A stretch of DNA of 64,000 bases from Catalinimonas alkaloidigena (GTDB lineage Bacteria; Bacteroidota; Bacteroidia; Cytophagales; Flexibacteraceae): positions 372,001 through 436,000 of the forward strand of contig NZ_FNFO01000001.1 in assembly GCF_900100765.1 (NCBI RefSeq), written 5' to 3'. The notes beneath the pieces are model-generated. The model saw only the letters and a program-made list of their open reading frames with translations. It was not told the DNA's origin and searched no databases. Below are positions 1-64,000 of this stretch, piece by piece; positions within the stretch are counted from its first letter, which is position 1, and every line of letters begins with the position of its first letter. Both the position numbers and the translations under genes were made by a program.

Positions 1-354
1 AATGGCGACAGCCGCCTGATGACGGTACCGGCTTCCGGGAAGGTGCTGGAGGCCATTCGGTTGTTAAACAAAGAGGGCATTTCGCAGATTCCGGTCATGG
101 ACGAGCAGCAGCACATTGTGGGCAGCCTAACCGATAGCAAGGTGCTGCATCACCTTATCGAAAATCCGGAAATCAAAGACCGGGAAGTGCGCGAAATTAT
201 GGACCCGCCGTTCAAGTTTGTTGCCCTGGACAGCACGGTCGATGTGCTTTCGTCGTTGATCGACAAGGAAAACAAAGCCCTGTTGGTGCGCGACGAAGTC
301 AACCGGATTCACATCATCACCCAGGCAGATCTGTTGCTGGCTGCCACGAACTGA
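1..354 (+). CDS. C-terminal tandem CBS domains of a truncated protein, probably a cystathionine beta-synthase-like enzyme
   Basis: The reading frame is open from base 1, so the gene begins upstream of the window; about 117 codons are visible. They form a Bateman module of two CBS motifs. The first contains 'ISQIPVMDEQQHIVGSLTD' and the second 'VREIMDPPFKFVALDSTVDVL' followed by 'IHIITQADLL'. Such pairs bind adenosyl ligands and regulate an attached enzyme or channel. In Bacteroidota this type of C-terminus commonly belongs to PLP-dependent cystathionine beta-synthase/cysteine synthase proteins of about 450 residues. That assignment is inference, because the catalytic domain lies outside the window. 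The gene ends at a hairpin terminator shared with the convergent M16 peptidase gene. Confidence 0.75.
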   Translation, partial: NGDSRLMTVPASGKVLEAIRLLNKEGISQIPVMDEQQHIVGSLTDSKVLHHLIENPEIKDREVREIMDPPFKFVALDSTVDVLSSLIDKENKALLVRDEVNRIHIITQADLLLAATN

Positions 355-376
355 TAAGTAAGCAAAGCAAAAGCAT

Positions 377-410
377 AAAAAAGGCGCCGCTCTACAGCGG
401 CGCCTTTTTT
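377..410. terminator. bidirectional intrinsic terminator
   Basis: A perfect inverted repeat has arms aaaaaaggcgccgc and gcggcgcctttttt around a 6-base loop. It lies between the convergent CBS-domain gene and the M16 peptidase gene. The A-run and T-run on either side allow it to work for both strands. Confidence 0.9.
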
Positions 411-429
411 ATGTCTTAATCGGAGCTCT

Positions 430-3360
430 TTACTTGCCGCTCTTCTCCGCAGCACGCTTCCGGCTCTTCTTTTGTTTGGTAGGGGTCGCGCTCTTTTCGA
501 TCTGGATGGGCTCGTTTGTCATCGACGACTCGATGCGATTTCCCTCCATGTCGAGTTCTACCACCTCGTAGCCGAGTTTTTCCAGGCCGGCTTTGACGTT
601 CTGTTTGTCGCCTACCACCAGGATGTTCATCTTCTCAGGTTGTAGGTGTTTTTTCGCCAGGGCATCGATTTCGGCTTTGGTGATGCTTTGCAGGATTTTC
701 GCCTGTTCTTTCACGTAATCCTTATCGAGGTTGTACTTGATGATCCGCCCCAGAAAACCAGCCTTTTGGTAAGGCGTTTCGTAATCCAGTGCGTCACGCT
801 GTCCGATGGAACTTTTCATGAAGGCCAGTTCCTCGGGCGTAATGCCGTTGGTGTGGTAATCCTTGATCTCCTTCATAAATTCTACCACCGAGCTATCCGT
901 CGCATCGGCGCGCACTCCGGCCGAAGCGGTGAAAGGCCCCTGCAATTCCGACCCGCTGAAGTACGAACGCGCTCCGTAGGTCCAGCCTTTGTCTTCGCGC
1001 AGGTTCAAGTTGATACGGCTGTTAAAAGCTCCTCCGAGTGGGTAGTTCATCAACGTAGCTTTGTAATACTCGCCGGTAGCGTCGTAGGGAAGGGCCAGGT
1101 AGCCCATCCGGATTTGCGACTGCGGTGCCTGTTCTTTGTCTACCAGATAGATGCGTGTTTTGTCGATGGCCGGCGTCTCGCTGAACGTGACGGCAGGCAC
1201 CGGCTTGGCGGCCCAGGATTCCAGAAACGCCATGGCCGGTTTGGCTTCGCTTTCGGTCAGATCACCCACCACCACGGCATAGCTGTTGGCGGCTGAGAAG
1301 TACTGGTTGTAAAACGCTTTGACGTCGTCGAGTGTGATGTTTTCTACCGTTTCGGTAGTGCCGATGGCCGGAATGGACCGAATGCTACGCTCGCCGAACA
1401 GCAATCGGTCGTACACCTTGCTGGCAATCACTTCGGGTTGATTGTTCTGAAACGCAATGGCCTCGATCTGCTGCTTTTTCAGGCGGGCAAAATCGTCGGC
1501 ATCGAAGCGAGGATGGAACATGCGCTCGGCTGCCAGCGCTAACGTGGGCTGCAGGTTTTTCTTGAGCGATTGGATGTAGACGGTCATGGCTTCGTCGCCG
1601 GCATTGACGCTGACGCTGCTGCCCAGTTTTTCCAGTTCGGAGGCAAACGCTTCGGCGGTGTATTTTTCCGACCCTTCGTTCATCATGTCAGCCGTCAGGG
1701 CGGCAATACCGGCTTTGCCGGGATCGGACGCCGACAGGTAGTGCCCACCCGGAATGGTGATGGCGATGGTTACGGTCGGAATCTCGTTGTTTTCCGTACC
1801 GATCACCTTGATATCATTCCGGAGCTTGGCATTCCAGATGTCCGGCACTTTGACCAGCGGATTCGGGCCGGGCTTAGGGCGCATGGCCCGATCGAACGAA
1901 TCTTTGGCCTTGTTGTACGTCAGCCCATCGTATCCGTAATCGGGAGCCTGGTAACCCTTTTCCGATACCGTATAATTGTCAGCCTGCGCAATAGACGCCG
2001 TATCGCCTTTGGGCACCACACTCAGAATCACGGCATGTTTGCCCTTTACGTACTGGTTGTAGACGCGCATGACGTCGGCCGTGGTAACAGCCGTGTAGGC
2101 TTTCAACTCGTCGGCGATGTAGTTCGGATCATCCTGAAAAGTTTGATACGCCGCCAGTTGTGAGACTTTGCCTCGGACACTGGCCAGCCCGTTGATCAGG
2201 CGTGCTTCCGCCTGGGCTACAAAACGCTGGACGTCTTCTTCCGTAGGACCGCGTTGCTCAAACTCCTTCAGCGATTCGCGCACGATGGCTTCCGCGCTGG
2301 AAAGCGGTACGCCGGGGAAACTGATGACCGTCAGGTCCAGTTCGCCGCCGAGTTCCGAAGTGGGATGGCTGGCGTTGGCCTGCAGCGCTTTCTGAGGCTT
2401 TTCCAGGTTCTTATAGAAAAGCGAATTCTTGCCACCGCCCAGAATATCGGCGAGGCAGTCGAGGGCTGGTTCGTCGGGGTGATGACGCGGTACCGTGGGG
2501 AAGACTATTTGCAACAGCGGAAAACGCACGTTGTCTTCGTACGACACGTACCGGTCTTTTTCCAGAACAGGTGCGGGCAGGGTAACCGCTTCTACCTCAG
2601 GCCCAGCGGGAATCGAACCGAAATATTTCTCGGCCAGCGTCACGACTTGTTTTGGCTCTACATCGCCGCCGACGGTTAACGTGGCGTTGTTAGGGCCGTA
2701 CCAACGCAGGAAGAAGTTTTTCAGGTCGTTTACGTCGCTGCGGTCCAGGTCTTCCAGGTAACCGATGGTCAGCCAGGAATAAGGGTGTCCGTAAGGATAC
2801 AGGGCGCGTGCAACGTATTCGCGTACTAGCCCGTAGGGGCGGTTGTCGTAATTTTGGCCGCGTTCGTTTTTCACCGTAGCGCGCTGAATCTCAAACTTTT
2901 TCTGCGTGACAGCGTCCAGCAGAAAACCCATGCGGTCGGCTTCGAGCCAAAGCGCGGTTTCCAGTTGGTTAGTCGGGACCGTCTCGAAATAGTTGGTGCG
3001 GTCGCGGTTGGTGGACCCGTTCAGGGTGCCTCCCGATTCAGTCACGATTTTGAAATGTTCTTCGTCGGCCACGTGGTCGGAGCCCTGAAACATCATGTGC
3101 TCAAAAAAGTGGGCAAAGCCGGATTTGCCGATCTCTTCGCGCGCCGAACCTACGTGATACGTGACGTCCACATGAACAACAGGGTCGGAATGATCTTCGT
3201 GAACGATGAGCGTCAGTCCGTTGGATAGTTTGTACTTTTCAAACGGAATAACCAATTCATCGCCCTGCCTGGTTACCTTTTCAACCAACTTCGCCTGGCC
3301 GAAAGAGGATGCACTGGCCAAGAGGGCGAGGGCAAACACTGCGAGGGTTCGTTTAAGCAT
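430..3360 (-). CDS. M16 family zinc metallopeptidase, secreted (pitrilysin/insulinase-like, fused two-half form)
   Basis: This is a 976-aa protein with an N-terminal signal peptide ending near 'SSFGQA', so it acts in the periplasm or at the outer membrane. The inverted zinc motif HxxEH is HFFEH at residues 84-88, and a further glutamate follows about 75 residues later in 'ATVKNERGQ', as the family requires. The length matches the fused form that carries an active half (about 40-450) and an inactive half (about 510-930) forming a closed chamber. The C-terminus is a short lysine/arginine-rich tail. Family members degrade peptides or process exported proteins; the substrate cannot be told from the sequence. 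It is transcribed alone, convergent with the CBS gene, and sits downstream of the OmpA-family gene on the same strand but separated from it by a terminator. Confidence 0.92.
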   Translation of the reverse strand: MLKRTLAVFALALLASASSFGQAKLVEKVTRQGDELVIPFEKYKLSNGLTLIVHEDHSDPVVHVDVTYHVGSAREEIGKSGFAHFFEHMMFQGSDHVADEEHFKIVTESGGTLNGSTNRDRTNYFETVPTNQLETALWLEADRMGFLLDAVTQKKFEIQRATVKNERGQNYDNRPYGLVREYVARALYPYGHPYSWLTIGYLEDLDRSDVNDLKNFFLRWYGPNNATLTVGGDVEPKQVVTLAEKYFGSIPAGPEVEAVTLPAPVLEKDRYVSYEDNVRFPLLQIVFPTVPRHHPDEPALDCLADILGGGKNSLFYKNLEKPQKALQANASHPTSELGGELDLTVISFPGVPLSSAEAIVRESLKEFEQRGPTEEDVQRFVAQAEARLINGLASVRGKVSQLAAYQTFQDDPNYIADELKAYTAVTTADVMRVYNQYVKGKHAVILSVVPKGDTASIAQADNYTVSEKGYQAPDYGYDGLTYNKAKDSFDRAMRPKPGPNPLVKVPDIWNAKLRNDIKVIGTENNEIPTVTIAITIPGGHYLSASDPGKAGIAALTADMMNEGSEKYTAEAFASELEKLGSSVSVNAGDEAMTVYIQSLKKNLQPTLALAAERMFHPRFDADDFARLKKQQIEAIAFQNNQPEVIASKVYDRLLFGERSIRSIPAIGTTETVENITLDDVKAFYNQYFSAANSYAVVVGDLTESEAKPAMAFLESWAAKPVPAVTFSETPAIDKTRIYLVDKEQAPQSQIRMGYLALPYDATGEYYKATLMNYPLGGAFNSRINLNLREDKGWTYGARSYFSGSELQGPFTASAGVRADATDSSVVEFMKEIKDYHTNGITPEELAFMKSSIGQRDALDYETPYQKAGFLGRIIKYNLDKDYVKEQAKILQSITKAEIDALAKKHLQPEKMNILVVGDKQNVKAGLEKLGYEVVELDMEGNRIESSMTNEPIQIEKSATPTKQKKSRKRAAEKSGK

Positions 3361-3500
3361 AGGAGTAGGAGATGGTGAAATAAATCAGATAAAAACAACA
3401 ATAGCCTAACAACCCAAATTAGGACAAAAAAGATTGAGAGCGGATGATTTTTTTGACGAGCGGCCGGGGAGCAGGATTGGCCAGGTGCCATGCACTATAA

Positions 3501-3534
3501 AACAAAACCCCGCGATGCTCGGGCACCGCGGGGT
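3501..3534 (-). terminator. intrinsic terminator of the OmpA-family gene
   Basis: An 8-bp stem (accccgcg / cgcggggt) is followed, reading on the minus strand, by a T-rich stretch. It lies just past the stop codon of the OmpA-family gene and before the M16 gene. Confidence 0.8.
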
Positions 3535-3561
3535 AGAAATTGTTGCAGACTACGGGGTTGT

Positions 3562-5868
3562 TTAGAGGACGCTCAACAGGCGGATCTCTACTTTTCGATC
3601 CTTCTGTTTGTCCTGATCGTTCTTATAAAGTGCTTCCTGCGAAGTCTGTCCGTAGCCTTTGGCCACGATGCGTCGCCGCGGAATACCCCGGTCGTTGAAG
3701 TATTTCAGTACCGCACGGGCCCGCTCGTTAGAAAGGCGCAGGTTGTGCTCACGGTCTCCGGTCGCATCGGCATATCCCGAAATTTCGATCTTCAGGCTCG
3801 GGTTTTTCTTGAGTTGTGCCACCAGTGGATCGAGCTGCTTGGCAAATTCGGCTTGCAGGTCAGATTTGTTAACGGCAAAGTAAACCTTCGTGACGTCTAC
3901 CTGCACCGGTTTCGGGTCGGAAGAAGCGGTTACCGGCTTCGGCGAAGACTTGGTCGCGTCGAGGGCTAGCGGCTTGCCGCTTTTAGCATCTTCGTAATAG
4001 AATTCGCCTGAAGCCACCTGAATCTCCGGCGCGTTTTCCATCGGTACCTCGCCGGTCGGGTTGGTCGCCAACATCAACTCCATCAGGTAATTGTACGCCT
4101 CGGCATCTTCCGACGCAATGATGTTGTCCATCAGTTCATACAAATCGAGGCTGTCTTTAACCAGGCTGACTTCTTTGGCGAAGCGCGAATCGACCGCTAC
4201 CTTCTGCTGAGGACGTTCGGTATCGTAAAAGGCGTTTTTCACGGAGACCTCCTGGCCCACAATTTCGTCGAACTGCCGGATGGGCTTCAGGTGGATTTCC
4301 TGATAGAGTTCATAGAAATAGTCCTGGTGGGGAATTTTGATGGTGACCAACTGCGGTTGGTATCCTTCGGCTTCCACCACGAGGTCATACTCTTTGCCGG
4401 GAGGGAAAATGATCAGGTAATTGCCCGTTACCGCGTTGGACGAATACACATTCTGAATGGGTTCGCTGGTCTCCCGGTTGATCACTTTGATGGTCGTAGG
4501 GATCGGCGTGCGCTCTTCGCCCGAAACAACGCGGCCTTTCAACATGGTCAGGGGAATCATGTTCAGTTCCGCCGGAATGCCGAGGAAATAGATGTCCATG
4601 CTCCCGAAACCGCCCGGGCGGTTGGATGCAAAGTAGCCTTTTGTGCCGTCGGGGCTCATCACAAAGTAGCCGTCGTTGTGTACCGTATTGATCGGGTACC
4701 CGGCGTTGCGGGCATCGTGCCATTCGCCGCGAATGCGCATGGCTTTCATCACGTCGAGGCCGCCAATGCTACGTGGTCCGTCGGTATGGAAAAACAGCGT
4801 TTTGCCATCCGGATGAATAAAAGGGGCTTCTTCGTTGGCATCGGTGTTGATGGAAGGCCCCAGGTTGACGGCACGTCCCCATTGGCCTCGTTCGTCTTTT
4901 TCCATCATCCAGATGTCCATGCCGCCAAAGCCGCCGGGGCGGTTGCTGGCAAAATAGATGGCAGTACCGTCTGCTGACATGCTCGCACCGTTTTCCAGGT
5001 GGTTGCTGTTGACGGGCGCATCGACTGGGGAAGGCCCCTGCCAGTTTTTGCCATGAAGTTTGGCTTGGTACAGATTGCCGTTACCGTCGGCTGTACCCGT
5101 ATAGAGGAGCATCTGCTGGCCGTCGGGCGAAAGTGCGACGGCGCCGGTGTTTTGGGCTTGGGTGCTGAGTTCGACGCGTGCCGGAGTGTTCCATTGGCCG
5201 TTCTGCCCTTTGGCCTGGTAGATGGATTCCATCGGGCGGCCTCCTTTTACTTTGTCGTCGGCACGTACGGCGGTATACACCAGCATCGTTTCGTCGGCAT
5301 TGACCAGCGGCGAAAATTCCGAGAAGCTACTGTTGATAGTAGGCCCCACGTTCATCAGGACCACAGGCAGTTCGTTTGCCATGAGCCATTGGCCGTTGCG
5401 TGCCTGCGCTTTCACCATGCGTGCTTTGGCAATAAGCGGGTCGTTTTTAGGAGCGGTTTGCTCGAATTTGTCGACCTGCGCCATAGCGTCAGTGAAGCGC
5501 TGCGCCTGGTGGTAGGCCAATGCCAGGTGGTAATGGACATAATTGGGAACGGCTTCACCTTTGTTGTTAGCGGCAACCTCAAGAGGCTCAAGCGCTTTGG
5601 CCTGTACCGTAGGGTCTGGAGAAGCCAGATAAGACACACCCAATCCGTAGTTGACAGCCGGGTCGTTTGGGGCCGAACTTTTCAGTTTTTCGAAAAGCGG
5701 AAGCGCCTCCTCGTAGTTCTGAAGATTGAAAACGCGCATCGCTTTCTCAAGCGCGCGGTGGTCGGCTTGTTGTGACCAGGCAAGGCCCGGCCATAGTAGG
5801 TTGGGAAGTAAAAGAAGCCATCCCCATTGACTCCACCGGATCAACCGGCGTACATACTTCGTCGTCAT
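3562..5868 (-). CDS. OmpA-family protein with TPR, PD40 propeller and carboxypeptidase-regulatory-like domains (PorE-like architecture)
   Basis: The protein has 768 residues. After a signal peptide ending near 'LAWSQQ' come TPR-like helices (about 35-150) and then about five PD40/WD40-like blades. The last blades carry repeats such as 'FASNRPGGFGGMDIW' and 'FASNRPGGFGSMDIY'. A carboxypeptidase-regulatory-like domain follows at 'LKGRVVSGEERTPIP', and the C-terminus is an OmpA peptidoglycan-binding domain with 'VYFAVNKSDL' and 'NLRLSNERARAVL'. This domain order is that of PorE, the peptidoglycan-anchoring part of the type IX secretion system, and several T9SS cargo proteins are encoded nearby. 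Unlike lipoprotein PorE, no lipobox cysteine is visible after the signal peptide. Other Bacteroidota OmpA proteins share this domain order, so the PorE role is an inference. Confidence 0.85.
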   Translation of the reverse strand: MTTKYVRRLIRWSQWGWLLLLPNLLWPGLAWSQQADHRALEKAMRVFNLQNYEEALPLFEKLKSSAPNDPAVNYGLGVSYLASPDPTVQAKALEPLEVAANNKGEAVPNYVHYHLALAYHQAQRFTDAMAQVDKFEQTAPKNDPLIAKARMVKAQARNGQWLMANELPVVLMNVGPTINSSFSEFSPLVNADETMLVYTAVRADDKVKGGRPMESIYQAKGQNGQWNTPARVELSTQAQNTGAVALSPDGQQMLLYTGTADGNGNLYQAKLHGKNWQGPSPVDAPVNSNHLENGASMSADGTAIYFASNRPGGFGGMDIWMMEKDERGQWGRAVNLGPSINTDANEEAPFIHPDGKTLFFHTDGPRSIGGLDVMKAMRIRGEWHDARNAGYPINTVHNDGYFVMSPDGTKGYFASNRPGGFGSMDIYFLGIPAELNMIPLTMLKGRVVSGEERTPIPTTIKVINRETSEPIQNVYSSNAVTGNYLIIFPPGKEYDLVVEAEGYQPQLVTIKIPHQDYFYELYQEIHLKPIRQFDEIVGQEVSVKNAFYDTERPQQKVAVDSRFAKEVSLVKDSLDLYELMDNIIASEDAEAYNYLMELMLATNPTGEVPMENAPEIQVASGEFYYEDAKSGKPLALDATKSSPKPVTASSDPKPVQVDVTKVYFAVNKSDLQAEFAKQLDPLVAQLKKNPSLKIEISGYADATGDREHNLRLSNERARAVLKYFNDRGIPRRRIVAKGYGQTSQEALYKNDQDKQKDRKVEIRLLSVL

Positions 5869-5908
5869 GAAATATTTTCCTTAATGGACTAATAATTGCA
5901 GAAGCGTT

Positions 5909-5916
5909 CAAAAATA
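5909..5916 (-). promoter_or_regulatory. candidate -7 box for the OmpA-family gene
   Basis: On the minus strand the sequence is TATTTTTG, matching TANNTTTG, about 40 bases upstream of the ATG. No TTTG or TTG box at the usual distance is visible, so support is limited. Confidence 0.35.
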
Positions 5917-6146
5917 ACTGCCTGAACTACAACATCCTTATGGGGCAATTCTGGGCTAGCGCTTTATGCGTACCATTTACGCAGACGAGGGGGAGGGGAG
6001 GGATGGTACTTTTCAACAAATACATAACAAATCCTACACAGCGTGAGAATTGTTTAATGGCCGAGTCAAATTGAAAATTCGCCGAGAAATTGGGGTATTC
6101 CGTAAAATAACGTAATTTAAAAGAGATAGTGTTGGGTGTATAATGT

Positions 6147-6154
6147 TATATTTG
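6147..6154 (+). promoter_or_regulatory. candidate -7 box for the small secreted protein gene
   Basis: TATATTTG matches the Bacteroidota -7 consensus TANNTTTG and lies 40 bases upstream of the ATG. The -33 box is not convincing. Confidence 0.45.
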
Positions 6155-6194
6155 CATTGAATCTAATACGGAAACTTACCTGATACCGAAGGCC

Positions 6195-6659
6195 ATGAAG
6201 ATCGTAAACATAATCCTCCTCTTTGTTGTAAACCTGATGATGGTTATGCCTGCTCAGGCACAACTTTCGCGCAAGACTACCGAGCCTGAGTTCAAGGTAA
6301 CTTACGAAGGCTATGAAATTGACACCCGGGAGGGGCTCTACATCCCGAAAGAGGGGTTCTTCCAGATCGATCTGGCCAATCAGCAAGAATTATACGCTTC
6401 GCTGCCCGACGACGCCTACATCAGCTTCATTTCTTCCGAAGCACGCTTGATCAGCCCGCAGGATGGCACGGTGGTCAGCATGACGCAGGATCACGAGTTT
6501 CTGGACAACGATCTGGACCTGATTCCAATTATGCGTCAGGCCGCGGCACACGACAAGCTGGAGCTGGAAGTGAAATACGTGTACGTGGCACGCAAAGGAA
6601 ATGGTAAAACCAAGGTATTGAAAGAAGGCTCTAAAGTGCTGTCCGTACCGCTCAAGTAA
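6195..6659 (+). CDS. secreted protein of unknown function
   Basis: This is a 154-aa protein that I do not recognise. It begins with a clear signal peptide, 'MKIVNIILLFVVNLMMVMPAQAQ', so the mature part of about 130 residues is periplasmic or surface-exposed. The mature part is mixed alpha/beta with many acidic residues ('FLDNDLDLIPIMRQ') and a strand-rich basic C-terminus ('VKYVYVARKGNGKTKVL'). There is no cysteine, lipobox or T9SS tail. It is transcribed alone, from a probable promoter 40 bases upstream to a strong terminator shared with leuS. Confidence 0.75.
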   Translation: MKIVNIILLFVVNLMMVMPAQAQLSRKTTEPEFKVTYEGYEIDTREGLYIPKEGFFQIDLANQQELYASLPDDAYISFISSEARLISPQDGTVVSMTQDHEFLDNDLDLIPIMRQAAAHDKLELEVKYVYVARKGNGKTKVLKEGSKVLSVPLK

Positions 6660-6690
6660 CACGAGCGGACTTTTTGCCCTCCTTTTCCGT

Positions 6691-6728
6691 AAAAAAGCCC
6701 TGCATCATTCCGATGCAGGGCTTTTTTT
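6691..6728. terminator. bidirectional intrinsic terminator
   Basis: The arms aaaaaagccctgcat and atgcagggctttttt form a perfect inverted repeat between the convergent small secreted protein gene and leuS. It has A- and T-runs for both directions. Confidence 0.9.
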
Positions 6729-6745
6729 GTAGGGGCACAAGCGGA

Positions 6746-9559
6746 TTAAACAACAATGTTGATGATCCGCTGAGGCACGATGATGACCTTTTTCGGTGGT
6801 TTGCCTTCTGTCCATTTCTGGACGGTTTCCGAAGCCAGCACTTCCCGTTCCATCTCAGCTTTCGGCATGTCGAGGGCAAAGGCCATGCGGGTGCGCATCT
6901 TGCCGTTGATCGAAACGGGATATTCAAAGCTATCTTCGCGCAGGTACTTCTCTTCCCACTGCGGCCAGGGCGCACGCGTGACGCTGTTGCGATGCTCGGC
7001 GGGCAGGGCCTGCGGCCAGTTCTCGCTGAGTTGCGCCCACAGTTCCTCGGCCAGGTGAGGCGCATACGGGGAGAGCATCACCAGCAACTCCTGCAAGATG
7101 GCCCGCTTGTGGCAGTTCAGCGAAGTCAGTTCGTTCACGCAGATCATCATCGTACTAACGGGCGTATTGAACGAGTCGCGTTCGATGTCCTGTTCCACCT
7201 TTTTCAGCGTTTGGTGCAGCACCTTAAGTTCGGCCGGGGTGGGTGCCTCGTCGGTGACCAGCAGCTTGCCCTCTTCGTCATAAAAGAGACGCCATACTTT
7301 CCGCAGAAATTTGAAGGCTCCGTCGATGCCGTTTGTGTTCCAGGGTTTCGACTGTTCCAGCGGGCCCAGAAACATCTCGTACAGCCGTAGGGTATCGGCA
7401 CCGTAGCGCGCGACAATATCGTCCGGATTCACTACGTTGAACCACCGCTTCGACATTTTCTCTACGGCATAGCCGCACCGGTACTGACCCGCTTCCAGGA
7501 TGAATTCGGCCTCGGCGTTTTCGGGTCGCCACTGGCGGAAGGCTTCTACGTTCAATACGTCGTTTTCGACCAGATTCACGTCCACGTGCTGCTCGATGAC
7601 GTCGTACTGATCTTTGAGTCCCATCGAAACAAAAACCGGCTTACCCGACTTGCCCTCTGGCGATTTGACCAGGTATACCAAATTGGAGCGCCCCTGAATC
7701 ATACCCTGGTTGATCAACTTCTGGAACGGTTCCTCGTGGAAAATGTAGCCACGGTCGTACAGAAACAAGTTCCAGAAACGGGAATAGAGTAGGTGACCGG
7801 TGGCGTGCTCGGTGCCCCCGATGTACAGGTCCACCTGATTCCAGTACTTCACAGCCTCTTCACTGACGAACTGCTGGTCGTTTTGCGGGTCCATGTAGCG
7901 CAGGAAGTACCAGCTCGAACCGGCCCAGCCGGGCATGGTGGTCAGTTCATAGTCGTATTTTCCATGGTATTGCCAGCCTTCGGCCCGCGCCAACGGCGGT
8001 TCGCCGGTCTCAGTCGGCTTATACTGGTCGATTTCCGGCAGAACCAGCGGCAGTTCGGCGTCGTCCACCAGTTGCGGCAGACCGTCTTTGAAATAGATCG
8101 GCACCGGCTCGCCCCAGTAACGCTGCCGGCTGAAAATAGCGTCGCGCATCCGGAAGTTCACCTTAGCTTTGCCCAGACCCAATTCCTCGGCTTTAGCAAT
8201 GGCCGCGTCGATGGCTTCGCGGCAGGTCATGCCGTTCAGAAAACCGGAATTGATCATGACGCCCTCTTTGGTGGGATTGGCCCCCGCCTCCGGATCGGTA
8301 CCTTCGATGACCGGACGGATCTCCAGACCGAAATGCTTTGCGAAGCGATAGTCGCGTTCGTCGGAAGCCGGTACGGCCATCACCACGCCCGTGCCGTAGC
8401 CGGCCAGCACGTAGTCGGCAATCCACAGCGGAATCTCTTCGTCGCTCAGCGGATTCTTGACATAACTGCCTGTGAATACGCCCGAAACGGTTTTGACGTC
8501 GCTCATGCGGTCCAGTTCCGAACGGCTCTTGGTTTCGTCCAGATAGGCTTCGACGGCCGCTTTCTGTTCGGGAGTAGTCAGGTCGGGGACCAGTTCGTGT
8601 TCGGGCGCGACCACCACGTACGTGACGCCGAAAATGGTGTCGGCGCGTGTGGTAAACGCGGTCAGCGTGATGTCTTTGCCCACCACGGGGAAGTTCAGTT
8701 CCGCGCCGTTCGATTTGCCGATCCAGTTGCGTTGCATGTCGACCATGGCGTCCGACCACGCCAGCGTATCCAGGTTGCGCAGCAGGCGGTCTGCATAGGC
8801 GGTGATGCGGAGCATCCACTGTTGCATTTTCCGACGTTCGACTGGATAGCCCCCCCGTTCCGACACGCCGTCTTTCACTTCGTCGTTGGCCAACACAGTT
8901 CCCAGCGCCGGGCACCAGTTCACGGTGGCTTCTGTCAGGTAGGCCAGCCGGTACTTGAGCAGCAGCGTTTGCTGTTCCTGCTCCGACATTTTCTGCCACG
9001 TCTCGGCCGAGAAGCGAGGCGTATCCTCATCGCTCACGGCCTGCACGTCCAAGTTGCCGTTGTGCGCGAAAGCATCGATCAGCGTAGCGATGGGCTCGGC
9101 CCGGTCGGTAGTCTGGTTGTACCAGGAATCGAACAACTGGCTGAAGATCCATTGCGTCCAGCGGTAAAACGAAGGATCAGACGTCTGCACCTCGCGATCC
9201 CAGTCGTACGAAAACCCGATGTTTTGTAGCTGTTCTTTGTAGCGACGGATGTTGTTTTCGGTCGTTATGGCCGGATGTTGCCCCGTTTCGATGGCGTATT
9301 GCTCAGCCGGCAGCCCAAACGCATCGAAACCCATCGGATGGAGTACGTTAAATCCTTTGTGGCGTTTGTAGCGCGCCACCACATCGGAGGCAATGTAACC
9401 CAGCGGGTGGCCGACGTGTAGCCCCGCGCCAGAAGGGTAGGGGAACATGTCGAGCACGTAAAACTTCGGTCGCGTAGGGTCGATCTCTGTCCGGTACGTG
9501 TGCTCGTTTCGCCAGTGTTGCTGCCATTTTTGTTCGATCGCTCGAAAATCGTATTCCAT
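6746..9559 (-). CDS. leuS: leucyl-tRNA synthetase
   Basis: This is a 937-aa cytoplasmic class I aminoacyl-tRNA synthetase that charges tRNA-Leu. The HIGH motif appears as HVGH at residues 48-51, within '[16 protein letters not shown]'. The KMSKS motif is KMSKR at 701-705. The connective editing domain lies between them, with the threonine-rich '[21 protein letters not shown]' segment and the '[13 protein letters not shown]' segment that are typical of LeuRS. The C-terminal anticodon-binding domain follows. Length and motif order match bacterial LeuRS. The gene has its own promoter (TTG-N19-TACTTTTG) about 30 bases upstream of the ATG and ends at the shared hairpin terminator. Confidence 0.98.
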
Positions 9560-9590
9560 GAGTCGGGAGGAAAATTGGATAGAAAGGCTG

Positions 9591-9620
9591 CAAAAGTAGC
9601 GGAATTCGCCCGGAGGTCAA
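9591..9620 (-). promoter_or_regulatory. promoter of leuS
   Basis: Reading the minus strand, TTG (9620-9618) is separated by 19 bases from TACTTTTG (9598-9591). This fits the primary Bacteroidota promoter TTTG-N19-21-TANNTTTG. It lies 32 bases upstream of the leuS ATG, in the gap after the GNAT gene's stop. Confidence 0.7.
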
Positions 9621-9663
9621 GAAGGCCCGGTGGGTTGGCAGGCATCCGGCCACAAAAGCGTGT

Positions 9664-10260
9664 TCAGACGCGACCTCCGGTCCACTCCTGTTTCAGGAGG
9701 CTGTAGACTTCCAGGTCGTGGAAGTGGTCGTGCAGCCACTCGCCAGCACGCTCGACGCCCTCCAGCCGAAAGCCCAGCCGACGGGGAAGGGCGGCACTGC
9801 GGTGGTTGCCCACGCCGCAGCGAATGCGGATGCTGTTGAGCTCGGTTTGGGTAAACAGGTGGTGGATGAGGGCGGTGCAGGCGCGCCGAATCAGGCCCTG
9901 GCCTTCGTGCGACTGGGCGATCCAGTATCCGATTTCGGTTTTCTGATTTGTGCGGTCGGTGTCGCGGGTGCCGATCAAGCCAACGTATGTGCGCTGGTAG
10001 AAAATCAGCATGACACATTCGCGTTGCTGGGGTGGCGTCAGCAGAACGGCCTGGATGAACCGTGCCGCGTCTTCTGCCCGTTGCATGTGCTCGACGAACG
10101 GCAACCACGGGTGCAGATGCGCGCGATTCTGATCGATCAGATGAAACAGCACCGAGGCGTGTCCCGGCCGTAGCGGATCAAGGCGAAGTTCATGGTCAAT
10201 GGCGATGGAATGCACAACAGAACGAGCAGCGGGAAACGAACCCGGTGGATGGAAGAACAA
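9664..10260 (-). CDS. GNAT family N-acetyltransferase, RimJ/RimL-like
   Basis: The reading frame codes for up to 198 aa. Residues from about 16 onward form a GNAT fold of the RimJ/RimL/YdaF type. These enzymes transfer an acetyl group from acetyl-CoA to an N-terminal or other amine. Visible features are 'LRPGHASVLFHLIDQNRAHLHPWLPF' near the N-terminus, the strand 'VGLIGTRDTDRTNQKTEIGYWI', the acetyl-CoA loop 'HEGQGLIRRACTALIHHLF' and the 'GFRLEGVERAGEW' end. A GTG codon near 10215-10218 would remove the unusual proline-rich start and is a plausible true start. The gene follows the VTT-domain gene with a 50-base gap, so the two may be co-transcribed. Confidence 0.85.
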   Translation of the reverse strand: MFFHPPGSFPAARSVVHSIAIDHELRLDPLRPGHASVLFHLIDQNRAHLHPWLPFVEHMQRAEDAARFIQAVLLTPPQQRECVMLIFYQRTYVGLIGTRDTDRTNQKTEIGYWIAQSHEGQGLIRRACTALIHHLFTQTELNSIRIRCGVGNHRSAALPRRLGFRLEGVERAGEWLHDHFHDLEVYSLLKQEWTGGRV

Positions 10261-10310
10261 GGCACTAAGCTAAGCACGAGCACGGGAATCCGCTAACAGA
10301 GGCCGTGTAT

Positions 10311-11057
10311 TCACGAGGATTTGTGGGTGCGGTCGTAGATGATATAACCCGCCAGCACGACCAGACTGGCCACCGAAACCCACAACAGCCCGGTGGTCAG
10401 CCGGTTGAAGTCGGCACCCAGCCAAGCAATCAGAACCGTCAGGGGCGTGATGCCCGCCAATGTAGCACCGGTAAACTTCCAGAAGCCCATGCCCATCAGA
10501 CCAGCCACGAAGCTAATGGCGTCGTTGGAAAGAAACGGCGAGATGCGCGCAACAATGACGGCCCAGAAACCATACTCGCCCACGTACTTCTCTACTTTCT
10601 TTTCGGTTTTGCCTCCAATCAGCCGCTCGACTGTGTGGGCACCCAGCGCCCGCCCGAGCCAGTAGCCGAACGTTGCCGCCGTCGCCACCGCGGCGATGCA
10701 CAGCAGCCCGCCCCACCACGGACCGTACGCCAGTACGGAGACGATCATGAGCAGGGGCGATGGGATTACGAGGAGAAACATCTGCGCGACCATCGCGGCC
10801 ACGATCGCAAACGGGCCCCAGAAACCCAGCTGGCTTACCCAGCTCGAAATGCGTTGTCGGTCATCGCTGGTCAGCACGTCCCACGCTTCCTGCAAAAATT
10901 CCCGCACGGACGGGACCAAAAAGTAACAGCCCACGAGCCCCACCACTAGCAGCCCCGAGATGAGCAGCGGCAATTTGCTTTGGGAGGAGGCTTCGACTTG
11001 CGGAGCCGTAGCGGGTTGTGAACGGGATGTTTTGGTTTTTTCCTGGAGATCAGCCAT
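10311..11057 (-). CDS. TVP38/TMEM64 family (VTT/DedA-like) inner membrane protein
   Basis: This is a 248-aa protein with a charged, disordered cytoplasmic N-terminus of about 27 residues and then five to six hydrophobic segments. The re-entrant loop motif of the VTT domain is visible as 'FLLVIPSPLLMIVSVLAYGPWWGG', and the family arginine segment as 'VIVARISPFLSNDAISFVAGLMGM'. Relatives of this fold scramble or flip lipids such as undecaprenyl phosphate or phosphatidylethanolamine; the substrate here is not known. It lies downstream of an epimerase and glycosyltransferase pair on the same strand, which is compatible with an envelope-related role. Confidence 0.85.
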   Translation of the reverse strand: MADLQEKTKTSRSQPATAPQVEASSQSKLPLLISGLLVVGLVGCYFLVPSVREFLQEAWDVLTSDDRQRISSWVSQLGFWGPFAIVAAMVAQMFLLVIPSPLLMIVSVLAYGPWWGGLLCIAAVATAATFGYWLGRALGAHTVERLIGGKTEKKVEKYVGEYGFWAVIVARISPFLSNDAISFVAGLMGMGFWKFTGATLAGITPLTVLIAWLGADFNRLTTGLLWVSVASLVVLAGYIIYDRTHKSS

Positions 11058-11116
11058 GCGTAAAAAAGATACTTCTACCTTTTTACGTACGGTGATCTAC
11101 CCGTAAGGATTAGCGG

Positions 11117-12244
11117 TTACGCCTGAATGCCGTAGATCTCCTGGTTAACGCGCCGGATGATGGCATCCCAGGCAAACTCTTGTTCGACCATTTGTTTGGC
11201 GGCCGTTTGCATTTGTTTGTAACGCGGCGTTTCCAGGAGGGCATCAAACTCCAGCATGCCTTTGGCGATGGCCTCCGGTGTGTTTTCCGGCAGCATCAGG
11301 CCGCATGCGTACTGGTCGATGTAGGGCTCCATGCCCGTTTCGCGGCTCACCAGCAACGGGACTTCCACGCTGGCGGCTTCCAGAATGGCGCGCGACAGAC
11401 CTTCCCAGCGGGAGGTGTGCATAAACACATCCATGGCCTGGATCTGCGTCATCTTGGCGTCGCCGTACATGGCCCCCAAAAAATGGACGCGGTCGCCGAT
11501 GCCCAGCCGCTGGGCTTCTTTTTCTACCTCCGGGCGGTCGCCCCCATCCCCAATAAAGTACAGGTCGCCTTTCCCGCCCTGTTTGCAATATTGCGCCACG
11601 CCTTCCATCATCAGGTCCAGCCCCTTCTGGTAGATCGACACACGGCCACAGAACCCGAAAATGGGCTTGCTCTTCATCGGGAAGGTCACCTTGTCTTGCA
11701 ACGTGAAATTGAAATCCTGCCCGTTGGGAATAAAGAGCACCCGCTGTTTCGGGAACAGCGCCGCCAGGTCTTCTTCCTCCAGTGGACCCACCGCGTGCAA
11801 CAACTCGGCGTCTTCGACCAGACGCGATTCGAAAAAGCGGATGTATACTTTTTTGAAGCGTGGGTTCTTTTTCAGGCTGACCGGATTGTAGCCGCTCCGG
11901 GGTGTCAGCGCATAAGGAATGTGCTTTTCTTTCAGAATCAGGCTGATCGCGTAGTACTCCGGGATAAAAACCGAATGAAAGTGAAAAAACGCGTTTTCCG
12001 GCAACGCGTAGAGGGCGTTGATCAGTTCTTTCGAAAGTTTGAACCGCAATTTCGTCGTGTCGAACAACCGCAGCGGGAACGTCGGGTTGCTCGTGTTCTG
12101 CTTTTCGGCCAGGGGCACAGCGCCCCACACTTCCACGTCCAGACCGCGCGCGTACTGGTACGTGGCCAGGTTAAAGACAGATTTGTTGACGCCGTTCATC
12201 GTGTTGGGATCGGCGTTTCCCAGGACGAAATGGATGATCTTCAT
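11117..12244 (-). CDS. glycosyltransferase family 4
   Basis: This 375-aa cytoplasmic enzyme has two Rossmann-like halves (GT-B fold). The N-terminal half begins 'MKIIHFVLGNADPNTMNGVNKSVFNLA'-like, with a glycine loop for the acceptor side. The C-terminal half has 'FGFCGRVSIYQKGLDLMMEG' and the donor-binding E-x7-E region in 'EGLSRAILEAASVEVPLL'. GT4 enzymes move a sugar from a nucleotide donor with retention, usually in polysaccharide or glycolipid assembly. It starts 6 bases after the stop of the sugar-nucleotide epimerase gene, so the two form an operon and the epimerase may supply its donor. The exact sugar and acceptor cannot be read from sequence. Confidence 0.9.
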   Translation of the reverse strand: MKIIHFVLGNADPNTMNGVNKSVFNLATYQYARGLDVEVWGAVPLAEKQNTSNPTFPLRLFDTTKLRFKLSKELINALYALPENAFFHFHSVFIPEYYAISLILKEKHIPYALTPRSGYNPVSLKKNPRFKKVYIRFFESRLVEDAELLHAVGPLEEEDLAALFPKQRVLFIPNGQDFNFTLQDKVTFPMKSKPIFGFCGRVSIYQKGLDLMMEGVAQYCKQGGKGDLYFIGDGGDRPEVEKEAQRLGIGDRVHFLGAMYGDAKMTQIQAMDVFMHTSRWEGLSRAILEAASVEVPLLVSRETGMEPYIDQYACGLMLPENTPEAIAKGMLEFDALLETPRYKQMQTAAKQMVEQEFAWDAIIRRVNQEIYGIQA

Positions 12245-12250
12245 CGGTGA

Positions 12251-13231
12251 TTAAACGGCCTTTGACTGATACAGGTGATTTTTCTGGTGATACCAGTCGA
12301 TAAATTTCTGTAAGCCTTCGCGTAGCGACGTGCTGGGTTCGTAGCCCAGTAGCTCCTTCGCTTTTTCGGTCGACGCGCAGGTAATCGAAACGTCGCCGGG
12401 CTGCATGGGCAACTGTTGGATGTTCGGCTCGCGGCCCAGCAGTTCGTACAGCGTATGAATCAGTTCAGACAGTTGGGTCGGCTTGTGGTTCCCCAGGTTG
12501 AACGTCTCGAACACCTTGGGCTGAGCTTGCACGTACTCGATGGCGCGGCAAATGCCATCCACCGTATCTTCCACAAACGTGTAGTCGCGGGCGGTGCTGC
12601 CGTCGCCGAACATGGTCAGGGGCTGGCCGTTCAGAATCTGCCGAACAAATTTATTGATGGCGAGATCGGGGCGTTGCCGTGGCCCAAATACGGTGAAGAA
12701 CCGCAGGTTTACGGTATTGATGCCGTAGAGGTGATGGTACGTATGGTTCAGCAGCTCGCAGGCTTTCTTCGAAAACGCGTAGGGCGAAATGGGGTAATCC
12801 ACGTTATCGGTCTCCCGAAACGGAATTTCTTTCCGGTTGCCGTAGACGGACGACGACGATGCGAAAACAAAGTTGCGCACCTGCTTTTCTTTCATCCACT
12901 CCAGCAGATAGTTCGTGGCCGACACGTTGTAGTCGAGGTACGAAAGCGGATTTTCGATGGAGGGACGTACGCCGGCTTTGGCCGCCAAGTGCATCACGAC
13001 GTCGATCGGTTCGGTTACCTGCGCCAGCCCATTGGGTTGCGTCAGGTCCAGTTCCCGGAACGTGAAGTGGGGATGATCGCGTAAAGCGCTAAGGTTGTCT
13101 TCTTTGACCGCACGTGGGTAAAAAGGATCAAAATTATCGACGCCCGTGACGGCATAGCCGTCGCGGAGAAGGCGTTCGGCGAGGTGAGATCCAATAAATC
13201 CGGCGGAACCGGTTAACAGAATACGTTTCAT
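12251..13231 (-). CDS. NAD-dependent sugar-nucleotide epimerase (UDP-glucuronate 4-epimerase-like, extended SDR)
   Basis: I choose the ATG at 13231, giving 326 aa and starting directly with the NAD-binding motif 'MKRILLTGSAGFIGSHLAE' (GxxGxxG). The open frame extends further upstream, but that part has no SDR features. The catalytic triad is visible as the SSS segment 'FVFASSSSVYGN' and YxxxK in 'YAFSKKACE'. The closest well-known pattern is UDP-glucuronate 4-epimerase ('RFFTVFGPRQRPDLAINKF', 'MFGDGSTARDYTFVEDTV'). It would convert UDP-glucuronate to UDP-galacturonate or catalyse a similar C4 epimerisation in the cytoplasm. It is followed after 6 bases by a GT4 gene. Confidence 0.9.
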   Translation of the reverse strand: MKRILLTGSAGFIGSHLAERLLRDGYAVTGVDNFDPFYPRAVKEDNLSALRDHPHFTFRELDLTQPNGLAQVTEPIDVVMHLAAKAGVRPSIENPLSYLDYNVSATNYLLEWMKEKQVRNFVFASSSSVYGNRKEIPFRETDNVDYPISPYAFSKKACELLNHTYHHLYGINTVNLRFFTVFGPRQRPDLAINKFVRQILNGQPLTMFGDGSTARDYTFVEDTVDGICRAIEYVQAQPKVFETFNLGNHKPTQLSELIHTLYELLGREPNIQQLPMQPGDVSITCASTEKAKELLGYEPSTSLREGLQKFIDWYHQKNHLYQSKAV

Positions 13232-13692
13232 CCGATAAACATTTTGGGGCAAGTTAGTAATTCTGTGACGATTCGTGTCAGGACCACCAGGCCAGTAACG
13301 TAAGATCAGCCACAAAACCCAGTCGTTTCCAGGCGTTAACACGAAATGCACTTGAGTGCATGAACTTCGTAAAAACCGGTTCTGTCGCCATCGCGGAACG
13401 AACGAAGCAGCATGTGGTGCACATTTCTTACGAAGGGAATGAGCGGTCGTAGTTCCTGGCACCGCCACCTATGCGTCATACAAACCTTTGTCTTGGAACC
13501 CCTCCCGTTCGGGGCGGGAAGCCCCGTCCAGGCCGTTTTCGGTGCCTGTTTCCTATCAATAAGCAAGTGCTTCTTCACTTCGCAAATCCGTAACAACGAA
13601 GCAGATGATGACGAAGGTAGTTTTAAAACATCAAATAAACTTTATCGCACGGGGATCTTTTCTACTTTCGTCCGGTAACTTTCTGGTACGCT
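13232..13692. other. divergent intergenic region of about 460 bp
   Basis: I see no convincing gene here. Frames of up to about 88 codons exist on both strands but lack recognisable features. The region separates the epimerase operon (minus) from a flavodoxin-like gene (plus). It contains a 16-bp palindrome at 13346-13361. A -7-like TACTTTCG lies at 13663-13670, just before the plus-strand gene. Confidence 0.5.
13346..13361. repeat. operator-like palindrome
   Basis: The sequence atgcact-tg-agtgcat is a perfect 7-bp inverted repeat with a 2-base centre, about 115 bases upstream of the epimerase start. It is of a size typical for a dimeric regulator site. No regulator can be assigned. Confidence 0.35.
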
Positions 13693-14250
13693 ATGCGCGC
13701 TTTGTTGATCGACTGCACCCTGGCTCAGCCAGCCTCGTCCGAAACGGAACACTTAATGGCACATGCCAAAGAAGCGTTCCGGCATCGGGGGTTGGCGATG
13801 CGGTCCGTACGACTGGCCGACTACACGGCGCTTCCTGGCAAGAGTCAGGCGTTTTTGCAATACTTGCGGCAGAGCGAGATTTTGCTGTTGGGCGTTTCGC
13901 CGCAGCACGATTCCTACCTGCATGATCTGCAGCGCGCGTTGGACCGCCTGCAACAACATAGCCAGCGGCAGCAGCGCAATCCTTTTGCGGGTAAAGTGGC
14001 GGGCGGCATGTTGATGAACGCCACCCCGCTGGGGCCTGAAATTATTCAGGAGGTGATGGCGCGCCTGACGTTGCTGGGCTGTACCGCGACTTCAGTCAAC
14101 GATCTGCTGCTGGCCGACGGATTTCCGGCCGAAGCGCTTTCGCCGCGTCCGCATCCGGATCGGTATCCGGAAATTGACTACCTGGTGAGTAACCTGATTT
14201 ATTTCGCCGGCCTGATGCGCCCCGAACCGGTACTGGTCAGGAGGGGATAG
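13693..14250 (+). CDS. flavodoxin-like fold protein (NADPH-dependent FMN reductase-like)
   Basis: This is a 185-aa cytoplasmic protein. It begins 'MRALLIDCTLAQPASSETEHLMAHAKEAF', the position where NADPH-dependent FMN reductases and flavodoxins bind FMN phosphate after the first strand. It continues with 'SEILLLGVSPQHDSYLHDLQRALDRL', matching the second FMN loop (normally 'TPEYNGS.PG.LK'). The third-strand region 'FAGKVAGGMLMNATPLGPEIIQEVM' also fits the fold. The phosphate-binding serines and the tyrosine loop are only partly conserved, so flavin binding is uncertain. Its last 14 bases overlap the 3' end of the convergent methyltransferase gene. Confidence 0.6.
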   Translation: MRALLIDCTLAQPASSETEHLMAHAKEAFRHRGLAMRSVRLADYTALPGKSQAFLQYLRQSEILLLGVSPQHDSYLHDLQRALDRLQQHSQRQQRNPFAGKVAGGMLMNATPLGPEIIQEVMARLTLLGCTATSVNDLLLADGFPAEALSPRPHPDRYPEIDYLVSNLIYFAGLMRPEPVLVRRG

Positions 14251-14884
14251 CCGCAGGAACCTTCTGCCAGACGGCGCTGTGCAGCAGACCGCGTTGCACC
14301 GAAGCCCGGCATTGCAGCGGCAGCGCTTCGAAGGCTGCGCGATAGGGCGGCAGTTGTCGGGCACAGACCTCACTCACCACGCCGAAAAAGCGATACATCC
14401 CCCAGATCAATCCCTGTTCCCACCAGAACGCCGGGCGACGTTCCGGCCAATCGAAGTCCGTGAAGAGCCAGTGTCCGCCGGGTCGGAGCGCCTGGTAGAG
14501 GCGCAACATGGCTGTTGGAAGGGCCTGGTTAGTGAACAAATCCAGCACAAAAAAAGTCAGTACAACGTCGAACGTCTCTTGTGGATGCAGGTCCGTTTCG
14601 GTACCCTGCCGGAACTCCACGCGTTGGTGCGCCAGCGGTTGGGTGCGCTGACGCGCGGCTTCCAGCATGGCGTGCGAGGCTTCCAGGTACACCACCGAAA
14701 CCGCGGGATGCAGGCGCAGGACTTGCTCCAGCAACCAGCCCGAACCGCCCCCCAGCACCAGCACGCGACTGTGCGGAGGAATGTAGTGAAGAAACTGGGC
14801 CTGCGCACGGCGAAGGCGATTGCCAAACACAAGCGCGGCGAGGCCATCGTACCAGGGCGCAATCCGATCGAAGTTTCCGGTCAT
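14237..14884 (-). CDS. class I SAM-dependent methyltransferase
   Basis: This 215-aa cytoplasmic protein has a Rossmann-type methyltransferase fold. Motif I is 'SRVLVLGGGSGWLLEQVL', with the SAM-binding glycine loop. The acidic residue ending strand 2 is seen in 'VSVVYLEASHAMLEAARQR', and motif IV appears as 'FDVVLTFFVLDLFT'. The N-terminus 'FDRIAPWYDGLAALVFG' resembles the UbiE/MenG-like group, but the substrate cannot be inferred. It lies alone and ends convergently, overlapping the flavodoxin-like gene by 14 bases. The thyA promoter lies just upstream of its start in the divergent direction. Confidence 0.85.
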   Translation of the reverse strand: MTGNFDRIAPWYDGLAALVFGNRLRRAQAQFLHYIPPHSRVLVLGGGSGWLLEQVLRLHPAVSVVYLEASHAMLEAARQRTQPLAHQRVEFRQGTETDLHPQETFDVVLTFFVLDLFTNQALPTAMLRLYQALRPGGHWLFTDFDWPERRPAFWWEQGLIWGMYRFFGVVSEVCARQLPPYRAAFEALPLQCRASVQRGLLHSAVWQKVPAAIPS

Positions 14885-14912
14885 AGGTCGGGGGCTAAAT
14901 TCGGCAGGAAGG

Positions 14913-14944
14913 TTGAATATTGCCGACGGTTTGCCTTACTTTTG
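14913..14944 (+). promoter_or_regulatory. promoter of thyA
   Basis: TTG (14913-14915) and TACTTTTG (14937-14944) are separated by 21 bases, which fits the Bacteroidota consensus. The box ends 26 bases before the thyA ATG. Confidence 0.65.
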
Positions 14945-14970
14945 ATGATCGTTATTCCCATCTCCTTGCT

Positions 14971-15765
14971 ATGCAGCCCTACTTACAACTACTTCAACGC
15001 CTGATCGACGAAGGAACGGTGAAAGAAGACCGGACCGGTACCGGCACGCTGAGCCTGTTCGGCTACCAGATGCGCTTCGATTTGTCAGAAGGCTTTCCGT
15101 TGGTGACCACCAAAAAAATTCACCTCAAGTCGGTGATTCACGAATTGTTGTGGTTCCTGAAAGGCGATACCAACATCGCCTACCTGAAAGAGCATGGCGT
15201 TCGGATCTGGGACGAATGGGCCGACGAACACGGCAACCTGGGACCGGTGTACGGCAAACAGTGGCGGAGTTGGGAAGCCCCCGACGGGCGTGTGATCGAT
15301 CAGATCGGTCAGGTGGTGGAGAGCATTCGCCGGAATCCTGACTCGCGTCGCCTCATCGTTTCTGCGTGGAATCCTGCCGACATCGAGCAGATGAAGTTGC
15401 CGCCGTGCCACGCGCTTTTCCAGTTCTACGTCGCCAACGGCAAACTGTCGTGTCAGTTGTACCAGCGCTCGGCCGACGTGTTTCTCGGGGTGCCGTTCAA
15501 CATCGCGTCGTATGCGCTGCTGACGATGATGATTGCGCAGGTGACTGACCTGGGCCTGGGCGAATTTATCTGGACGGGGGGCGACACGCATTTGTACCGC
15601 AACCACCTGGAGCAAGCTCAGCTGCAACTGAGTCGGGAGCCGCGTCCGCTGCCCCACATGCACCTGAACCCGGAGGTCAAAGACCTGTTTGGGTTCCGCT
15701 ACGAAGATTTCCGGCTGGAGAATTACGATCCGCATCCGACCATCAAAGCGCCGGTAGCCGTCTAA
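14971..15765 (+). CDS. thyA: thymidylate synthase
   Basis: I choose the ATG at 14971, giving 264 aa, the same length as Escherichia coli ThyA, and aligning from '[15 protein letters not shown]'. The enzyme methylates dUMP to dTMP with methylene-tetrahydrofolate as donor, producing dihydrofolate. The catalytic cysteine is Cys146 in '[11 protein letters not shown]'. The dUMP-phosphate arginines are in '[12 protein letters not shown]' and '[12 protein letters not shown]', and the C-terminus ends in the conserved 'IKAPVAV'. The longer open frame upstream is explained by the promoter. A small membrane protein gene follows after 13 bases, probably in the same transcript. Confidence 0.97.
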
Positions 15766-15778
15766 CTTATTTCTACTT

Positions 15779-16177
15779 ATGAGAATCGTCAGAATCGTTC
15801 TGTTCAGCCTGTTGGCGATCGGTTTGCTGGTGGGCGCCTACGCGCTGTTCGGGAATTACAGTTCCGGAAGCCGGGCGGGCACGGTGGCCAAATTCAGTAG
15901 CCGGGGCGTCGTATTCAAAACCCTGGAAGGCCAGTTGAATGTCGGCGCGTTTTCGAATCAGGAGGGCACCTACGCACCCGAAATCTGGAATTTCTCCGTA
16001 CACCGGGGGCAGGACGAAGTCATCGCGCAGCTGGAGGACGCACTGCTGGAAGGCTACCGCGTCAAGCTCTATTACCACGAAAAATTCTTTCGCTTCTTCT
16101 GGCAAGGCGACAGCAAATACTACGTCTACAAAGTAGAACAAGTCAAGAAACCCACTGCCGCTCCGGTCGCGGAATAA
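15779..16177 (+). CDS. small membrane-anchored protein, conserved type, unknown function
   Basis: This is a 132-aa protein. One N-terminal membrane helix ('IVLFSLLAIGLLVGAYALFG') anchors a soluble domain of about 105 residues with 'SSRGVVFKTLEGQLNVG' and 'VIAQLEDALLEGYRVKLYYHEKFFRFFWQGDSKYYV'-type segments, rich in aromatic residues near the end. The topology suggests the domain faces the periplasm. I have the impression of a family common in Bacteroidota but cannot name a function. It starts 13 bases after thyA and shares that transcript, ending at a strong terminator. Confidence 0.75.
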   Translation: MRIVRIVLFSLLAIGLLVGAYALFGNYSSGSRAGTVAKFSSRGVVFKTLEGQLNVGAFSNQEGTYAPEIWNFSVHRGQDEVIAQLEDALLEGYRVKLYYHEKFFRFFWQGDSKYYVYKVEQVKKPTAAPVAE

Positions 16178-16203
16178 CCGCTACGCCATTAGGCCTGAAA
16201 CCA

Positions 16204-16243
16204 AAAAATCCCTCTCGGAAGCTTCAACACCGAGAGGGATTTT
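16204..16243. terminator. bidirectional intrinsic terminator
   Basis: The arms aaaaatccctctcgg and ccgagagggatttt form a hairpin between the thyA operon and the convergent SulP gene. The A- and T-runs serve both strands. Confidence 0.88.
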
Positions 16244-16262
16244 CGTAAGGACTCGCGCCGGA

Positions 16263-17804
16263 CTATACGTGATCGACCGCCACGTGGTAGGTCGGATCTT
16301 CAATGATGTTCACTTCCACCAGTTTCTCGGCATCTTTCAGCAGCTTCCGGCAATCGGGGCTCAAGTGCTTCAGGTGAAGCGTTTTTCCGGCCTTCTGGTA
16401 TCGTTCGGTGATGCGGTTCAACGCCTCCAGGCCCGACATGTCCACCACCCGGCTTTCACTGAAATCGATGACGACTTCGGACGGATCGCCCGGCACGTCG
16501 AACTTCTCCGTAAAAGCCGCTACGGAACCAAAAAACAGCGGTCCGTACATTTCATAATGTTTCACGCCCTGCGCATCGACGTACTTGCGCGCCCGGATGC
16601 GCTTGGCGTTTTCCCAGGCAAATACCAGGGCCGAGATGATCACGCCGATCAGCACCGCCAGCGCCAGGTTGTGCAGGAAGACGGTCACGGCTGCGACCAC
16701 CACCATCACCAGCACGTCGTGCAGCGGCATCCGCCCGAAGGTTTTGAGGCTGGCCCATTCGAAGGTGCCGATGGCGACCATGATCATGACGCCGGTCAGG
16801 GCCGCCATGGGCAATTGCTCGATCAGGGGTGCCCCAAACATGATAAACAGCAGCAGCATAACCGCCGCAAAGACACCCGATAGCCGCGCCCGCGCGCCCG
16901 ACGAGATGTTGATCAGACTCTGGCCGATCATGGCACACCCCCCCATACCCGAGAAGAGACCTGAGGTGAGGTTGGCGAGGCCTTGCGCCACGCACTCTTT
17001 GTTGCCGCGCCCCCGCGTCTCGGTAATCTCGTCGATCAGGTTGAGCGTCAGCAGACTTTCGATCAAGCCCACGCCCGCCACAATGGCCGCGTACGGCAGC
17101 ACGATCCAGAGCGACTCCAGGGTGAACGGAATGGCCGGCAGGTGAAACGGCGGAAATCCACCCTGAATGGAGGCTATGTCGCCCACCGTGCGGGTGTTGA
17201 TGCCCAACCCAATGGCAATTGCCGATACGACCAGAATGGCCGCCAGCGACGCCGGAAAGGCTTTGGTCAGGCGGGGTAACCCCCAGATAATCAGCATGGT
17301 CAGGCCGACCAGCCCGAGCATGATCCAGAGGTCCGGACCGCTCATCCAACGGAGTTCGCCGCTAGCATCTACGGTCTTGAACTGAACCAGCTGCGCCAGG
17401 AAAATCACGATGGCGAGTCCGTTGACGAACCCGAACATGACCGAGTGCGGTACCAGCCGGATGAACTTGCCCAGCCGCAGCAAACCCGCTGCGATCTGCA
17501 GCAGACCCGCCAGAATCACCGTGGCGAAGACGTACTCCACACCGTGGTCTTTCACCAGACTGATCAGCACGACGGCAACGGCCCCGGTGGCTCCGGAAAT
17601 CATGCCGGGGCGTCCGCCCAGCACAGACGTGACCAGTCCCATGACAAAGGCCGCATACAGTCCCACCAGCGGCGATACGCCCGCAATCAAGGCGAATGCC
17701 ACCGCTTCGGGCACCAGGGCCAGGGCGACGGTAAGTCCCGAGAGAATTTCGGTCTTGTAGTTGACAGGCTGACGGAGGTCAAACAAGCGAAGGTATTGCT
17801 TCAT
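16263..17804 (-). CDS. SulP family anion transporter with STAS domain
   Basis: This is a 513-aa inner membrane protein. The transmembrane part (about 15-395) shows the SulP hallmarks '[23 protein letters not shown]', '[14 protein letters not shown]' and '[22 protein letters not shown]'. The C-terminal cytoplasmic STAS domain (about 410-505) includes '[22 protein letters not shown]'. SulP proteins carry sulfate, bicarbonate or dicarboxylates by symport or exchange. The 'GGCAMIGQS' region is typical of the group that includes bicarbonate transporters, but the substrate is not certain. It is transcribed alone, with a TACTTTTG -7 box about 130 bases upstream. Confidence 0.92.
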
Positions 17805-17930
17805 AACGTAAAACAGACAAAGGACGGCCCTGACTGCAGAACAGCCCCAAGCAGCGGGATTGGTTTAGGATAAAAAGCGATCACCCGGGTGGGTGGAAAA
17901 CGTAGGTGTATCGCCGTTAAAATTTTGCCG

Positions 17931-17938
17931 CAAAAGTA
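17931..17938 (-). promoter_or_regulatory. candidate -7 box for the SulP gene
   Basis: On the minus strand the sequence is TACTTTTG, identical to the leuS and thyA boxes. The -33 position has only a partial match. It would give a 5' leader of about 120 bases. Confidence 0.45.
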
Positions 17939-18090
17939 ACCCAATCTTGCCGGAAATGGTGCTCTGATGTAGGAATATGCCCAACCCCTAGGAACAACAT
18001 CGCCCGAAAACTTACACGGACCGAATCCTCTCCGAAAGAACAGAGAACCTCATGCTCAGAAGGTTAGAATGACTTCGACGCGAAAAACGT

Positions 18091-18903
18091 TCAATCGGGC
18101 AGGAGGGAAGCCGGCAGTGCGGCAGAATACGAGGCGCCCGCAAACGCCAGCAGTGGTACGACACCCGAGGCATTGGTGCTGAACACGTGCGTTGCTTTCT
18201 GCAACTCATCGGGACGGAACCGCCCTTCGCGAATGGTCCACCCCTGAGCACGCGCCCGTTGCAGTACCTGACGGCGCATCACGCCCGCAATGCAGCCAGT
18301 GTCGAGCGAGGGAGTGTAGAGTTGCTCTTCGATGATCCAGAACAGGTTGGCCATCGTGCATTCGGACAGGTACCCGCCGTGGTCAAGCAGCAGCAACTCG
18401 TCCAGCCCCCGGCGTGCGCGTTCCAGACCCACCATGACGTAGGGCAGGGCGTTGCCGGTTTTAAAACGCGACCACGGCGAAGCCATCAACTGCACCGTTT
18501 CGCTGAGGGCTACGTGCTGTTTCGGAAGCGGCGGTGTCGTAGGGGCGGCGGCCGTTTCGACCCAAAAATCGATATCCCGGTGGGTGGGCGTATACAAACC
18601 GCCGGGCTTGCGCACGACGCGCAGACGGATGCGCGCCCGTTTGGACGCGAGTTGGTTGTGCTGTAGTAAGGTCTGAATGAACGTATGGACACGCGTGGCG
18701 GTAAAGCCCGCCGGGGCTTCCATGTAAAGCGCCTCTATGCCCTGTGTCAGCCGTTCCCAGTGATCGTCCCAGAAGCGGACCTCGCCCTTCCGAAAAATCA
18801 TGGTTTCGAACAACGAGTCGCCGTAGGCAAACGCACGGTTGTCGGGGCCTAACCGGAGTTGATCCGGGGTCAGTACGTCGAAATTGTAACCCACCGCGTT
18901 CAT
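18091..18903 (-). CDS. aminotransferase class IV, aminodeoxychorismate lyase-like
   Basis: This 270-aa PLP enzyme has fold type IV. The N-terminus 'AFAYGDSLFETMIFRKG' is the usual substrate-side start. The PLP lysine is probably Lys148 in 'SRFKTGNALPYVM', and the cofactor-phosphate loop appears as 'YLSECTMANLFWI'. Lys and loop spacing resembles 4-amino-4-deoxychorismate lyase (PabC, folate synthesis). Branched-chain or D-amino-acid aminotransferases share the fold, so specificity is open. Its ATG overlaps the stop of gpsA by four bases (ATGA, 18900-18903), so translation is coupled. Confidence 0.82.
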   Translation of the reverse strand: MNAVGYNFDVLTPDQLRLGPDNRAFAYGDSLFETMIFRKGEVRFWDDHWERLTQGIEALYMEAPAGFTATRVHTFIQTLLQHNQLASKRARIRLRVVRKPGGLYTPTHRDIDFWVETAAAPTTPPLPKQHVALSETVQLMASPWSRFKTGNALPYVMVGLERARRGLDELLLLDHGGYLSECTMANLFWIIEEQLYTPSLDTGCIAGVMRRQVLQRARAQGWTIREGRFRPDELQKATHVFSTNASGVVPLLAFAGASYSAALPASLLPD

Positions 18904-19901
18904 CGCAGGTAGTTCTTGAGCAGCGTGACTTCCAGGTTTGGCGACACCCGGTCGTACAGAATGCGGTAGACCGCCTGCGTGATGGGCATCACCAGCCGGT
19001 GGCGTTTGATCAACTCGTGGATGCTTTTGACGGCGTAGTAGCCTTCCGCCACCATGTCCATTTCGAACTGCGCCGATTTCACGCTGTAGCCGCGACCGAT
19101 CATGTTCCCGAACGTGCGGTTCCGGCTGAATTGCGAATAGGCCGTCACCAGTAGGTCGCCGACGTAGGCCGATTCGTTCAGATTGCGATGCGTCGGGCAG
19201 ACGGCGTCCAGAAACGTCCCGATTTCGCGCAACGCGTTGGCGACCAGAATGGCCTGAAAATTATCGCCGTAGCCCAGGCCGTGGCAAATCCCGCAGGCAA
19301 TGGCGTACACATTTTTCAGCACCGCGGCGTATTCGATGCCCCGCAGGTCGGGCGAGGTGGCCGTCGAAACGTAGCGGCACCGCATCAGGTCGGCCATCCG
19401 GTGCGCCTGCGCTTCGTCAGGTCCCGCCAGGGTCAGGTACGATTGCCGCTCCAGCGCTACCTCTTCCGCGTGGCACGGCCCCGCAATGATGCACAGGTCG
19501 CGTTCCGCCACACCATAGCGGTCTTCCAGCAAATCGGTCACGAGGCAGTGGCTTTCGGGAATCATCCCCTTGATGGCCGATACCACCAGTTTCCCTCGGA
19601 AATCGGCCGGACCAAGCCCCGCCAGGGCATCTTCCACAAAAGCTGCCGGGACGGCCAGTACCACGATGTCGGCATCCGACAGCGCCTCCTTCAGATCGGT
19701 CGTCGGGGTAATCTTCGTGCGATCCAGGCTAACGTCGCTCAGGTAGCGCGGATTGTGCGCATACTGCTGGACGTGGGCTACGGTTTTCGGATCGCGCAAC
19801 CACCACCGGATGCGCACCGACTGTTCCGAAAGAATTTTCAGGATGGCAGTGGCCCAGCTTCCACCACCGATCATGGCCATTGAAACGGGTGAATCAGGCA
19901 A
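18900..19901 (-). CDS. gpsA: NAD(P)-dependent glycerol-3-phosphate dehydrogenase
   Basis: This 333-aa cytoplasmic enzyme reduces dihydroxyacetone phosphate to sn-glycerol-3-phosphate for phospholipid synthesis. The nucleotide-binding motif is 'MIGGGSWATAI' (residues 10-20). Family signatures 'VVSAIKGM', 'IIAGPCHAEEV' and the active-site lysine segment 'YAAVLKNVYAIACGI' are all present. The C-terminal helical domain follows, with 'VGDLLVTAYSQFSRNRTFG'. It is translationally coupled to the aminotransferase gene and lies 113 bases downstream of the BASS transporter gene on the same strand, so read-through from the RLP cluster is possible. Confidence 0.96.
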   Translation of the reverse strand: MPDSPVSMAMIGGGSWATAILKILSEQSVRIRWWLRDPKTVAHVQQYAHNPRYLSDVSLDRTKITPTTDLKEALSDADIVVLAVPAAFVEDALAGLGPADFRGKLVVSAIKGMIPESHCLVTDLLEDRYGVAERDLCIIAGPCHAEEVALERQSYLTLAGPDEAQAHRMADLMRCRYVSTATSPDLRGIEYAAVLKNVYAIACGICHGLGYGDNFQAILVANALREIGTFLDAVCPTHRNLNESAYVGDLLVTAYSQFSRNRTFGNMIGRGYSVKSAQFEMDMVAEGYYAVKSIHELIKRHRLVMPITQAVYRILYDRVSPNLEVTLLKNYLR

Positions 19902-20014
19902 AACTCAGGTTACATTGATGAGGCCGCATAGTACCCAAAAACCAGCAGGAGGGCAAAGCCCACGGCCGGTGGCGCAGTGATTTCCACCGTCTTAAAAGAC
20001 TAGCGAGCGGTTCT

Positions 20015-21334
20015 CTAACTCACTGCTTTGGCGGGTTGCGGCTTTTTTTCGTCCGGAAGCGGTGCCCCTTTCACGGGATGGCGTCGCCAGTAGTTCGCCA
20101 GGATGGAACCGGAGATGTTCATCCAGGGACTGAACACCGCCGCGGCCAGGCCGACGGTGCCGAGTTTGCCCATCGCCCCGGCCAAGCCGGAGGCCATGCC
20201 ACCGTTTTGCAATCCCACTTCCAGCGCCATTGAGCGGGCTGAGTTTCGGTCCAGCCCCAGGGCGCGGCTCAGCCAGTACCCCAGCACGTACCCGGCGGCG
20301 TTGTGCAAGACCGCCGCCAGAAAGAGGATGAAGCCCACCTGCAAGAGGTTTTCGCGACCGGCGGCCGTAGTAACCGTCGTGAAATAGACAATGCCGAACA
20401 TCGAGAGATAAGGCATCCACCGATCGAGCTGCGGCAGACGTTGGGTCAGGTAATGGTAACCGCCCCCCACCGCCACTGCACCGGCAAAGAAGCCCAGAAT
20501 TTCGACTGATTGCAAAACCGCCGCGGGCAGATGCGCCTGCAGCCATGCCCAAGTGCCCATGGGAAGCAGGATGAGCCAGACCAGACAGGCCGCCGTGATA
20601 ATCAGCACCCGGCGTTCTCCTTGTCGGGAAGCGGTTTTGAGGTAATCGTGCAACAGGGCCGCCCCGATGGGAACGAGCACGATTTTGACGATCTGCATCA
20701 TCATGTCCAGCAAACGCACCTCGACGAGCGTGCCCGCCAGCAGTTTCATCATCAGCGGCGTCATCAGCGGAGCCGCCAGCGTTGCCATTGCCGTGACGGT
20801 CACCGACAACACCAGATTGGCTCGTGCCAGGTAAACCATCACGTTGGACGCCAGTCCGCTGGAGCACGCCCCGATCAGCACCACCCCGGCGGCAATTTCC
20901 GGCTCGAACTGAAACACCTTCGTCAGCAGGAAACCGACCACCGGCATGATCGAAAACTGACAGAGCAGTCCTACCAGCACGCCGCGCCCGGTCGTCGCCA
21001 GCCCGGCAAAATCGCGGAGGCTCATCTGGATGCCCATTCCGAACATGACCAGTTGGACGACCAGCAAAATCAGCCACGGGTTGCGCAGGTCGAAGTCGCC
21101 CCAGTGCAAAAAAGCCGCCGGGTAGAGCATGCCCGCCACCACGGCCGTGATGATCCAGGCGGTGTACTGATAGCCCTGCAACGCCGGAATCGCTCCGAGC
21201 CCGACCGACAGGCCGACAGACAACGCCACCGCCGCCGGTTGCCACAGCGCAGGCTGAGCCATGAACAACCCCACTACCAACAGCAGCAATGCCGCAGCGG
21301 CAAGACCCAGGCAGATTTTCCGGAACAGGATCAT
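20015..21334 (-). CDS. BASS family (bile acid:sodium symporter-like) transporter
   Basis: This is a 439-aa inner membrane protein. After an N-terminal pair of hydrophobic segments (about 5-60) comes the ten-helix BASS core. It includes 'MFGMGIQMSLRDFAGLATTGRGVLVGLLCQF'-type segments and the crossover motif 'LIGACSSGLASNVMVYLARAN'. BASS proteins import organic anions with sodium; known substrates include bile acids, pyruvate, pantoate and 2-oxo acids. It is translationally coupled to the racemase-family gene upstream (ATGA at 21331-21334) and is last in the RLP cluster, so it probably imports the carboxylate which that cluster degrades. The C-terminus is a short cytoplasmic tail rich in charged residues. 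Confidence 0.88.
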   Translation of the reverse strand: MILFRKICLGLAAAALLLLVVGLFMAQPALWQPAAVALSVGLSVGLGAIPALQGYQYTAWIITAVVAGMLYPAAFLHWGDFDLRNPWLILLVVQLVMFGMGIQMSLRDFAGLATTGRGVLVGLLCQFSIMPVVGFLLTKVFQFEPEIAAGVVLIGACSSGLASNVMVYLARANLVLSVTVTAMATLAAPLMTPLMMKLLAGTLVEVRLLDMMMQIVKIVLVPIGAALLHDYLKTASRQGERRVLIITAACLVWLILLPMGTWAWLQAHLPAAVLQSVEILGFFAGAVAVGGGYHYLTQRLPQLDRWMPYLSMFGIVYFTTVTTAAGRENLLQVGFILFLAAVLHNAAGYVLGYWLSRALGLDRNSARSMALEVGLQNGGMASGLAGAMGKLGTVGLAAAVFSPWMNISGSILANYWRRHPVKGAPLPDEKKPQPAKAVS

Positions 21335-21990
21335 GAGAGCACCGTCGCCAGGTGTTTGATCGCCTGCGGCGGACTGGCCAGAATCGGTACGCGCTTGTCG
21401 GCTTCGGCAAGCGTGTCGACGACCCGTGCCATGGACGCCTGCGCCAGCAGAATGACGTCCACTTCCTGCGCCAGTTCCCGCAGGGCATCGCCTACCATTT
21501 GGTCGTGTTTCGCCGCGTCGCCGCTCATCAGCGCCTCGAAGGCCCCTTCACAAAGGCGGGAAGTGAGTTCAATCGCTTTACCGGCCACGGCAGCCCGCCG
21601 CCGCACCAGATCGCTGGTCGGCTCCAGGGTGGTCGGCAGGGTTGCGATGACGCCGATTTTGCTACCGGTCTGTACCGCCAGATCGACCATGGGCTGGTCG
21701 ACGCGCAGCACCGGAACGCCGGAAAGACCCGCCGCCGTTTCGACTGCCGCCCCGATGGACGAGCAGGTGACCAGAATCTGATCGGCTCCGGCCGCTTCGG
21801 CCGAACCGACGTAGTCGACCACGCGCCGGGCGGTCGCCGCCGTAAGCGTGCCCTTCGCGATTACATCTTTGATCAGGCTGTCGTCTACGATGTTGAAGAC
21901 CTTGACGTCGGGCAACCATTCCTGGCAGAGCTGTTGAAATACCGGAACCAGCGTCGCGGATGTATGAATCAAACCTAGGGTTTTGGACAT
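21331..21990 (-). CDS. Asp/Glu/hydantoin racemase family protein with one conserved catalytic cysteine
   Basis: The ATG at 21990 gives 219 aa and starts 'MSKTLGLIHTSATLVPVFQQL', the normal family start; the open frame extends further but without features. The first catalytic cysteine is in 'ILVTCSSIGAAVE'. The second, normally in a C-[AG]-G-M segment, is replaced: the site reads 'LLAQASMARVV'. Two cysteines are needed for racemisation, so this may be an isomerase, a decarboxylase or a lyase of the same fold (compare arylmalonate decarboxylase, which also keeps only one). It lies 47 bases after the DinB-fold gene and overlaps the BASS gene by four bases, so it belongs to the RLP cluster. Confidence 0.82.
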   Translation of the reverse strand: MSKTLGLIHTSATLVPVFQQLCQEWLPDVKVFNIVDDSLIKDVIAKGTLTAATARRVVDYVGSAEAAGADQILVTCSSIGAAVETAAGLSGVPVLRVDQPMVDLAVQTGSKIGVIATLPTTLEPTSDLVRRRAAVAGKAIELTSRLCEGAFEALMSGDAAKHDQMVGDALRELAQEVDVILLAQASMARVVDTLAEADKRVPILASPPQAIKHLATVLS

Positions 21991-22037
21991 GATGGAATAA
22001 CGAGTTAGTAAGAAGGTTAAAGATGAATGGGTGGGTC

Positions 22038-22562
22038 TCAATCAGGTAGCTTGAGTCCAAAGTCGAAGCGCTCGTGGACGATGCGTTTCAGCAGCCCAAG
22101 CTGTCCGCAGTGCCACATGGTGTGGCTGATATTCCAGTTGAGGGCTTCGAACTTGGTTTTTGCAATGGGATGGGGCACCTGCGTAGGTTCCAGGGGGCGT
22201 TGCAGGTCGTCGGGCGTTAGCCCGTTGATGACGCGAAGCGACGTTTGCTCGACGAGTTGAAGCTGCGTCTGCAACGTTTCCGGCTTGGTTTTGCCTAGGG
22301 ACTGTTGCGGCGGGGCGCTGGTAAAAAGAGCAGCGTAGTCGCGCAACGGAACCTGCTGGTGCACGCCCGCAGGGTGTCCCGTGATGGTGATGATCGAATG
22401 GAAGAAAATGCTCATGATCAGATGCCCCGCCTGCCAGGTCACGCTGGTGTCCACCACGGACGGAATCTGGTCCCAGGTTTCGTACGGAATGCTGTGGAGC
22501 AGCGTGTTGGTCCAGGCATAAGCCTCTTCCGTTTGCTTGGCAAGTACTTCGACTTCGTTCAT
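22038..22562 (-). CDS. DinB superfamily protein
   Basis: I choose the ATG at 22562, giving 174 aa ('MNEVEVLAKQTEEAYAWTN'). The four-helix DinB fold is shown by its metal-binding histidines His47 ('WQAGHLIMS'), His147 and His151 ('NISHTMWHCGQLGLLKR'). DinB-fold proteins include metal-dependent thiol transferases and isomerases such as mycothiol-dependent maleylpyruvate isomerase. The general annotation 'DNA damage inducible' says little about function. It sits inside the RLP cluster, 35 bases after the kinase gene, so an enzymatic step in that pathway is possible; this is inference. Confidence 0.82.
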   Translation of the reverse strand: MNEVEVLAKQTEEAYAWTNTLLHSIPYETWDQIPSVVDTSVTWQAGHLIMSIFFHSIITITGHPAGVHQQVPLRDYAALFTSAPPQQSLGKTKPETLQTQLQLVEQTSLRVINGLTPDDLQRPLEPTQVPHPIAKTKFEALNWNISHTMWHCGQLGLLKRIVHERFDFGLKLPD

Positions 22563-22597
22563 GGCACTTCTGGAATACGATCTATCAGAATAATGAC

Positions 22598-24010
22598 TTA
22601 TGAATGTGTAGGGTGCAGCGCCGGTTGTTTGCCCTCCAGCACCGTTCCGAAGTAGTCTTCCCGGCCGACCTGACCGCCTTTGAAGTTGACTTCCCGTCCG
22701 TCGACCGGCGAGTTGGGCGCGTACGCACGACACAGCGGAGCGCCGGGCGAAAGCGGCGCGATCATTTCGACGGCTTCGATGCCTAGCGCGCGGGCCGCAA
22801 AGCTGGACGTATCGCCCCCGGCCACCACCAGGCGTTGCACTCCGGTTCGGGCAACCACGTTCCGCAGGATGGTGCCGAGCGCGGTCCCGTATAACTGGGC
22901 GGTGCGTTCGCGAAGGGCACTGGCGTCGAGGCCCTGTTGGGCAAAGATTTCGTTGGTCGCGGAGGCGTTTTCGCCGCCGTTCGTATGCAGAATCACATGG
23001 CGTCCGTCGTTGACCTGTTCAGTGATAGTCGATGCATAACCGTCCAGAAGGGCTGCATCGTCGGGACGGGCGGCCAGCGCAGCAGTGTCCAGCACCACTT
23101 CCCGAAACCCCTGCGACAAGGCCCAGGCGATCTGCCCGGACGTGACCGGCGAGCAGCTTCCCGACGCGACCAGCAACGGCTCTGCCCGGCCGGGATCGGC
23201 CCATGCGGTCTGCGGTTGAAGTTGTTCGGCCTGTTGCCAGTGGGCACCCAACGCCATTTCGATGCCGGAAGAGCCAACCGAAAACAGCGGTGCTTGCGGT
23301 GAAGCGTAGCGGTCAATCAGACGACCGATGCCCGCCAGTTGAGACGCGTACATGGCATCGAACAAGACCACCTCAGCCCCTTGTTGCATCAGCTGGTCGA
23401 GTGCTGATCGGGCTTCTGGTTCGGGTAGCGCGATGTGTAACAGGTCAAAAAGGCCAATGCATTTGTCGGTCTGTCGGCCCAGGTGCAGCCGCAGGTCACT
23501 TTCGTCGGCGGGTGTAACCGGATGCTTACGCATCGACGGATGGCGGTCGAGCCGGTGAATGGTACCCGTACTGCCGATGCCCATGCGGGCAAACAGGTTG
23601 CCAAACGCACAATACCGACCCAGCGGCGGTGCGGCTACCAGCAGCGGAACAAACGGAGCCTGAAAGACGTCCGCGCCCACGTCGATGGCTCGCCCGATAC
23701 TGCCGATGGTCGGCGAGGAGTCAAACGTGGAGCATACTTTATAATGCACGTGCGGAGCCCCCAACTGCCGCAACTGCCTGAACGCCGGACGCAACGTCGC
23801 TTCCATTTGGGCAGGGGCCAGTGAGCGAGTCATGCCCGCCACCCCGATGGCCCGCAGGCCGTCGTAGCGCGCCAGTTGCTCGGGCGTGGGCGGCTCAATG
23901 AAGAGCGCGGTTTTCGCTCCGGCCCGGCTCAGAAACTCCAATGCGTCGGTCGAACCGGTGAAGTCGTCGCCGTAAAAGGCCAGCAGTAAATTGTGGGGCC
24001 GTTCGCTCAT
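22598..24010 (-). CDS. four-carbon acid sugar kinase family (DUF1537; OiaK/OtnK-like)
   Basis: This is a 470-aa cytoplasmic kinase of the two-domain DUF1537 family. The N-terminal sugar-acid-binding domain has 'FYGDDFTGSTDALEF' (GDDFTGSTD at 14-22). The C-terminal nucleotide-binding domain has 'LLVASGSCSPVTSGQI' and the loop 'RLVVAGGDTSSFAARALG'. Known members phosphorylate four-carbon sugar acids (OtnK, DtnK) or 3-oxo-isoapionate (OiaK) with ATP. Its start overlaps the stop of the RLP gene by four bases (ATGA, 24007-24010), so the two proteins are made together. Pairing with an RLP points to the 3-oxo-isoapionate-type pathway, but substrate identity is inference. Confidence 0.88.
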   Translation of the reverse strand: MSERPHNLLLAFYGDDFTGSTDALEFLSRAGAKTALFIEPPTPEQLARYDGLRAIGVAGMTRSLAPAQMEATLRPAFRQLRQLGAPHVHYKVCSTFDSSPTIGSIGRAIDVGADVFQAPFVPLLVAAPPLGRYCAFGNLFARMGIGSTGTIHRLDRHPSMRKHPVTPADESDLRLHLGRQTDKCIGLFDLLHIALPEPEARSALDQLMQQGAEVVLFDAMYASQLAGIGRLIDRYASPQAPLFSVGSSGIEMALGAHWQQAEQLQPQTAWADPGRAEPLLVASGSCSPVTSGQIAWALSQGFREVVLDTAALAARPDDAALLDGYASTITEQVNDGRHVILHTNGGENASATNEIFAQQGLDASALRERTAQLYGTALGTILRNVVARTGVQRLVVAGGDTSSFAARALGIEAVEMIAPLSPGAPLCRAYAPNSPVDGREVNFKGGQVGREDYFGTVLEGKQPALHPTHS

Positions 24011-25254
24011 TTCTTCTTTCCGAATTTGGCGACAGATTTGGCGAAAACGGGCGAGCGTTTCGCCGCTTCTTCAACCGAAAGCCCCTCTACGGCGGCTTCC
24101 CACGCATCGCGCAGCGCCGCTACGCCTCCGGCGGGTCCATCGGGATGGGCCATGATGCCGCCACCCGCCATGTATAAGAGATCAGTAGTTTGCGTACGGC
24201 GGTAGGTTTCCGGAGCCTGCCCGCCCCATTGACCCGACGAAACCACGGGCAGAATGGAGTAGCCGCCGAGGAATGGTTGCAGACCCGCCTGGATGGAGCG
24301 CACGACCGAGTCGTCCGATTCCCAGAATTTATTCTGGATGCCGTTCACGTGAATTTGATCGACCCCGGCCAGTCGCCAGAGCTTCTGGTAGGCCGGAAAC
24401 TCGATGCCCAGCAGCGGATGCCGGTTCAGCATGCCCCAGCCGTTCCGGTGGCCGTGGATGGCCAGTTGTCCCTGGTCGCAGATTTTCTTGACGCCCGCAA
24501 GCCCCACGCTGTTCAGGCTGATCATGGCGCAGGTGCCGCCCGATGCCACAATCTTTTCGTAGCGCCGCAACATCGAATCGATTTCGTCGCTGAGGTTGAA
24601 AGCGTACATCACCTTCTTTCCCGTGCGGTCGGCGTGGTCGTTAATCACACGCATGATGGTGTCGACCCGCGCTTCGAACGGCGAGTTGGCCGACGCCGAC
24701 AGCAGTTCGTCGTCTTTAATAAAGTCGATGCCCGCTTCGGCCAGCGTTTTCACGAGGTCGGCGGTTTGAGCAGGCGTCATGCCGATGCTGGGTTTGATGA
24801 TCGTCCCGATCAGCGGCCGGTTCTGCACGTCGGTCAGCCGACGACACCCCTCGATGCCGAACTGCGGTCCCCGAAAATGATCGGCGAACGAGCGTGGCAC
24901 CTCCAGGTCCATCAGCTTCAGGCCGGTAAATTGCGTGATTTCGTACAAATTGCCCTGTAACGTGGACACCATCGTCGGCAGGTTGTAGCCGAAGTTCTCG
25001 ATCGACCAGGAAACCTCGACGTAGGCCTGATGGTAGGTACCGGTTTCGGAGGTCGCGCCGGGAATGGCCGGGGTGGTCACGGTCGCGACGGGCGTAATCG
25101 CTTCGACGCGGGCGGCAAAGCGTTCTTTCAGTTCCTCGGTTTCGCCGGGCACGGCCACGAACGTACCGGACGATTGCTCGCCGGCCAGTACCTGGGCGGC
25201 CTTCTCGACGGCGTACGGCGTTTCAATAAAATAACGGGCGGTAATTCTTTCCAT
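24007..25254 (-). CDS. RuBisCO-like protein (form IV), candidate 3-oxo-isoapionate-4-phosphate decarboxylase or transcarboxylase type
   Basis: This 415-aa protein has the full RuBisCO large-subunit fold: an N-terminal domain with 'AGEQSSGTF' and 'LQGNLYEIT', then a TIM barrel. Lys154 ('GTIIKPSIG') and the metal-site group Lys180-Asp181-Asp182-Glu183 ('AGIDFIKDDELLS') are kept, as are 'IHGHRNG', a loop-6 lysine (Lys309) and the phosphate-binding glycines 'YMAGGGIMAHPDGPAGG'. The second lysine of the KPK motif is serine (Ser156), so CO2 fixation is unlikely. Known RLPs act in methionine salvage (MtnW) or on 3-oxo-isoapionate-4-phosphate (OiaX, OiaT). The coupled DUF1537 kinase favours the second type. 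It is the first gene of the cluster; no clear promoter is visible upstream. Confidence 0.88.
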   Translation of the reverse strand: MERITARYFIETPYAVEKAAQVLAGEQSSGTFVAVPGETEELKERFAARVEAITPVATVTTPAIPGATSETGTYHQAYVEVSWSIENFGYNLPTMVSTLQGNLYEITQFTGLKLMDLEVPRSFADHFRGPQFGIEGCRRLTDVQNRPLIGTIIKPSIGMTPAQTADLVKTLAEAGIDFIKDDELLSASANSPFEARVDTIMRVINDHADRTGKKVMYAFNLSDEIDSMLRRYEKIVASGGTCAMISLNSVGLAGVKKICDQGQLAIHGHRNGWGMLNRHPLLGIEFPAYQKLWRLAGVDQIHVNGIQNKFWESDDSVVRSIQAGLQPFLGGYSILPVVSSGQWGGQAPETYRRTQTTDLLYMAGGGIMAHPDGPAGGVAALRDAWEAAVEGLSVEEAAKRSPVFAKSVAKFGKKK

Positions 25255-25380
25255 AAAAGCGAATGATCAGCGCCGACAGCGGGCGAATGGCGCTACCGGG
25301 GTTGAAGCTGTTGTCGCCAGGAAAGAGGCCGAACGGCGGGGGATATACCCTGCGTGCGATCAGAGATGCTTGCGGGCGCG

Positions 25381-26292
25381 TTACCGATGGCGGCGCGCGA
25401 TGCGCTCGTAGTTGCGGTACGCAAACAGGCGTTTGCCCGTAGCCTGTTCTATCTGGTGCAACAGCCGGTCTTTCAGCGACATGGTAGAGCGACTGGGGTC
25501 GTACGTGAAATCCCAGTTTTTCTGACGGATGGTGTCTGCCATCACCGCCGGATGCGATCCTTCAAAACGCTCCAGTAGGTCGACGTCGTTGTAATCGAAA
25601 TCCTGTTCAGACGCGGCGTGTTGTTTGAGCCACTGGTCCGCGTGCCAGAAGCGGTGGAAGAAATTCCCTTTTTTGCGCATCAATTGCGGGTCGCGCACAT
25701 ACGAGTAGTGGTAAATCGGCACGTCGATCTCGACGACTTTAAGCTTGGTGCCTTTCTCTCCGGCATCGTAGGCGGCTACCGACGGGTACTTCCGAAACCC
25801 CTGCGAGTCCCGGTACGAGCGGATGCCCAGCCCGGTTTTGAAGGCCCGGATTTCGAAAGGATGGGTGCGGCGGGTGCGGCGGATGTAGTGGTAATCGCCC
25901 CAGAAATGGTAAAACGGAAACAGTAGTCCCTCTACGTCCGGGCGGTCGGCAAAGTAGGTCAGGTGGTCGCGAAGGGCGGGAAGGTCGTTTTCGTGCAACA
26001 CCTCATCGGCCTGTAGGTGGAAGGCCCAGCCTTCGGTGATCTGATCCAGGCCCAGGTTCGACTGCTGGGCGAAAATTTTGCCCCCTTCCCGCAGTTGCAT
26101 GTCCCACTGCGTGTCGATGATGCGAACCTTGGGCGAATCCAGGGCTACGATGGCCTCGCGCGTACCGTCCTGCGAATCGCCCACCACCACAATGTGCTCG
26201 TCGACCACAGGCAGGATCGACTTGATCGAAGCCAAAAAAGGGTAGCCGTAAGTCAATCCGTTGCGGACGTAGGTGAAGCCGGTTACTTTCAT
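25381..26292 (-). CDS. glycosyltransferase family 2-like protein
   Basis: This 303-aa cytoplasmic protein has a GT-A fold. The N-terminus 'MKVTGFTYVRNGLTYGYPFLASIKSIL' followed by 'VDEHIVVVGDSQDGT' is the nucleotide-sugar-binding start of GT2 enzymes. 'WAFHLQADEVLHEND' supplies the acidic metal-binding motif, and 'FEIRAFKTGLGIRSYRDSQGFRKY' follows in the acceptor half. The sugar and acceptor are unknown. It is separated from the efflux genes upstream by a strong terminator and from the RLP gene downstream by 126 bases, so it seems to be its own unit. Confidence 0.82.
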   Translation of the reverse strand: MKVTGFTYVRNGLTYGYPFLASIKSILPVVDEHIVVVGDSQDGTREAIVALDSPKVRIIDTQWDMQLREGGKIFAQQSNLGLDQITEGWAFHLQADEVLHENDLPALRDHLTYFADRPDVEGLLFPFYHFWGDYHYIRRTRRTHPFEIRAFKTGLGIRSYRDSQGFRKYPSVAAYDAGEKGTKLKVVEIDVPIYHYSYVRDPQLMRKKGNFFHRFWHADQWLKQHAASEQDFDYNDVDLLERFEGSHPAVMADTIRQKNWDFTYDPSRSTMSLKDRLLHQIEQATGKRLFAYRNYERIARRHR

Positions 26293-26312
26293 CAGAAAGG
26301 GGTTTGGAGCAG

Positions 26313-26345
26313 AAAAGAAAAGCCGGGCATGTTGCGATGCCCGGC
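26313..26345 (-). terminator. intrinsic terminator of the efflux adaptor gene
   Basis: The arms gccgggcat and atgcccggc form a hairpin with a 6-base loop. On the minus strand a T-rich run follows. It ends the TolC/adaptor transcript before the GT2 gene. Confidence 0.85.
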
Positions 26346-26368
26346 CTCAAAAATGGAGAAAAATTAGG

Positions 26369-27754
26369 TTACTGGCGTGCGGCCACCTGGTCTGGCGAAG
26401 CGTCCGATCCTTCTTTTTTCTCTTCGATGCGCACGTCATCGCCGTCTTTCAGCTTCTGAGAAACGGTGCGGAACGGACCCGACACCACCACTTCGCCTTC
26501 CTGCAAACCCGACAGAATCTCGATGTTGTCGAAGTCGCTGATGCCAGTTTTCACGGGGCGGCGCTCGGCTTTGCCGTCTTTCACCACGAACACTACTTCG
26601 ATGGGCTCGGCTCCGGGGCGAGTCTCCTGGGTGTTAGACGAGGCGTTCGGTCCCTCGTTGTTCTCACCCGGTTTTTTGTCGTCGTTCGGGCTGCGGGTCG
26701 TAACGGCCGCCAGCGGAACCGACAGCACATCCTGCCGGCGATCGGTGATGATTTCGACGGAGGCGGTCATGCCGGGACGGAACGGCGACACGGTTTTGAT
26801 GCCTTCGGCCAGGTCTTCGTACGATTCGTTCAGGATGCGCACCTTCACTTCAAATTCGGTAACGGCGTCGGTAGTCAGGGCCTCGTTCGCGGTGTTGGCG
26901 ATGGACGTCACAATGCCTTTGAATTCCTTGTCCAGGTACGAGTACGAGTCGACGTCGATGCGGGCCGTGTCGCCCACCTGCACCCGGATGATGTCGTTTT
27001 CGTTCACGTCGACCGCCACTTCCATATTATTGAGGTTGGCAATGCGCAGCATTTCCGTCCCGGCCATTTGCGACGTACCGACCACGCGTTCGCCCAGTTC
27101 GACGTCGAGCTTGGAGACCGTGCCGCTCATGGGCGCCAGAATGGACGTGCGGCGCAGGTTCTCCTGGGCTTCGTCGACGCCGGCCTGTGCGCTCGATACG
27201 TTGTAGCGGGCGGCCTGCGCATTTTGCCGGGCCGATTCTACCTCTTTCTGCGCCACTTCGTAGTCGGTCTTGATCTGTTCCCAGTCGGCTGCCGAAATCA
27301 CTTTCTGTTCGAAGAGCGACTTGTTCCGCTCGTAGTTGGCCTTTGCCTGGGCAAAGCGTGCTTCGGACTGCGCCACGGCGGCAGTAGCCTGCGAAAGGTT
27401 GGCGCGGTTGGTATTCAGGTTGGCCACGGCCCGGTCGACCAGTGACACGTAGTTGTCGGGGCGGATCTTCAGCAGCAGCTGTCCTTCTTTTACCGAGTCG
27501 CCTTCTTTGATGAGTAGTTCCACGATTTCGCCCGAAACGTCCGGCGAGATTTTGACTTCTACCTCGGGTTGTACTTTGCCGGAAGCGCTCACCATTTCGG
27601 TGATGTTGACCCGCTTGACGGGCGCGGTAGAGACCTGTTCGCCATTGGGTTCGCCCACCCAGCCCTGGCGCTTGGCCACCACTACGAAGAGGACCAGGAC
27701 GACCAGCACGACGCCTAAAATGATAAATATCCGGTTGCTAGATTTTTTAGCCAT
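26369..27754 (-). CDS. HlyD/MacA-type efflux periplasmic adaptor subunit
   Basis: I choose the ATG at 27754 ('MAKKSSNRIFIILGVVLVVLVLFVVVA'), giving 461 aa; an upstream TTG is less likely. One membrane anchor is followed by a biotinyl-lipoyl domain, a long coiled-coil hairpin (about 95-210, with heptads such as 'NRANLSQATAAVAQSEARFAQAK') and beta-barrel domains containing 'SPFRPGMTASVEI'. The C-terminus is highly charged. Adaptors join an inner-membrane pump to a TolC channel. The gene follows the TolC gene by 57 bases. No ABC, RND or MFS pump gene is adjacent: the transcript ends at the terminator after this gene. Confidence 0.92.
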   Translation of the reverse strand: MAKKSSNRIFIILGVVLVVLVLFVVVAKRQGWVGEPNGEQVSTAPVKRVNITEMVSASGKVQPEVEVKISPDVSGEIVELLIKEGDSVKEGQLLLKIRPDNYVSLVDRAVANLNTNRANLSQATAAVAQSEARFAQAKANYERNKSLFEQKVISAADWEQIKTDYEVAQKEVESARQNAQAARYNVSSAQAGVDEAQENLRRTSILAPMSGTVSKLDVELGERVVGTSQMAGTEMLRIANLNNMEVAVDVNENDIIRVQVGDTARIDVDSYSYLDKEFKGIVTSIANTANEALTTDAVTEFEVKVRILNESYEDLAEGIKTVSPFRPGMTASVEIITDRRQDVLSVPLAAVTTRSPNDDKKPGENNEGPNASSNTQETRPGAEPIEVVFVVKDGKAERRPVKTGISDFDNIEILSGLQEGEVVVSGPFRTVSQKLKDGDDVRIEEKKEGSDASPDQVAARQ

Positions 27755-27811
27755 GAGTTGCAAGTGAGTAGAGAGGTGAAGGATCGGGGACGCGGGTTGA
27801 TCGGCACCCGA

Positions 27812-29284
27812 TTAAAGTTTAATGGGCTTTCCTTCGTAGAAATCAAGCACTTTCTTTTTAAAGATGTAATCGTATTTCGCCTCCAGCAGGTTCGACTCTG
27901 CGTTGTTCAGGTTGTTGCGCGACAGCGAATAGTCGAGGGCGTTGAGCGCACCGACGTTGAACCGTTGCTCGGCCACCCGGGCGTTTTCGCGCAGGGCGGT
28001 GATCTGGCGCTGCGAGGCGGCGTACCGCTTGGCGGCGGCCCGGGCGTCGTTGTACGCCTGTTCGATGGTCTGGCGCAACTGGTTGCGGGTTTCCTGGGCG
28101 GTGATTTGGGCGCGGCGGGCGTTGATGTTGGCGTTGGCCACGTTGGTGCGCGCCTGCCAGTTGTTCAGAATCGGGATGGTCAGGCTCAGGCCCACCGATT
28201 GGTTGAAGTTGCTGTTGATCTGCTCCCAGAACGGCACCTGTTCTACCCCCCCCGAACCGCTCGACCCGGATTCGAACAGCGAGGCCGGTACCGGCAAGTA
28301 GCCTTCGTCGCGGGTCTGGATGTAAATCAGGTTGGGGCTCGAGGGTTCCGACGAACTGGTCAGCGTGCGTACACGTGCACTGGAAAAGCCCGAAAACAGG
28401 CTGCCGTTGAGCGATAGACGCGGATAGTACTGGCCTTTGGCAACCTTCAGGTTCCAGAGCGCCCCTTCGACCCGTAGGTCGGCCGCTTTGATCTGAGGTT
28501 GGGTGTTGACCGCTTCCAGGTACACGGCGGTGGGCAGGCTGAGTTCGATCTGATCGGTAGCCAGCAGGTCGTCCAGCTCCGGCGTCACGACGTTGAAATT
28601 ATCGCTGACCGGGAGTTGCAACAGTTGCTGCAATTGCAATTCGGCCAAATCGAGTTGGTTCTGCGCGTTGATCACCGACAGTTCATCGGTAGCAAGTTGC
28701 GATTCCAGCTCCAACAGGTTGGCTTCCGGCGCGGCTCCGGCGTCCACCAGGCGGCGGGTGCGTTCCGTCTGCTCCTGCGAGTTGGCCACCTGATACTGCG
28801 CCCGCTGCAACAGCTCCTTGGCCAGCAGAATGTTCAAGTAATTGGCCGCCACACTCAGGCGGGTGTCGTTGCGGGCCGTTTCGATGTCGGCCTTCGAGGC
28901 GTCGAGTTCGCTTTTCTGAGCCTTGATCGACGTCCGGTTGGCAAACCCGTTGAAGAGCGGCACGCTGGCCTGCACGCCGAAGTTGTTGGTGCGGATCTGC
29001 TGGTTGATGAACGTGTTGGTGGTGGGGTCGGCGTTTCGTCCGAACTGGTAGTTGTGGCTGGCCTGTGCGTTGAGGGTCGGGGCCAGGTTGATTTGCGACT
29101 GCAACAGCGCCGCATCCGACTGCTCGGCGTTGAGCGCGGCACGTTGGATGGTCAGGTTGTTCTCGACGGCATAGTTGACGGCTTCTTCCAGCGTCCAGAC
29201 CCCTTTGGAGGAGGTCTCCTGTGCTTGCGTGGCAAAAAAAGGACTGCCCAGCAGAAGCATTAGGCAAAGCGTACGGATGTTCAT
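27812..29284 (-). CDS. TolC family outer membrane efflux protein
   Basis: This 490-aa protein has a signal peptide ('MNIRTLCLMLLLGSPFFATQAQ') and two OEP repeats typical of TolC. Each repeat has long helices, for example 'LQRAQYQVANSQEQTERTRRLVDAGAAPEANLLE' in part and 'LRENARVAEQRFNVGALNALDYSLSRNNL', joined by beta segments that enter the outer membrane. It forms a trimeric exit duct for efflux or type I secretion. A serine/glycine-rich segment ('SSGSGGVEQVP') lies in an external loop. It is first in a two-gene operon with the adaptor gene. Confidence 0.93.
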   Translation of the reverse strand: MNIRTLCLMLLLGSPFFATQAQETSSKGVWTLEEAVNYAVENNLTIQRAALNAEQSDAALLQSQINLAPTLNAQASHNYQFGRNADPTTNTFINQQIRTNNFGVQASVPLFNGFANRTSIKAQKSELDASKADIETARNDTRLSVAANYLNILLAKELLQRAQYQVANSQEQTERTRRLVDAGAAPEANLLELESQLATDELSVINAQNQLDLAELQLQQLLQLPVSDNFNVVTPELDDLLATDQIELSLPTAVYLEAVNTQPQIKAADLRVEGALWNLKVAKGQYYPRLSLNGSLFSGFSSARVRTLTSSSEPSSPNLIYIQTRDEGYLPVPASLFESGSSGSGGVEQVPFWEQINSNFNQSVGLSLTIPILNNWQARTNVANANINARRAQITAQETRNQLRQTIEQAYNDARAAAKRYAASQRQITALRENARVAEQRFNVGALNALDYSLSRNNLNNAESNLLEAKYDYIFKKKVLDFYEGKPIKL

Positions 29285-29682
29285 GGTGATCGGAGGATAA
29301 GGTCAGGCGTCAGATGAAACGATAGAACAGCGCGGAAACGAAACGTTGTGTACCCTACAAAGTCCGTTTCTCTCGCTAGCAATATTACCCATCGTTCTAC
29401 AAACCCAAAGAGCCAGTAGTACCAATGGTAGCAGAATCGTGTGAGCGGAAAGAATGGCGTGGTCCCCCGGAGGAGGGGAAGCGTGTGGGCATCGGGGCGT
29501 GCCGGTCGGCCTGCAAAGTGCGCCGCAGGCGAAGTGCCGGAAAAATTCCCGCATCGATCGATTAAACCGCGCAGACCAGGCCGATCGGGTTGGTGCAGTG
29601 CGGGTTCCTGCTAGTTTTGTGTATCTTGCCTTTCTGCAATTGTTTTACTGTCCGACCTCCTTTTGATTTCCTACGGAACGCT
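29285..29682. other. divergent intergenic region of about 400 bp
   Basis: No gene is seen. The region separates the TolC operon (minus) from the PIG-L operon (plus). The plus-strand promoter at 29590-29619 is convincing. For the minus strand I see no clear TANNTTTG box. Confidence 0.55.
29590..29619 (+). promoter_or_regulatory. promoter of the PIG-L deacetylase operon
   Basis: TTG at 29590-29592 is separated by 19 bases from TAGTTTTG at 29612-29619, a good Bacteroidota promoter. The ATG follows 64 bases after the -7 box. Confidence 0.65.
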
Positions 29683-32205
29683 ATGAAAAATTTTGTTCGC
29701 CTGTACATGGTCCTGTGTCTGTGCGGTCCGATTTTCCAGACAAGCGCTCAAGCTCCCGATGCGGCATCGATCCGGCAACAGCTGGAACGGCTCAATACCT
29801 GTGCCACGGTGCTGTACATGGCGGCGCACCCCGACGATGAAAATACGGCGATGATTGCCTGGCTGGTGGGCGAACGCCACGCCCGCACCGGCTACCTGGC
29901 GCTGACGCGGGGCGACGGCGGGCAGAACCTGATCGGCCTGGAATTGCGCGAGCAGTTGGGCCTGATCCGCACGCAGGAACTGCTGGCGGCTCGGCGACTC
30001 GACGGTGGCGAGCAGTTCTTCACCCGGGCGAACGATTTCGGCTTCTCGAAGTCGCCGGAAGAGGCGTTCGAAATCTGGGGAAAAGATCAGGTGTTTTCCG
30101 ATGCCGTGTGGGTTATTCGCAACTTTCGACCCGACATCATCATCGCCCGCTTCCCGACCAACGGCGACGGCGGACACGGCCACCACACGGCCTCGGCCAT
30201 TCTGGCGGAAGAGGCCTACAAAGCCGCGGCCGATCCCAAGCAATTCCCGGAACAACTGAAATACGTCAAGCCCTGGCAGGTCAAACACGTGTACCAGAAT
30301 GCCTGGCAACCGAAAGACTCCAGTTCCGTCATCCACGTCGATCTGGGAACCTACAATCCTGTGCTGGGCAAATCGTACGGCGAAATTGCCGCCGAAAGCC
30401 GGAGCATGCACAAAAGCCAGGGCTTCGGCGCGGCAAAGCTGCGCGGCAAACGCATCGATTTTCTGAACGTGATGGCCGGGCCGCCGCTCAAAGGCGACGT
30501 GACCAAAGCCGATCCGTTTCAGGGCGTGGACCTGACCTGGGGACGCATCAAAGGGGGCAAAGCGGCCGGGGAACTGGTGGCGCAGGCGCTCCGCGCGTAC
30601 GAGCCGGCGCATCCTGAGAAACTGTTGCCAACGCTGGCCGCCGCCTATCGGGAGGTGCAGAAGCTGCAAGATCCTTACTGGAAAAGCCTAAAGTCAGCGC
30701 AACTGCAAAAGCTGATGACCGACTGTGCCGGTTTGTGGCTAGAGGCGCGTACGCCCAGCATTTACGTCTCACCCGGCGACAGCCTGGTGGTGACAGCTAC
30801 GGCCATCAACCGCCTGGGAGCCCCCGTTACGTGGCAGAAAATTGCCTTTCCGAGCAACGTGGATACGTCCATGGCGCTGGCCTTGCCGACCAACGAGGTA
30901 ACGTCGTTTACGCGGGCGTTGGTGGTGCCGTCGGAAACGCCGGTCTCGCAGCCGTACTGGCTGGAAAAAACGCCGACCCTGGGCCTCTATCAGGTAGACG
31001 ACCCGCAGAAGATCGGGCAACCCGAAAGTTCGGCTCCTTTTTCCGTAGGCATGGACCTGGAAATCGTAGGCGTACCGCTGCACTACGACGTGCCGTTGCG
31101 CTACGTGTGGGTCGACCCGGTGCAGGGCGAGTTGCAACGCAACCTGGCCGTGCGCCCCCCGGTAATGGTCAACTTGGCCGAAGACGTGATTACGTTCGTA
31201 AACGGCGAAACCAAACCGGTCACGATCCGACTGAAGGCCGGACGCGATAGCCTGTCCGGCGAAGCCCGATTGCAGGTCCCGGCCGGATGGACAGTGAGCC
31301 CGGCACAGCAGGCATACGCCATTGCCCAAAAAGAAGGCGAGGTTCGCCTCACCTTTCAGGTTTCGCCGGGCCGTAGCGCCGGAAACAGCACCGAAACGCT
31401 CCGCGCTGTGGCCACGACCGGCGATGGTCGCACTTACGACCGGGGCCTTCTGACGGTAGATTATCCACACATTCCGGTACAGACGCTCTTTCCGCCCGCA
31501 GAAGCCCGGCTGGTGAAGCTGGACATGCAGGTTGCCGGGCGCAACATCGGCTACATTCCCGGTGCGGGCGATAAAATTCCGGACGGATTACGGCAGGTGG
31601 GCTATCAGGTAACGGAACTGAGTGATGCGTACCTGGCCGAAGGCGATCTGTCGCGTTTCGATGCGATTGTGGTCGGCATCCGGGCCTACAACGTGAACGA
31701 CCGGATGGCCTATTACCAGCCCCGGTTGTTGTCATACGTAGAAAAGGGCGGCGTGCTGGTAGAACAATACAACACGAGCTATGGTCTGAAGCTGCCGCAA
31801 ATCGGCCCGTACGAGTTCACCATCGGGCGGCGCGAGCGCGTCACGAAAGAAGAAGCGCCCATTACGTACCTGAACGCCAAGCATCCGCTGTTGCACTATC
31901 CCAACGAACTGACCAAAGCCGATTTCGACGGCTGGGTGCAGGAGCGAGGCCTTTATTTTGCTAACAAATGGGACACGCGGTACGACACACTTCTGGTGGC
32001 GAACGATCCGGGCGAGGAGCCGATGGCGGGGGGATTGCTGTATACCAAGTATGGCAAAGGGGCGTTCGTGTACACCGGCTATTCCTTCTTTCGGCAGTTG
32101 CCGGCCGGAGTGCCCGGGGCGTTTCGTCTGTTCTCCAACCTGCTGGCCGGGGGGCTGACCGAACCACGAAAAGCCGACGAGGGAACCGCAGAAACCGGGA
32201 AATAA
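29683..32205 (+). CDS. PIG-L family deacetylase with C-terminal accessory domains, secreted
   Basis: I choose the ATG at 29683, giving 840 aa with a signal peptide ('MKNFVRLYMVLCLCGPIFQTSAQ'); the frame upstream is promoter DNA. The PIG-L/LmbE zinc motif AHPDDE is at residues 48-53, and the third histidine is in 'GDGGHGHHTASAIL'. These enzymes remove N-acetyl groups from GlcNAc-type sugars. The remaining about 550 residues are not catalytic: strand-rich Ig/NEW3-like segments ('VTIRLKAGRDSLSGEARLQVPAGWTVSP') and a terminal glutamine-amidotransferase-like domain ('AIVVGIRAYNVNDRM'). A 45-aa membrane peptide and an SSS symporter follow on the same strand, suggesting uptake and deacetylation of a sugar. 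Confidence 0.88.
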   Translation: MKNFVRLYMVLCLCGPIFQTSAQAPDAASIRQQLERLNTCATVLYMAAHPDDENTAMIAWLVGERHARTGYLALTRGDGGQNLIGLELREQLGLIRTQELLAARRLDGGEQFFTRANDFGFSKSPEEAFEIWGKDQVFSDAVWVIRNFRPDIIIARFPTNGDGGHGHHTASAILAEEAYKAAADPKQFPEQLKYVKPWQVKHVYQNAWQPKDSSSVIHVDLGTYNPVLGKSYGEIAAESRSMHKSQGFGAAKLRGKRIDFLNVMAGPPLKGDVTKADPFQGVDLTWGRIKGGKAAGELVAQALRAYEPAHPEKLLPTLAAAYREVQKLQDPYWKSLKSAQLQKLMTDCAGLWLEARTPSIYVSPGDSLVVTATAINRLGAPVTWQKIAFPSNVDTSMALALPTNEVTSFTRALVVPSETPVSQPYWLEKTPTLGLYQVDDPQKIGQPESSAPFSVGMDLEIVGVPLHYDVPLRYVWVDPVQGELQRNLAVRPPVMVNLAEDVITFVNGETKPVTIRLKAGRDSLSGEARLQVPAGWTVSPAQQAYAIAQKEGEVRLTFQVSPGRSAGNSTETLRAVATTGDGRTYDRGLLTVDYPHIPVQTLFPPAEARLVKLDMQVAGRNIGYIPGAGDKIPDGLRQVGYQVTELSDAYLAEGDLSRFDAIVVGIRAYNVNDRMAYYQPRLLSYVEKGGVLVEQYNTSYGLKLPQIGPYEFTIGRRERVTKEEAPITYLNAKHPLLHYPNELTKADFDGWVQERGLYFANKWDTRYDTLLVANDPGEEPMAGGLLYTKYGKGAFVYTGYSFFRQLPAGVPGAFRLFSNLLAGGLTEPRKADEGTAETGK

Positions 32206-32263
32206 TCCCTTTTCGAGAACGATTTTTGCTCCGACCTCTTCAACATTCTGTATACAACCCACT

Positions 32264-32401
32264 TTGATTTTGAGTCACGAACTTCCACCCGACGAAAAAC
32301 CGCCCTTCTTCCGAACTTGGCCGCACTTGTATACCGCCGTGCTGATCCACCTGGTCGCGCTGGTGCTTTTCTTTTACTGGTTCACCCACCATTATAACTA
32401 G
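32264..32401 (+). CDS. 45-residue single-pass membrane peptide, TTG start
   Basis: This small frame begins with TTG at 32264 (a second TTG at 32270 is possible) and ends with TAG at 32399-32401. It reads 'MILSHELPPDEKPPFFRTWP', then a helix, 'LYTAVLIHLVALVLFFYWF', and ends 'THHYN'. The polar, proline-rich N-terminus with a single C-terminal membrane helix looks like a small transporter-associated subunit. It sits 58 bases after the PIG-L gene and 11 bases before the SSS symporter gene, so it is in the operon. I believe similar small proteins occur between such genes in other Bacteroidota, which is recollection rather than evidence from this window. Confidence 0.65.
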   Translation: MILSHELPPDEKPPFFRTWPHLYTAVLIHLVALVLFFYWFTHHYN

Positions 32402-32412
32402 ACAACCACCGC

Positions 32413-34116
32413 ATGCGCACGCTCGATTGGATTGTGCTGGTCAGTACCCTGGTTTTTATTGTAGTCTACGGCATCTGGAAAACGCGCGGCAACCGCGACA
32501 TGCAGGGCTATTTGCTCGCTAACAAATCCATGCCGTGGTACGTCGTCGGGCTGTCGATCATGGCGACACAGGCCAGCGCCATCACGTTTCTGTCGGCTCC
32601 GGGGTTGGGGTATTCAGGAAATATGCGGTTTGTGCAGTTCTACTTGGGACTGCCGTTGGCCATGGTGGTGCTGTGTATTTTCTTCGTGCCGCTCTACCAC
32701 CGCCTCAACGTCTACACCGCCTACGAATACCTGGAAAGCCGTTTCGATCTAAAGACCCGCGGATTGGCGGCGGCGCTTTTCCTCTTGTCACGCGGCTTGG
32801 CAGCTGGGCTGACGATTTATGCGCCTTCGCTGATTCTGTCGACCATCCTCGACTGGAACGTCACGTGGACGAACCTGGTGATCGGCGGCCTGGTGATTGT
32901 CTACACCGTTTCGGGAGGGACGGCGGCTGTCAGCCAGACGCAAAAGCAACAGATGGCCGTCATTCTGGTGGGGTTGGTGGTCGCCTTTGGCGTGATGGTG
33001 TCCATGCTGCCCGAAGAACTTTCGTTCGGTGAAGCCATGCACGTGGCGGGAAAAATGGGGCGCTTGCAGGCGTTCGATCCCAGTTTTGACCTGAACGACC
33101 GCTACACCCTCTGGTCCGGGCTGATCGGTGGTTTCTTCCTGTTCATGTCCTATTTCGGTACGGATCAGTCGCAGGTCGGGCGCTACTTGTCGGGTCGTTC
33201 GGTGGGGCAGAGCCGACTGGGGCTGTTGTTCAACGGAATTCTGAAAATTCCTATGCAGTTCTGCATTCTGTTCATCGGCTCCATCCTGTTTGTGTTTTAC
33301 CTGTACGAACGCCCACCGGTGTTTTTCAACGAAGTGGAGACGCAACGGCTGGCCGAAAGCCCACTGGCCGACCAGTACCAGGTGCTGGAGCAGGAACACA
33401 ACCGCCTCTTTACCGAGCGACAGCAGCACGTGGACGCGCTGGTGCAGGCACTCCGCAGCGAGGACGAAGCGCGCATTGACGCCGCCACCGAAGCCGCGCA
33501 AGCCAGCGTGGCTGACATGGATGCGGTGCGCGACCGGGTAATCGAACTGATGACCCAAAACGATAGCCAGGCGGATACTAACGACACCAATTACATTTTC
33601 CTCGCGTTCGTGACGCGCTACCTGCCCGCGGGTCTGGTAGGGCTGCTGATTGCCGTGATTTTTTCCGCCTCCATGTCGTCTACTTCCTCGGAACTAAACG
33701 CGCTGGCGTCCACCACCATTGTCGACCTCTACCGCCGCATCTGGCGACCCGGGCGCAGCGATGACCATTACCTGCAAGCCTCGAAAGTCATTACGGTGCT
33801 GTGGGGGGGGTATGCCATTCTGGTCGCGATGTACGCCAGCCAGTTGGGGAACCTCCTGGAAGCGGTCAACGAGCTCGGGTCGCTGTTCTACGGGGCTGTA
33901 CTAGGCATTTTCGCCGTGGCCTTTTTTCTGCGTTCTGTGCAGGGCGGGCAGGTTTTCTACGCGGCCTTGCTGGCCGAAGGCGTAGTGCTGCTTTGTTATA
34001 AATTCACCGAGATCGGCTTCCTATGGTACAATGTGATTGGCTGCCTTCTGGTGGTTGTACTGACATTGGTCTTAGATATGTTCAATAAATCAGCGATAAA
34101 ATCACGATCGAAATAG
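32413..34116 (+). CDS. SSS family sodium:solute symporter
   Basis: This 567-aa inner membrane protein has about 13 membrane helices of the LeuT-like SSS fold. Typical segments are 'SIMATQASAITFLSAPGLGYSGNMRFVQFYLG', 'YTAYEYLESRFDLKTRGLAAALFLLSRG' in part, and 'VIFSASMSSTSSELNALASTTIVDLYRR', which holds the sodium-site serines. Between the helices near 290 and 385 lies a hydrophilic, strongly helical insert of about 85 residues ('EQEHNRLFTERQQHVDALVQ'). The gene follows the PIG-L deacetylase and the small membrane peptide, so the substrate is probably the sugar or amino-sugar conjugate handled by the deacetylase. That is inference. Confidence 0.9.
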   Translation: MRTLDWIVLVSTLVFIVVYGIWKTRGNRDMQGYLLANKSMPWYVVGLSIMATQASAITFLSAPGLGYSGNMRFVQFYLGLPLAMVVLCIFFVPLYHRLNVYTAYEYLESRFDLKTRGLAAALFLLSRGLAAGLTIYAPSLILSTILDWNVTWTNLVIGGLVIVYTVSGGTAAVSQTQKQQMAVILVGLVVAFGVMVSMLPEELSFGEAMHVAGKMGRLQAFDPSFDLNDRYTLWSGLIGGFFLFMSYFGTDQSQVGRYLSGRSVGQSRLGLLFNGILKIPMQFCILFIGSILFVFYLYERPPVFFNEVETQRLAESPLADQYQVLEQEHNRLFTERQQHVDALVQALRSEDEARIDAATEAAQASVADMDAVRDRVIELMTQNDSQADTNDTNYIFLAFVTRYLPAGLVGLLIAVIFSASMSSTSSELNALASTTIVDLYRRIWRPGRSDDHYLQASKVITVLWGGYAILVAMYASQLGNLLEAVNELGSLFYGAVLGIFAVAFFLRSVQGGQVFYAALLAEGVVLLCYKFTEIGFLWYNVIGCLLVVVLTLVLDMFNKSAIKSRSK

Positions 34117-34213
34117 GATTTAATTTATACGGCATTGACCGTAAATATTACTTCCTAAGCTTTACGACCGCTCTGGTTTTTTTATAACGCCTGAAAGGGT
34201 GAGATTTGTTATT

Positions 34214-34471
34214 ATGAAAAAGACGATCTCTACCCTGGCTTTTACGTTTCTTCTCACGGCCTGTTTAAGTGCTCTGCCTGCAGAAGCATTCGCTACAGCG
34301 GCAGGAACAACCCATACCGAAATGGGGCCTGGTAAGAAAGAAGAAGCGAAGAAGAAAACGGAGGTGAAGAAAGCCAGCAAAGCACCGAATCGTATTGAGC
34401 AGTTTGCCAAGCAGCAGAAAAAAAAGAAAAAAATCTCGAAGCGGCAGTTGCACATGGCCAAAAGCGGATAG
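34214..34471 (+). CDS. small lysine-rich secreted protein, unknown function
   Basis: I choose the ATG at 34214 ('MKKTISTLAFTFLLTACLSALPAEAF'), giving 85 aa; an upstream ATG would add five residues before the signal peptide. The cysteine in 'LLTACLS' could be a lipobox, but signal peptidase I cleavage after 'AEAFA' is also plausible. The mature part is very basic and disordered, with runs such as 'KKEEAKKKTEVKKASK' and 'QQKKKKKISKRQ'. I do not recognise it. A DNA-, RNA- or envelope-polyanion-binding role would suit the charge, without proof. A terminator follows. Confidence 0.6.
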   Translation: MKKTISTLAFTFLLTACLSALPAEAFATAAGTTHTEMGPGKKEEAKKKTEVKKASKAPNRIEQFAKQQKKKKKISKRQLHMAKSG

Positions 34472-34507
34472 TCCGAAAAATCAACCGGCCATGAGCCGCC
34501 TATCATA

Positions 34508-34550
34508 AAAGCGCCCGTCCTGGAAACTTCCAGGGCGGGCGCTTGCTTTT
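34508..34550 (+). terminator. intrinsic terminator
   Basis: The arms agcgcccgtcctgg and ccagggcgggcgct (one G-T pair) are followed by gctttt on the plus strand. It lies just after the small lysine-rich protein gene. Confidence 0.75.
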
Positions 34551-34641
34551 CGGCGCTATGGTTCCGGGAAGGGAGCATGCCTTCGAGGTGGACCCAACCA
34601 ACCTGCACCGGAGAACTTCGTGGGGCGATGGCCTGGGTTAC

Positions 34642-36475
34642 TTAATGGGCCAGAATCATTTTTTTCGTATCGACCGTTCGACCGTCGACAATGAGCTGAT
34701 AAAGGTAGGTGCCCGACGGCAGCTGGCCGACTTCAACACTGATTTCGCCTTCGCCTCGGTCGAGCGTTACCTGTTGAAAGACTTCCTGGCCTAGTATGGA
34801 CACAACCCGCAGTTGCGCCGACTGCGCGCTGGCCGGCACCTGGTAACGGATGAGCGTAGTACCGTTGGCGGGATTAGGTTGATTTTGCCATAGGCGGGCT
34901 TTCACCGCAGCAGACGTTGTGGGCGAAAGACCTAACGTCTGGCGCAGGGCGGTCAGTTCGTCTTGCAGCGCTTCGTTCTGTGATTTCAGCTCTTTTACCG
35001 CATTGATCAGCAGGTAGGTCATGGCGTTGGCGTCGTAGTCGAGATACGTTTCTTCCGCGCCGGTGGTGTCTTGGTAAGTCCACTCGCCGACCATGTACGG
35101 AGCCACCTCCTGCACCTCCTGGGCGATGATCCCGACAAACTCTTCGTCGGTAGAAAGCCCCGCCTTCCCGTTGTACCGGTAGCGGACGGGACGGATCTGG
35201 TCGATCACTGCCAGACCTTCTTCGAACGGACGAATGTCTTTTTTCAGGCGCTTGTCGGACGCCACCGTCCAGGCACTGGAACCTGGTTTGGCCGCCGAGT
35301 TGGCGTTGACGTGCAGGCGGTACGACGGAGCGGTGGTGCCGATGCCCACGTTGGTGTTAGCCGTGGCCCCGTTAGTGCCGGAGACGGAACCGAGCACCAG
35401 CGCGTTGCTGGCGGTGACGTAAGCACGGTAGCCGATGGCCGAGGCGTTGCTCAAGTTGGGATTGGTACGGCTATACGAACCTATAAAAGTATTACCTGAA
35501 CCCGTGGTACTGCCTTGCCCAGAAAAATAGCCGAAATAGGCATTGTATCTTCCCGTTGTGTTATCTGGCCCAGCCACGGTGCCGAAGAACGAGTTGGCGA
35601 TTCCGGTCGTGTTGCTTTCTCCAGCTCTGTAGCCGACCGAGGTACCGTATATGCCTCCGGTATTGTTCCCGCTGGCCCCTTGCCCAATGAATGTATTGTA
35701 CCCACCGGTAGTAGTTCGGTAACCCGCCCCATCACCCAAGAACGTATTGCTGCTGGCTGTTGTGTTGTTGTAGCCGGCTACGTTCCCGATAAAGGTGTTG
35801 CGGTCTCCGGTTGTGGTGGACCAACCGGTAGAGTTGCCCAGAAAGGTGTTCAAACTACCGATCGTGACGCGCCCCGAGTAATTACCAAGAAAAATATTGT
35901 TGCTGCCGCTGCTTCCGACACCGGCTCCATTTCCCATAAGGATGTTGTATTGTCCACTGCTGTGATAACCAGCCTCGACGCCTATGGTAATGTTATAATC
36001 TGTAGAAGCTTCCGCACCTGCGTTGTTCCCAATTAGAATGTTGAAATCCCCATAAATACCTGAAGCATCCTGGTTGCCTCGTGCCGCACCGGCGCCAAGA
36101 ATAACATTATTACTGCCTTGCAGGAAAAGGCCTGCTTTCGCGCCGACAAACGTATTATAGCTTCCCGAATATGTATTTGTACCACTTATAGCTTCCCGAA
36201 TATGTATTTGTACCACTTTTTGCCCCGATATAGGTATTATCTGTACCTGTTTCGTTGGTCACTCCAGCCTGGAACCCAAAAGAGGCATTGTAGGAGCCGG
36301 TTTGGTTATCGCTCCCCGCGCCTTCGCCTACGTGTGTATTCTGGCTACCCGTCGTATTATTATAACCAGCATAGAGACCGGCAAAGTAATTACCTGATTG
36401 AGCGTGTACGGTATGATTGCCTAAAAGGACACTCCCTGCGAAAAGGAGGAGGAGGTAAAAAGAAATGGTTTTCAT
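34642..36475 (-). pseudogene. frameshifted phage-tail-like surface protein with S74 intramolecular chaperone domain and T9SS sorting tail
   Basis: The gene starts at the ATG at 36475 ('MKTISFYLLLLFAGSVLLGNHTVHAQ'). It encodes a long run of G-x-x-N-T-x-x-G repeats ('NTYIGAKSGTNTYSG', 'NTFLGDGAGYRTTTGGYN'), an S74 chaperone-of-endosialidase domain ('SDKRLKKDIRPFEEGLAVID'), a short coiled coil and a type A T9SS sorting domain ('LPSGTYLYQLIVDGRTVDTK'). A 31-bp tandem duplication at 36157-36218 shifts the frame, so the product stops at about 106 residues. Removing one copy leaves exactly 601 codons in one frame, the intact 600-aa protein. S74 domains trimerise fibres and then cut themselves off. 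The intact protein would be a secreted trimeric fibre. The shift could be a mutation, a reversible switch or an assembly error. Confidence 0.85.
36157..36218. repeat. 31-bp perfect tandem duplication inside the fibre gene
   Basis: Two identical 31-base copies, 36157-36187 and 36188-36218, lie head to tail. Each encodes part of one protein repeat (SGTNTYSGSY). Because 31 is not a multiple of 3, the second copy shifts the reading frame of the fibre gene. Confidence 0.92.
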
Positions 36476-36785
36476 GTGTGAAAAGAATGAGTGTGTTGTG
36501 AATGAGTAAAGTGAAAACAGAGGAATCTCGGGACGGAACGTGAAGTCCATCCGGGTAAGCGTGAAGCAAGAGGGTCAGAAGCGGTTGGAACGAGGGCACT
36601 GCGTACGGTGATCTACCGTATGCAGCCGTCAGAAAGCGCGCGCCAGAGTCAGGAGAAGCGCTACCGGCGGGGCGGAAGCAGGAGAAAGGGATGTAGATGG
36701 CTCATGAGGTAGGAAGGTTTCATGAGTAGAATCGGAAAGCCGGAACGAATTGGCTCACGGTTTCGTGAAAATAGTTGAGAAATAT
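36476..36785. other. intergenic region upstream of the fibre gene
   Basis: No gene is seen in these 310 bases between the kinase gene and the fibre gene, both on the minus strand. It contains an inverted repeat tacggt-gatct-accgta at 36604-36620 and the conserved bipartite element at 36725-36758. Confidence 0.55.
36725..36758 (-). promoter_or_regulatory. conserved bipartite element, copy 1 (possible ECF promoter of the fibre gene)
   Basis: On the plus strand the element reads AGTAGAATCGGAAA, 12 bases, then TGGCTCAC; a G follows. The second copy at 41475-41508 has the same blocks with one mismatch and identical spacing. Read on the minus strand it is GTGAGCCA-N16-CGATTCTACT, like a -35/-10 pair, 250 bases upstream of the fibre gene ATG. 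Confidence 0.55.
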
Positions 36786-39407
36786 TCAGAGGGCATCGGC
36801 GCTGGTCTGTAACGAGTCGGGGAGCGTAGTGCGGAGCGAATCGGCCTGTACGGTTCGGCCTTGGGCCCGGTACACCGCCGCAAGTTGCTGACGGGTAGCG
36901 GCCTGCAGCGGATAGTCGGGCGGCAGGGATGCTTCCCGGATGCGCAGGGCTGTTTGCGTGTGCTTTTCGGCTTGCGGGAGGTCTCCGGCGCGGAGTGCGG
37001 TTTCGCCCAGACTGGCGTAGGTAACGGCTACCGCCGGGTGGTTTTCTGGATAGACGGCGGCATTGACGTCCAGCGCCTGTTGCAGGTACGCTTGTGCCTG
37101 CGCGTATTCCCCACGTTGCGCGTGCAGCGTTCCCAGGTCGTTGTAGCGCATGGCCACCAGCGGATGCACCTCTCCAAAAAGCGATTTGGCCACGGCCAGC
37201 GACTGCTGGTACCGTGTTTCGGCCGAATCGAGTTGGTGGAGGTAGTAAAACGTTTTGCCGTACATGCCCGTCACAATGGCCACGGCCATGTGGGTATCGC
37301 CGAACAGTTCCAGCACCATGGGCAAGGCCTGCTGATAGACTTCATTGGCTTCCCGGTATTTCCCCTGTTCCACCAAATTGCCACCCAGGCTGTTCAGGTT
37401 ACTGGCGACGGCCGGGTGAGGACCTCGTACCAGCGCCCGACTCAGCGCCACCAGGCGCCGGAATAGCGCCTCGGCTTCTTGCAATTGGCCTTGCTTTTGG
37501 AGGATGGACGCCAGCGTCTGCAAACTCTCAACGTGTTCGGTCGTGGAGTCGGCCCGGCGCTCTTCTTCAATGCCAATCACCTGCCGGATGGTCGTTTCGG
37601 CCTCTTCGTAGTTTCCCTGCGCACTCAGAACCGCCGCCAGATTGCGTAACGCGCTGAGGTACAATGTATCTTGTTGATTTGTCAGGTTCGGGATACGTGC
37701 TTCGTACAACGCTTTCGCCTGACGCATGTACGTCTCGGCTTTGGGATACTGCCCGGCGTAGGTATACAGTTGCCCGAGTTCATGCGCGTGGAAGGCCCGC
37801 AGCACCGGATTGGCCTCGGGGAGGCTGTCCAGCACCACCATCGCTTCTTCCAGGAGGGCCTGAGCACTGTCGAGTTGACTCAGGTTGGTGTACACCGCGC
37901 TGATGGTAGTCAGCAGTTGCACCTGCAGTTCCGGTTGCGTTCGAAAATGGCGGGCGCGTTGTGCCCCGCGCGCCAGCAGATCGTAGGCCGTGAGCGTATC
38001 GCCCTGCGCTTCTTCCGGCGACCCCGCAATAAACAAACTCGTCAGAAAGTCGGTGGTCTGTTCCGCTTTGGCGGCTTCCAGACGAGCCCGTGCCGCTTCC
38101 TGTTCGGCGCGGGTGCGGGCTTTGGTGATGTTGTACGTGTAAAAAACGGTGAAGCCGATCAGCGCGACAACGGCCGCTGCGCCTGCCACTACGGCCCCGG
38201 TATGGCGTTGCACCAATTTCCGCGTGCGGTACGCCAGCGATTGTGGGCGAGCCAGGATGGGTTGCTGGTTTAGGTAGCGCTCCAGGTCGTCGGCCAGGTC
38301 GGCCGCGGAAGCGTACCGGCGGTTCGGCTCTTTTTCCAGTGCCTTCAGCACGATGGTATCCAGGTCGCCGCGCAACTGCCGGGCCGTGATGCCGTGCGGT
38401 GCGTCGACCGGGTGGCGCTCCACCGGGTGGCGTTCCACCGGGTGGCGTTCCACCGGGTGGCGTTCCACCATGCGGCTGGGCGCGAGCGGTTCGCGGTTCA
38501 CAACGGCTTGCTCCAGTTCCGACAAGCTCAACTGCTTCAGTTCGTAGGCCGGGTGGCCCGTCAGCAGCCGGTAGAGAATCAGGCCCAGTTGGTACAGGTC
38601 CGTGGCGGTGGTGATGGGCGCACCCGTGATCTGTTCGGGCGCAGCATGGTCGGGCGTCATCAGAAAGTGGCCTTCTTGCGTCAGCGCCAGACTTTGATCC
38701 CGGTCTTCGCGCAACAACTTGGCAATGCCAAAGTCGAGCAGTTTGACTTCGCCTTCGTGGGTGACCAGGAGGTTCATCGGCTTCAGGTCGCGGTGCACCA
38801 CCAAGTTCTGGTGCGCGTAATGCAGCGCCCGGCAGACGGTGATCAGCAGTTCGAGCCGTGCACGCAGCGGCAGGTTGCGTTCGCGGCAGTAGGCTTCCAG
38901 CGGTTGCCCTTCTACGTACTCCATCACAAAATACGGCCGACCGTCGTCGGTTACGCCGCCGTCGTACAGGCGGGCGATGTGCGGATGCTGCAACGAAGCC
39001 AGAATCTGCCGCTCGTAATGAAAGCGCCGCAACACGTTGTTGGTGTCGATGCCGCGCTTCAGGATCTTCAACGCGACGCGCTGGGCAAATTGCCCGTCGG
39101 CCCGCTCGGCGAGGTAGACCATTGCCATGCCGCCTTCGCCCAGGGGTTGCACAATGCGGTACGCGCCTACCTGATCGGCTTCGTTCAGCGTGCCCTTGTC
39201 CGACAGCACGTCGGCCAGCGACAGGTGCAGCTGATCGAAGAAGTCGAACGCCTCGTCGCTTTCGGCCAGCAGTTGGCTGAGGGCGGCCGCCTCGGCGGGA
39301 CGGGTCGCCTGCAGGTCGTGCAGAAAACGGGTGCGCTCCTGTCCCGACATCGCCAGAACCGTATCGTAGAGCGCTTGCAGGGCTTGCCACTGTTCGGCGT
39401 TCATCAT
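36786..39407 (-). CDS. membrane-bound serine/threonine protein kinase with C-terminal TPR domain
   Basis: I choose the ATG at 39407 ('MMNAEQWQALQALYDTVLAM'), giving 873 aa. The kinase domain (about 80-370) has the glycine loop 'LGEGGMAMVYLAE', the lysine in 'VALKILKRG', the catalytic loop 'VVHRDLKPMNLL', the DFG motif in 'LLDFGIAKLL' and 'HAAPEQITG'. A membrane helix ('GAVVAGAAAVVALIGFTVFYTYN') then leads to an extracytoplasmic TPR array up to the C-terminus. Four tandem 'ERHPV'-type repeats sit in the kinase C-lobe. The start overlaps the stop of the ECF sigma gene by four bases (39404-39407), so kinase and sigma factor are made together. The kinase probably senses an envelope signal through its TPRs and modifies the sigma factor or a partner. 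That is inference from similar pairs. Confidence 0.93.
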   Translation of the reverse strand: MMNAEQWQALQALYDTVLAMSGQERTRFLHDLQATRPAEAAALSQLLAESDEAFDFFDQLHLSLADVLSDKGTLNEADQVGAYRIVQPLGEGGMAMVYLAERADGQFAQRVALKILKRGIDTNNVLRRFHYERQILASLQHPHIARLYDGGVTDDGRPYFVMEYVEGQPLEAYCRERNLPLRARLELLITVCRALHYAHQNLVVHRDLKPMNLLVTHEGEVKLLDFGIAKLLREDRDQSLALTQEGHFLMTPDHAAPEQITGAPITTATDLYQLGLILYRLLTGHPAYELKQLSLSELEQAVVNREPLAPSRMVERHPVERHPVERHPVERHPVDAPHGITARQLRGDLDTIVLKALEKEPNRRYASAADLADDLERYLNQQPILARPQSLAYRTRKLVQRHTGAVVAGAAAVVALIGFTVFYTYNITKARTRAEQEAARARLEAAKAEQTTDFLTSLFIAGSPEEAQGDTLTAYDLLARGAQRARHFRTQPELQVQLLTTISAVYTNLSQLDSAQALLEEAMVVLDSLPEANPVLRAFHAHELGQLYTYAGQYPKAETYMRQAKALYEARIPNLTNQQDTLYLSALRNLAAVLSAQGNYEEAETTIRQVIGIEEERRADSTTEHVESLQTLASILQKQGQLQEAEALFRRLVALSRALVRGPHPAVASNLNSLGGNLVEQGKYREANEVYQQALPMVLELFGDTHMAVAIVTGMYGKTFYYLHQLDSAETRYQQSLAVAKSLFGEVHPLVAMRYNDLGTLHAQRGEYAQAQAYLQQALDVNAAVYPENHPAVAVTYASLGETALRAGDLPQAEKHTQTALRIREASLPPDYPLQAATRQQLAAVYRAQGRTVQADSLRTTLPDSLQTSADAL
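38407..38466. repeat. 4 x 15-bp in-frame minisatellite in the kinase gene
   Basis: Four head-to-tail 15-base units (accgggtggcg[ct]tcc on the plus strand) encode consecutive ERHPV/DRHPV-type pentapeptides, at about residues 315-334 of the kinase. Three of the four units are identical. Confidence 0.9.
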
Positions 39408-39973
39408 GAGGATTTCATTTGCTGGTAAAGCCAGGCGCGGGTCAGGTTCCAGTTGCGTTTGACCGTGGCCGGCGAGAGGCCCATGCCCGAAGCGGTTTCT
39501 TCGATGGTCATGCCCCCGAAGAAGCGGCACTCCACAATGCGGGCGCTGCGGGCGTCGATCTGTTCCAGTTTTTCGAGTGCGTCGTGCAAATCGGTCAGGT
39601 ACGTGGCCGTTTGGTCGGGGATGTCGAGTTCCCATTCGTGCAGGGAGATGGGGCCTTGCTTACCGCCTCGCTTCGCAGCTTGTTTGTGCCGCAGGTAGTC
39701 GATCAGCACGAAACGCATGGCGCGGGCGGCCATGCCGAAAAACTGGTTGCGGCATTCCCACGAAACAGATTCCTGATCGATCAGCCGAAGGTACACTTCG
39801 TGGACCAGCGCCGTGGTTTGCAGGGTCTGATCCGTCCCGACGCCGACCTGCCGCCGGATGCGGCGCGCTACCTGCCGCAGTTCCTGGTAGACGAACGTGT
39901 AGAGTTGATTGTACGCGGAGGTGTCGCCGTCGCTGCCCCGCTGGAGCAGCTGCGTAATCTGAGCGGGAGCCAT
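39404..39973 (-). CDS. ECF-type RNA polymerase sigma factor
   Basis: This 189-aa cytoplasmic sigma factor has region 2 at 'YNQLYTFVYQELRQVARRIRRQ' to 'VHEVYLRLIDQESVSWECRNQFFGMAARAMRFVL' in part. Region 4 is at 'EKLEQIDARSARIVECRFFGGMTIEETASGMGLSPATVKRNWNLTRAWL' in part, with the helix-turn-helix 'MTIEETASGMGLSPATVKRN'. It is of the PF07638 type ('Sigma70_ECF'), which is often linked to Ser/Thr kinases in Acidobacteria and Planctomycetes. There is no anti-sigma factor next to it; the coupled kinase gene takes that place, which suggests control by phosphorylation. Its targets may be the two flanking surface-protein genes with the shared upstream element. Confidence 0.93.
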   Translation of the reverse strand: MAPAQITQLLQRGSDGDTSAYNQLYTFVYQELRQVARRIRRQVGVGTDQTLQTTALVHEVYLRLIDQESVSWECRNQFFGMAARAMRFVLIDYLRHKQAAKRGGKQGPISLHEWELDIPDQTATYLTDLHDALEKLEQIDARSARIVECRFFGGMTIEETASGMGLSPATVKRNWNLTRAWLYQQMKSS

Positions 39974-40120
39974 ACGTTAAACCAATGCTTGGAGTGGAAA
40001 GGGCTCGCCACCAGTTGCACACCACGCAGCGTACCCTTAAGGCGGACAATATAGTACTCTCATCGAATAATAAGTTAACGCGACTTAAAAAAACAGGGAG
40101 TTGGTGCGGGACGAAGGGCG

Positions 40121-40157
40121 AAAAATACCTGCCCCGGGAAATCCCTGGTGGGGCAGG
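40121..40157 (-). terminator. intrinsic terminator of the beta-helix lipoprotein gene
   Basis: The arms cctgcccc and ggggcagg, read on the minus strand, are followed by tattttt. It lies 20 bases past the stop codon of the lipoprotein gene. Confidence 0.75.
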
Positions 40158-40176
40158 CCTCTCGCTGGTGTTGCTT

Positions 40177-41385
40177 CTATCCGCCGTAGCAGTAGGTGCC
40201 GCCGACCGATTCTGTCGTGATGGAATCGTAACCCAGGTTTGGATTTTGGGTTTGGGAACCGGGGTTGTAATTGGGCTTGGGCGCATCGTAGAACACACAC
40301 GTGCCGATGTGCCGGAACGTGGTGTTGGTGACCGACAGGGCCGGGTTCGACCACATGTAAATTGCACCCGGCCACTTGGCGGAGCCGGCGTACTCGATCA
40401 CGGCGTTCTGAATCCGGTTTTGTGGCGATTTCGTGAACCGAAATTCAAGGCCGCCCCACGAGCCCGCTACCTTGTTCACCCCGGTGAAGGTGATAGGGGC
40501 GATGACGGAACCCACAGCTACCAGGCTGCTGGCGTCGCTTTCGCCGATCTGTATGCCTGTTCCGTTTTCGAACTCAATGGTCACGCCGGGTTCCAGCGTC
40601 AGCGTAGCGGCCCCCAGCTGCAGGTCGTCGCCCTCGGCACTGACCCGGTACGGTGCGCTGAGCGCCTTCCAGGTCTGGTCTTCCACCAGCCGATGTCCGC
40701 CTTTGCTGCCCAACACCCGGATGGCATCCGTTGCGTTGCCCGTAAAATTCCCGCCCGAAATATGCCCGGCGATGGGGGCGCTGATGTACATCGGCATCTC
40801 GCACTGGGTGATGGTTGTGTTGTCGATGGTCACGTCATAATTCGAGTACGTGGCGTCGATGCCGTAGGCCGCACTCCCGGTAATGGTGCAGTCGCTCATG
40901 CGGAGTTTCGTGCCTGACCAGAGAATGAGGGCGGCTTCGTTGCCGTTGCTGTTGAAGGCCCCGCCACCGGCGTATTCGATGGTGCAGTGGCGCAGTTCGT
41001 TTTTGACGTCGGCGCTGTAGGAGATCACGCCCTTCCACGCGCCGGGCAGTTGGTCTTCGCCAGTGAGGACGATGGGTTTTTCTTCGGTGCCGGCCGCCTG
41101 GATGGAGCCGTCTTCGTAGATGCGCAGACCGGCATCGGAGGCAAACTGGATGACCACGCCCGGCGCCAGCGTCAGGTCGCCGCGCACGTTGACGACGCAG
41201 GAGGCAATGTAGTCTACGCCCGCGCCCCGGTCTTCGAGCGTGAGGGATTCGCCTTTGGCCACCAGGTCACACTCGAGCGTAAGGGGCTCGGCCACCGGCT
41301 CCACGTTTTCTTTTTTACACGCCGCCAGCAACGACAGCAGCACCATTCCATAACACCAGATTGAGTAATTCACGATTGCGTTCAT
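40177..41385 (-). CDS. right-handed parallel beta-helix lipoprotein
   Basis: I choose the ATG at 41385 ('MNAIVNYSIWCYGMVLLSLLAACKKE'), giving 402 aa. The lipobox 'LLAAC' marks an outer-membrane lipoprotein. The mature part is a series of beta-helix coils with two similar blocks. Both have 'LTLAPGVVIQFASDAGLRIYEDGSIQAAG'-like and 'LTLEPGVTIEFENGTGIQIGE' segments, each followed by 'ENRIQNAVIEYAG'/'RHCTIEYAGGG'-type coils. Such folds bind or cut polysaccharides, but no catalytic residues are evident. It is divergent from the hydrolase gene, lies upstream of the sigma-kinase operon on the same strand with its own terminator, and has the conserved bipartite element 90 bases upstream. Confidence 0.85.
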   Translation of the reverse strand: MNAIVNYSIWCYGMVLLSLLAACKKENVEPVAEPLTLECDLVAKGESLTLEDRGAGVDYIASCVVNVRGDLTLAPGVVIQFASDAGLRIYEDGSIQAAGTEEKPIVLTGEDQLPGAWKGVISYSADVKNELRHCTIEYAGGGAFNSNGNEAALILWSGTKLRMSDCTITGSAAYGIDATYSNYDVTIDNTTITQCEMPMYISAPIAGHISGGNFTGNATDAIRVLGSKGGHRLVEDQTWKALSAPYRVSAEGDDLQLGAATLTLEPGVTIEFENGTGIQIGESDASSLVAVGSVIAPITFTGVNKVAGSWGGLEFRFTKSPQNRIQNAVIEYAGSAKWPGAIYMWSNPALSVTNTTFRHIGTCVFYDAPKPNYNPGSQTQNPNLGYDSITTESVGGTYCYGG

Positions 41386-41707
41386 TTGGTAGAAAACTGA
41401 CAATACAAAGTCGGGAAGGCTCGGTCGGCGCCTGCGGAAAGCGCGTGGTAACGGCCGACCGGCGATCCGTTGTCAGTAGAGTCGGAAAAGGGCAGGCAAG
41501 TGGCTCACGCGGCGCGAAAAAAGTGGTAAAAAAAAGTCGGGCGCCCGCTCGCTATCGTGCCTGAGCACGTTCTGAAAAAACACTTGTCTCCGCGCGAAAC
41601 GCCAGAGAAAGCGCTGACCACACGACCGAATGCGGACCGGCCGATCGCCTTGCGGCTAATGAGAATTTGCTAATTTAAGGGCCTACCTCACCCATACCCG
41701 TACCCGC
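41386..41707. other. divergent intergenic region of about 320 bp
   Basis: No gene is seen. It separates the beta-helix lipoprotein gene (minus) from the dienelactone hydrolase gene (plus) and contains copy 2 of the conserved bipartite element. For the plus-strand gene, TAATTTAA at about 41671, with TTG 18 bases before it, is a weak promoter candidate. Confidence 0.5.
41475..41508 (-). promoter_or_regulatory. conserved bipartite element, copy 2 (possible ECF promoter of the lipoprotein gene)
   Basis: On the plus strand the element reads AGTAGAGTCGGAAA, 12 bases, then TGGCTCAC, with a G following. It matches copy 1 at 36725-36758 in 21 of 22 block positions and in spacing. It lies 90 bases upstream of the lipoprotein ATG, on the minus strand. 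Confidence 0.55.
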
Positions 41708-42595
41708 ATGACCCACCTCAGAAAAGAAGACCTCAAGCAGGAAGTATTTGATCTGTACGACGATTACGCCCACAACCGGATCGACCGGCGTAGCTTCATG
41801 GAAAAGCTGTCTGTTTATGCCGTAGGCGGGCTTACCGTGACGTCGCTCATGAGTTTCCTGATGCCCGACTACAAAGGCGCGATCCAGGTCCGGTCCGACG
41901 ACACCCGGCTGCAGTCGTCGTTCATCACCTACCCCTCGCCCAAGGGGGGCGGTTCCATCAAAGCGTTGCTGTCCAAACCGGCGGCGGCCACCGGCAAACT
42001 CGGCGGTGTGGTGGTGGTGCACGAAAACCGGGGCCTGAATCCACACATTGAAGACGTGGCCCGACGGGCGGCGCTGGCAGGGTTCCTTTCGCTGGCACCG
42101 GATGCGCTCACGCCCCTGGGAGGCTACCCGGGCAGCGACGACGAAGGGCGCGCCCTGCAAAGCAAACGCGATCGTGACGAGATGCTGGAAGATTTTATAG
42201 CCGCCTACACAACCCTGAAAAACCATCCGGACTGCAACGGCAAGGTGGGCGTTGTGGGGTTCTGCTTCGGTGGATGGATCGCCAACATGATGGCCGTGCG
42301 CCTGCCCGAACTGGCGGCCGCGGTTCCGTTTTACGGTACACAACCGTCGCGCGAAGAGGTCGCGCGCATCCAGGCGCCTCTGCTTTTGCACTACGCCGCC
42401 CTCGACACCCGGGTAAACGAAGGCTGGCCCGCTTACGAGGCCGCCTTGAAGGAGGAAGGCAAGGCCTACACGGCCTACGTCTATCCGGACACCAACCACG
42501 GCTTTCATAACGATACCACCCCGCGCTACGACAAAGCAGCGGCCGAACTGGCCTGGCAGCGCACCGTAGACTTCTTCCGCCAGCAACTGACGTAG
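41708..42595 (+). CDS. dienelactone hydrolase family protein with Tat-like N-terminus
   Basis: This is a 295-aa alpha/beta hydrolase. The triad is visible: the nucleophile cysteine in '[11 protein letters not shown]' (where most hydrolases have serine), the aspartate in '[13 protein letters not shown]' and the histidine in 'DTNHGFHND'. Dienelactone hydrolases open cyclic enol lactones; relatives act on other carboxymethylene esters, so the substrate is open. The N-terminus has '[21 protein letters not shown]', resembling a twin-arginine signal, so the enzyme may be exported folded. It stands alone and is divergent from the lipoprotein gene. Confidence 0.88.
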
Positions 42596-42637
42596 CCCCG
42601 GCAGGCATTTGACTTTTGATAAGTTGAGAACCGCCCG

Positions 42638-42886
42638 TTACTGCCGGTGCACCGGGTTGTCGCAATTGGCCTTGTGGAGCATGTCCGAGCCTTCGCCGTT
42701 GTACCACAGCACGTATTCGCACCCTTCGTGGCGTACCGTTTTCAGGTAATTGACCCGGTAACCATCTTCCGTATAATCGCCGGTCGGTGGGGGCGGGGGC
42801 GTCGAATGACACGCGGTTGCCAGCAAACCGGCAAGGCCAAACCACAGCACGGCGACCGTGCGCCCTCTCAAAGCAACGTGTCTCAT
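42638..42886 (-). CDS. small lipoprotein, unknown function
   Basis: I choose the ATG at 42886 ('MRHVALRGRTVAVLWFGLAGLLATACHS'), giving 82 aa. The lipobox 'LATAC' marks a lipoprotein, and a proline run ('HSTPPPPPTGD') follows as a linker. The rest, 'YVLWYNGEGSDMLHKANC' in part, carries two further cysteines (in 'GCEYV' and 'ANCDN') that could form a disulfide. I do not recognise the family. The start overlaps the stop of the DUF2490 gene by four bases (ATGA, 42883-42886), so it is translationally coupled to it. Confidence 0.7.
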   Translation of the reverse strand: MRHVALRGRTVAVLWFGLAGLLATACHSTPPPPPTGDYTEDGYRVNYLKTVRHEGCEYVLWYNGEGSDMLHKANCDNPVHRQ

Positions 42887-43674
42887 GAGGCTGAAGGGGA
42901 AAACGGATTGCGGAAAATCAGGTCGAATTGCAACAGCCACGACTCGCGGAAGTGCCCCGTCTGGCTGTCTTTCCAGGTCTGGTCCATCAGTCCCACGTCC
43001 AGAAACGCATCCGGATGGGTCAAATGGTGGCGGAAGAAGAGCGACGAACGGTTTTCGGTAAACGCGTAGGGCGAAAAGTGCGCCCCCCCTTCGGGCCGAA
43101 TGGTCTCGTCTGTTGCGAAGAAAAACTCAGTGATGCCGATCAGGAAATTCTGTTGCGCACCGTCGAGCGGCAGCGTTCCCTTCAGCTGGTAGCGGTTCCG
43201 AAACGAAAAGGGTTTCTGCCAGGCCGTAAAGCCCGGTGCAGAAAAGAAACGAACGTCGCACCGGAGGTACTGGGCCATGTGGATCCGGCCCAGCCGGAAT
43301 GCGTGGATAACGCGCGGATACAGACGCACTTCGTTGAGGTAGCGCGGGTGCGTTGCATCGTCGTAGGCGCGTTGCGCATAAAAAAGACCCTGCGCGAGCG
43401 TGACGTGCGGCGAAAGACGGTAGGCCAGTTCTTCCCGCACGGTGAACACGCCACGTTGCCGTACCGGATTCCAGTCATTAAGCGTGCTGTGGCGGCTAAA
43501 CGCAATCGCATTTTTGTTCACCCAGCGGCGGCCTAGCTGCTGTTCGGCACCCAGGGCCGTCCAGAGCACCAGGTGCCCACCTTGTCCCTGCGCGGTAATC
43601 TGAGCTTTTGCGGGGAGGGAGCTTAGGCCCAGGAGGATGATCCAGCAATACTTCCACAGAAAATTCATAAGCAT
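42883..43674 (-). CDS. DUF2490 domain outer membrane protein
   Basis: The start is the ATG at 43674 or the one two codons later; the product has about 263 aa. A signal peptide ('WIILLGLSSLPAKAQ') is followed by alternating hydrophobic and polar strands rich in aromatic residues, for example 'RGVFTVREELAYRLSPHVTLAQGLFYAQ' in part and 'AQYLRCDVRFFSA'. This fits a 10- to 12-strand beta barrel of the DUF2490 family, whose role is not known. It forms an operon with the small lipoprotein gene (4-base overlap). Four GTTA repeats at 11-bp spacing lie 37-76 bases upstream of the ATG and look like a response-regulator site. Confidence 0.82.
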   Translation of the reverse strand: MLMNFLWKYCWIILLGLSSLPAKAQITAQGQGGHLVLWTALGAEQQLGRRWVNKNAIAFSRHSTLNDWNPVRQRGVFTVREELAYRLSPHVTLAQGLFYAQRAYDDATHPRYLNEVRLYPRVIHAFRLGRIHMAQYLRCDVRFFSAPGFTAWQKPFSFRNRYQLKGTLPLDGAQQNFLIGITEFFFATDETIRPEGGAHFSPYAFTENRSSLFFRHHLTHPDAFLDVGLMDQTWKDSQTGHFRESWLLQFDLIFRNPFSPSAS

Positions 43675-43710
43675 CGAAAAGTTTAAAAAAGGCGCTCGCA
43701 CAAGAGGTGA

Positions 43711-43754
43711 ACGGTTATCTAAAAGTTAACCCAAGGTTACTCAAAAGTTAAGAG
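43711..43754. promoter_or_regulatory. four phased 11-bp direct repeats, likely OmpR-family operator
   Basis: The four consecutive 11-mers are acggttatcta, aaagttaaccc, aaggttactca and aaagttaagag, consensus AArGTTAnnnn. GTTA starts at 43714, 43725, 43736 and 43747, exactly 11 bases apart. OmpR/PhoB regulators bind tandem direct repeats with this spacing, one monomer per repeat. The array lies directly upstream of the DUF2490/lipoprotein operon; an OmpR-family regulator is encoded 1.9 kb away. Confidence 0.65.
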
Positions 43755-43796
43755 TCCTCTCGGCGAGGAGGACCTGGGTAGGGCCGAGCGAAGCGC

Positions 43797-44255
43797 TCAC
43801 TCGGTTTCGGGTTGGTCTTTCAGTAGCTTCCCGGCTTCGTTCAGCACCACGTGTCGCTCGCTCTCTGTCCCCTCCAGTTCAAGAAGGTAAGTAACGGCCT
43901 GCGGCACGGTGATCCGCTCTGCGTCTTCTACGCGGTACGTCCCAAAATCCCGGCGCACCGTCTGTTGGATTGCTTCCGGCAGTTGTTCGTACGTCAGTTC
44001 TTCTGTGTGCTTTACCAGTTGGCCGTGTGCGTCGAGCCAGAGTTCGTGCTCGGCGGCAGTCAGGTCAAATTCTACTTCATAGAGGCGATCGTGCCGCTCC
44101 CAGCTGACGTCGGTGGCCTGCGGAAATTGCGCTTGAAACGCATTGCGCACGACCGACGGAATTTCGCCGGGCGGTACGTCCTGCACGCACGAACTGAGCG
44201 GGAACGAGAAGAGGGGGAGTGTGCTCAAAAGGAGCGAAAAAAGGGGCTTTTGCAT
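43797..44255 (-). CDS. PepSY-like secreted lipoprotein
   Basis: I choose the ATG at 44255 ('MQKPLFSLLLSTLPLFSFPLSSC'), giving 152 aa. 'PLSSC' looks like a lipobox. The mature part has two copies of a PepSY/BLIP-like fold. One includes 'VVRNAFQAQFPQATDVSWERHDRLYEVEFDL' in part, and the other 'AIQQTVRRDFGTYRVEDAERITV'. These domains are thought to bind and inhibit peptidases or act as envelope sensors. It lies between the DUF2490 operon and the histidine-kinase/response-regulator pair on the same strand, and PepSY proteins are common partners of such pairs. Acting together with the kinase is an inference. Confidence 0.78.
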   Translation of the reverse strand: MQKPLFSLLLSTLPLFSFPLSSCVQDVPPGEIPSVVRNAFQAQFPQATDVSWERHDRLYEVEFDLTAAEHELWLDAHGQLVKHTEELTYEQLPEAIQQTVRRDFGTYRVEDAERITVPQAVTYLLELEGTESERHVVLNEAGKLLKDQPETE

Positions 44256-44339
44256 GGCTTCTTTGGGTTTGTGATGAAGCAAAGCTCAACCCCGAATCCG
44301 GAAAGACTTGGGAATCGGCAGGTCCGAATGCCGTTTTGC

Positions 44340-44368
44340 AAAAAAAGGCCAGCGGGTTTGCCGCCGCT
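44340..44368 (-). terminator. possible weak terminator after the histidine kinase gene
   Basis: On the minus strand agcgg pairs with ccgct across an 8-base loop, then ggcc and a run of T's follow. The short stem makes it weak. It overlaps the kinase gene's stop codon. Confidence 0.4.
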
Positions 44369-45641
44369 AAAAGCCCACTTCGAAGGTATGGCCGGTGGCG
44401 TCGGAAAAGCGGTAGGAGAGGTGGTAACCGTACACGTCGGCGATGGCTTTCACAATGGCTAACCCTAGACCGGTGGTGTGGGCCTGGCGCTCGTTGTGGT
44501 AAAAGCGCTCAAAAATCTTGGCCTTGTCGAGCGGGGTGGGAGTCCCCGTATTGGTAACACGCAGCGCCGCCGCCGTCAGTTGCACGTCGACCCGCCCGCC
44601 CGGATGGTTGTGGGTGATGGCGTTCTTCAGCAGATTGACCACCAGCGTTTCGGCCAGTTCGCGGTTCAGGGTTCGTGTGAGTGTAGCCTCGTGGGTGTAG
44701 TGCAATGCGACCTTCCGGAAGGCCGCCAGGTCGTGCAACTCGTCGAGCAGCGAAGGCACCAGCGTGTGGAACGCGATGGGCGATTCGGCCAGAAACTGCC
44801 GGTTTTCGATGCGCGACAGCAGCAACAGCGATTTGTTGAGGCGCGTCAGGCGTTCGAGCGTTTGCATCACCTTCCCCACGGTTTCGAGGTGTGCGGCGGT
44901 CAGGTCGGGCGCTTCGGCCAGCAGTTCCAGTTTGTTGAGGCTGATCGCCAGCGGCGTTTGCAGTTCGTGCGCTATGTTTTCTAAGAATTGCTTCTGACTC
45001 TGGTAGGTTGCTTGGTTGCGTTGCAGCAGCCGCACCACCGTCTCGTTGAGGGTCTGAAATTCTTCCACCCGTGTGGGGGCGGGCTGTACGGTCCCCTGGC
45101 CCAGTCGGAACGTCTTCAGTTGCGCCAGCAGGTGGTAAAACGGGTGCCAGATGCGGCGCAGCAGCAGGTTGTTCACCAGCACGATGCTGACCAGCAGCGC
45201 CAGGTACAGCCACAGCAGCGAGTAGAGCAGGTCTTCGATCAGGTCGTCCTCTTCCACCATCGACGAAACAACTTTCAATTCGTAATACCGGTGGTCGGGC
45301 GTTGCAAAAACGGTCGTGAGCATCCGCACCGGCTCCAGGTCATCTTCGTTCTGCATGTACATCAGGGTATCGGCGTAGCGATCTTGCCGGCTCAGGGCCT
45401 GCGGCGGCGAAATTTCCCGCAGGGCGTAGTTGGTTTCCAGCAGGTCGGCCGGTTGCGGATGTAAAAACGCGGAGTCGGTCAGGGCCCGCTGAATCAGCAG
45501 CTCCTTGTGGTTGTCGAGCCCGTCGTCGAGGCTGTCGTATACTTCGTCCAGCAATTGGAAGTAGAGAATCGTGGCCCACACCCCGAGGATGCCCAGCAGA
45601 CTCACCGACAGGTACCGGAGCGTATGGTTGAGCAGTTTCAC
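44367..45641 (-). CDS. sensor histidine kinase
   Basis: I choose a GTG start at 45641, giving 424 aa, because it overlaps the stop of the response regulator gene by four bases (GTGA, 45638-45641). Two membrane helices (about 11-30 and 143-161) enclose a periplasmic sensing domain of about 110 residues. The H-box is 'ENIAHELQTPLA' with His225. The ATP-binding domain has the N-box 'LVVNLLKNAITHNHPGG' and the glycine loops 'GTPTPLDKAKIFERFYHN' and 'TTGLGLAIVKAIADV'. It phosphorylates the OmpR-family regulator encoded just upstream. The stimulus is unknown; the PepSY-like protein encoded downstream may take part. Confidence 0.93.
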   Translation of the reverse strand: MKLLNHTLRYLSVSLLGILGVWATILYFQLLDEVYDSLDDGLDNHKELLIQRALTDSAFLHPQPADLLETNYALREISPPQALSRQDRYADTLMYMQNEDDLEPVRMLTTVFATPDHRYYELKVVSSMVEEDDLIEDLLYSLLWLYLALLVSIVLVNNLLLRRIWHPFYHLLAQLKTFRLGQGTVQPAPTRVEEFQTLNETVVRLLQRNQATYQSQKQFLENIAHELQTPLAISLNKLELLAEAPDLTAAHLETVGKVMQTLERLTRLNKSLLLLSRIENRQFLAESPIAFHTLVPSLLDELHDLAAFRKVALHYTHEATLTRTLNRELAETLVVNLLKNAITHNHPGGRVDVQLTAAALRVTNTGTPTPLDKAKIFERFYHNERQAHTTGLGLAIVKAIADVYGYHLSYRFSDATGHTFEVGF

Positions 45642-46315
45642 GCGACCACCAGTTTGTAGCCCATGCCATAGACCGCCTGAATCTGGACCGAAGCGCCGCA
45701 CGCTTTCAGCTTTTTGCGCAGGTTTTTGATCTGCGAATAGACAAACTCGAAGTCGTCGGCCGCGTCGGCGTGGTCACCCCAGACGTGCTCGGCCAGCGAA
45801 GTTTTGCGGATCAGTCGGTTGGGGTTGAGCAGGAAATAAGCCAGTACGTCGAACTCTTTGCGGTTGAGGGGCAGCGGTTGGTCCAGTACCCAGACGGACC
45901 GCTCGTCGGCCTGAAGTCTCAGGTTCCCGACGGACGTAAACGGTTGGCCTCCAAAGGATTTGCGCCGCAACACGGACTTGACGCGGGCGTTCAGTTCGGC
46001 CATGTGGAACGGCTTGGCCAGGTAATCGTCGGCCCCCAGGTCCAGCCCGCGCACTTTGTCGTCGAGGGAATCTTTCGCCGAGATGATGATCACACTCTCC
46101 GATTTACCCAGGTCTTTCAGGCGTTGCAACAGGTCCAGGCCGTTGCCGCCCGGCAGCATGATGTCGAGCAGAATGCAGTCGTAGTCGTACGCGCCGATTT
46201 TTCGCAGGGCTGCGGCGTAATCGCCGGCCGTCTCGACCCGAAAGCCTTCTTTTTCCAACGACGCGACCATCACGTCTTGCAGGTCGGTTTCGTCTTCGAT
46301 CACCAGGAGCTTCAT
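45638..46315 (-). CDS. OmpR-family response regulator
   Basis: I choose the ATG at 46315 ('MKLLVIEDETDLQDVMVASLEKEG'), giving 225 aa. The receiver domain has the acidic pair Glu7-Asp8, the phosphorylated Asp51 ('DCILLDIMLPGGNG') and Lys in 'LAKPFHMAELNARV'. The C-terminal winged helix ('RKEFDVLAYFLLNPNRLIRKTSLAEHVWG' in part) binds tandem direct repeats. Together with the coupled histidine kinase it probably controls the DUF2490 operon through the 4 x 11-bp GTTA array at 43711-43754. The gene begins 62 bases after the ECF sigma gene on the same strand, so partial co-transcription with it is possible. Confidence 0.94.
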   Translation of the reverse strand: MKLLVIEDETDLQDVMVASLEKEGFRVETAGDYAAALRKIGAYDYDCILLDIMLPGGNGLDLLQRLKDLGKSESVIIISAKDSLDDKVRGLDLGADDYLAKPFHMAELNARVKSVLRRKSFGGQPFTSVGNLRLQADERSVWVLDQPLPLNRKEFDVLAYFLLNPNRLIRKTSLAEHVWGDHADAADDFEFVYSQIKNLRKKLKACGASVQIQAVYGMGYKLVVA

Positions 46316-46377
46316 GCGCAAACGTACCGGACAAATCGGGAAAGAAATGGGAAAACCAGGAAACGACGGCCGGGTGG

Positions 46378-46935
46378 CTAGATCTCGTTTTCGATGATGG
46401 CCTTCAGGTCGCGGGCCGACTGGCTGACGTACATCTTGACGGTGTTGACGGATAGATCGACACGTTGCGCGATTTCCGGGTAAGAGAGGCCCTGAAAAAA
46501 ATGCATCTCTACAATCTTTCTTCGTTTTTCTGGCAACGCGGCCAAATGCGCCGACAGGCGTTGCATGCCCTCGTGGGTTCCGAACGAAAGCTCGGTGTCG
46601 TGAGACGCCAGCAACTGTTGCTCGACCACCTGCCCATTGCGCAGCAGTGCATTGTGCTGTGCCTTGATCAGGTTGAGAATCCGGTTTTTCAGGCAGGTAT
46701 ATAAAAAGCTTTTGAGCGAGAGGGACGGATCGAGCGAAGCGCGTTTGCTCCAAAGGGTCAGAAAAACATCGTGCACCGCATCGCGGGCTAACTCCTCGTT
46801 TTTTAACTCAAAACGGGCGAAGGCTTCAAACTGCGGGTAGTAATGCAGGTAAATGGTTTCAAACGCAGCTTTATCACCCGCTTGCAACCTGCTGATCAAC
46901 AACGACTCGATTTGGTGGGTTCCGCTCACCTTCAT
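46378..46935 (-). CDS. ECF RNA polymerase sigma factor of the polysaccharide utilisation locus (FecI-like)
   Basis: This 185-aa sigma factor belongs to the group expanded in Bacteroidota. Region 2 is 'DKAAFETIYLHYYPQFEAFARFELKNEELARDAVHDVFLTLW' in part, and region 4 is 'KIVEMHFFQGLSYPEIAQRVDLSVNTVKMYV' in part, with the helix-turn-helix 'SYPEIAQRVDLSVNTVKMYV'. It normally directs transcription of susC/susD genes once an anti-sigma FecR releases it. Here FecR is encoded divergently, 238 bases away, rather than downstream in the same operon. The OmpR-type regulator gene follows on its own strand. Confidence 0.92.
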   Translation of the reverse strand: MKVSGTHQIESLLISRLQAGDKAAFETIYLHYYPQFEAFARFELKNEELARDAVHDVFLTLWSKRASLDPSLSLKSFLYTCLKNRILNLIKAQHNALLRNGQVVEQQLLASHDTELSFGTHEGMQRLSAHLAALPEKRRKIVEMHFFQGLSYPEIAQRVDLSVNTVKMYVSQSARDLKAIIENEI

Positions 46936-47173
46936 AAGGCGTATTGGGTGGTGGAATAACTCCCTAAGTTAGGGAAAGTAGCGAAGTGCAAACAAGGTTC
47001 CTGCAATTTCTTTCATTTCCGGCGGCGTGTGTCAGCCGGTCGGGCCGATGGCTGAAAAAAAAATTGACCAGCGGTATATACGATGGCGGCGGCAGGTTGT
47101 ATAGGTAAGAAAGAGGGGAGATGTTGAACCACTCCGTTGTACGCCGAACAGCCGTACGTTGACTAACCTACGC

Positions 47174-48172
47174 ATGGAAAAGCCTGCTCAATCGTTGCTC
47201 GACCGATACTTTGCCGGAACGTGTTCGTCCGCAGAAACAGCCTATGTGGTAGCCTGGCTGTCTACTGACGAAGGACAGGCCTACCATAGCCGGTTGATGG
47301 ACCAGCATTTCTCGCATTTTGACGAGGAAGTAGACCTGAGCCGTCGGCGAATGGCAACAGAATCCGAGAAAAAAGCGCTGCAAGCTATTTACGAGGCTGC
47401 CGCGCCTGCCCCGGCCCTGGTGCCGCTGGCGAAGCGCCCTCGGAAACCGGTTTTCTGGTTGGGCATGGCCGCCAGTTGGCTGCTGTTGCTCGGCGTGGGA
47501 GCCCTGGCATGGTACTGGGTTCAGAACCGGCAGATCGAGTACACAACGGCCTTTGGCGAAGTGCGGACCTTTACCCTGGCCGATAGCTCTGTCGTAACGT
47601 TAAACGCCAATTCGACGCTGCGGCACCGGAAAGATGCGCCGCGAAGCGTTTACCTGGAAGGAGAAGCCTTCTTTGACGTGCACCATACTGCCGACGACGC
47701 CCCCTTTACGGTACATGCCGGGCAGATCGATGTACACGTATTAGGAACCGAATTTAACGTGAACAACCGCCATCAGGAAACCGAGGTGGTGCTCTTGTCC
47801 GGAAAAGTGAAGCTGGACATTGATGCGCAGCAACCTCAGGAAATTCTGATGGAGCCGAATGACCGGGTCGCCTACCACGATGCCGAAGACCGCGTGGTCC
47901 GGCAGGTGATTACGCCGGATCTGTACACGGCCTGGCGCGACCGCATGCTGGTTTTCGACCACACCCCCCTGCGCGAGATTGCTCAATTGCTGCAGGATAC
48001 CTATGACCTGACGTTAGAAACCAACGACCCCAGCCTGTACGCCCTGGAGTTTACCGCCCAGGTGCCGGCAGACAATACCGATCTGCTGCTGGAGCTGCTG
48101 GAAAAGTCGTTTGATATTTCGATTACCCGTACTCAAAACACCCTGTTTATGCGCAAAAATATACGCCCTTAG
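47174..48172 (+). CDS. FecR family anti-sigma factor
   Basis: I choose the ATG at 47174, giving 332 aa ('MEKPAQSLLDRYFAGTCSSAET'). The cytoplasmic N-terminus (about 95 residues) should hold the sigma factor, a single membrane helix ('VFWLGMAASWLLLLGVGALAWYWV' in part) crosses the inner membrane, and the periplasmic FecR domain contains 'FGEVRTFTLADSSVVTLNANSTLR' in part and 'VYLEGEAFFDVHHTADDAPFTVHAG' in part. The DUF4974-type C-terminus ('TPLREIAQLLQDTYDLTLE') would contact the STN domain of the SusC receptor. The susC gene starts 102 bases downstream, so signal flow is SusC, FecR, then the divergently encoded sigma factor. Confidence 0.93.
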   Translation: MEKPAQSLLDRYFAGTCSSAETAYVVAWLSTDEGQAYHSRLMDQHFSHFDEEVDLSRRRMATESEKKALQAIYEAAAPAPALVPLAKRPRKPVFWLGMAASWLLLLGVGALAWYWVQNRQIEYTTAFGEVRTFTLADSSVVTLNANSTLRHRKDAPRSVYLEGEAFFDVHHTADDAPFTVHAGQIDVHVLGTEFNVNNRHQETEVVLLSGKVKLDIDAQQPQEILMEPNDRVAYHDAEDRVVRQVITPDLYTAWRDRMLVFDHTPLREIAQLLQDTYDLTLETNDPSLYALEFTAQVPADNTDLLLELLEKSFDISITRTQNTLFMRKNIRP

Positions 48173-48227
48173 GTTCGTTCTTCCCTCTTTTTACACAACT
48201 CAATTTATTCTCTCCACAGTATTCCTC

Positions 48228-48249
48228 GCGAGAAAAAGCATTTTCTCGC
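48228..48249 (+). other. perfect hairpin in the susC leader
   Basis: gcgagaaaa-agca-ttttctcgc forms a 9-bp stem with a 4-base loop, 26 bases before the SusC ATG and 56 bases past the FecR stop. No T-run follows, so it is not a standard terminator. It may affect RNA stability or translation. Confidence 0.6.
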
Positions 48250-48274
48250 CCGGGACCCTTATGCTTCATGCTGT

Positions 48275-51200
48275 ATGAAAACAATCCTACTGACTACCCG
48301 CCGTCTTGTGGGCCGATGCGTTCGGCGAAAGCCCGCGCTGCTCTTCGTGAGCCTGCACATTTTATACTTAAGCGGCATTTCTGCCCTGCAGGCACAACCC
48401 CTTTCGCTGGCCACCGCCTACGAAACCGCCCCTGTCCGGCGCGCCCAGCCTCAGGTAGAACAACGGCTGGGACCCTTTTTAGAACGACTGGGCGAGGTCT
48501 ATAACATTAAGTTTGCTTACGGCAGCCAACTGGTTGACGACAAGCAGGTGAAGATTTCGCCGGAGTGGCTCAAGCCGGGCGGCGACAAGGCGCAGCTGGC
48601 CGAAATTCTCAAGGAAATTCTTACCCCCCTGCAGTTAGCTTTTCAGGAAGTCAACGCGCATCACATCGTTATTTTCGGGGCGCGCTCGTCCGAACAACCC
48701 GTTGAGAAAATCAACCGGGCTTCGCCGGGAAGGCTGGCGGCACCACTTTCCGCGCCCCGATTGGCGGGCGCACGGTCGCAGCTTGTACAGCGGCTTCAGG
48801 CCTACCAGCAGACCATTTCAGGACAGGTAACCGACGCCGAAACGCAAGAGGCGATTCCCGGCGTGAACGTAGTGGCCAAGGGTACCACGCAGGGCACCAT
48901 TACCGATATGGAGGGGCATTACAGCCTCACCTTGCCCGACTCGGTGACGGTACTGGTCTTTTCGTCGTTGGGCTACGTTGCCCAGGAAGTTGCCATCAAC
49001 GGGCGGGCGGTACTCAACCTTTCGCTGCGTACCGACGTGCAGGCGCTGGACGAAGTGATTATAGTAGGCGCTTCGCTGAAAGAGGAAGACCTGACCGGCG
49101 CGGTGGCCCGCGTTACGGAAAAGACCCTCGAAGAGCGGCCCGTCACCAGCCTGAACGATGCCTTGCAGGGACGTGTGGCAGGCGTCAACATCCAGACCAA
49201 CCCGGAACCCGGCGGCAACGCCGGCATCAAAATCCGCGGTACCAACTCCATGCAGTTTGGGGGCAGCCCGATTTACGTGGTCGACGGGGTCATCATGGAG
49301 CGGGACTTTAACATGATCAACCTGAACGACATTGCTTCGGTCAACGTCCTGAAAGATGCATCTTCGACGGCCCTGTACGGCTCGCGCGGTGCCAACGGCG
49401 TGGTGGTGATCACCACCAAAAAAGGCCGAAAAGGCGAGGGCAAAATCACCTACGACGGATGGTTTGGCGGCCAGTCGTTTGCGAACGCTTCGCTGACGCT
49501 CGGGGCGAGCGATATGTACGAGTTGCGCGTCGATGCGCTCGAAAACGCTACCAGCATCGGCGGCGCCTATTACGCAGCACATCCCGGCGCTACGCGGCAG
49601 GACTTCATCAACGATGAGTTGTTGGGCGAGGGCAAGCGGTGGTTTGCCGACTACGAGCTGGATTCGTACCGCAACGGACAAAGCTACAACTGGCTGGATG
49701 CCGTGACGCGTACCGCCTACCAGCAGAACCACACGCTGGGCTTTTCGGGCGGAAGCGAAAACAGTGCTTACTACCTGAGCCTGGGCTACACTGACCAGCA
49801 GGGGCTCGTCAAAAACTCGGGCTACAAGCGCTATACGGGGCGCATCAACGCCGACCAGAGCATCAAGCCGTGGCTGAAGATCGGGACCAATACCTCGTTC
49901 GCCCGTTCGGAAGAGGACCTGGTGGACGGATCGGTCTTTCGCGTCGCCAGTGGTGCCAATCCGCTTCTGCCCATTCAGTCGGACTCGCTTTACCTGGCGT
50001 GGGGCAACAACTGGGACATCAACATGGAAAACCCGCTCCGTTCGTTGCGGATCGCCCGGGATCGGACCAAGAACCGCATCTTCTCCAACAACTACCTGAA
50101 CATCAACCCGATTGACGGGCTGAATTTCCGGACGTCGCTCTCGACCGACTACATAGAGCAGGAGTATTACGAGTACGTACCCAGCGACCTCCAGCAGGCG
50201 CTCCGCGATTCGTACCGGGGGCGGGGAATCCACAACCTGGACCACGTCTTCAACTTCCAGTGGGACAACTCGCTTACGTACGAGAAGTACTTCGAGCGGC
50301 ACACCCTTTCGGCCCTGGTGGCCACCAGCATGAGCCGCAACAAGTTTACCTACACGAACGTGACGGCGCGTGACTTTCCGACCGACGACTTCGGCTACTA
50401 CAACCTGGGGGCCGCCTTCGACAAGGAGAACTTCGCGCTCGGTTCCGGCTACAGCGCCTCTACGTTGATGTCTTACCTGGTGCGGGCCAACTACGATTAC
50501 GACAGCCGGTATTACCTGACCATGACGGCGCGTTACGACGGCTCCTCCAAGTTTGCGCCCGGATACAAATGGGGGCTTTTCCCGTCGCTGTCGCTGGCCT
50601 GGAACCTGACCAACGAAGCCTTTTTGCAAGGGCAGCAACGACTCGACCTGCTCAAGCTGCGTTTCGGTTACGGGAGCGTGGGGAACCAGAACATTCCCGA
50701 CTATACGTTCTACAGCCTCTACAACCCCTCTTACTCGGACGGAAACGTTTCTTACAACTCGACGGGGATGCGAGGAACGCCGAACCTCACCTGGGAAAAA
50801 CAAGTGCAGGCCAACGTGGGCATCGACCTGGGGTTCCTCAACAACCGCGTGCAACTGACGGCCGACTACTTCAACATCGTGAACTCCAATCTGTTGATGC
50901 GGCGCTCGCTGTCGACCCTGACCGGCTACCGCGAGGCCATCGTCAACATCGGGGAAATGACGAACCGCGGCGTCGAAGTCTCGCTCACGGGGCTGATCCT
51001 GAACCAGACGGACGTCAAGTGGAGCGTATCGGCCAACCTGTCGGCCGACAAGAACAAAATTACCAAGCTCTATGGCGACGTGGACGCGGTGTACAGCTTC
51101 GGTGGTTTTACCGGCACCGACATCCAGCGCGAGGGCAACTTCTTCCTGGGGCAATCGCTCAATACCATCTACATGTGGGAGTTTGATCGCATCATACAGG

Positions 51201-51814
51201 CGTCGGACATGGATTACGTCAACAGCCTGGTGCTGCCGGGCAAGACGTTGCACCCGGGGGACATTCTGCCCAAAGACCAGCAGGCCGAAGGCGAAGAGGG
51301 GCACGGCATTATCGACCAGGACGACCGGGTGATCATCGGAAAGAAGGACCCTAAGTTTTACGGCGGCTTTTCTACGGAGTTTTCCTGGAAGGGCCTGGCA
51401 CTGAATGCCATCTTCACTTACTCGTATGGCGCCAAAGCCGTCAGCGGGTATTACGAAGGCCTGATGAGCGGCACGGGATACGGCGCGGCGCATCGCGACA
51501 TGCTGGACCGTTGGACGCCTACCCACACCGACACCCGGATTCCGCGTGCCACGTACGACAACGCCTCGCGTTTCTCGTCCGGCGAAACGTCGTGGGGAAT
51601 TCAGGACGCGTCGTATCTGCGGTTGTCCACGCTAACGCTGTCGTATACCCTGCCTAACGCCCTGGCGGGACGGGCGAGCTTCAGCAACGTGCGTTTCTAC
51701 GTCACCGGCACCAACACGCTGCTGTGGACTTCCTACAAAGGCTACGATCCGGCCAACGGCGATTGGTATCCGACGGCCAAACAACTCGTTCTGGGACTCA
51801 ATTTCAGCCTCTAG
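48275..51814 (+). CDS. susC: SusC/RagA family TonB-dependent outer membrane receptor with STN domain
   Basis: This is a 1179-aa outer membrane transporter. After a signal peptide (to about residue 40, 'GISALQAQ') come an STN signalling domain (about 66-134, 'ERLGEVYNIKFAYGSQLV'), a carboxypeptidase-regulatory-like domain (about 179-260) and the TonB plug ('RVAGVNIQTNPEPGG', 'IKIRGTNSMQFGGSPIYVVDG'). A 22-strand barrel ends in an aromatic/leucine terminus ('LVLGLNFSL'). It imports oligosaccharides with TonB energy. The STN domain, present only in signalling types, contacts FecR to release the sigma factor, so substrate binding can switch on the locus. The SusD gene follows after 25 bases. Confidence 0.96.
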   Translation: MKTILLTTRRLVGRCVRRKPALLFVSLHILYLSGISALQAQPLSLATAYETAPVRRAQPQVEQRLGPFLERLGEVYNIKFAYGSQLVDDKQVKISPEWLKPGGDKAQLAEILKEILTPLQLAFQEVNAHHIVIFGARSSEQPVEKINRASPGRLAAPLSAPRLAGARSQLVQRLQAYQQTISGQVTDAETQEAIPGVNVVAKGTTQGTITDMEGHYSLTLPDSVTVLVFSSLGYVAQEVAINGRAVLNLSLRTDVQALDEVIIVGASLKEEDLTGAVARVTEKTLEERPVTSLNDALQGRVAGVNIQTNPEPGGNAGIKIRGTNSMQFGGSPIYVVDGVIMERDFNMINLNDIASVNVLKDASSTALYGSRGANGVVVITTKKGRKGEGKITYDGWFGGQSFANASLTLGASDMYELRVDALENATSIGGAYYAAHPGATRQDFINDELLGEGKRWFADYELDSYRNGQSYNWLDAVTRTAYQQNHTLGFSGGSENSAYYLSLGYTDQQGLVKNSGYKRYTGRINADQSIKPWLKIGTNTSFARSEEDLVDGSVFRVASGANPLLPIQSDSLYLAWGNNWDINMENPLRSLRIARDRTKNRIFSNNYLNINPIDGLNFRTSLSTDYIEQEYYEYVPSDLQQALRDSYRGRGIHNLDHVFNFQWDNSLTYEKYFERHTLSALVATSMSRNKFTYTNVTARDFPTDDFGYYNLGAAFDKENFALGSGYSASTLMSYLVRANYDYDSRYYLTMTARYDGSSKFAPGYKWGLFPSLSLAWNLTNEAFLQGQQRLDLLKLRFGYGSVGNQNIPDYTFYSLYNPSYSDGNVSYNSTGMRGTPNLTWEKQVQANVGIDLGFLNNRVQLTADYFNIVNSNLLMRRSLSTLTGYREAIVNIGEMTNRGVEVSLTGLILNQTDVKWSVSANLSADKNKITKLYGDVDAVYSFGGFTGTDIQREGNFFLGQSLNTIYMWEFDRIIQASDMDYVNSLVLPGKTLHPGDILPKDQQAEGEEGHGIIDQDDRVIIGKKDPKFYGGFSTEFSWKGLALNAIFTYSYGAKAVSGYYEGLMSGTGYGAAHRDMLDRWTPTHTDTRIPRATYDNASRFSSGETSWGIQDASYLRLSTLTLSYTLPNALAGRASFSNVRFYVTGTNTLLWTSYKGYDPANGDWYPTAKQLVLGLNFSL

Positions 51815-51839
51815 CACTCATTCCTTAACACCCTACTAC

Positions 51840-53348
51840 ATGAAATCACTATTTCCCAATAAAGTAATCTTGGCGCTGGGGCTGTTGGCCCTGACGGCCT
51901 GCGAAGATTTTCTGGTAGAAGAACCCAAAACCCAACTGACCGAAGCGCAGGTCTACGGCAGCGAAGAAAACATCCGCCTGCTGGTGTCGGGGCTCTACAC
52001 GCAGTGGCGCAACACCAAGCAAGACCGGGGCGGATTTATGTTCACCTTGGGTACCGACGAAGCCAAGCAGGGCGGACAGCAGGTACGCGAAAACAACGTG
52101 CAGGCGGCGCTGGACAAGTACAACGGTGCGCTGAACGCCTCCAATACCTCGCTGGCCGAGCAGTGGAACAAGCGGTGGCCCGTGGTGGCGGCGGCGGCCA
52201 AAGCCGTCTACTACGCCAACACTGACGACATCAAGGCGCAGGCCTCTTTCATCCGGGCCACCCTCAATTTCGAGCTGGCCATGCTCTGGGGGCCTATTCC
52301 CATCATTGACCTGGAAGACATGCACGAGGCCCGGCAGCCGCTGCCCGCCGTCTTTGCATCCATCGTCCGCGATCTGGAGTTTGCTGTCGAGCACCTGCCC
52401 GACACCCAAACCGATAAGAAGATCCCAACCAAAAGTGCCGCCGAAGCGCTGTTGGGGAAGGTGTACCTCTATGCACCAGAAGAGTCCGGCCTGCGCGATT
52501 ACAGCAAAGCCCTGTCGTATTTCGATCGGGTGATTCCGAAGCATGCGCTGCTGCCCGTCTACGCGGACTTGTTCAATACCACGCTGGATCAGAACTCCAG
52601 TGAGTCGATCTACGCGTTCCAGTTCGAAAACATCTGGCCGGACAACAACATGGCACAGCACCATGCCGGCTCGCGGGCAGTCGCCGACCTGGACAACAAC
52701 ACGTACTTCGGGGGATATGACCTGATTCTGCCGACGGCCTACTGCTATCAGAACCGCGAAGACGGCGGCATCTGGGAGCCCGGCGACACCCGCCGTGACG
52801 TAAGCATCCGCTACGACTTTACGTTACCCGATGGCCGCGAACCGACCATCACCTGGACGGGCATGCAGGATGAACTGGAACCCCACATCAAGAAGTACGA
52901 GGACGAACGGACGCAGGGCGTCCAGAATTTCTGGTACTCCGGCGGCAACATCTACTACCTCCGTCTGTCGGACATTCTGCTTTGCAAGGCCGAATGCCTG
53001 AACGAGTTGGGGCAAACTGCCGCCGCGGTCGATCTGGTCAACAGCACGGTCCGGACGCGCGCATTCGGCGGCATGTTGCCTGCCGAGTACACCTGGCCGG
53101 CGTCTATGTCGACCGAGGAGTTCAGAGCACAGGTACTGGACGAGCGCATGCGCGAGCTGTGCTTCGAAGGCTGGCGGCGCATGGACCTGATCCGTACAGG
53201 CAAGTTGGTACAACTGGTGGGCGAACGCAATCCGTGGGCGCAGGCCGAAGGAGCACTGGCGGCGTATCATATGCGCTATCCCATTCCGGAATCAGAAATC
53301 AAACAGAACGACCAAATCAACGAAGAGGATCAAAATCCGGGTTATTAA
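51840..53348 (+). CDS. susD: SusD/RagB family nutrient-binding outer membrane lipoprotein
   Basis: This 502-aa lipoprotein has the lipobox 'LALTACEDFLVEEPKTQLTE' and is anchored at the outer membrane, where it covers the SusC barrel as a lid. The TPR-rich SusD fold is shown by 'ASFIRATLNFELAMLWGPIPII', 'AEALLGKVYLYAP' and the terminal 'RMRELCFEGWRRMDLIRTGKLVQL' segment. It captures glycan chains and hands them to SusC. It is 25 bases downstream of susC and is followed by a hairpin and then the glycosidase genes, as in classical polysaccharide utilisation loci. Confidence 0.95.
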   Translation: MKSLFPNKVILALGLLALTACEDFLVEEPKTQLTEAQVYGSEENIRLLVSGLYTQWRNTKQDRGGFMFTLGTDEAKQGGQQVRENNVQAALDKYNGALNASNTSLAEQWNKRWPVVAAAAKAVYYANTDDIKAQASFIRATLNFELAMLWGPIPIIDLEDMHEARQPLPAVFASIVRDLEFAVEHLPDTQTDKKIPTKSAAEALLGKVYLYAPEESGLRDYSKALSYFDRVIPKHALLPVYADLFNTTLDQNSSESIYAFQFENIWPDNNMAQHHAGSRAVADLDNNTYFGGYDLILPTAYCYQNREDGGIWEPGDTRRDVSIRYDFTLPDGREPTITWTGMQDELEPHIKKYEDERTQGVQNFWYSGGNIYYLRLSDILLCKAECLNELGQTAAAVDLVNSTVRTRAFGGMLPAEYTWPASMSTEEFRAQVLDERMRELCFEGWRRMDLIRTGKLVQLVGERNPWAQAEGALAAYHMRYPIPESEIKQNDQINEEDQNPGY

Positions 53349-53376
53349 GAATTGAGTTGACAGGTGGTGTACTGGA

Positions 53377-53404
53377 GAGCGGAAGGCGTATGTGCCTTCC
53401 GCTC
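53377..53404 (+). other. perfect hairpin between susD and the glycosidase genes
   Basis: gagcggaaggc-gtatgt-gccttccgctc has an 11-bp stem with a 6-base loop, 28 bases after the SusD stop. No T-run follows. It could protect the 3' end of a susCD transcript or partly attenuate downstream genes, as reported for other loci of this kind. Confidence 0.65.
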
Positions 53405-53537
53405 CTCCTGAAGCTTCTGCGGTTCCGGCGGGCACGCTGCTTTGGAAACGGACCGTAGCGGGCACGGGTGTGCGTGTCCCGGCCACTGGCTCATCGTTAG
53501 TGCTTTTTTCAACGCTCGTACAATCAAGAATTACATT

Positions 53538-55745
53538 ATGCATTTTCTTTTTCGGCCAGGCCTGCGCCTGTGCTGTAGCCTAGTCGTACTGGGGATGTTC
53601 GGCCGCATGTGTGCCGTGTCTGCCCAGCCGTTGGTCATCCCCGTCGAAACGTCCGGCAACGCGCTCGTGCTTCAAGTCGACGCGCAGCGAAATCTGGGAA
53701 TCGGGTACGTGGGCAAGCGGCTGCACCACGCCGACGAATACGCGCACATAGCGAAGGGCGCTCCGGCCGGCGACTACACCGAAGTGCTGAACGCTGCCTA
53801 CACGCCGTCGGGCTCACGAAACCTGGCCGAACCCGCCATCAGCGTCACCCACGCGGACGGCAACACGTCCTTGAGCTTGCGTTATGTGCGGCATCAGGAA
53901 CAGGAAATCGCCGAAGGAGTCCGCCTGCTCAGCATCACGCTGGAAGATGCCGTCTACCCTTTTCAAGTAGAGTTGTTCTACAAAGCGTACTGGCAGGAAG
54001 ACGTCATCGAACAATGGAGCGTGCTGAGCCACCGCGAGAAGCGGGACGTGACCCTTCACAAATTTGCGTCGGCCAACCTCTACCTGCGGGCGGATTCGTA
54101 CTGGCTTACGCAATACCACGGCGACTGGGCCAAAGAGATGCAGCCGGAAGTTTCCCGACTGACGCACGGCATCAAAACCCTGGACTCGAAACTGGGCACT
54201 CGGGCCAACCTGTTTCAGCCGTCGGTATTCATGGTCTCCCTCCAGCAACCCGCCCAGGAGAACGAGGGCACCGTGCTCTACGGAGCCTTGGAATGGAGCG
54301 GGAATTTTCGGATCGACCTGGAGCTGGATCCGCAGGATCATCTGCGCATCATTGCGGGCATGAACAACTTCGCCTCGGCGTACGCATTGCGCCCGCGCGA
54401 AACGTTTCAGACGCCGGCATTCGTCTACCTGCTTTCGCACGAGGGCAAGGGCGTCGCCAGCCGCAAGCTCCACACCTGGGCCCGGAAGCATAAGCTCCTG
54501 GCCGGCAACGAAGAGCGACTCACATTGCTGAACAACTGGGAGGCGACGTATTTCGATTTTAACGAAGCGAAGCTGAAGGCCCTCCTGCAGGATACCAAAA
54601 AGCTGGGCGTGGACTTGTTTCTGCTAGACGACGGCTGGTTCGGCAATAAATACCCTCGCAACGGCGACCATGCCGGGCTGGGCGACTGGCAGGTGAATCG
54701 CCAGAAATTGCCCAACGGCATCGCCACCCTGGTCAGCGAGGCGGCGGCCAATCGCGTAAAGTTCGGCATCTGGATCGAGCCTGAAATGGTCAATCCGCAA
54801 AGTGAACTGTACCAGCGCCATCCCGAGTGGGTCATCCGGCAGCCCAAGCGACCGGAAAAGTACTTTCGGAACCAACTGGTGCTGGACCTGAGCAACCCCG
54901 CCGTGCAAGACTTTGTGTTTCAGGTGGTAGACGATCTGTTTCAGCAAAATCCCGAACTGGCCTACCTGAAGTGGGACTGCAACGCCGTCATGTACAACGC
55001 GTATTCGGCGCACCTGAAGCATCAGTCGCATCTGTACATCGACTACGTGCGGGGGCTCTACAACGTCCTGTCCCGCATTCGGGCCAAATACCCGAGCGTC
55101 CCCATGATGCTCTGTTCCGGCGGCGGGGGGCGGGTCGACTACGCGGCCCTGCGCTACTTTACCGAGTTCTGGCCGAGCGACAATACCGATCCGCTGGAGC
55201 GCATTTTTATGCAATGGGAGTACTCGTACTTCTACCCGGCGCTTAGCGTCGCCAACCACGTGACCAACTGGGGAAAACAGCCGCTCAAATACAAGGTGGA
55301 TGTCGCCATGATGGGCAAACCGGGGTTCGACATTGTGGTGAGCGAGCTTCCGCCTGCCGACCTGGCGTTCTGCCAGACTGCGCTCCGTGAGTTTGAGGCG
55401 TTCAAGCCGGTGATCTGGCAAGGGGACCTCTACCGGTTGGTCGATCCGCAAACCCACCCGATAGCGTCGCTGATGTACGTAAACGAGGAACAAACCTCGG
55501 CGGTGTGGTTCAGCTATCTGGTGAGCAACCGGTACGATGCGGGCCGCAACACGCCGGTTCGACTCGAAGGGCTGGACCCCGAGCGCGAGTACCTGCTGCG
55601 CGAAATCAACCTCTATCCGGGCACGGCCTCGGCGCTGGGAAGCGAGCAACGCTACTCTGGCGATTTTCTGATGAAAGTCGGCTTCAATCCGCAGGTAAAC
55701 GCCACCCGGCAAAGTGTGGTGGTGCGCATCGAAGCAGCGCCCTGA
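53538..55745 (+). CDS. GH36 alpha-galactosidase, secreted
   Basis: I choose the ATG at 53538 ('MHFLFRPGLRLCCSLVVLGMFG'), giving 735 aa with a signal peptide ending near 'CAVSAQP'. The N-terminal beta-supersandwich is followed by the catalytic barrel. Family segments include 'VDLFLLDDGWFGNKY', 'GIWIEPEMVNPQSELYQRHPEWVI' in part, the nucleophile Asp480 in 'YLKWDCNAVMYN' and the acid/base Asp548 in 'FWPSDNTDPLERI'. The enzyme releases terminal alpha-D-galactose with retention, probably in the periplasm. It is the first of three candidate alpha-galactosidases in the operon; the GH97 gene follows after 48 bases. Confidence 0.95.
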   Translation: MHFLFRPGLRLCCSLVVLGMFGRMCAVSAQPLVIPVETSGNALVLQVDAQRNLGIGYVGKRLHHADEYAHIAKGAPAGDYTEVLNAAYTPSGSRNLAEPAISVTHADGNTSLSLRYVRHQEQEIAEGVRLLSITLEDAVYPFQVELFYKAYWQEDVIEQWSVLSHREKRDVTLHKFASANLYLRADSYWLTQYHGDWAKEMQPEVSRLTHGIKTLDSKLGTRANLFQPSVFMVSLQQPAQENEGTVLYGALEWSGNFRIDLELDPQDHLRIIAGMNNFASAYALRPRETFQTPAFVYLLSHEGKGVASRKLHTWARKHKLLAGNEERLTLLNNWEATYFDFNEAKLKALLQDTKKLGVDLFLLDDGWFGNKYPRNGDHAGLGDWQVNRQKLPNGIATLVSEAAANRVKFGIWIEPEMVNPQSELYQRHPEWVIRQPKRPEKYFRNQLVLDLSNPAVQDFVFQVVDDLFQQNPELAYLKWDCNAVMYNAYSAHLKHQSHLYIDYVRGLYNVLSRIRAKYPSVPMMLCSGGGGRVDYAALRYFTEFWPSDNTDPLERIFMQWEYSYFYPALSVANHVTNWGKQPLKYKVDVAMMGKPGFDIVVSELPPADLAFCQTALREFEAFKPVIWQGDLYRLVDPQTHPIASLMYVNEEQTSAVWFSYLVSNRYDAGRNTPVRLEGLDPEREYLLREINLYPGTASALGSEQRYSGDFLMKVGFNPQVNATRQSVVVRIEAAP

Positions 55746-55793
55746 TGCGGCCACGCGCCCCCCTGACCAACGTAGCTCTCTAAACAACACGTC

Positions 55794-57773
55794 ATGATGC
55801 AACGCCTTAAATCCCCGCACGCCGGGGGCATTTTTCTTCTGGTTTTTCTGATGCTGTGGTCGTGTGCGCCACGCACCACCGCACCCAGCCTGTGGCAGCT
55901 GACCTCGCCCGACGGCCGCTTGCGGGTACAGGTCGACCTGAGTCCTGTGGGACAGTTGTCGTACCGGCTCTGGAAACAGAGACAGGACAGCGAAGTCGAA
56001 ATTCTGGGTCGTTCGCCGTTGGGCATTCTGCGGGCCGATCAGGCCTTCGATTCGTTACACTTTGTCTCAGGAGGCGACGTAACGGCCCACGACGCGTCGT
56101 ATCAACTCCGGCACGGCAAACGACTCCAGAACCGCAACCATTACCAGGAACATACGCTGCGGTTTGAAAATACGCAGGGCGCGCAGCTCGAGGTGGTGTT
56201 TCGGGCCTACGACGACGGCATTGCTTTCCGGTACCGCTTTCCGGAAGAAGACACGGCCCTCTACACCGTGCAACGGGAGCTGACCGGCTTCAAGCTACCG
56301 GATGGAAATGCCTGGATGCAACCGTACGACTCGTCAACGGCCTACGCGCCGGCTTACGAGCGTAACTACGAAGGTCCGTTTGCGGTGGGAACCCCCGCGC
56401 CGCTTGACGATGGGTGGTGCTTCCCCGCGCTGTTTGAAGTGAACCAGCATTGGGTGCTGTTGAGTGAGGCTAACCTGAAACAGAACTTTTTCGCTTCGCA
56501 TCTGGCGCAGCAAGCCGACAGCGGCCTTTATACCGTCGTCCCGCCGGAATCCGACGAAGCCTTTGGGTATGCCAACGCCCAGGCGCAATGGCAACTGCCC
56601 TGGGAAATGCCCTGGCGGGTGGTGATGGTGGGCGAAAGGTTAGGCGACGTGGTCGAGTCGAACCTGATCAGCCACGTCAGCGATCCTTCGGTTGTGGCCG
56701 ACCCGTCGTGGGTAGAGCCGGGCCGGGCTTCCTGGGCGTGGTGGTCGGGGTATCTGGACCATACCAACGACACACCGGAAAAGCTGAAACGCTTCATCGA
56801 TTTTGCCCAGACCATGGGGTGGGAGTACTCCCTCATCGATGCGGGCTGGGACCACCGCCCGGGGTTTGACCTGGCCGACATGGCTGCCTATGCGGCCGCG
56901 CACCACGTAAATCTGTTGCTGTGGTACAATTCCGGGGGACCGACCAACCGGGTGCAGGCAGGACCTCGTGATCTGATGTACTATCCTGAAATGCGGGAAA
57001 AAGAGTTTCAGCGAATTGCCGCCCTGGGCGTAAAAGGCGTTAAGATCGATTTCTTTGGCAGCGACAAGCAGGCGTTCGTGCAGCTCTATCTGGATATTCT
57101 ACGCGATGCTGCCCGGCATCACCTCCTGGTCAATTTTCATGGCAGCACCCTGCCCCGAGGGTGGTCGCGGACGTATCCGCACCTGATCTCTATGGAAAGT
57201 GTGAAAGGCTCGGAAGGCTACATTTACCACGCCGATTTTGAGCAGAAGTCGCCGGAGCACAACACCATTCTGCCCTTTACCCGCAACGTCGTCGGTCCTA
57301 TGGACTACACCCCGGTAGCCCTTTCTACACAGCAGGTGCCGCACCGCACCTCGTACGGATTTGAGCTGGCACTGTCCGTCGTGTTCGAATCAGGCATCAC
57401 CCACTTTGCCGACCGGCCGGACGTGTACCTCGCGCAGCCCGACGCCGTGGTGGCGTTTCTGAAACGCGTCCCCGCCGCCTGGGACGACACCCGCTTGGTG
57501 GCGGGCTATCCGGGCGCAGAGGCCATCATGGCCCGCCGGAAAAACGACGTCTGGTACGTCGGGGGGATCAATGGGGAGTCTACCGCCAAAACGCTTTCGG
57601 TCGACCTGGGTTTCCTGGACGCAGGGGAGTATGCGTTGCAACTTATCGCCGATGGCGCAACCCACCAACAGTTTACGGTGACCAAACGACGCGTTACCCG
57701 GCAGTCGGTCGAAGAAGTCGCCACCCTTCCCGTCGGTGGCTTCGTGATGACGATCACGCCCGTCGCACAGTAG
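55794..57773 (+). CDS. GH97 family glycoside hydrolase, probable retaining alpha-galactosidase
   Basis: This 659-aa protein has the lipobox 'FLMLWSCAPR', so it is a lipoprotein. The N-terminal supersandwich has 'FRAYDDGIAFRYRFPEED', and the barrel has 'SWAWWSGYLDHTNDTPEKLKRFIDFA' in part and 'WEYSLIDAGWDHRPGFD'. The candidate nucleophile is Asp419 in 'GVKIDFFGSDKQ' and the candidate acid/base Glu468 in 'LISMESVKGSEGY'. The known retaining GH97 alpha-galactosidase of Bacteroides thetaiotaomicron has an aspartate at the nucleophile position, whereas the inverting alpha-glucosidase SusB uses other glutamates, so galactosidase activity is more likely. The calcium-site glutamates are not traced in detail. 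Confidence 0.9.
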   Translation: MMQRLKSPHAGGIFLLVFLMLWSCAPRTTAPSLWQLTSPDGRLRVQVDLSPVGQLSYRLWKQRQDSEVEILGRSPLGILRADQAFDSLHFVSGGDVTAHDASYQLRHGKRLQNRNHYQEHTLRFENTQGAQLEVVFRAYDDGIAFRYRFPEEDTALYTVQRELTGFKLPDGNAWMQPYDSSTAYAPAYERNYEGPFAVGTPAPLDDGWCFPALFEVNQHWVLLSEANLKQNFFASHLAQQADSGLYTVVPPESDEAFGYANAQAQWQLPWEMPWRVVMVGERLGDVVESNLISHVSDPSVVADPSWVEPGRASWAWWSGYLDHTNDTPEKLKRFIDFAQTMGWEYSLIDAGWDHRPGFDLADMAAYAAAHHVNLLLWYNSGGPTNRVQAGPRDLMYYPEMREKEFQRIAALGVKGVKIDFFGSDKQAFVQLYLDILRDAARHHLLVNFHGSTLPRGWSRTYPHLISMESVKGSEGYIYHADFEQKSPEHNTILPFTRNVVGPMDYTPVALSTQQVPHRTSYGFELALSVVFESGITHFADRPDVYLAQPDAVVAFLKRVPAAWDDTRLVAGYPGAEAIMARRKNDVWYVGGINGESTAKTLSVDLGFLDAGEYALQLIADGATHQQFTVTKRRVTRQSVEEVATLPVGGFVMTITPVAQ

Positions 57774-57796
57774 TCTATTCCATAAACCAAACCCTC

Positions 57797-60700
57797 ATGC
57801 ACATGCATTCGAATTGTTGGACCATTGCCAACGGGTCTGTTGATGGCCCGCCTCAAAGAGACGTCAGAAGCTCGCTTCGCCCAATCCCTTGCGGGCATCT
57901 CAGGCTTTGGGGATTGTTTTTGAGTTGCCTTTTGCTGCCCGTAACGCTTTTCGCCCAGTTGCAGGCGTACGAGATGGAAGCGGGCACACTGCTGAACGGC
58001 GCTACGGTGCAGGACTGTGGTGCCTGTTCGGGCGGGAAGCTGGTCGGCTACCTGGGCGGAAGCGAAAACGGGGGCGTCCGACACGAGCTAGAAGCCGAAA
58101 AAGCCGGTGAGTATACCCTCATCTTGTACTATGCCAGCGGCGACCCTCGTGCCATTGCACTGACCATAAACGACGAAGAACCAGCCGAACTGGCCTGCCC
58201 CTCGACCGGCGGGTGGGGGACGTTGGGGGCGCTTCGCGTGCCGATCCAGTTGCAGGAAGGGACCAATGTCCTGACGTTCGACAACCCTGCCGGCTGGGCG
58301 CCCAACCTGGATGGATTTTCTCTGAGTCCGGTCTACCCGGCACCGGTGTACGAGGCCGAAGCTGGAGTGCGCGCCGGTGGGGCGGCCGTACAGGCGTGTA
58401 GCGCTTGCTCGGGGGGAAGTCAGGTCGGCAACCTCGGCGGGGCGTCGAAAGGTAGCGTAACCCATCAGGTGCAGGTGGCAGAAGCCGGCGACTATTACCT
58501 TGTATTGTATTACACCAGCGGCGATCCCCGCTCCATTTGGATAACCGTAAACGAACAAGCGCCCGTGGAAGTGCCTTGTGCGGCATCGGGGGGATGGTCG
58601 ATGGTCGGGGCCACTCGCCTGACGGTTGCTTTGCAGGCCGGCACCAACACCCTGGTGTTCGACAACGCCACGGGGTGGGGGCCCAACCTGGATGCCTTCG
58701 TGGTGCAGGCCGTGCCGCGTTATACCTTATCCGGGTACTTGAATCAGGGGGGCGCTCCTGTGGCAGGCGCTACCCTGACGTTGCAGGGCGGGGTGGAAGC
58801 CACGACCGTGACCGATGAAAACGGATTCTATGCGTTTGACGAACTTCCGGCCGAAAGAAGCTTCACCCTGGCGCCCTCGGCACCCGGTAAGGTTTTCCAA
58901 CCGCTGTACCGGACCTATAACGCACTGGACGGCGATCAGGCCGAACAGAACTTCACGGCAGAGGCGCGTTGCGAAGACTGCCAGCACACGTTTGCCTTCG
59001 GGCAAGGCCAGCGCCTGGTGTACGATACCCAAACCGGGACGTACTCGCTGTTTGTGGAGGAGCGGGCCGTTCTCAAAGATGCACAGGCCATAGTGCACCA
59101 GGGCGACGCAGCGCACAGCAGCCTGGACTATACGGAGCGCCAGCTGACCACCGAAAGCATCAGCGATGCCGTGGGAAACGGGCAGAAGATCACCGTCAGC
59201 ATGACGTCGGAGGGCCTGCCGGCGCTGCAACAGCTCTTCTACGTCTATCAGAATAACCCGGCGTTTTTCACAGAGCTGGTGCTCGCGGGCCCGCAGGTCA
59301 GCAGCAACTACATGGCACCGTTGGTGACCCACCAGGTCGACCTTGGCGTTGAAGGCGATACTCGCATGCTGTTTGTGCCCTTCGACAACGACGCCTGGGT
59401 GCGCTACGACGCCAAACCGGCCGTGGGCAATGCGACGAACGTCAGCGCCGAAGTAAGCGCGTTTTACGAAAACAACAGCCGCCACGGCTTAGTGGTGGGC
59501 TCGGTCGAGCACGAAGTGTGGAAAACCGGCATTCGTACCAAAGGGTCCGCTCGTCTGTTGTCGGAACTCACCGTATGGGGGGGATACACCGACCCGCGTG
59601 TTACCCGAGATGTGCTGCCACACAACACCCTGAGCGGTACGCAGGTCAAATCGCCCAAAATCATGGTAGGCTTCTTCGACGATTGGCGCGCGGGCATGGA
59701 AGCGTACGCACGTGCGAATGCCGCGGCCGAGCCCCGGTATCTTACGGACTGGAAGCGGCCCACGCCCTTTAGCTGGAACAGCTGGGGCTCGTTGCAAACG
59801 CGTCTGAATCTGGAGAGTGCCAAAGCCGTTGCGAGCTTCTTTGCGTCCAGCCTACCCGCCTTTCGCAGCGATAGCACCGTCTACATCGATCTGGACTCTT
59901 ACTGGGACAACATGGTCAGCGGGGGCCTGGAAGGCGATTTTACCCAACTGATCGCTTTTGTCAAGCACTGCAAGGCCTTGGGCCTGAAGCCCGGCATCTA
60001 CTGGGCGCCTTTTGTGGACTGGGGCAACAGCGACCGCCGCGTCGAGGGTAGCACCTATACCTACGCGGAGGCCTGGACTAAAATCAACGGCACCTACCAC
60101 ACGCTGGACGGCGCCCGTGCCATGGACCCGACCCATCCGGCAACGCAGCGCCGGATGGCCCTCCTGATCGACAAGTTCAAACGGTGCGGTTTCGAAATGC
60201 TCAAAGTCGATTTTATAACGCATGCCTCTCTGGAGGCAGACGACTATTACGATCCGAACGTGCAGACGGGCATGCAGGCCTTTCGGCAAGGCATGGAGTA
60301 CTTGATCGACCAGATTGACGGAAAAATGTTGGTCTACGTGGCCATTTCGCCCAACCTGGCGACCGGACGCTACGCCCACGTGCGACGCATTGCCTGCGAT
60401 GCGTACGCCGACATCAACGAAACCGAATACACCCTGAACAGCACCACGTACGGGTGGTGGCAAACCTACCTGTATGACTACATCGACGCCGATCACCTGG
60501 TGTTTGGCAACGAACCCCTCGGCGAAAATCGCGCCCGCCTCACGTCGGGACTCATTACGGGTACCCTCACCGTAGGAGACGATTACAGCACACGGGGACC
60601 TTGGGTGGAACGAGCCCAGCAATTGTTGCAAAAGCCGGAGCTTCTGGCCCTGGCGCAGGAAGGCAAGGCGTTTCGTCCCGTAGAGGGCAACAGCGGCGCG

Positions 60701-61195
60701 CAGGCGGCCCATCTCTTTGTCCGCACGAGCGGAACCGACACGTACGTCGCCCTTGTGAATTACCAGGAGGCCCGCTCGTACACACTTGCGCTGGCACGAC
60801 TCGGCATTCCGCCCGGGAAATATGAAGTAAACGAATTGTTTACTGGCGAAATCAGCACTCTGGAAGGCGAGGCACTGCAGGTGGAGGCAGGCGCGCAGGA
60901 TGCGTACCTCTTTCGGTTGACGCCGCAGTTCGTCAACAGCACGGCAGACGATTTGCCACCCGACACGGCAATGCTGTACCCAAATCCCGCCACGCATCGC
61001 GTAACGCTCAAGAACGAAAAAGGCATTTCGGCCTGTAAAGTCTACTCTCTTAAAGGAAAACTTCTGTTTGAAGCCGATCAACTCCACCGGGATCGGTTCG
61101 AACTGGACCTGTCGTCGTTTGCACGCGGCGTGTACTTCGTTGCGTGCACGGACGCCACGGGCGTCATCAGCCATTATAAGCTGGTCAAACAGTAA
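57797..61195 (+). CDS. large modular alpha-galactosidase-like enzyme with tandem carbohydrate-binding domains and T9SS tail
   Basis: This protein has 1132 aa. A long polar N-terminus precedes the signal helix ('[18 protein letters not shown]'). Two similar CBM35-like domains follow (about 57-178 and 183-305), both with C-x-x-CSGG ('CGACSGG', 'CSACSGG') and 'SGDPR', and about half identical. A CNA-B-like beta domain ('[20 protein letters not shown]') joins them to a GH27/GH36-type barrel. There '[11 protein letters not shown]', '[15 protein letters not shown]' and '[14 protein letters not shown]' place the nucleophile at Asp805. The C-terminus is a T9SS sorting domain ('[14 protein letters not shown]', '[10 protein letters not shown]'), so the enzyme is exported to the cell surface. 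Family assignment is by motif resemblance; substrate could also be alpha-N-acetylgalactosamine or beta-L-arabinopyranose. Confidence 0.85.
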
Positions 61196-61280
61196 GACAG
61201 GCTTCTGCGGTTATACCACGCGAATTGATGTTCCACCGGGTGGCGGCGCGCAGCGTCGCTCCCCTCTACTGCACCTTGCG

Positions 61281-63635
61281 ATGTTTTCTAGATTTTCTAC
61301 TGCACTCCTGTTGCGGCGGCTGGCCTTCGTAGCCATGTGGGGCACTTTTGGGGTTCAGGCCCAGCCTGCATTAGGCCTGTGGTTCGACGAGCCAGCCCAA
61401 CAGTGGGAAGAAACCCTGCCCCTCGGGAACGGTCGTTTGGGCATGATGCCCGATGGGGGAGTCCAACAGGAGAAAATCGTTCTGAACGACATTACGCTCT
61501 GGTCCGGCGCCCCGCAGGATGCCAATAACGACCAGGCCCACCAGCAATTGCCGGAGATCAGGCGACTGCTCATGGCGGGGCAAAACGAAAAAGCACAACA
61601 ACTGGTCAATGAGGCGTTTGTGTGCACAGGACCGGGCAGTCAGGACGAGCCCTTCGGCTGTTTTCAGATGCTGGGGACGATGACCCTTCGCTACACGTAT
61701 CCTGGGGCCGGTACCGAGGTGACGTTCACCAACTTTCGTCGGCAGTTGGACCTGGAGAATGCCGTGGCGACCACTTCGTTTCAGGTGGGGGAGGTGACCT
61801 ACACACGCGAATACTTTACCAGTTTTGACGGCGACGTGGGGGTGATGCATTTGCGTGCCGACCAGCCGGGGAAGCTCAGCTTCGAGGTGGCGTTGGAGCG
61901 GCCGGAGCGGTCGCGCACCCAAGTCAACGGGGGCATCCTGCAGATGGCTGGACAGCTCGACAACGGCACCAATGGCAACGGCATGCGCTACCTGGCCTTG
62001 GTGCAAGTAAAGCGCCAGGGCGGAACGCAGGTGGCGGGAGACTCCACGCTGCGCATCGAAGGGGCCGACGAAGCCACGATCTATTTTTCGGCCGGGACGG
62101 ACTTTCGCGATGCTGATTTCGAATCACTAACGCGGCGGCGGTTGGCCCTGGCCCTGCGCAAGCCGTATCGTCGGCAGAAAGAACGCCACGTGGCCCACTA
62201 CCGCCGGTATTTCGACCGACTCCACCTCCGCCTAGCCGGGACCGACGGAAGTCGGCTCACCACCGACGAACGGCTGAACCGGCTGTTGCACGATCCGACC
62301 GCCGACAATGCCCTTGCCGTGCTTTTTTTTCAGTACGGGCGCTACCTGACCATCAGCAGCACCCGTGTGGGGCTGTTGCCGCCCAACTTGCAGGGCCTCT
62401 GGGCCAATCAGATCCAAACCCCCTGGAATGGCGATTACCACCTGGACGTGAATGTGCAGATGAATCACTGGCCCGTGGAAGTGACCAACCTGTCAGAGTT
62501 CAATCTGCCTTTGACCGAACTGGTCGGCAGTTTGGTAGCGCCTGGCCAACGGACCGCCCGGGCTTATTACGACGCTGACGGGTGGGTGGCGCATGTCATC
62601 ACCAACGTGTGGGGGTTTACCGAACCCGGCGAGAGCGCTTCGTGGGGGCTGGCGAACGCCGGCTCCGGGTGGTTGTGCAACAACTTGTGGCAACACTATG
62701 CCTTTACGAACGACGAAGCGTACCTCCGGCGCATTTACCCCATCTTGAAAGGATCGGCCGAATTTTACAACAGCGTGCTGATGCGCGATCCTGAAACGAA
62801 CTGGCTGGTGACGGCACCGTCGGTAAGTCCCGAAAACTGGTTTGAGTTGCCCAACGGACAACACGCCAGCATCTGCATGGGGCCGACCATCGACAATCAG
62901 ATTGTCCGGGAGCTGTTTACCCATGTGATCACCGCATCGGAGCACTTGCGCGTCGATGCCGACTTCCGGGAAACGTTACGTGCCAAGCTGCAACAGATTC
63001 CGCCGCCGGGACGGATCGGGCGCGACGGCACCCTGATGGAGTGGCTGAAGGATTATCCGGAAACCGACCCGCAGCACCGGCACATCTCGCACCTGTACGG
63101 GCTTTATCCTGCCAGTCTGATCTCGCCGGCGACCACACCGGCGCTGGCCGAGGCGGCGGGCAACGTGCTGACGGTGCGCGGGGACGACGGCCCCAGTTGG
63201 GCCATTGCTTATAAAATGATCTTTTGGACGCGGTTGCTGGATGGCGATCACGCCTACAAGCTGCTGTGCGACTTGTTGCGCCCCACCTTGAAGACCGACA
63301 TCAATTACGGCGCCGGGGGCGGAGTTTACCCCAACCTCCTGACGGCCGGCCCGCCCTTTCAGATCGATGGGAACTTCGGGGGCGTTGCCGGCATGGCAGA
63401 AATGTTTATTCAGAGCCACGAGGCGTACGTCGAATTGCTTCCCGCCCTGCCGGCCGTCTGGAAGGAAGGGGGAACGCTGACGGGCGTACGGGCGCGAGGG
63501 AACCTTACCGTCGATTTTAGCTGGAAAGATGGCGTGGTAACGACCTGCACTGTGTATGCACCTACGGCCCGCAGCGTAACGATGAAGATCAACGGCCAGC
63601 TCAGGGAGATCATTACACAAACATCTTCCCGATGA
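61281..63635 (+). CDS. GH95 alpha-L-fucosidase or alpha-L-galactosidase
   Basis: I choose the ATG at 61281 ('[21 protein letters not shown]'), giving 784 aa with a signal peptide ending near 'GVQAQP'. The N-terminal domain starts '[26 protein letters not shown]', the family hallmark. The alpha/alpha barrel has '[22 protein letters not shown]' in part, '[19 protein letters not shown]', '[18 protein letters not shown]' and, near the end, '[21 protein letters not shown]' in part. The inverting family removes alpha-1,2-linked L-fucose; some members prefer L-galactose. The stop codon overlaps the ATG of the next gene (ATGA, 63632-63635), so an esterase is made with it. Confidence 0.94.
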
Positions 63636-64000
63636 AACCACGTTTCGGTCCAGGTGTTGCCCTCCGCGGTCGACTGCTTGCTGGGTTGCGTTACGCCTTC
63701 GCCGTCCTGGTCTGCCTGGGGCTTTGGCGTTGCACCGGCGTAGCGGCGCAGGCGCCCACCGGTTTGTCGAGCGAAGCGTATATACGGCGGTACAGCAATC
63801 TGGAAAATACGCACTACCGCCTGGCCACGGGGCAAGCGGTGTTCGTAACGTTTCTAGGTGGGTCCATTACCCACATGGACGGGTGGCGCACGCACGTAGA
63901 AGAGTACCTGAAGGCCACTTATCCGGAAACGACGTTTCATTTCCGAAACGCGGGCGTGCCTTCCCTGGGAAGTCTGCCTCACGCGTTTCGGTTAGAACAG
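63632..64000 (+). CDS. SGNH/GDSL-type hydrolase, N-terminal part (runs off the window)
   Basis: The ATG at 63632 overlaps the stop of the GH95 gene. The 123 visible codons have a signal peptide ('[19 protein letters not shown]') and then '[22 protein letters not shown]', block I of SGNH hydrolases with the nucleophile Ser78. '[11 protein letters not shown]' is the block II glycine region. The C-terminal Asp/His block is outside the window. SGNH enzymes in polysaccharide utilisation loci usually remove acetyl groups from glycans, which fits its position among glycosidase genes. Confidence 0.85.

Follow-up and report, generated by a model that had tools for sequence, protein, structure and literature searches.

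We analyzed a 64,000-nucleotide window of the Catalinimonas alkaloidigena genome (Bacteroidota), in which five minus-strand genes are tightly packed, with 4-base overlaps at 24007-24010 (RLP and kinase) and 21331-21334 (racemase-fold protein and transporter) and remaining intergenic gaps of 35 and 47 bases. All of the open reading frames, overlaps, and gaps reported in a first-pass annotation, which was made from the letters of the DNA, are present, and each family was confirmed by Pfam (Table 1). The kinase has the complete two-domain DUF1537 architecture (PF07005 and PF17042). The transporter matches the SBF Pfam model, and its best NCBIfam matches, PanS (NF047939; 196.7 bits, with a cut-off of 400) and bass, both score under their cut-offs.

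Table 1. Genes of the minus-strand run, with positions counted from the first letter of the window
Feature	Positions	Strand	Length, Pfam match, and proposed role
RuBisCO-like protein (RLP)	24007-25254	minus	415 aa; PF00016, 215 bits; proposed decarboxylase of phosphorylated aceric acid ketose
DUF1537 (SBD_N/NBD_C) acid-sugar kinase, OiaK-like	22598-24010	minus	470 aa; PF07005, 189 bits, and PF17042, 120 bits
DinB_2 protein	22038-22562	minus	174 aa; PF12867, 45 bits; judged a hitchhiker
Asp/Glu-racemase-fold protein (RAC)	21331-21990	minus	219 aa; PF01177, 81 bits; putative aceric acid aldose-ketose isomerase
SBF/BASS transporter	20015-21334	minus	439 aa; PF01758, 109 bits; proposed inner-membrane aceric acid importer

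A search within the same family found the RLP in only 1 of 11 genomes, that of the window itself, and the comparison was therefore widened to the order level. The order RLP-KIN-RAC-BASS is found in 76 of 83 complete, nonredundant loci from Bacteroidota, Balneolota, and Verrucomicrobiota; in five of the 83, which are of the Dyadobacter type, the RAC-BASS pair is inverted beside RLP-KIN. The kinase gene comes next after the RLP gene in nearly every locus, and the BASS gene is kept as the fourth gene across loci. This linkage is far beyond chance, and the conserved unit consists of four genes, encoding the RLP, the DUF1537 kinase, the racemase-fold protein, and the BASS transporter. The five-gene cluster described at first thus stands as an observation in the window and shrinks to four genes as a conserved unit, while the pairing of kinase and RLP, which the annotation had proposed to check in the neighborhoods of relatives, does recur there.

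The best NCBIfam model for the RLP is OiaX (NF042437), matched over the full length with 507.4 bits, which is under the curated cut-off of 700; RLPs from Bacteroidota apionate clusters also score under this cut-off (450 to 469 bits). Likewise, the kinase is best matched by OiaK (NF042436), with 441.7 bits against a curated cut-off of 700. The two MtnW models give the RLP 175 and 135 bits, below their cut-offs of 409 and 514, and an MtnW identity was rejected on these scores. In the tree, the RLP groups with kinase-linked OiaX-type RLPs, and the RLPs accompanied by a RAC gene form one clade, which is sister to the NCBI-named OiaX. The closest counterparts of the RLP and the kinase are the apionate-pathway enzymes OiaX and OiaK, and not MtnW; a grouping with MtnW, which the annotation had named as a refutation of its reading, is not seen. 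We compared the RLP with RuBisCO at the equivalents of the carbamylated Lys, the metal-binding Asp/Glu, H294, R295, H327, K334, and S379, and all of these catalytic residues are kept. The metal site, described as intact in the annotation, is indeed present together with the active-site residues, and K154, K180, D182, E183, H269, R270, H302, K309, and S340 are invariant in the 89 rows of the clade. The AlphaFold2 (AF2) model of the RLP matches PDB 3nwr with a Z score of 50.5. A comparison of active-site positions between this clade and the OiaX-type RLPs gave six weakly separating positions, with no clear substrate signature.

The racemase-fold protein gave no match in a PDB sequence search, so its fold is a predicted one; the AF2 model (pLDDT of 95) superimposes on aspartate racemase 1jfl with a Z score of 22.2 and a root mean square deviation of 2.3 over 206 aligned residues. 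It has one catalytic-type cysteine, C76, which is invariant, and at the site of the second cysteine all 19 aligned rows carry an invariant, Cys-free AQASMA motif, so the pair of catalytic cysteines used in two-base racemization is not found. By elimination, the protein may be an aldose-ketose isomerase; we know of no family member with this activity. Related racemase-fold genes also occur in loci that do not resemble those for rhamnogalacturonan-II breakdown.

In many soil and water bacteria, the four-gene operon adjoins pectin-digesting genes, and its neighbors are enzymes for rhamnogalacturonan-II (RG-II), most commonly a GH127 protein 47 to 59% identical to BT1003. No other RG-II enzyme is found near the operon as often as BT1003-type GH127, whose gene is at most about 10 kb away in 44 of 93 loci and is the directly upstream same-strand gene in 25; the linkage is seen in Verrucomicrobiota too. 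About half of the loci, including that of the window, have no GH127 gene within 10 kb. In a sample of 390 genomes, BT1003-type GH127 was found in all 19 operon-bearing genomes and in 27 of the 371 others. A BT1020-like RG-II marker is likewise present in 19 of 19 operon genomes; since it co-occurs equally well, co-occurrence at the genome level indicates RG-II in general and was rejected as proof of aceric acid, for which the specific pointers are adjacency and chemistry only. The window genome has its own GH127 protein, on another contig than the operon, with 58.5% identity to BT1003 over 662 amino acids. It scores 900 bits to PDB chain 5mqo, which we take to be BT1003, and 411 bits to the next solved GH127 structure. 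Its gene lies in an RG-II-type locus (contig C10, 146 to 204 kb) made up of families that adjoin the operon elsewhere. BT1003, from the Bacteroides thetaiotaomicron RG-II degradome, is an aceric acid hydrolase (PMC10850190; PMC5698469). Being a glycosidase and acting in the release of the sugar, it falls outside the cytosolic pathway proposed below. Genes for its close homologs stand next to the operon in numerous genomes.

Few plant polysaccharides are as complex as RG-II, whose hydrolases are known. L-Aceric acid (3-C-carboxy-5-deoxy-L-xylose) is a rare sugar acid with a branched carbon chain, which plant cell walls contain in side chain B of RG-II, and it is, to our knowledge, the sole C-branched acid of RG-II, Kdo, Dha, and the hexuronates being unbranched at carbon. 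In the literature searched, we found no breakdown pathway describing its fate after release. The four-gene operon probably serves the cytosolic breakdown of L-aceric acid from RG-II; we infer the substrate, the order of the steps, the isomerase role, and the aldolase. Periplasmic RG-II enzymes, including BT1003-type GH127, would free aceric acid, which the BASS protein would import. The racemase-fold protein would then turn the aldose into the ketose HOCH2-CO-C(OH)(COOH)-CHOH-CH3, with its carbonyl at C2 instead of C1, and the CH2OH group would be phosphorylated by the OiaK-like kinase. This ketose is an exact analog of 3-oxo-isoapionate, with CHOH-CH3 in place of CH2OH, and RLPs are known to convert 3-oxo-isoapionate 4-phosphate (PMC6302742). 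The OiaX-like RLP could decarboxylate the phosphorylated beta-keto acid to a 5-deoxypentulose 1-phosphate, which might be cleaved to dihydroxyacetone phosphate (DHAP) and acetaldehyde by a class II aldolase of general function encoded in the genome. No dedicated aldolase was found beside the operon, which counts against this reading, as do the half of the loci with no GH127 gene nearby and the related racemase-fold genes outside RG-II-like loci. The class II aldolases of the window genome are encoded elsewhere, and the aldolases RhaD-SDR and an OtnC/FucA-like tandem protein are present in it. The same type of last step, aldol cleavage of 5-deoxyribulose 1-phosphate to DHAP and acetaldehyde, occurs in 5-deoxyadenosine salvage (PMC6302742), where, in contrast, the 5-deoxypentulose phosphate derives from nucleoside salvage.

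In an alternative reading, the operon would degrade Kdo, Dha, or a derivative of a uronic acid from RG-II, or else some other sugar acid encountered in these habitats, and its association with the aceric acid hydrolase would be incidental. The linkage to RG-II degradation in general and the half of the loci that lack a nearby GH127 gene would agree with this, but an OiaX-type reaction suits a C-branched 2-hydroxy-3-oxo acid, as only aceric acid among the RG-II acids could provide, and we regard the alternative as rather unlikely.

Another candidate substrate is apiose, which is also an RG-II sugar. In D-apionate catabolism, OiaX is the RLP acting as 3-oxo-isoapionate 4-phosphate decarboxylase and OiaK the DUF1537-type 3-oxo-isoapionate kinase (Carter et al. 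2018, as cited in PMC6302742). The operon shares with this system the two families, the RLP-kinase order, the RuBisCO catalytic residues, and the best-scoring models; it differs in scores of 507 and 442 bits against the cut-offs of 700 and in the coupling to a racemase-fold protein, a BASS transporter, and a BT1003-type GH127. Given the kinship to OiaX and OiaK and the sister position of the RLP clade, a variant apionate pathway can be imagined, in which 3-oxo-isoapionate, derived from the apiose of RG-II, would be phosphorylated by the kinase and decarboxylated by the RLP, with the racemase-fold protein replacing or following ApnO. However, ApnL and ApnO are missing beside the operon, and of the 19 operon genomes, 18, that of the window among them, lack the ApnO-type family PF16896, which all four genomes with an apionate-type cluster contain. 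The apionate pathway proper was rejected for the window genome for want of an ApnO-type gene. The racemase fold also lacks an NAD site for the oxidation performed by ApnO, and several loci carry a separate set of isomerase, FGGY kinase, and split transketolase genes, as does the window genome, in which the isomerase-like gene was the member tested. Such a set would match the isomerase pathway of apiose breakdown, reportedly described by Carter and colleagues in 2018. We consider an apionate variant unlikely.

The annotation had assigned the isomerization of an intermediate to the DinB and racemase-like proteins and suggested that the downstream gpsA could use a triose phosphate. The tight packing in the window would favor such a pathway of all five genes plus gpsA, but DinB lies between kinase and racemase gene in none of the other loci, where the other four genes persist, and no counterpart of gpsA was found near the operon in relatives, which makes this reading very improbable. 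Both were rejected as pathway members; DinB is one of 18 DinB_2 (PF12867) matches in the window genome and is refuted as a required part, and it may at most have a lineage-specific accessory role. The sugar-acid pathway of the annotation loses DinB and gpsA and survives as a set different from the known apionate genes: BASS importer, OiaK-like kinase, OiaX-like RLP, and a racemase-fold protein with a single catalytic-type cysteine. The annotation had named no particular substrate, for which the genomic comparison indicates aceric acid from RG-II. A methionine-salvage enolase (MtnW) module, which would share the RLP fold, can be dismissed on the MtnW scores of 135 to 175 bits versus 507 for OiaX, and no other methionine-salvage genes were seen around the operon.

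Returning to L-aceric acid, we tentatively suggest that the operon could be the first pathway for this sugar, occurring in three bacterial phyla, with new substrates for RLPs (the phosphate of a branched C6 beta-keto acid) and DUF1537 kinases and a racemase-fold aldose-ketose isomerase. If true, this would add a further physiological role for RLPs in sugar catabolism and allow specific names for numerous genes at present annotated as "aspartate/glutamate racemase family," "four-carbon acid sugar kinase," and "ribulose-bisphosphate carboxylase large subunit family." It could also account for a difference among RG-II degraders, some of which consume a sugar that is left over by others; the BT1020-like RG-II marker is present in a Bacteroides control genome that has no RuBisCO-family protein. 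In the OtnK/OtnC 3-oxo-tetronate pathway (Zhang et al. 2016, as cited in PMC10971088), a DUF1537 kinase also acts on a 3-oxo sugar acid before decarboxylation, but there the acid is an unbranched C4 compound and the decarboxylase has a class II aldolase fold, whereas here an RLP would take that role. On a Pantoea plasmid, OtnK/OtnC are paired with a racemase-fold protein that is 30% identical.

All five minus-strand open reading frames of the first-pass annotation, with their two 4-base overlaps and two short gaps, were confirmed in the window sequence. Their Pfam families are RuBisCO_large with its N domain, the SBD_N and NBD_C domains of a DUF1537 kinase, DinB_2, Asp_Glu_race, and SBF. In NCBIfam, the RuBisCO-like protein (RLP) scores best with OiaX (507 bits, cutoff 700) and the kinase with OiaK (442 bits, cutoff 700); the transporter comes nearest to PanS and the general BASS model, both below cutoff. 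The kinship to the pantoate transporter PanS would suit a branched hydroxy acid. The DinB gene was rejected as part of the operon: every other locus lacks it between the kinase and racemase-fold genes, where the median spacing is 57 bases, and the window genome has 18 DinB_2 matches. The idea that the downstream gpsA is a partner did not hold up, as a counterpart is missing from the other loci.

Coordinates of the operon genes and of the other loci discussed
Feature	Sequence	Coordinates	Strand
RLP	window	24007-25254	minus
DUF1537 kinase	window	22598-24010	minus
DinB_2 protein	window	22038-22562	minus
Racemase-fold protein	window	21331-21990	minus
BASS transporter	window	20015-21334	minus
RG-II-type locus	window genome, contig C10	146067-203956	
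Tandem class II aldolase (L150)	window genome (G000), contig C6	228002-229171	
GH127 gene with in-frame TAG	sampled genome G246, contig C5	64760-66745	
Haloarchaeal RLP cluster (L146)	Natronosalvus rutilus plasmid	2788-8648	
OtnK/OtnC cluster (L149)	Pantoea agglomerans plasmid	3655-8570	

The other four genes form a catabolic operon that is real and widespread and represents a novel variation on the known RLP/DUF1537 theme. Among 390 genomes of the order, the RLP was found in 23 genomes of 14 genera, with at least 69% identity to the window's protein in 19 and 51 to 55% in 4. A wider scan with one genome per species gave organism names for the best 80 loci (the true number is larger); after duplicate removal there were at least 93 loci of the close clade, whose RLPs come with the racemase-bearing operon, and 83 had enough downstream sequence. 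Among the matches listed, 76 of the 83 have the order RLP, kinase, racemase-fold protein, transporter, and 5, from Dyadobacter and a relative, have the last two genes as an inverted pair, which bears out the expected pairing of RLP and kinase in relatives. One exception is Flectobacillus longus, whose kinase gene shares a contig with the RLP gene but lies about 80 kb from it. Among the carriers are Cytophagales, Sphingobacteriales, Chitinophagales, and Flavobacteriales and, outside Bacteroidota, Fodinibius (Balneolota) and Verrucomicrobiota of Opitutales, Pelagicoccus, and Akkermansia type. Rufibacter tibetensis has the operon on a mobilizable plasmid, followed by a pectinesterase gene.

In a phylogenetic tree of 110 RLP rows, the RLPs of racemase-bearing operons all form a single clade (SH-aLRT 88), and its sister group is NCBI-named OiaX of Rhizobium and Salipiger plasmids (SH-aLRT 98). 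The MtnW models of methionine salvage score only 135 to 175 bits with the window's RLP. We are only moderately sure of the apparent sister relation because the tree was made by a quick method, with long branches and midpoint rooting. The equivalents of RuBisCO K175, K201, D203, E204, H294, R295, H327, K334, S379, G403, and G404 do not vary across 89 rows of the clade, which leads us to expect a functional Mg2+/carbamyl-lysine enediolate center. The best PDB fit of the AF2 model is 3nwr (Z 50.5). Next in the tree are Bacteroidota RLPs of apionate-type clusters. In the four loci at 51 to 55% RLP identity, the genes after RLP and kinase encode a PGDH_C/KARI-like oxidoreductase of ApnO type and a D-apionate lactonase, which scores 340 bits with the ApnL model, below its cutoff of 750; neither type was found in the close-clade loci. 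PF16896 is present in 4/4 of their genomes versus 1/19 close-clade genomes, and a profile search found none in the window genome. Therefore, the two cluster types share the kinase/RLP chemistry and differ in the front end.

The surroundings of the operon point to rhamnogalacturonan-II (RG-II). Nearby families are GH127, GH106, GH78/rhamnosidase-like, GH2, GH141, BT_1020-like, SASA esterase, DUF6298, DUF3826, DUF5703, and SusC/SusD. Among the matches listed, GH127 is the commonest RG-II-type neighbor (44/93 loci within about 10 kb), and in 25/93 it is the immediate upstream gene in the same orientation. A PDB search with the GH127 query gave 5mqo on top (826 bits; next GH127, 396 bits), which we take to be BT1003 of Bacteroides thetaiotaomicron. 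Counting the window genome's own, 47 of 49 adjacent GH127-cluster proteins compared are 47 to 59% identical to BT1003, an aceric acid hydrolase (PMC10850190; PMC5698469). The linkage is not limited to one lineage, since Verrucomicrobiota also have GH127 (47 to 50% to BT1003) and GH78 upstream of the operon. In the window genome, the operon stands alone on contig C1; the RG-II-type locus on C10 has BT1020-like, GH2, GH106, two SusCD pairs, DUF5703, sigma/anti-sigma factors, SASA esterase, and a BT1003-type GH127 (58.5%). The BT1003-type GH127 gene of G246 (52% to the query) has one in-frame TAG and is a pseudogene or a sequencing error. In Pedobacter and Mucilaginibacter (L051, L052, L054, L056, L057, L060, L065, and L084), a conserved set precedes the operon: an extracellular solute-binding-protein-fold gene, a Gfo/Idh oxidoreductase, a MaoC-like dehydratase, an MFS-type transporter, and, in some cases, CoA transferases.

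BT1003-type GH127 (at least 795 bits versus the query) occurs in 19/19 close-clade genomes and 27/371 others (Fisher p 4.6e-20, kinship ignored). The BT1020-like RG-II marker is likewise in 19/19, so co-occurrence argues for RG-II use; aceric acid is singled out by adjacency and chemistry. The 27 genomes with GH127 and no operon could hydrolyze aceric acid without using it or have another route.

We consider aceric acid the most likely substrate. It is 3-C-carboxy-5-deoxy-L-xylose, and moving its carbonyl to C2 would give HOOC-C(OH)(CHOH-CH3)-CO-CH2OH. OiaX converts HOOC-C(OH)(CH2OH)-CO-CH2OP to erythrulose 1-phosphate; the ketose of aceric acid differs from the unphosphorylated form of this substrate only in CHOH-CH3 for one CH2OH. 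The kinase and then the RLP would yield a 5-deoxypentulose 1-phosphate, a potential substrate for class II aldolases, with DHAP and acetaldehyde as the products. The same aldol split has been proposed for 5-deoxyribulose 1-phosphate, and RLP activity on 3-oxo-isoapionate 4-phosphate is stated (PMC6302742). The window genome encodes a RhaD-SDR fusion and, on C6, a 429-amino-acid protein in which two class II aldolase domains stand in tandem. The latter protein is akin to OtnC/FucA, is encoded about 16 kb from an apiose-isomerase-like gene, and may be the aldolase of the last step. The non-subscription literature searched contained structural and hydrolase papers and no description of aceric acid catabolism.

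The racemase-fold protein would be the isomerase, as the sole enzyme remaining for that step. Structural comparison of its AF2 model gives an aspartate racemase fold; only the first cysteine is present, and the second site is an invariant AQASMA. Distant relatives in other phyla retain C76 and the SM motif. A relative in Natronosalvus rutilus (38% identity to the window's) is near another RLP-kinase pair, with SDRs and a VOC protein in the cluster. Another, in Pantoea agglomerans, adjoins OtnK, OtnC, and an isocitrate/isopropylmalate dehydrogenase-like gene; no OtnI-type isomerase is annotated in the stretch seen, and the protein may substitute for OtnI in tetronate use. The one-cysteine site and the neighbors are compatible with an enediol-type carbonyl shift, short of proof.

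Apiose seems to be handled by separate genes. Some loci, from Runella, Marinoscillum, Opitutales, and others, also have a fucose-isomerase-like protein, an FGGY kinase (GlpK-like by NCBIfam name), and a split transketolase, a set that fits the D-apiose isomerase/apulose kinase/transketolase route reportedly described by Carter et al. in 2018. The apiose-isomerase-like gene of the window genome, on C6, has 79% identity. If so, with this set beside the operon, two branched RG-II sugars would feed two adjacent cytosolic pathways. Other RLP-kinase pairs, on plasmids of Rhizobium etli, Bradyrhizobium elkanii, and Haloarcula (L129, L130, and L131), come with SDR dehydrogenases, TRAP/KDG/ABC transporters, and LysR or IclR regulators and without an ApnO or racemase-fold gene; judged by gene content, they are putative further uncharacterized RLP/DUF1537 pathways.
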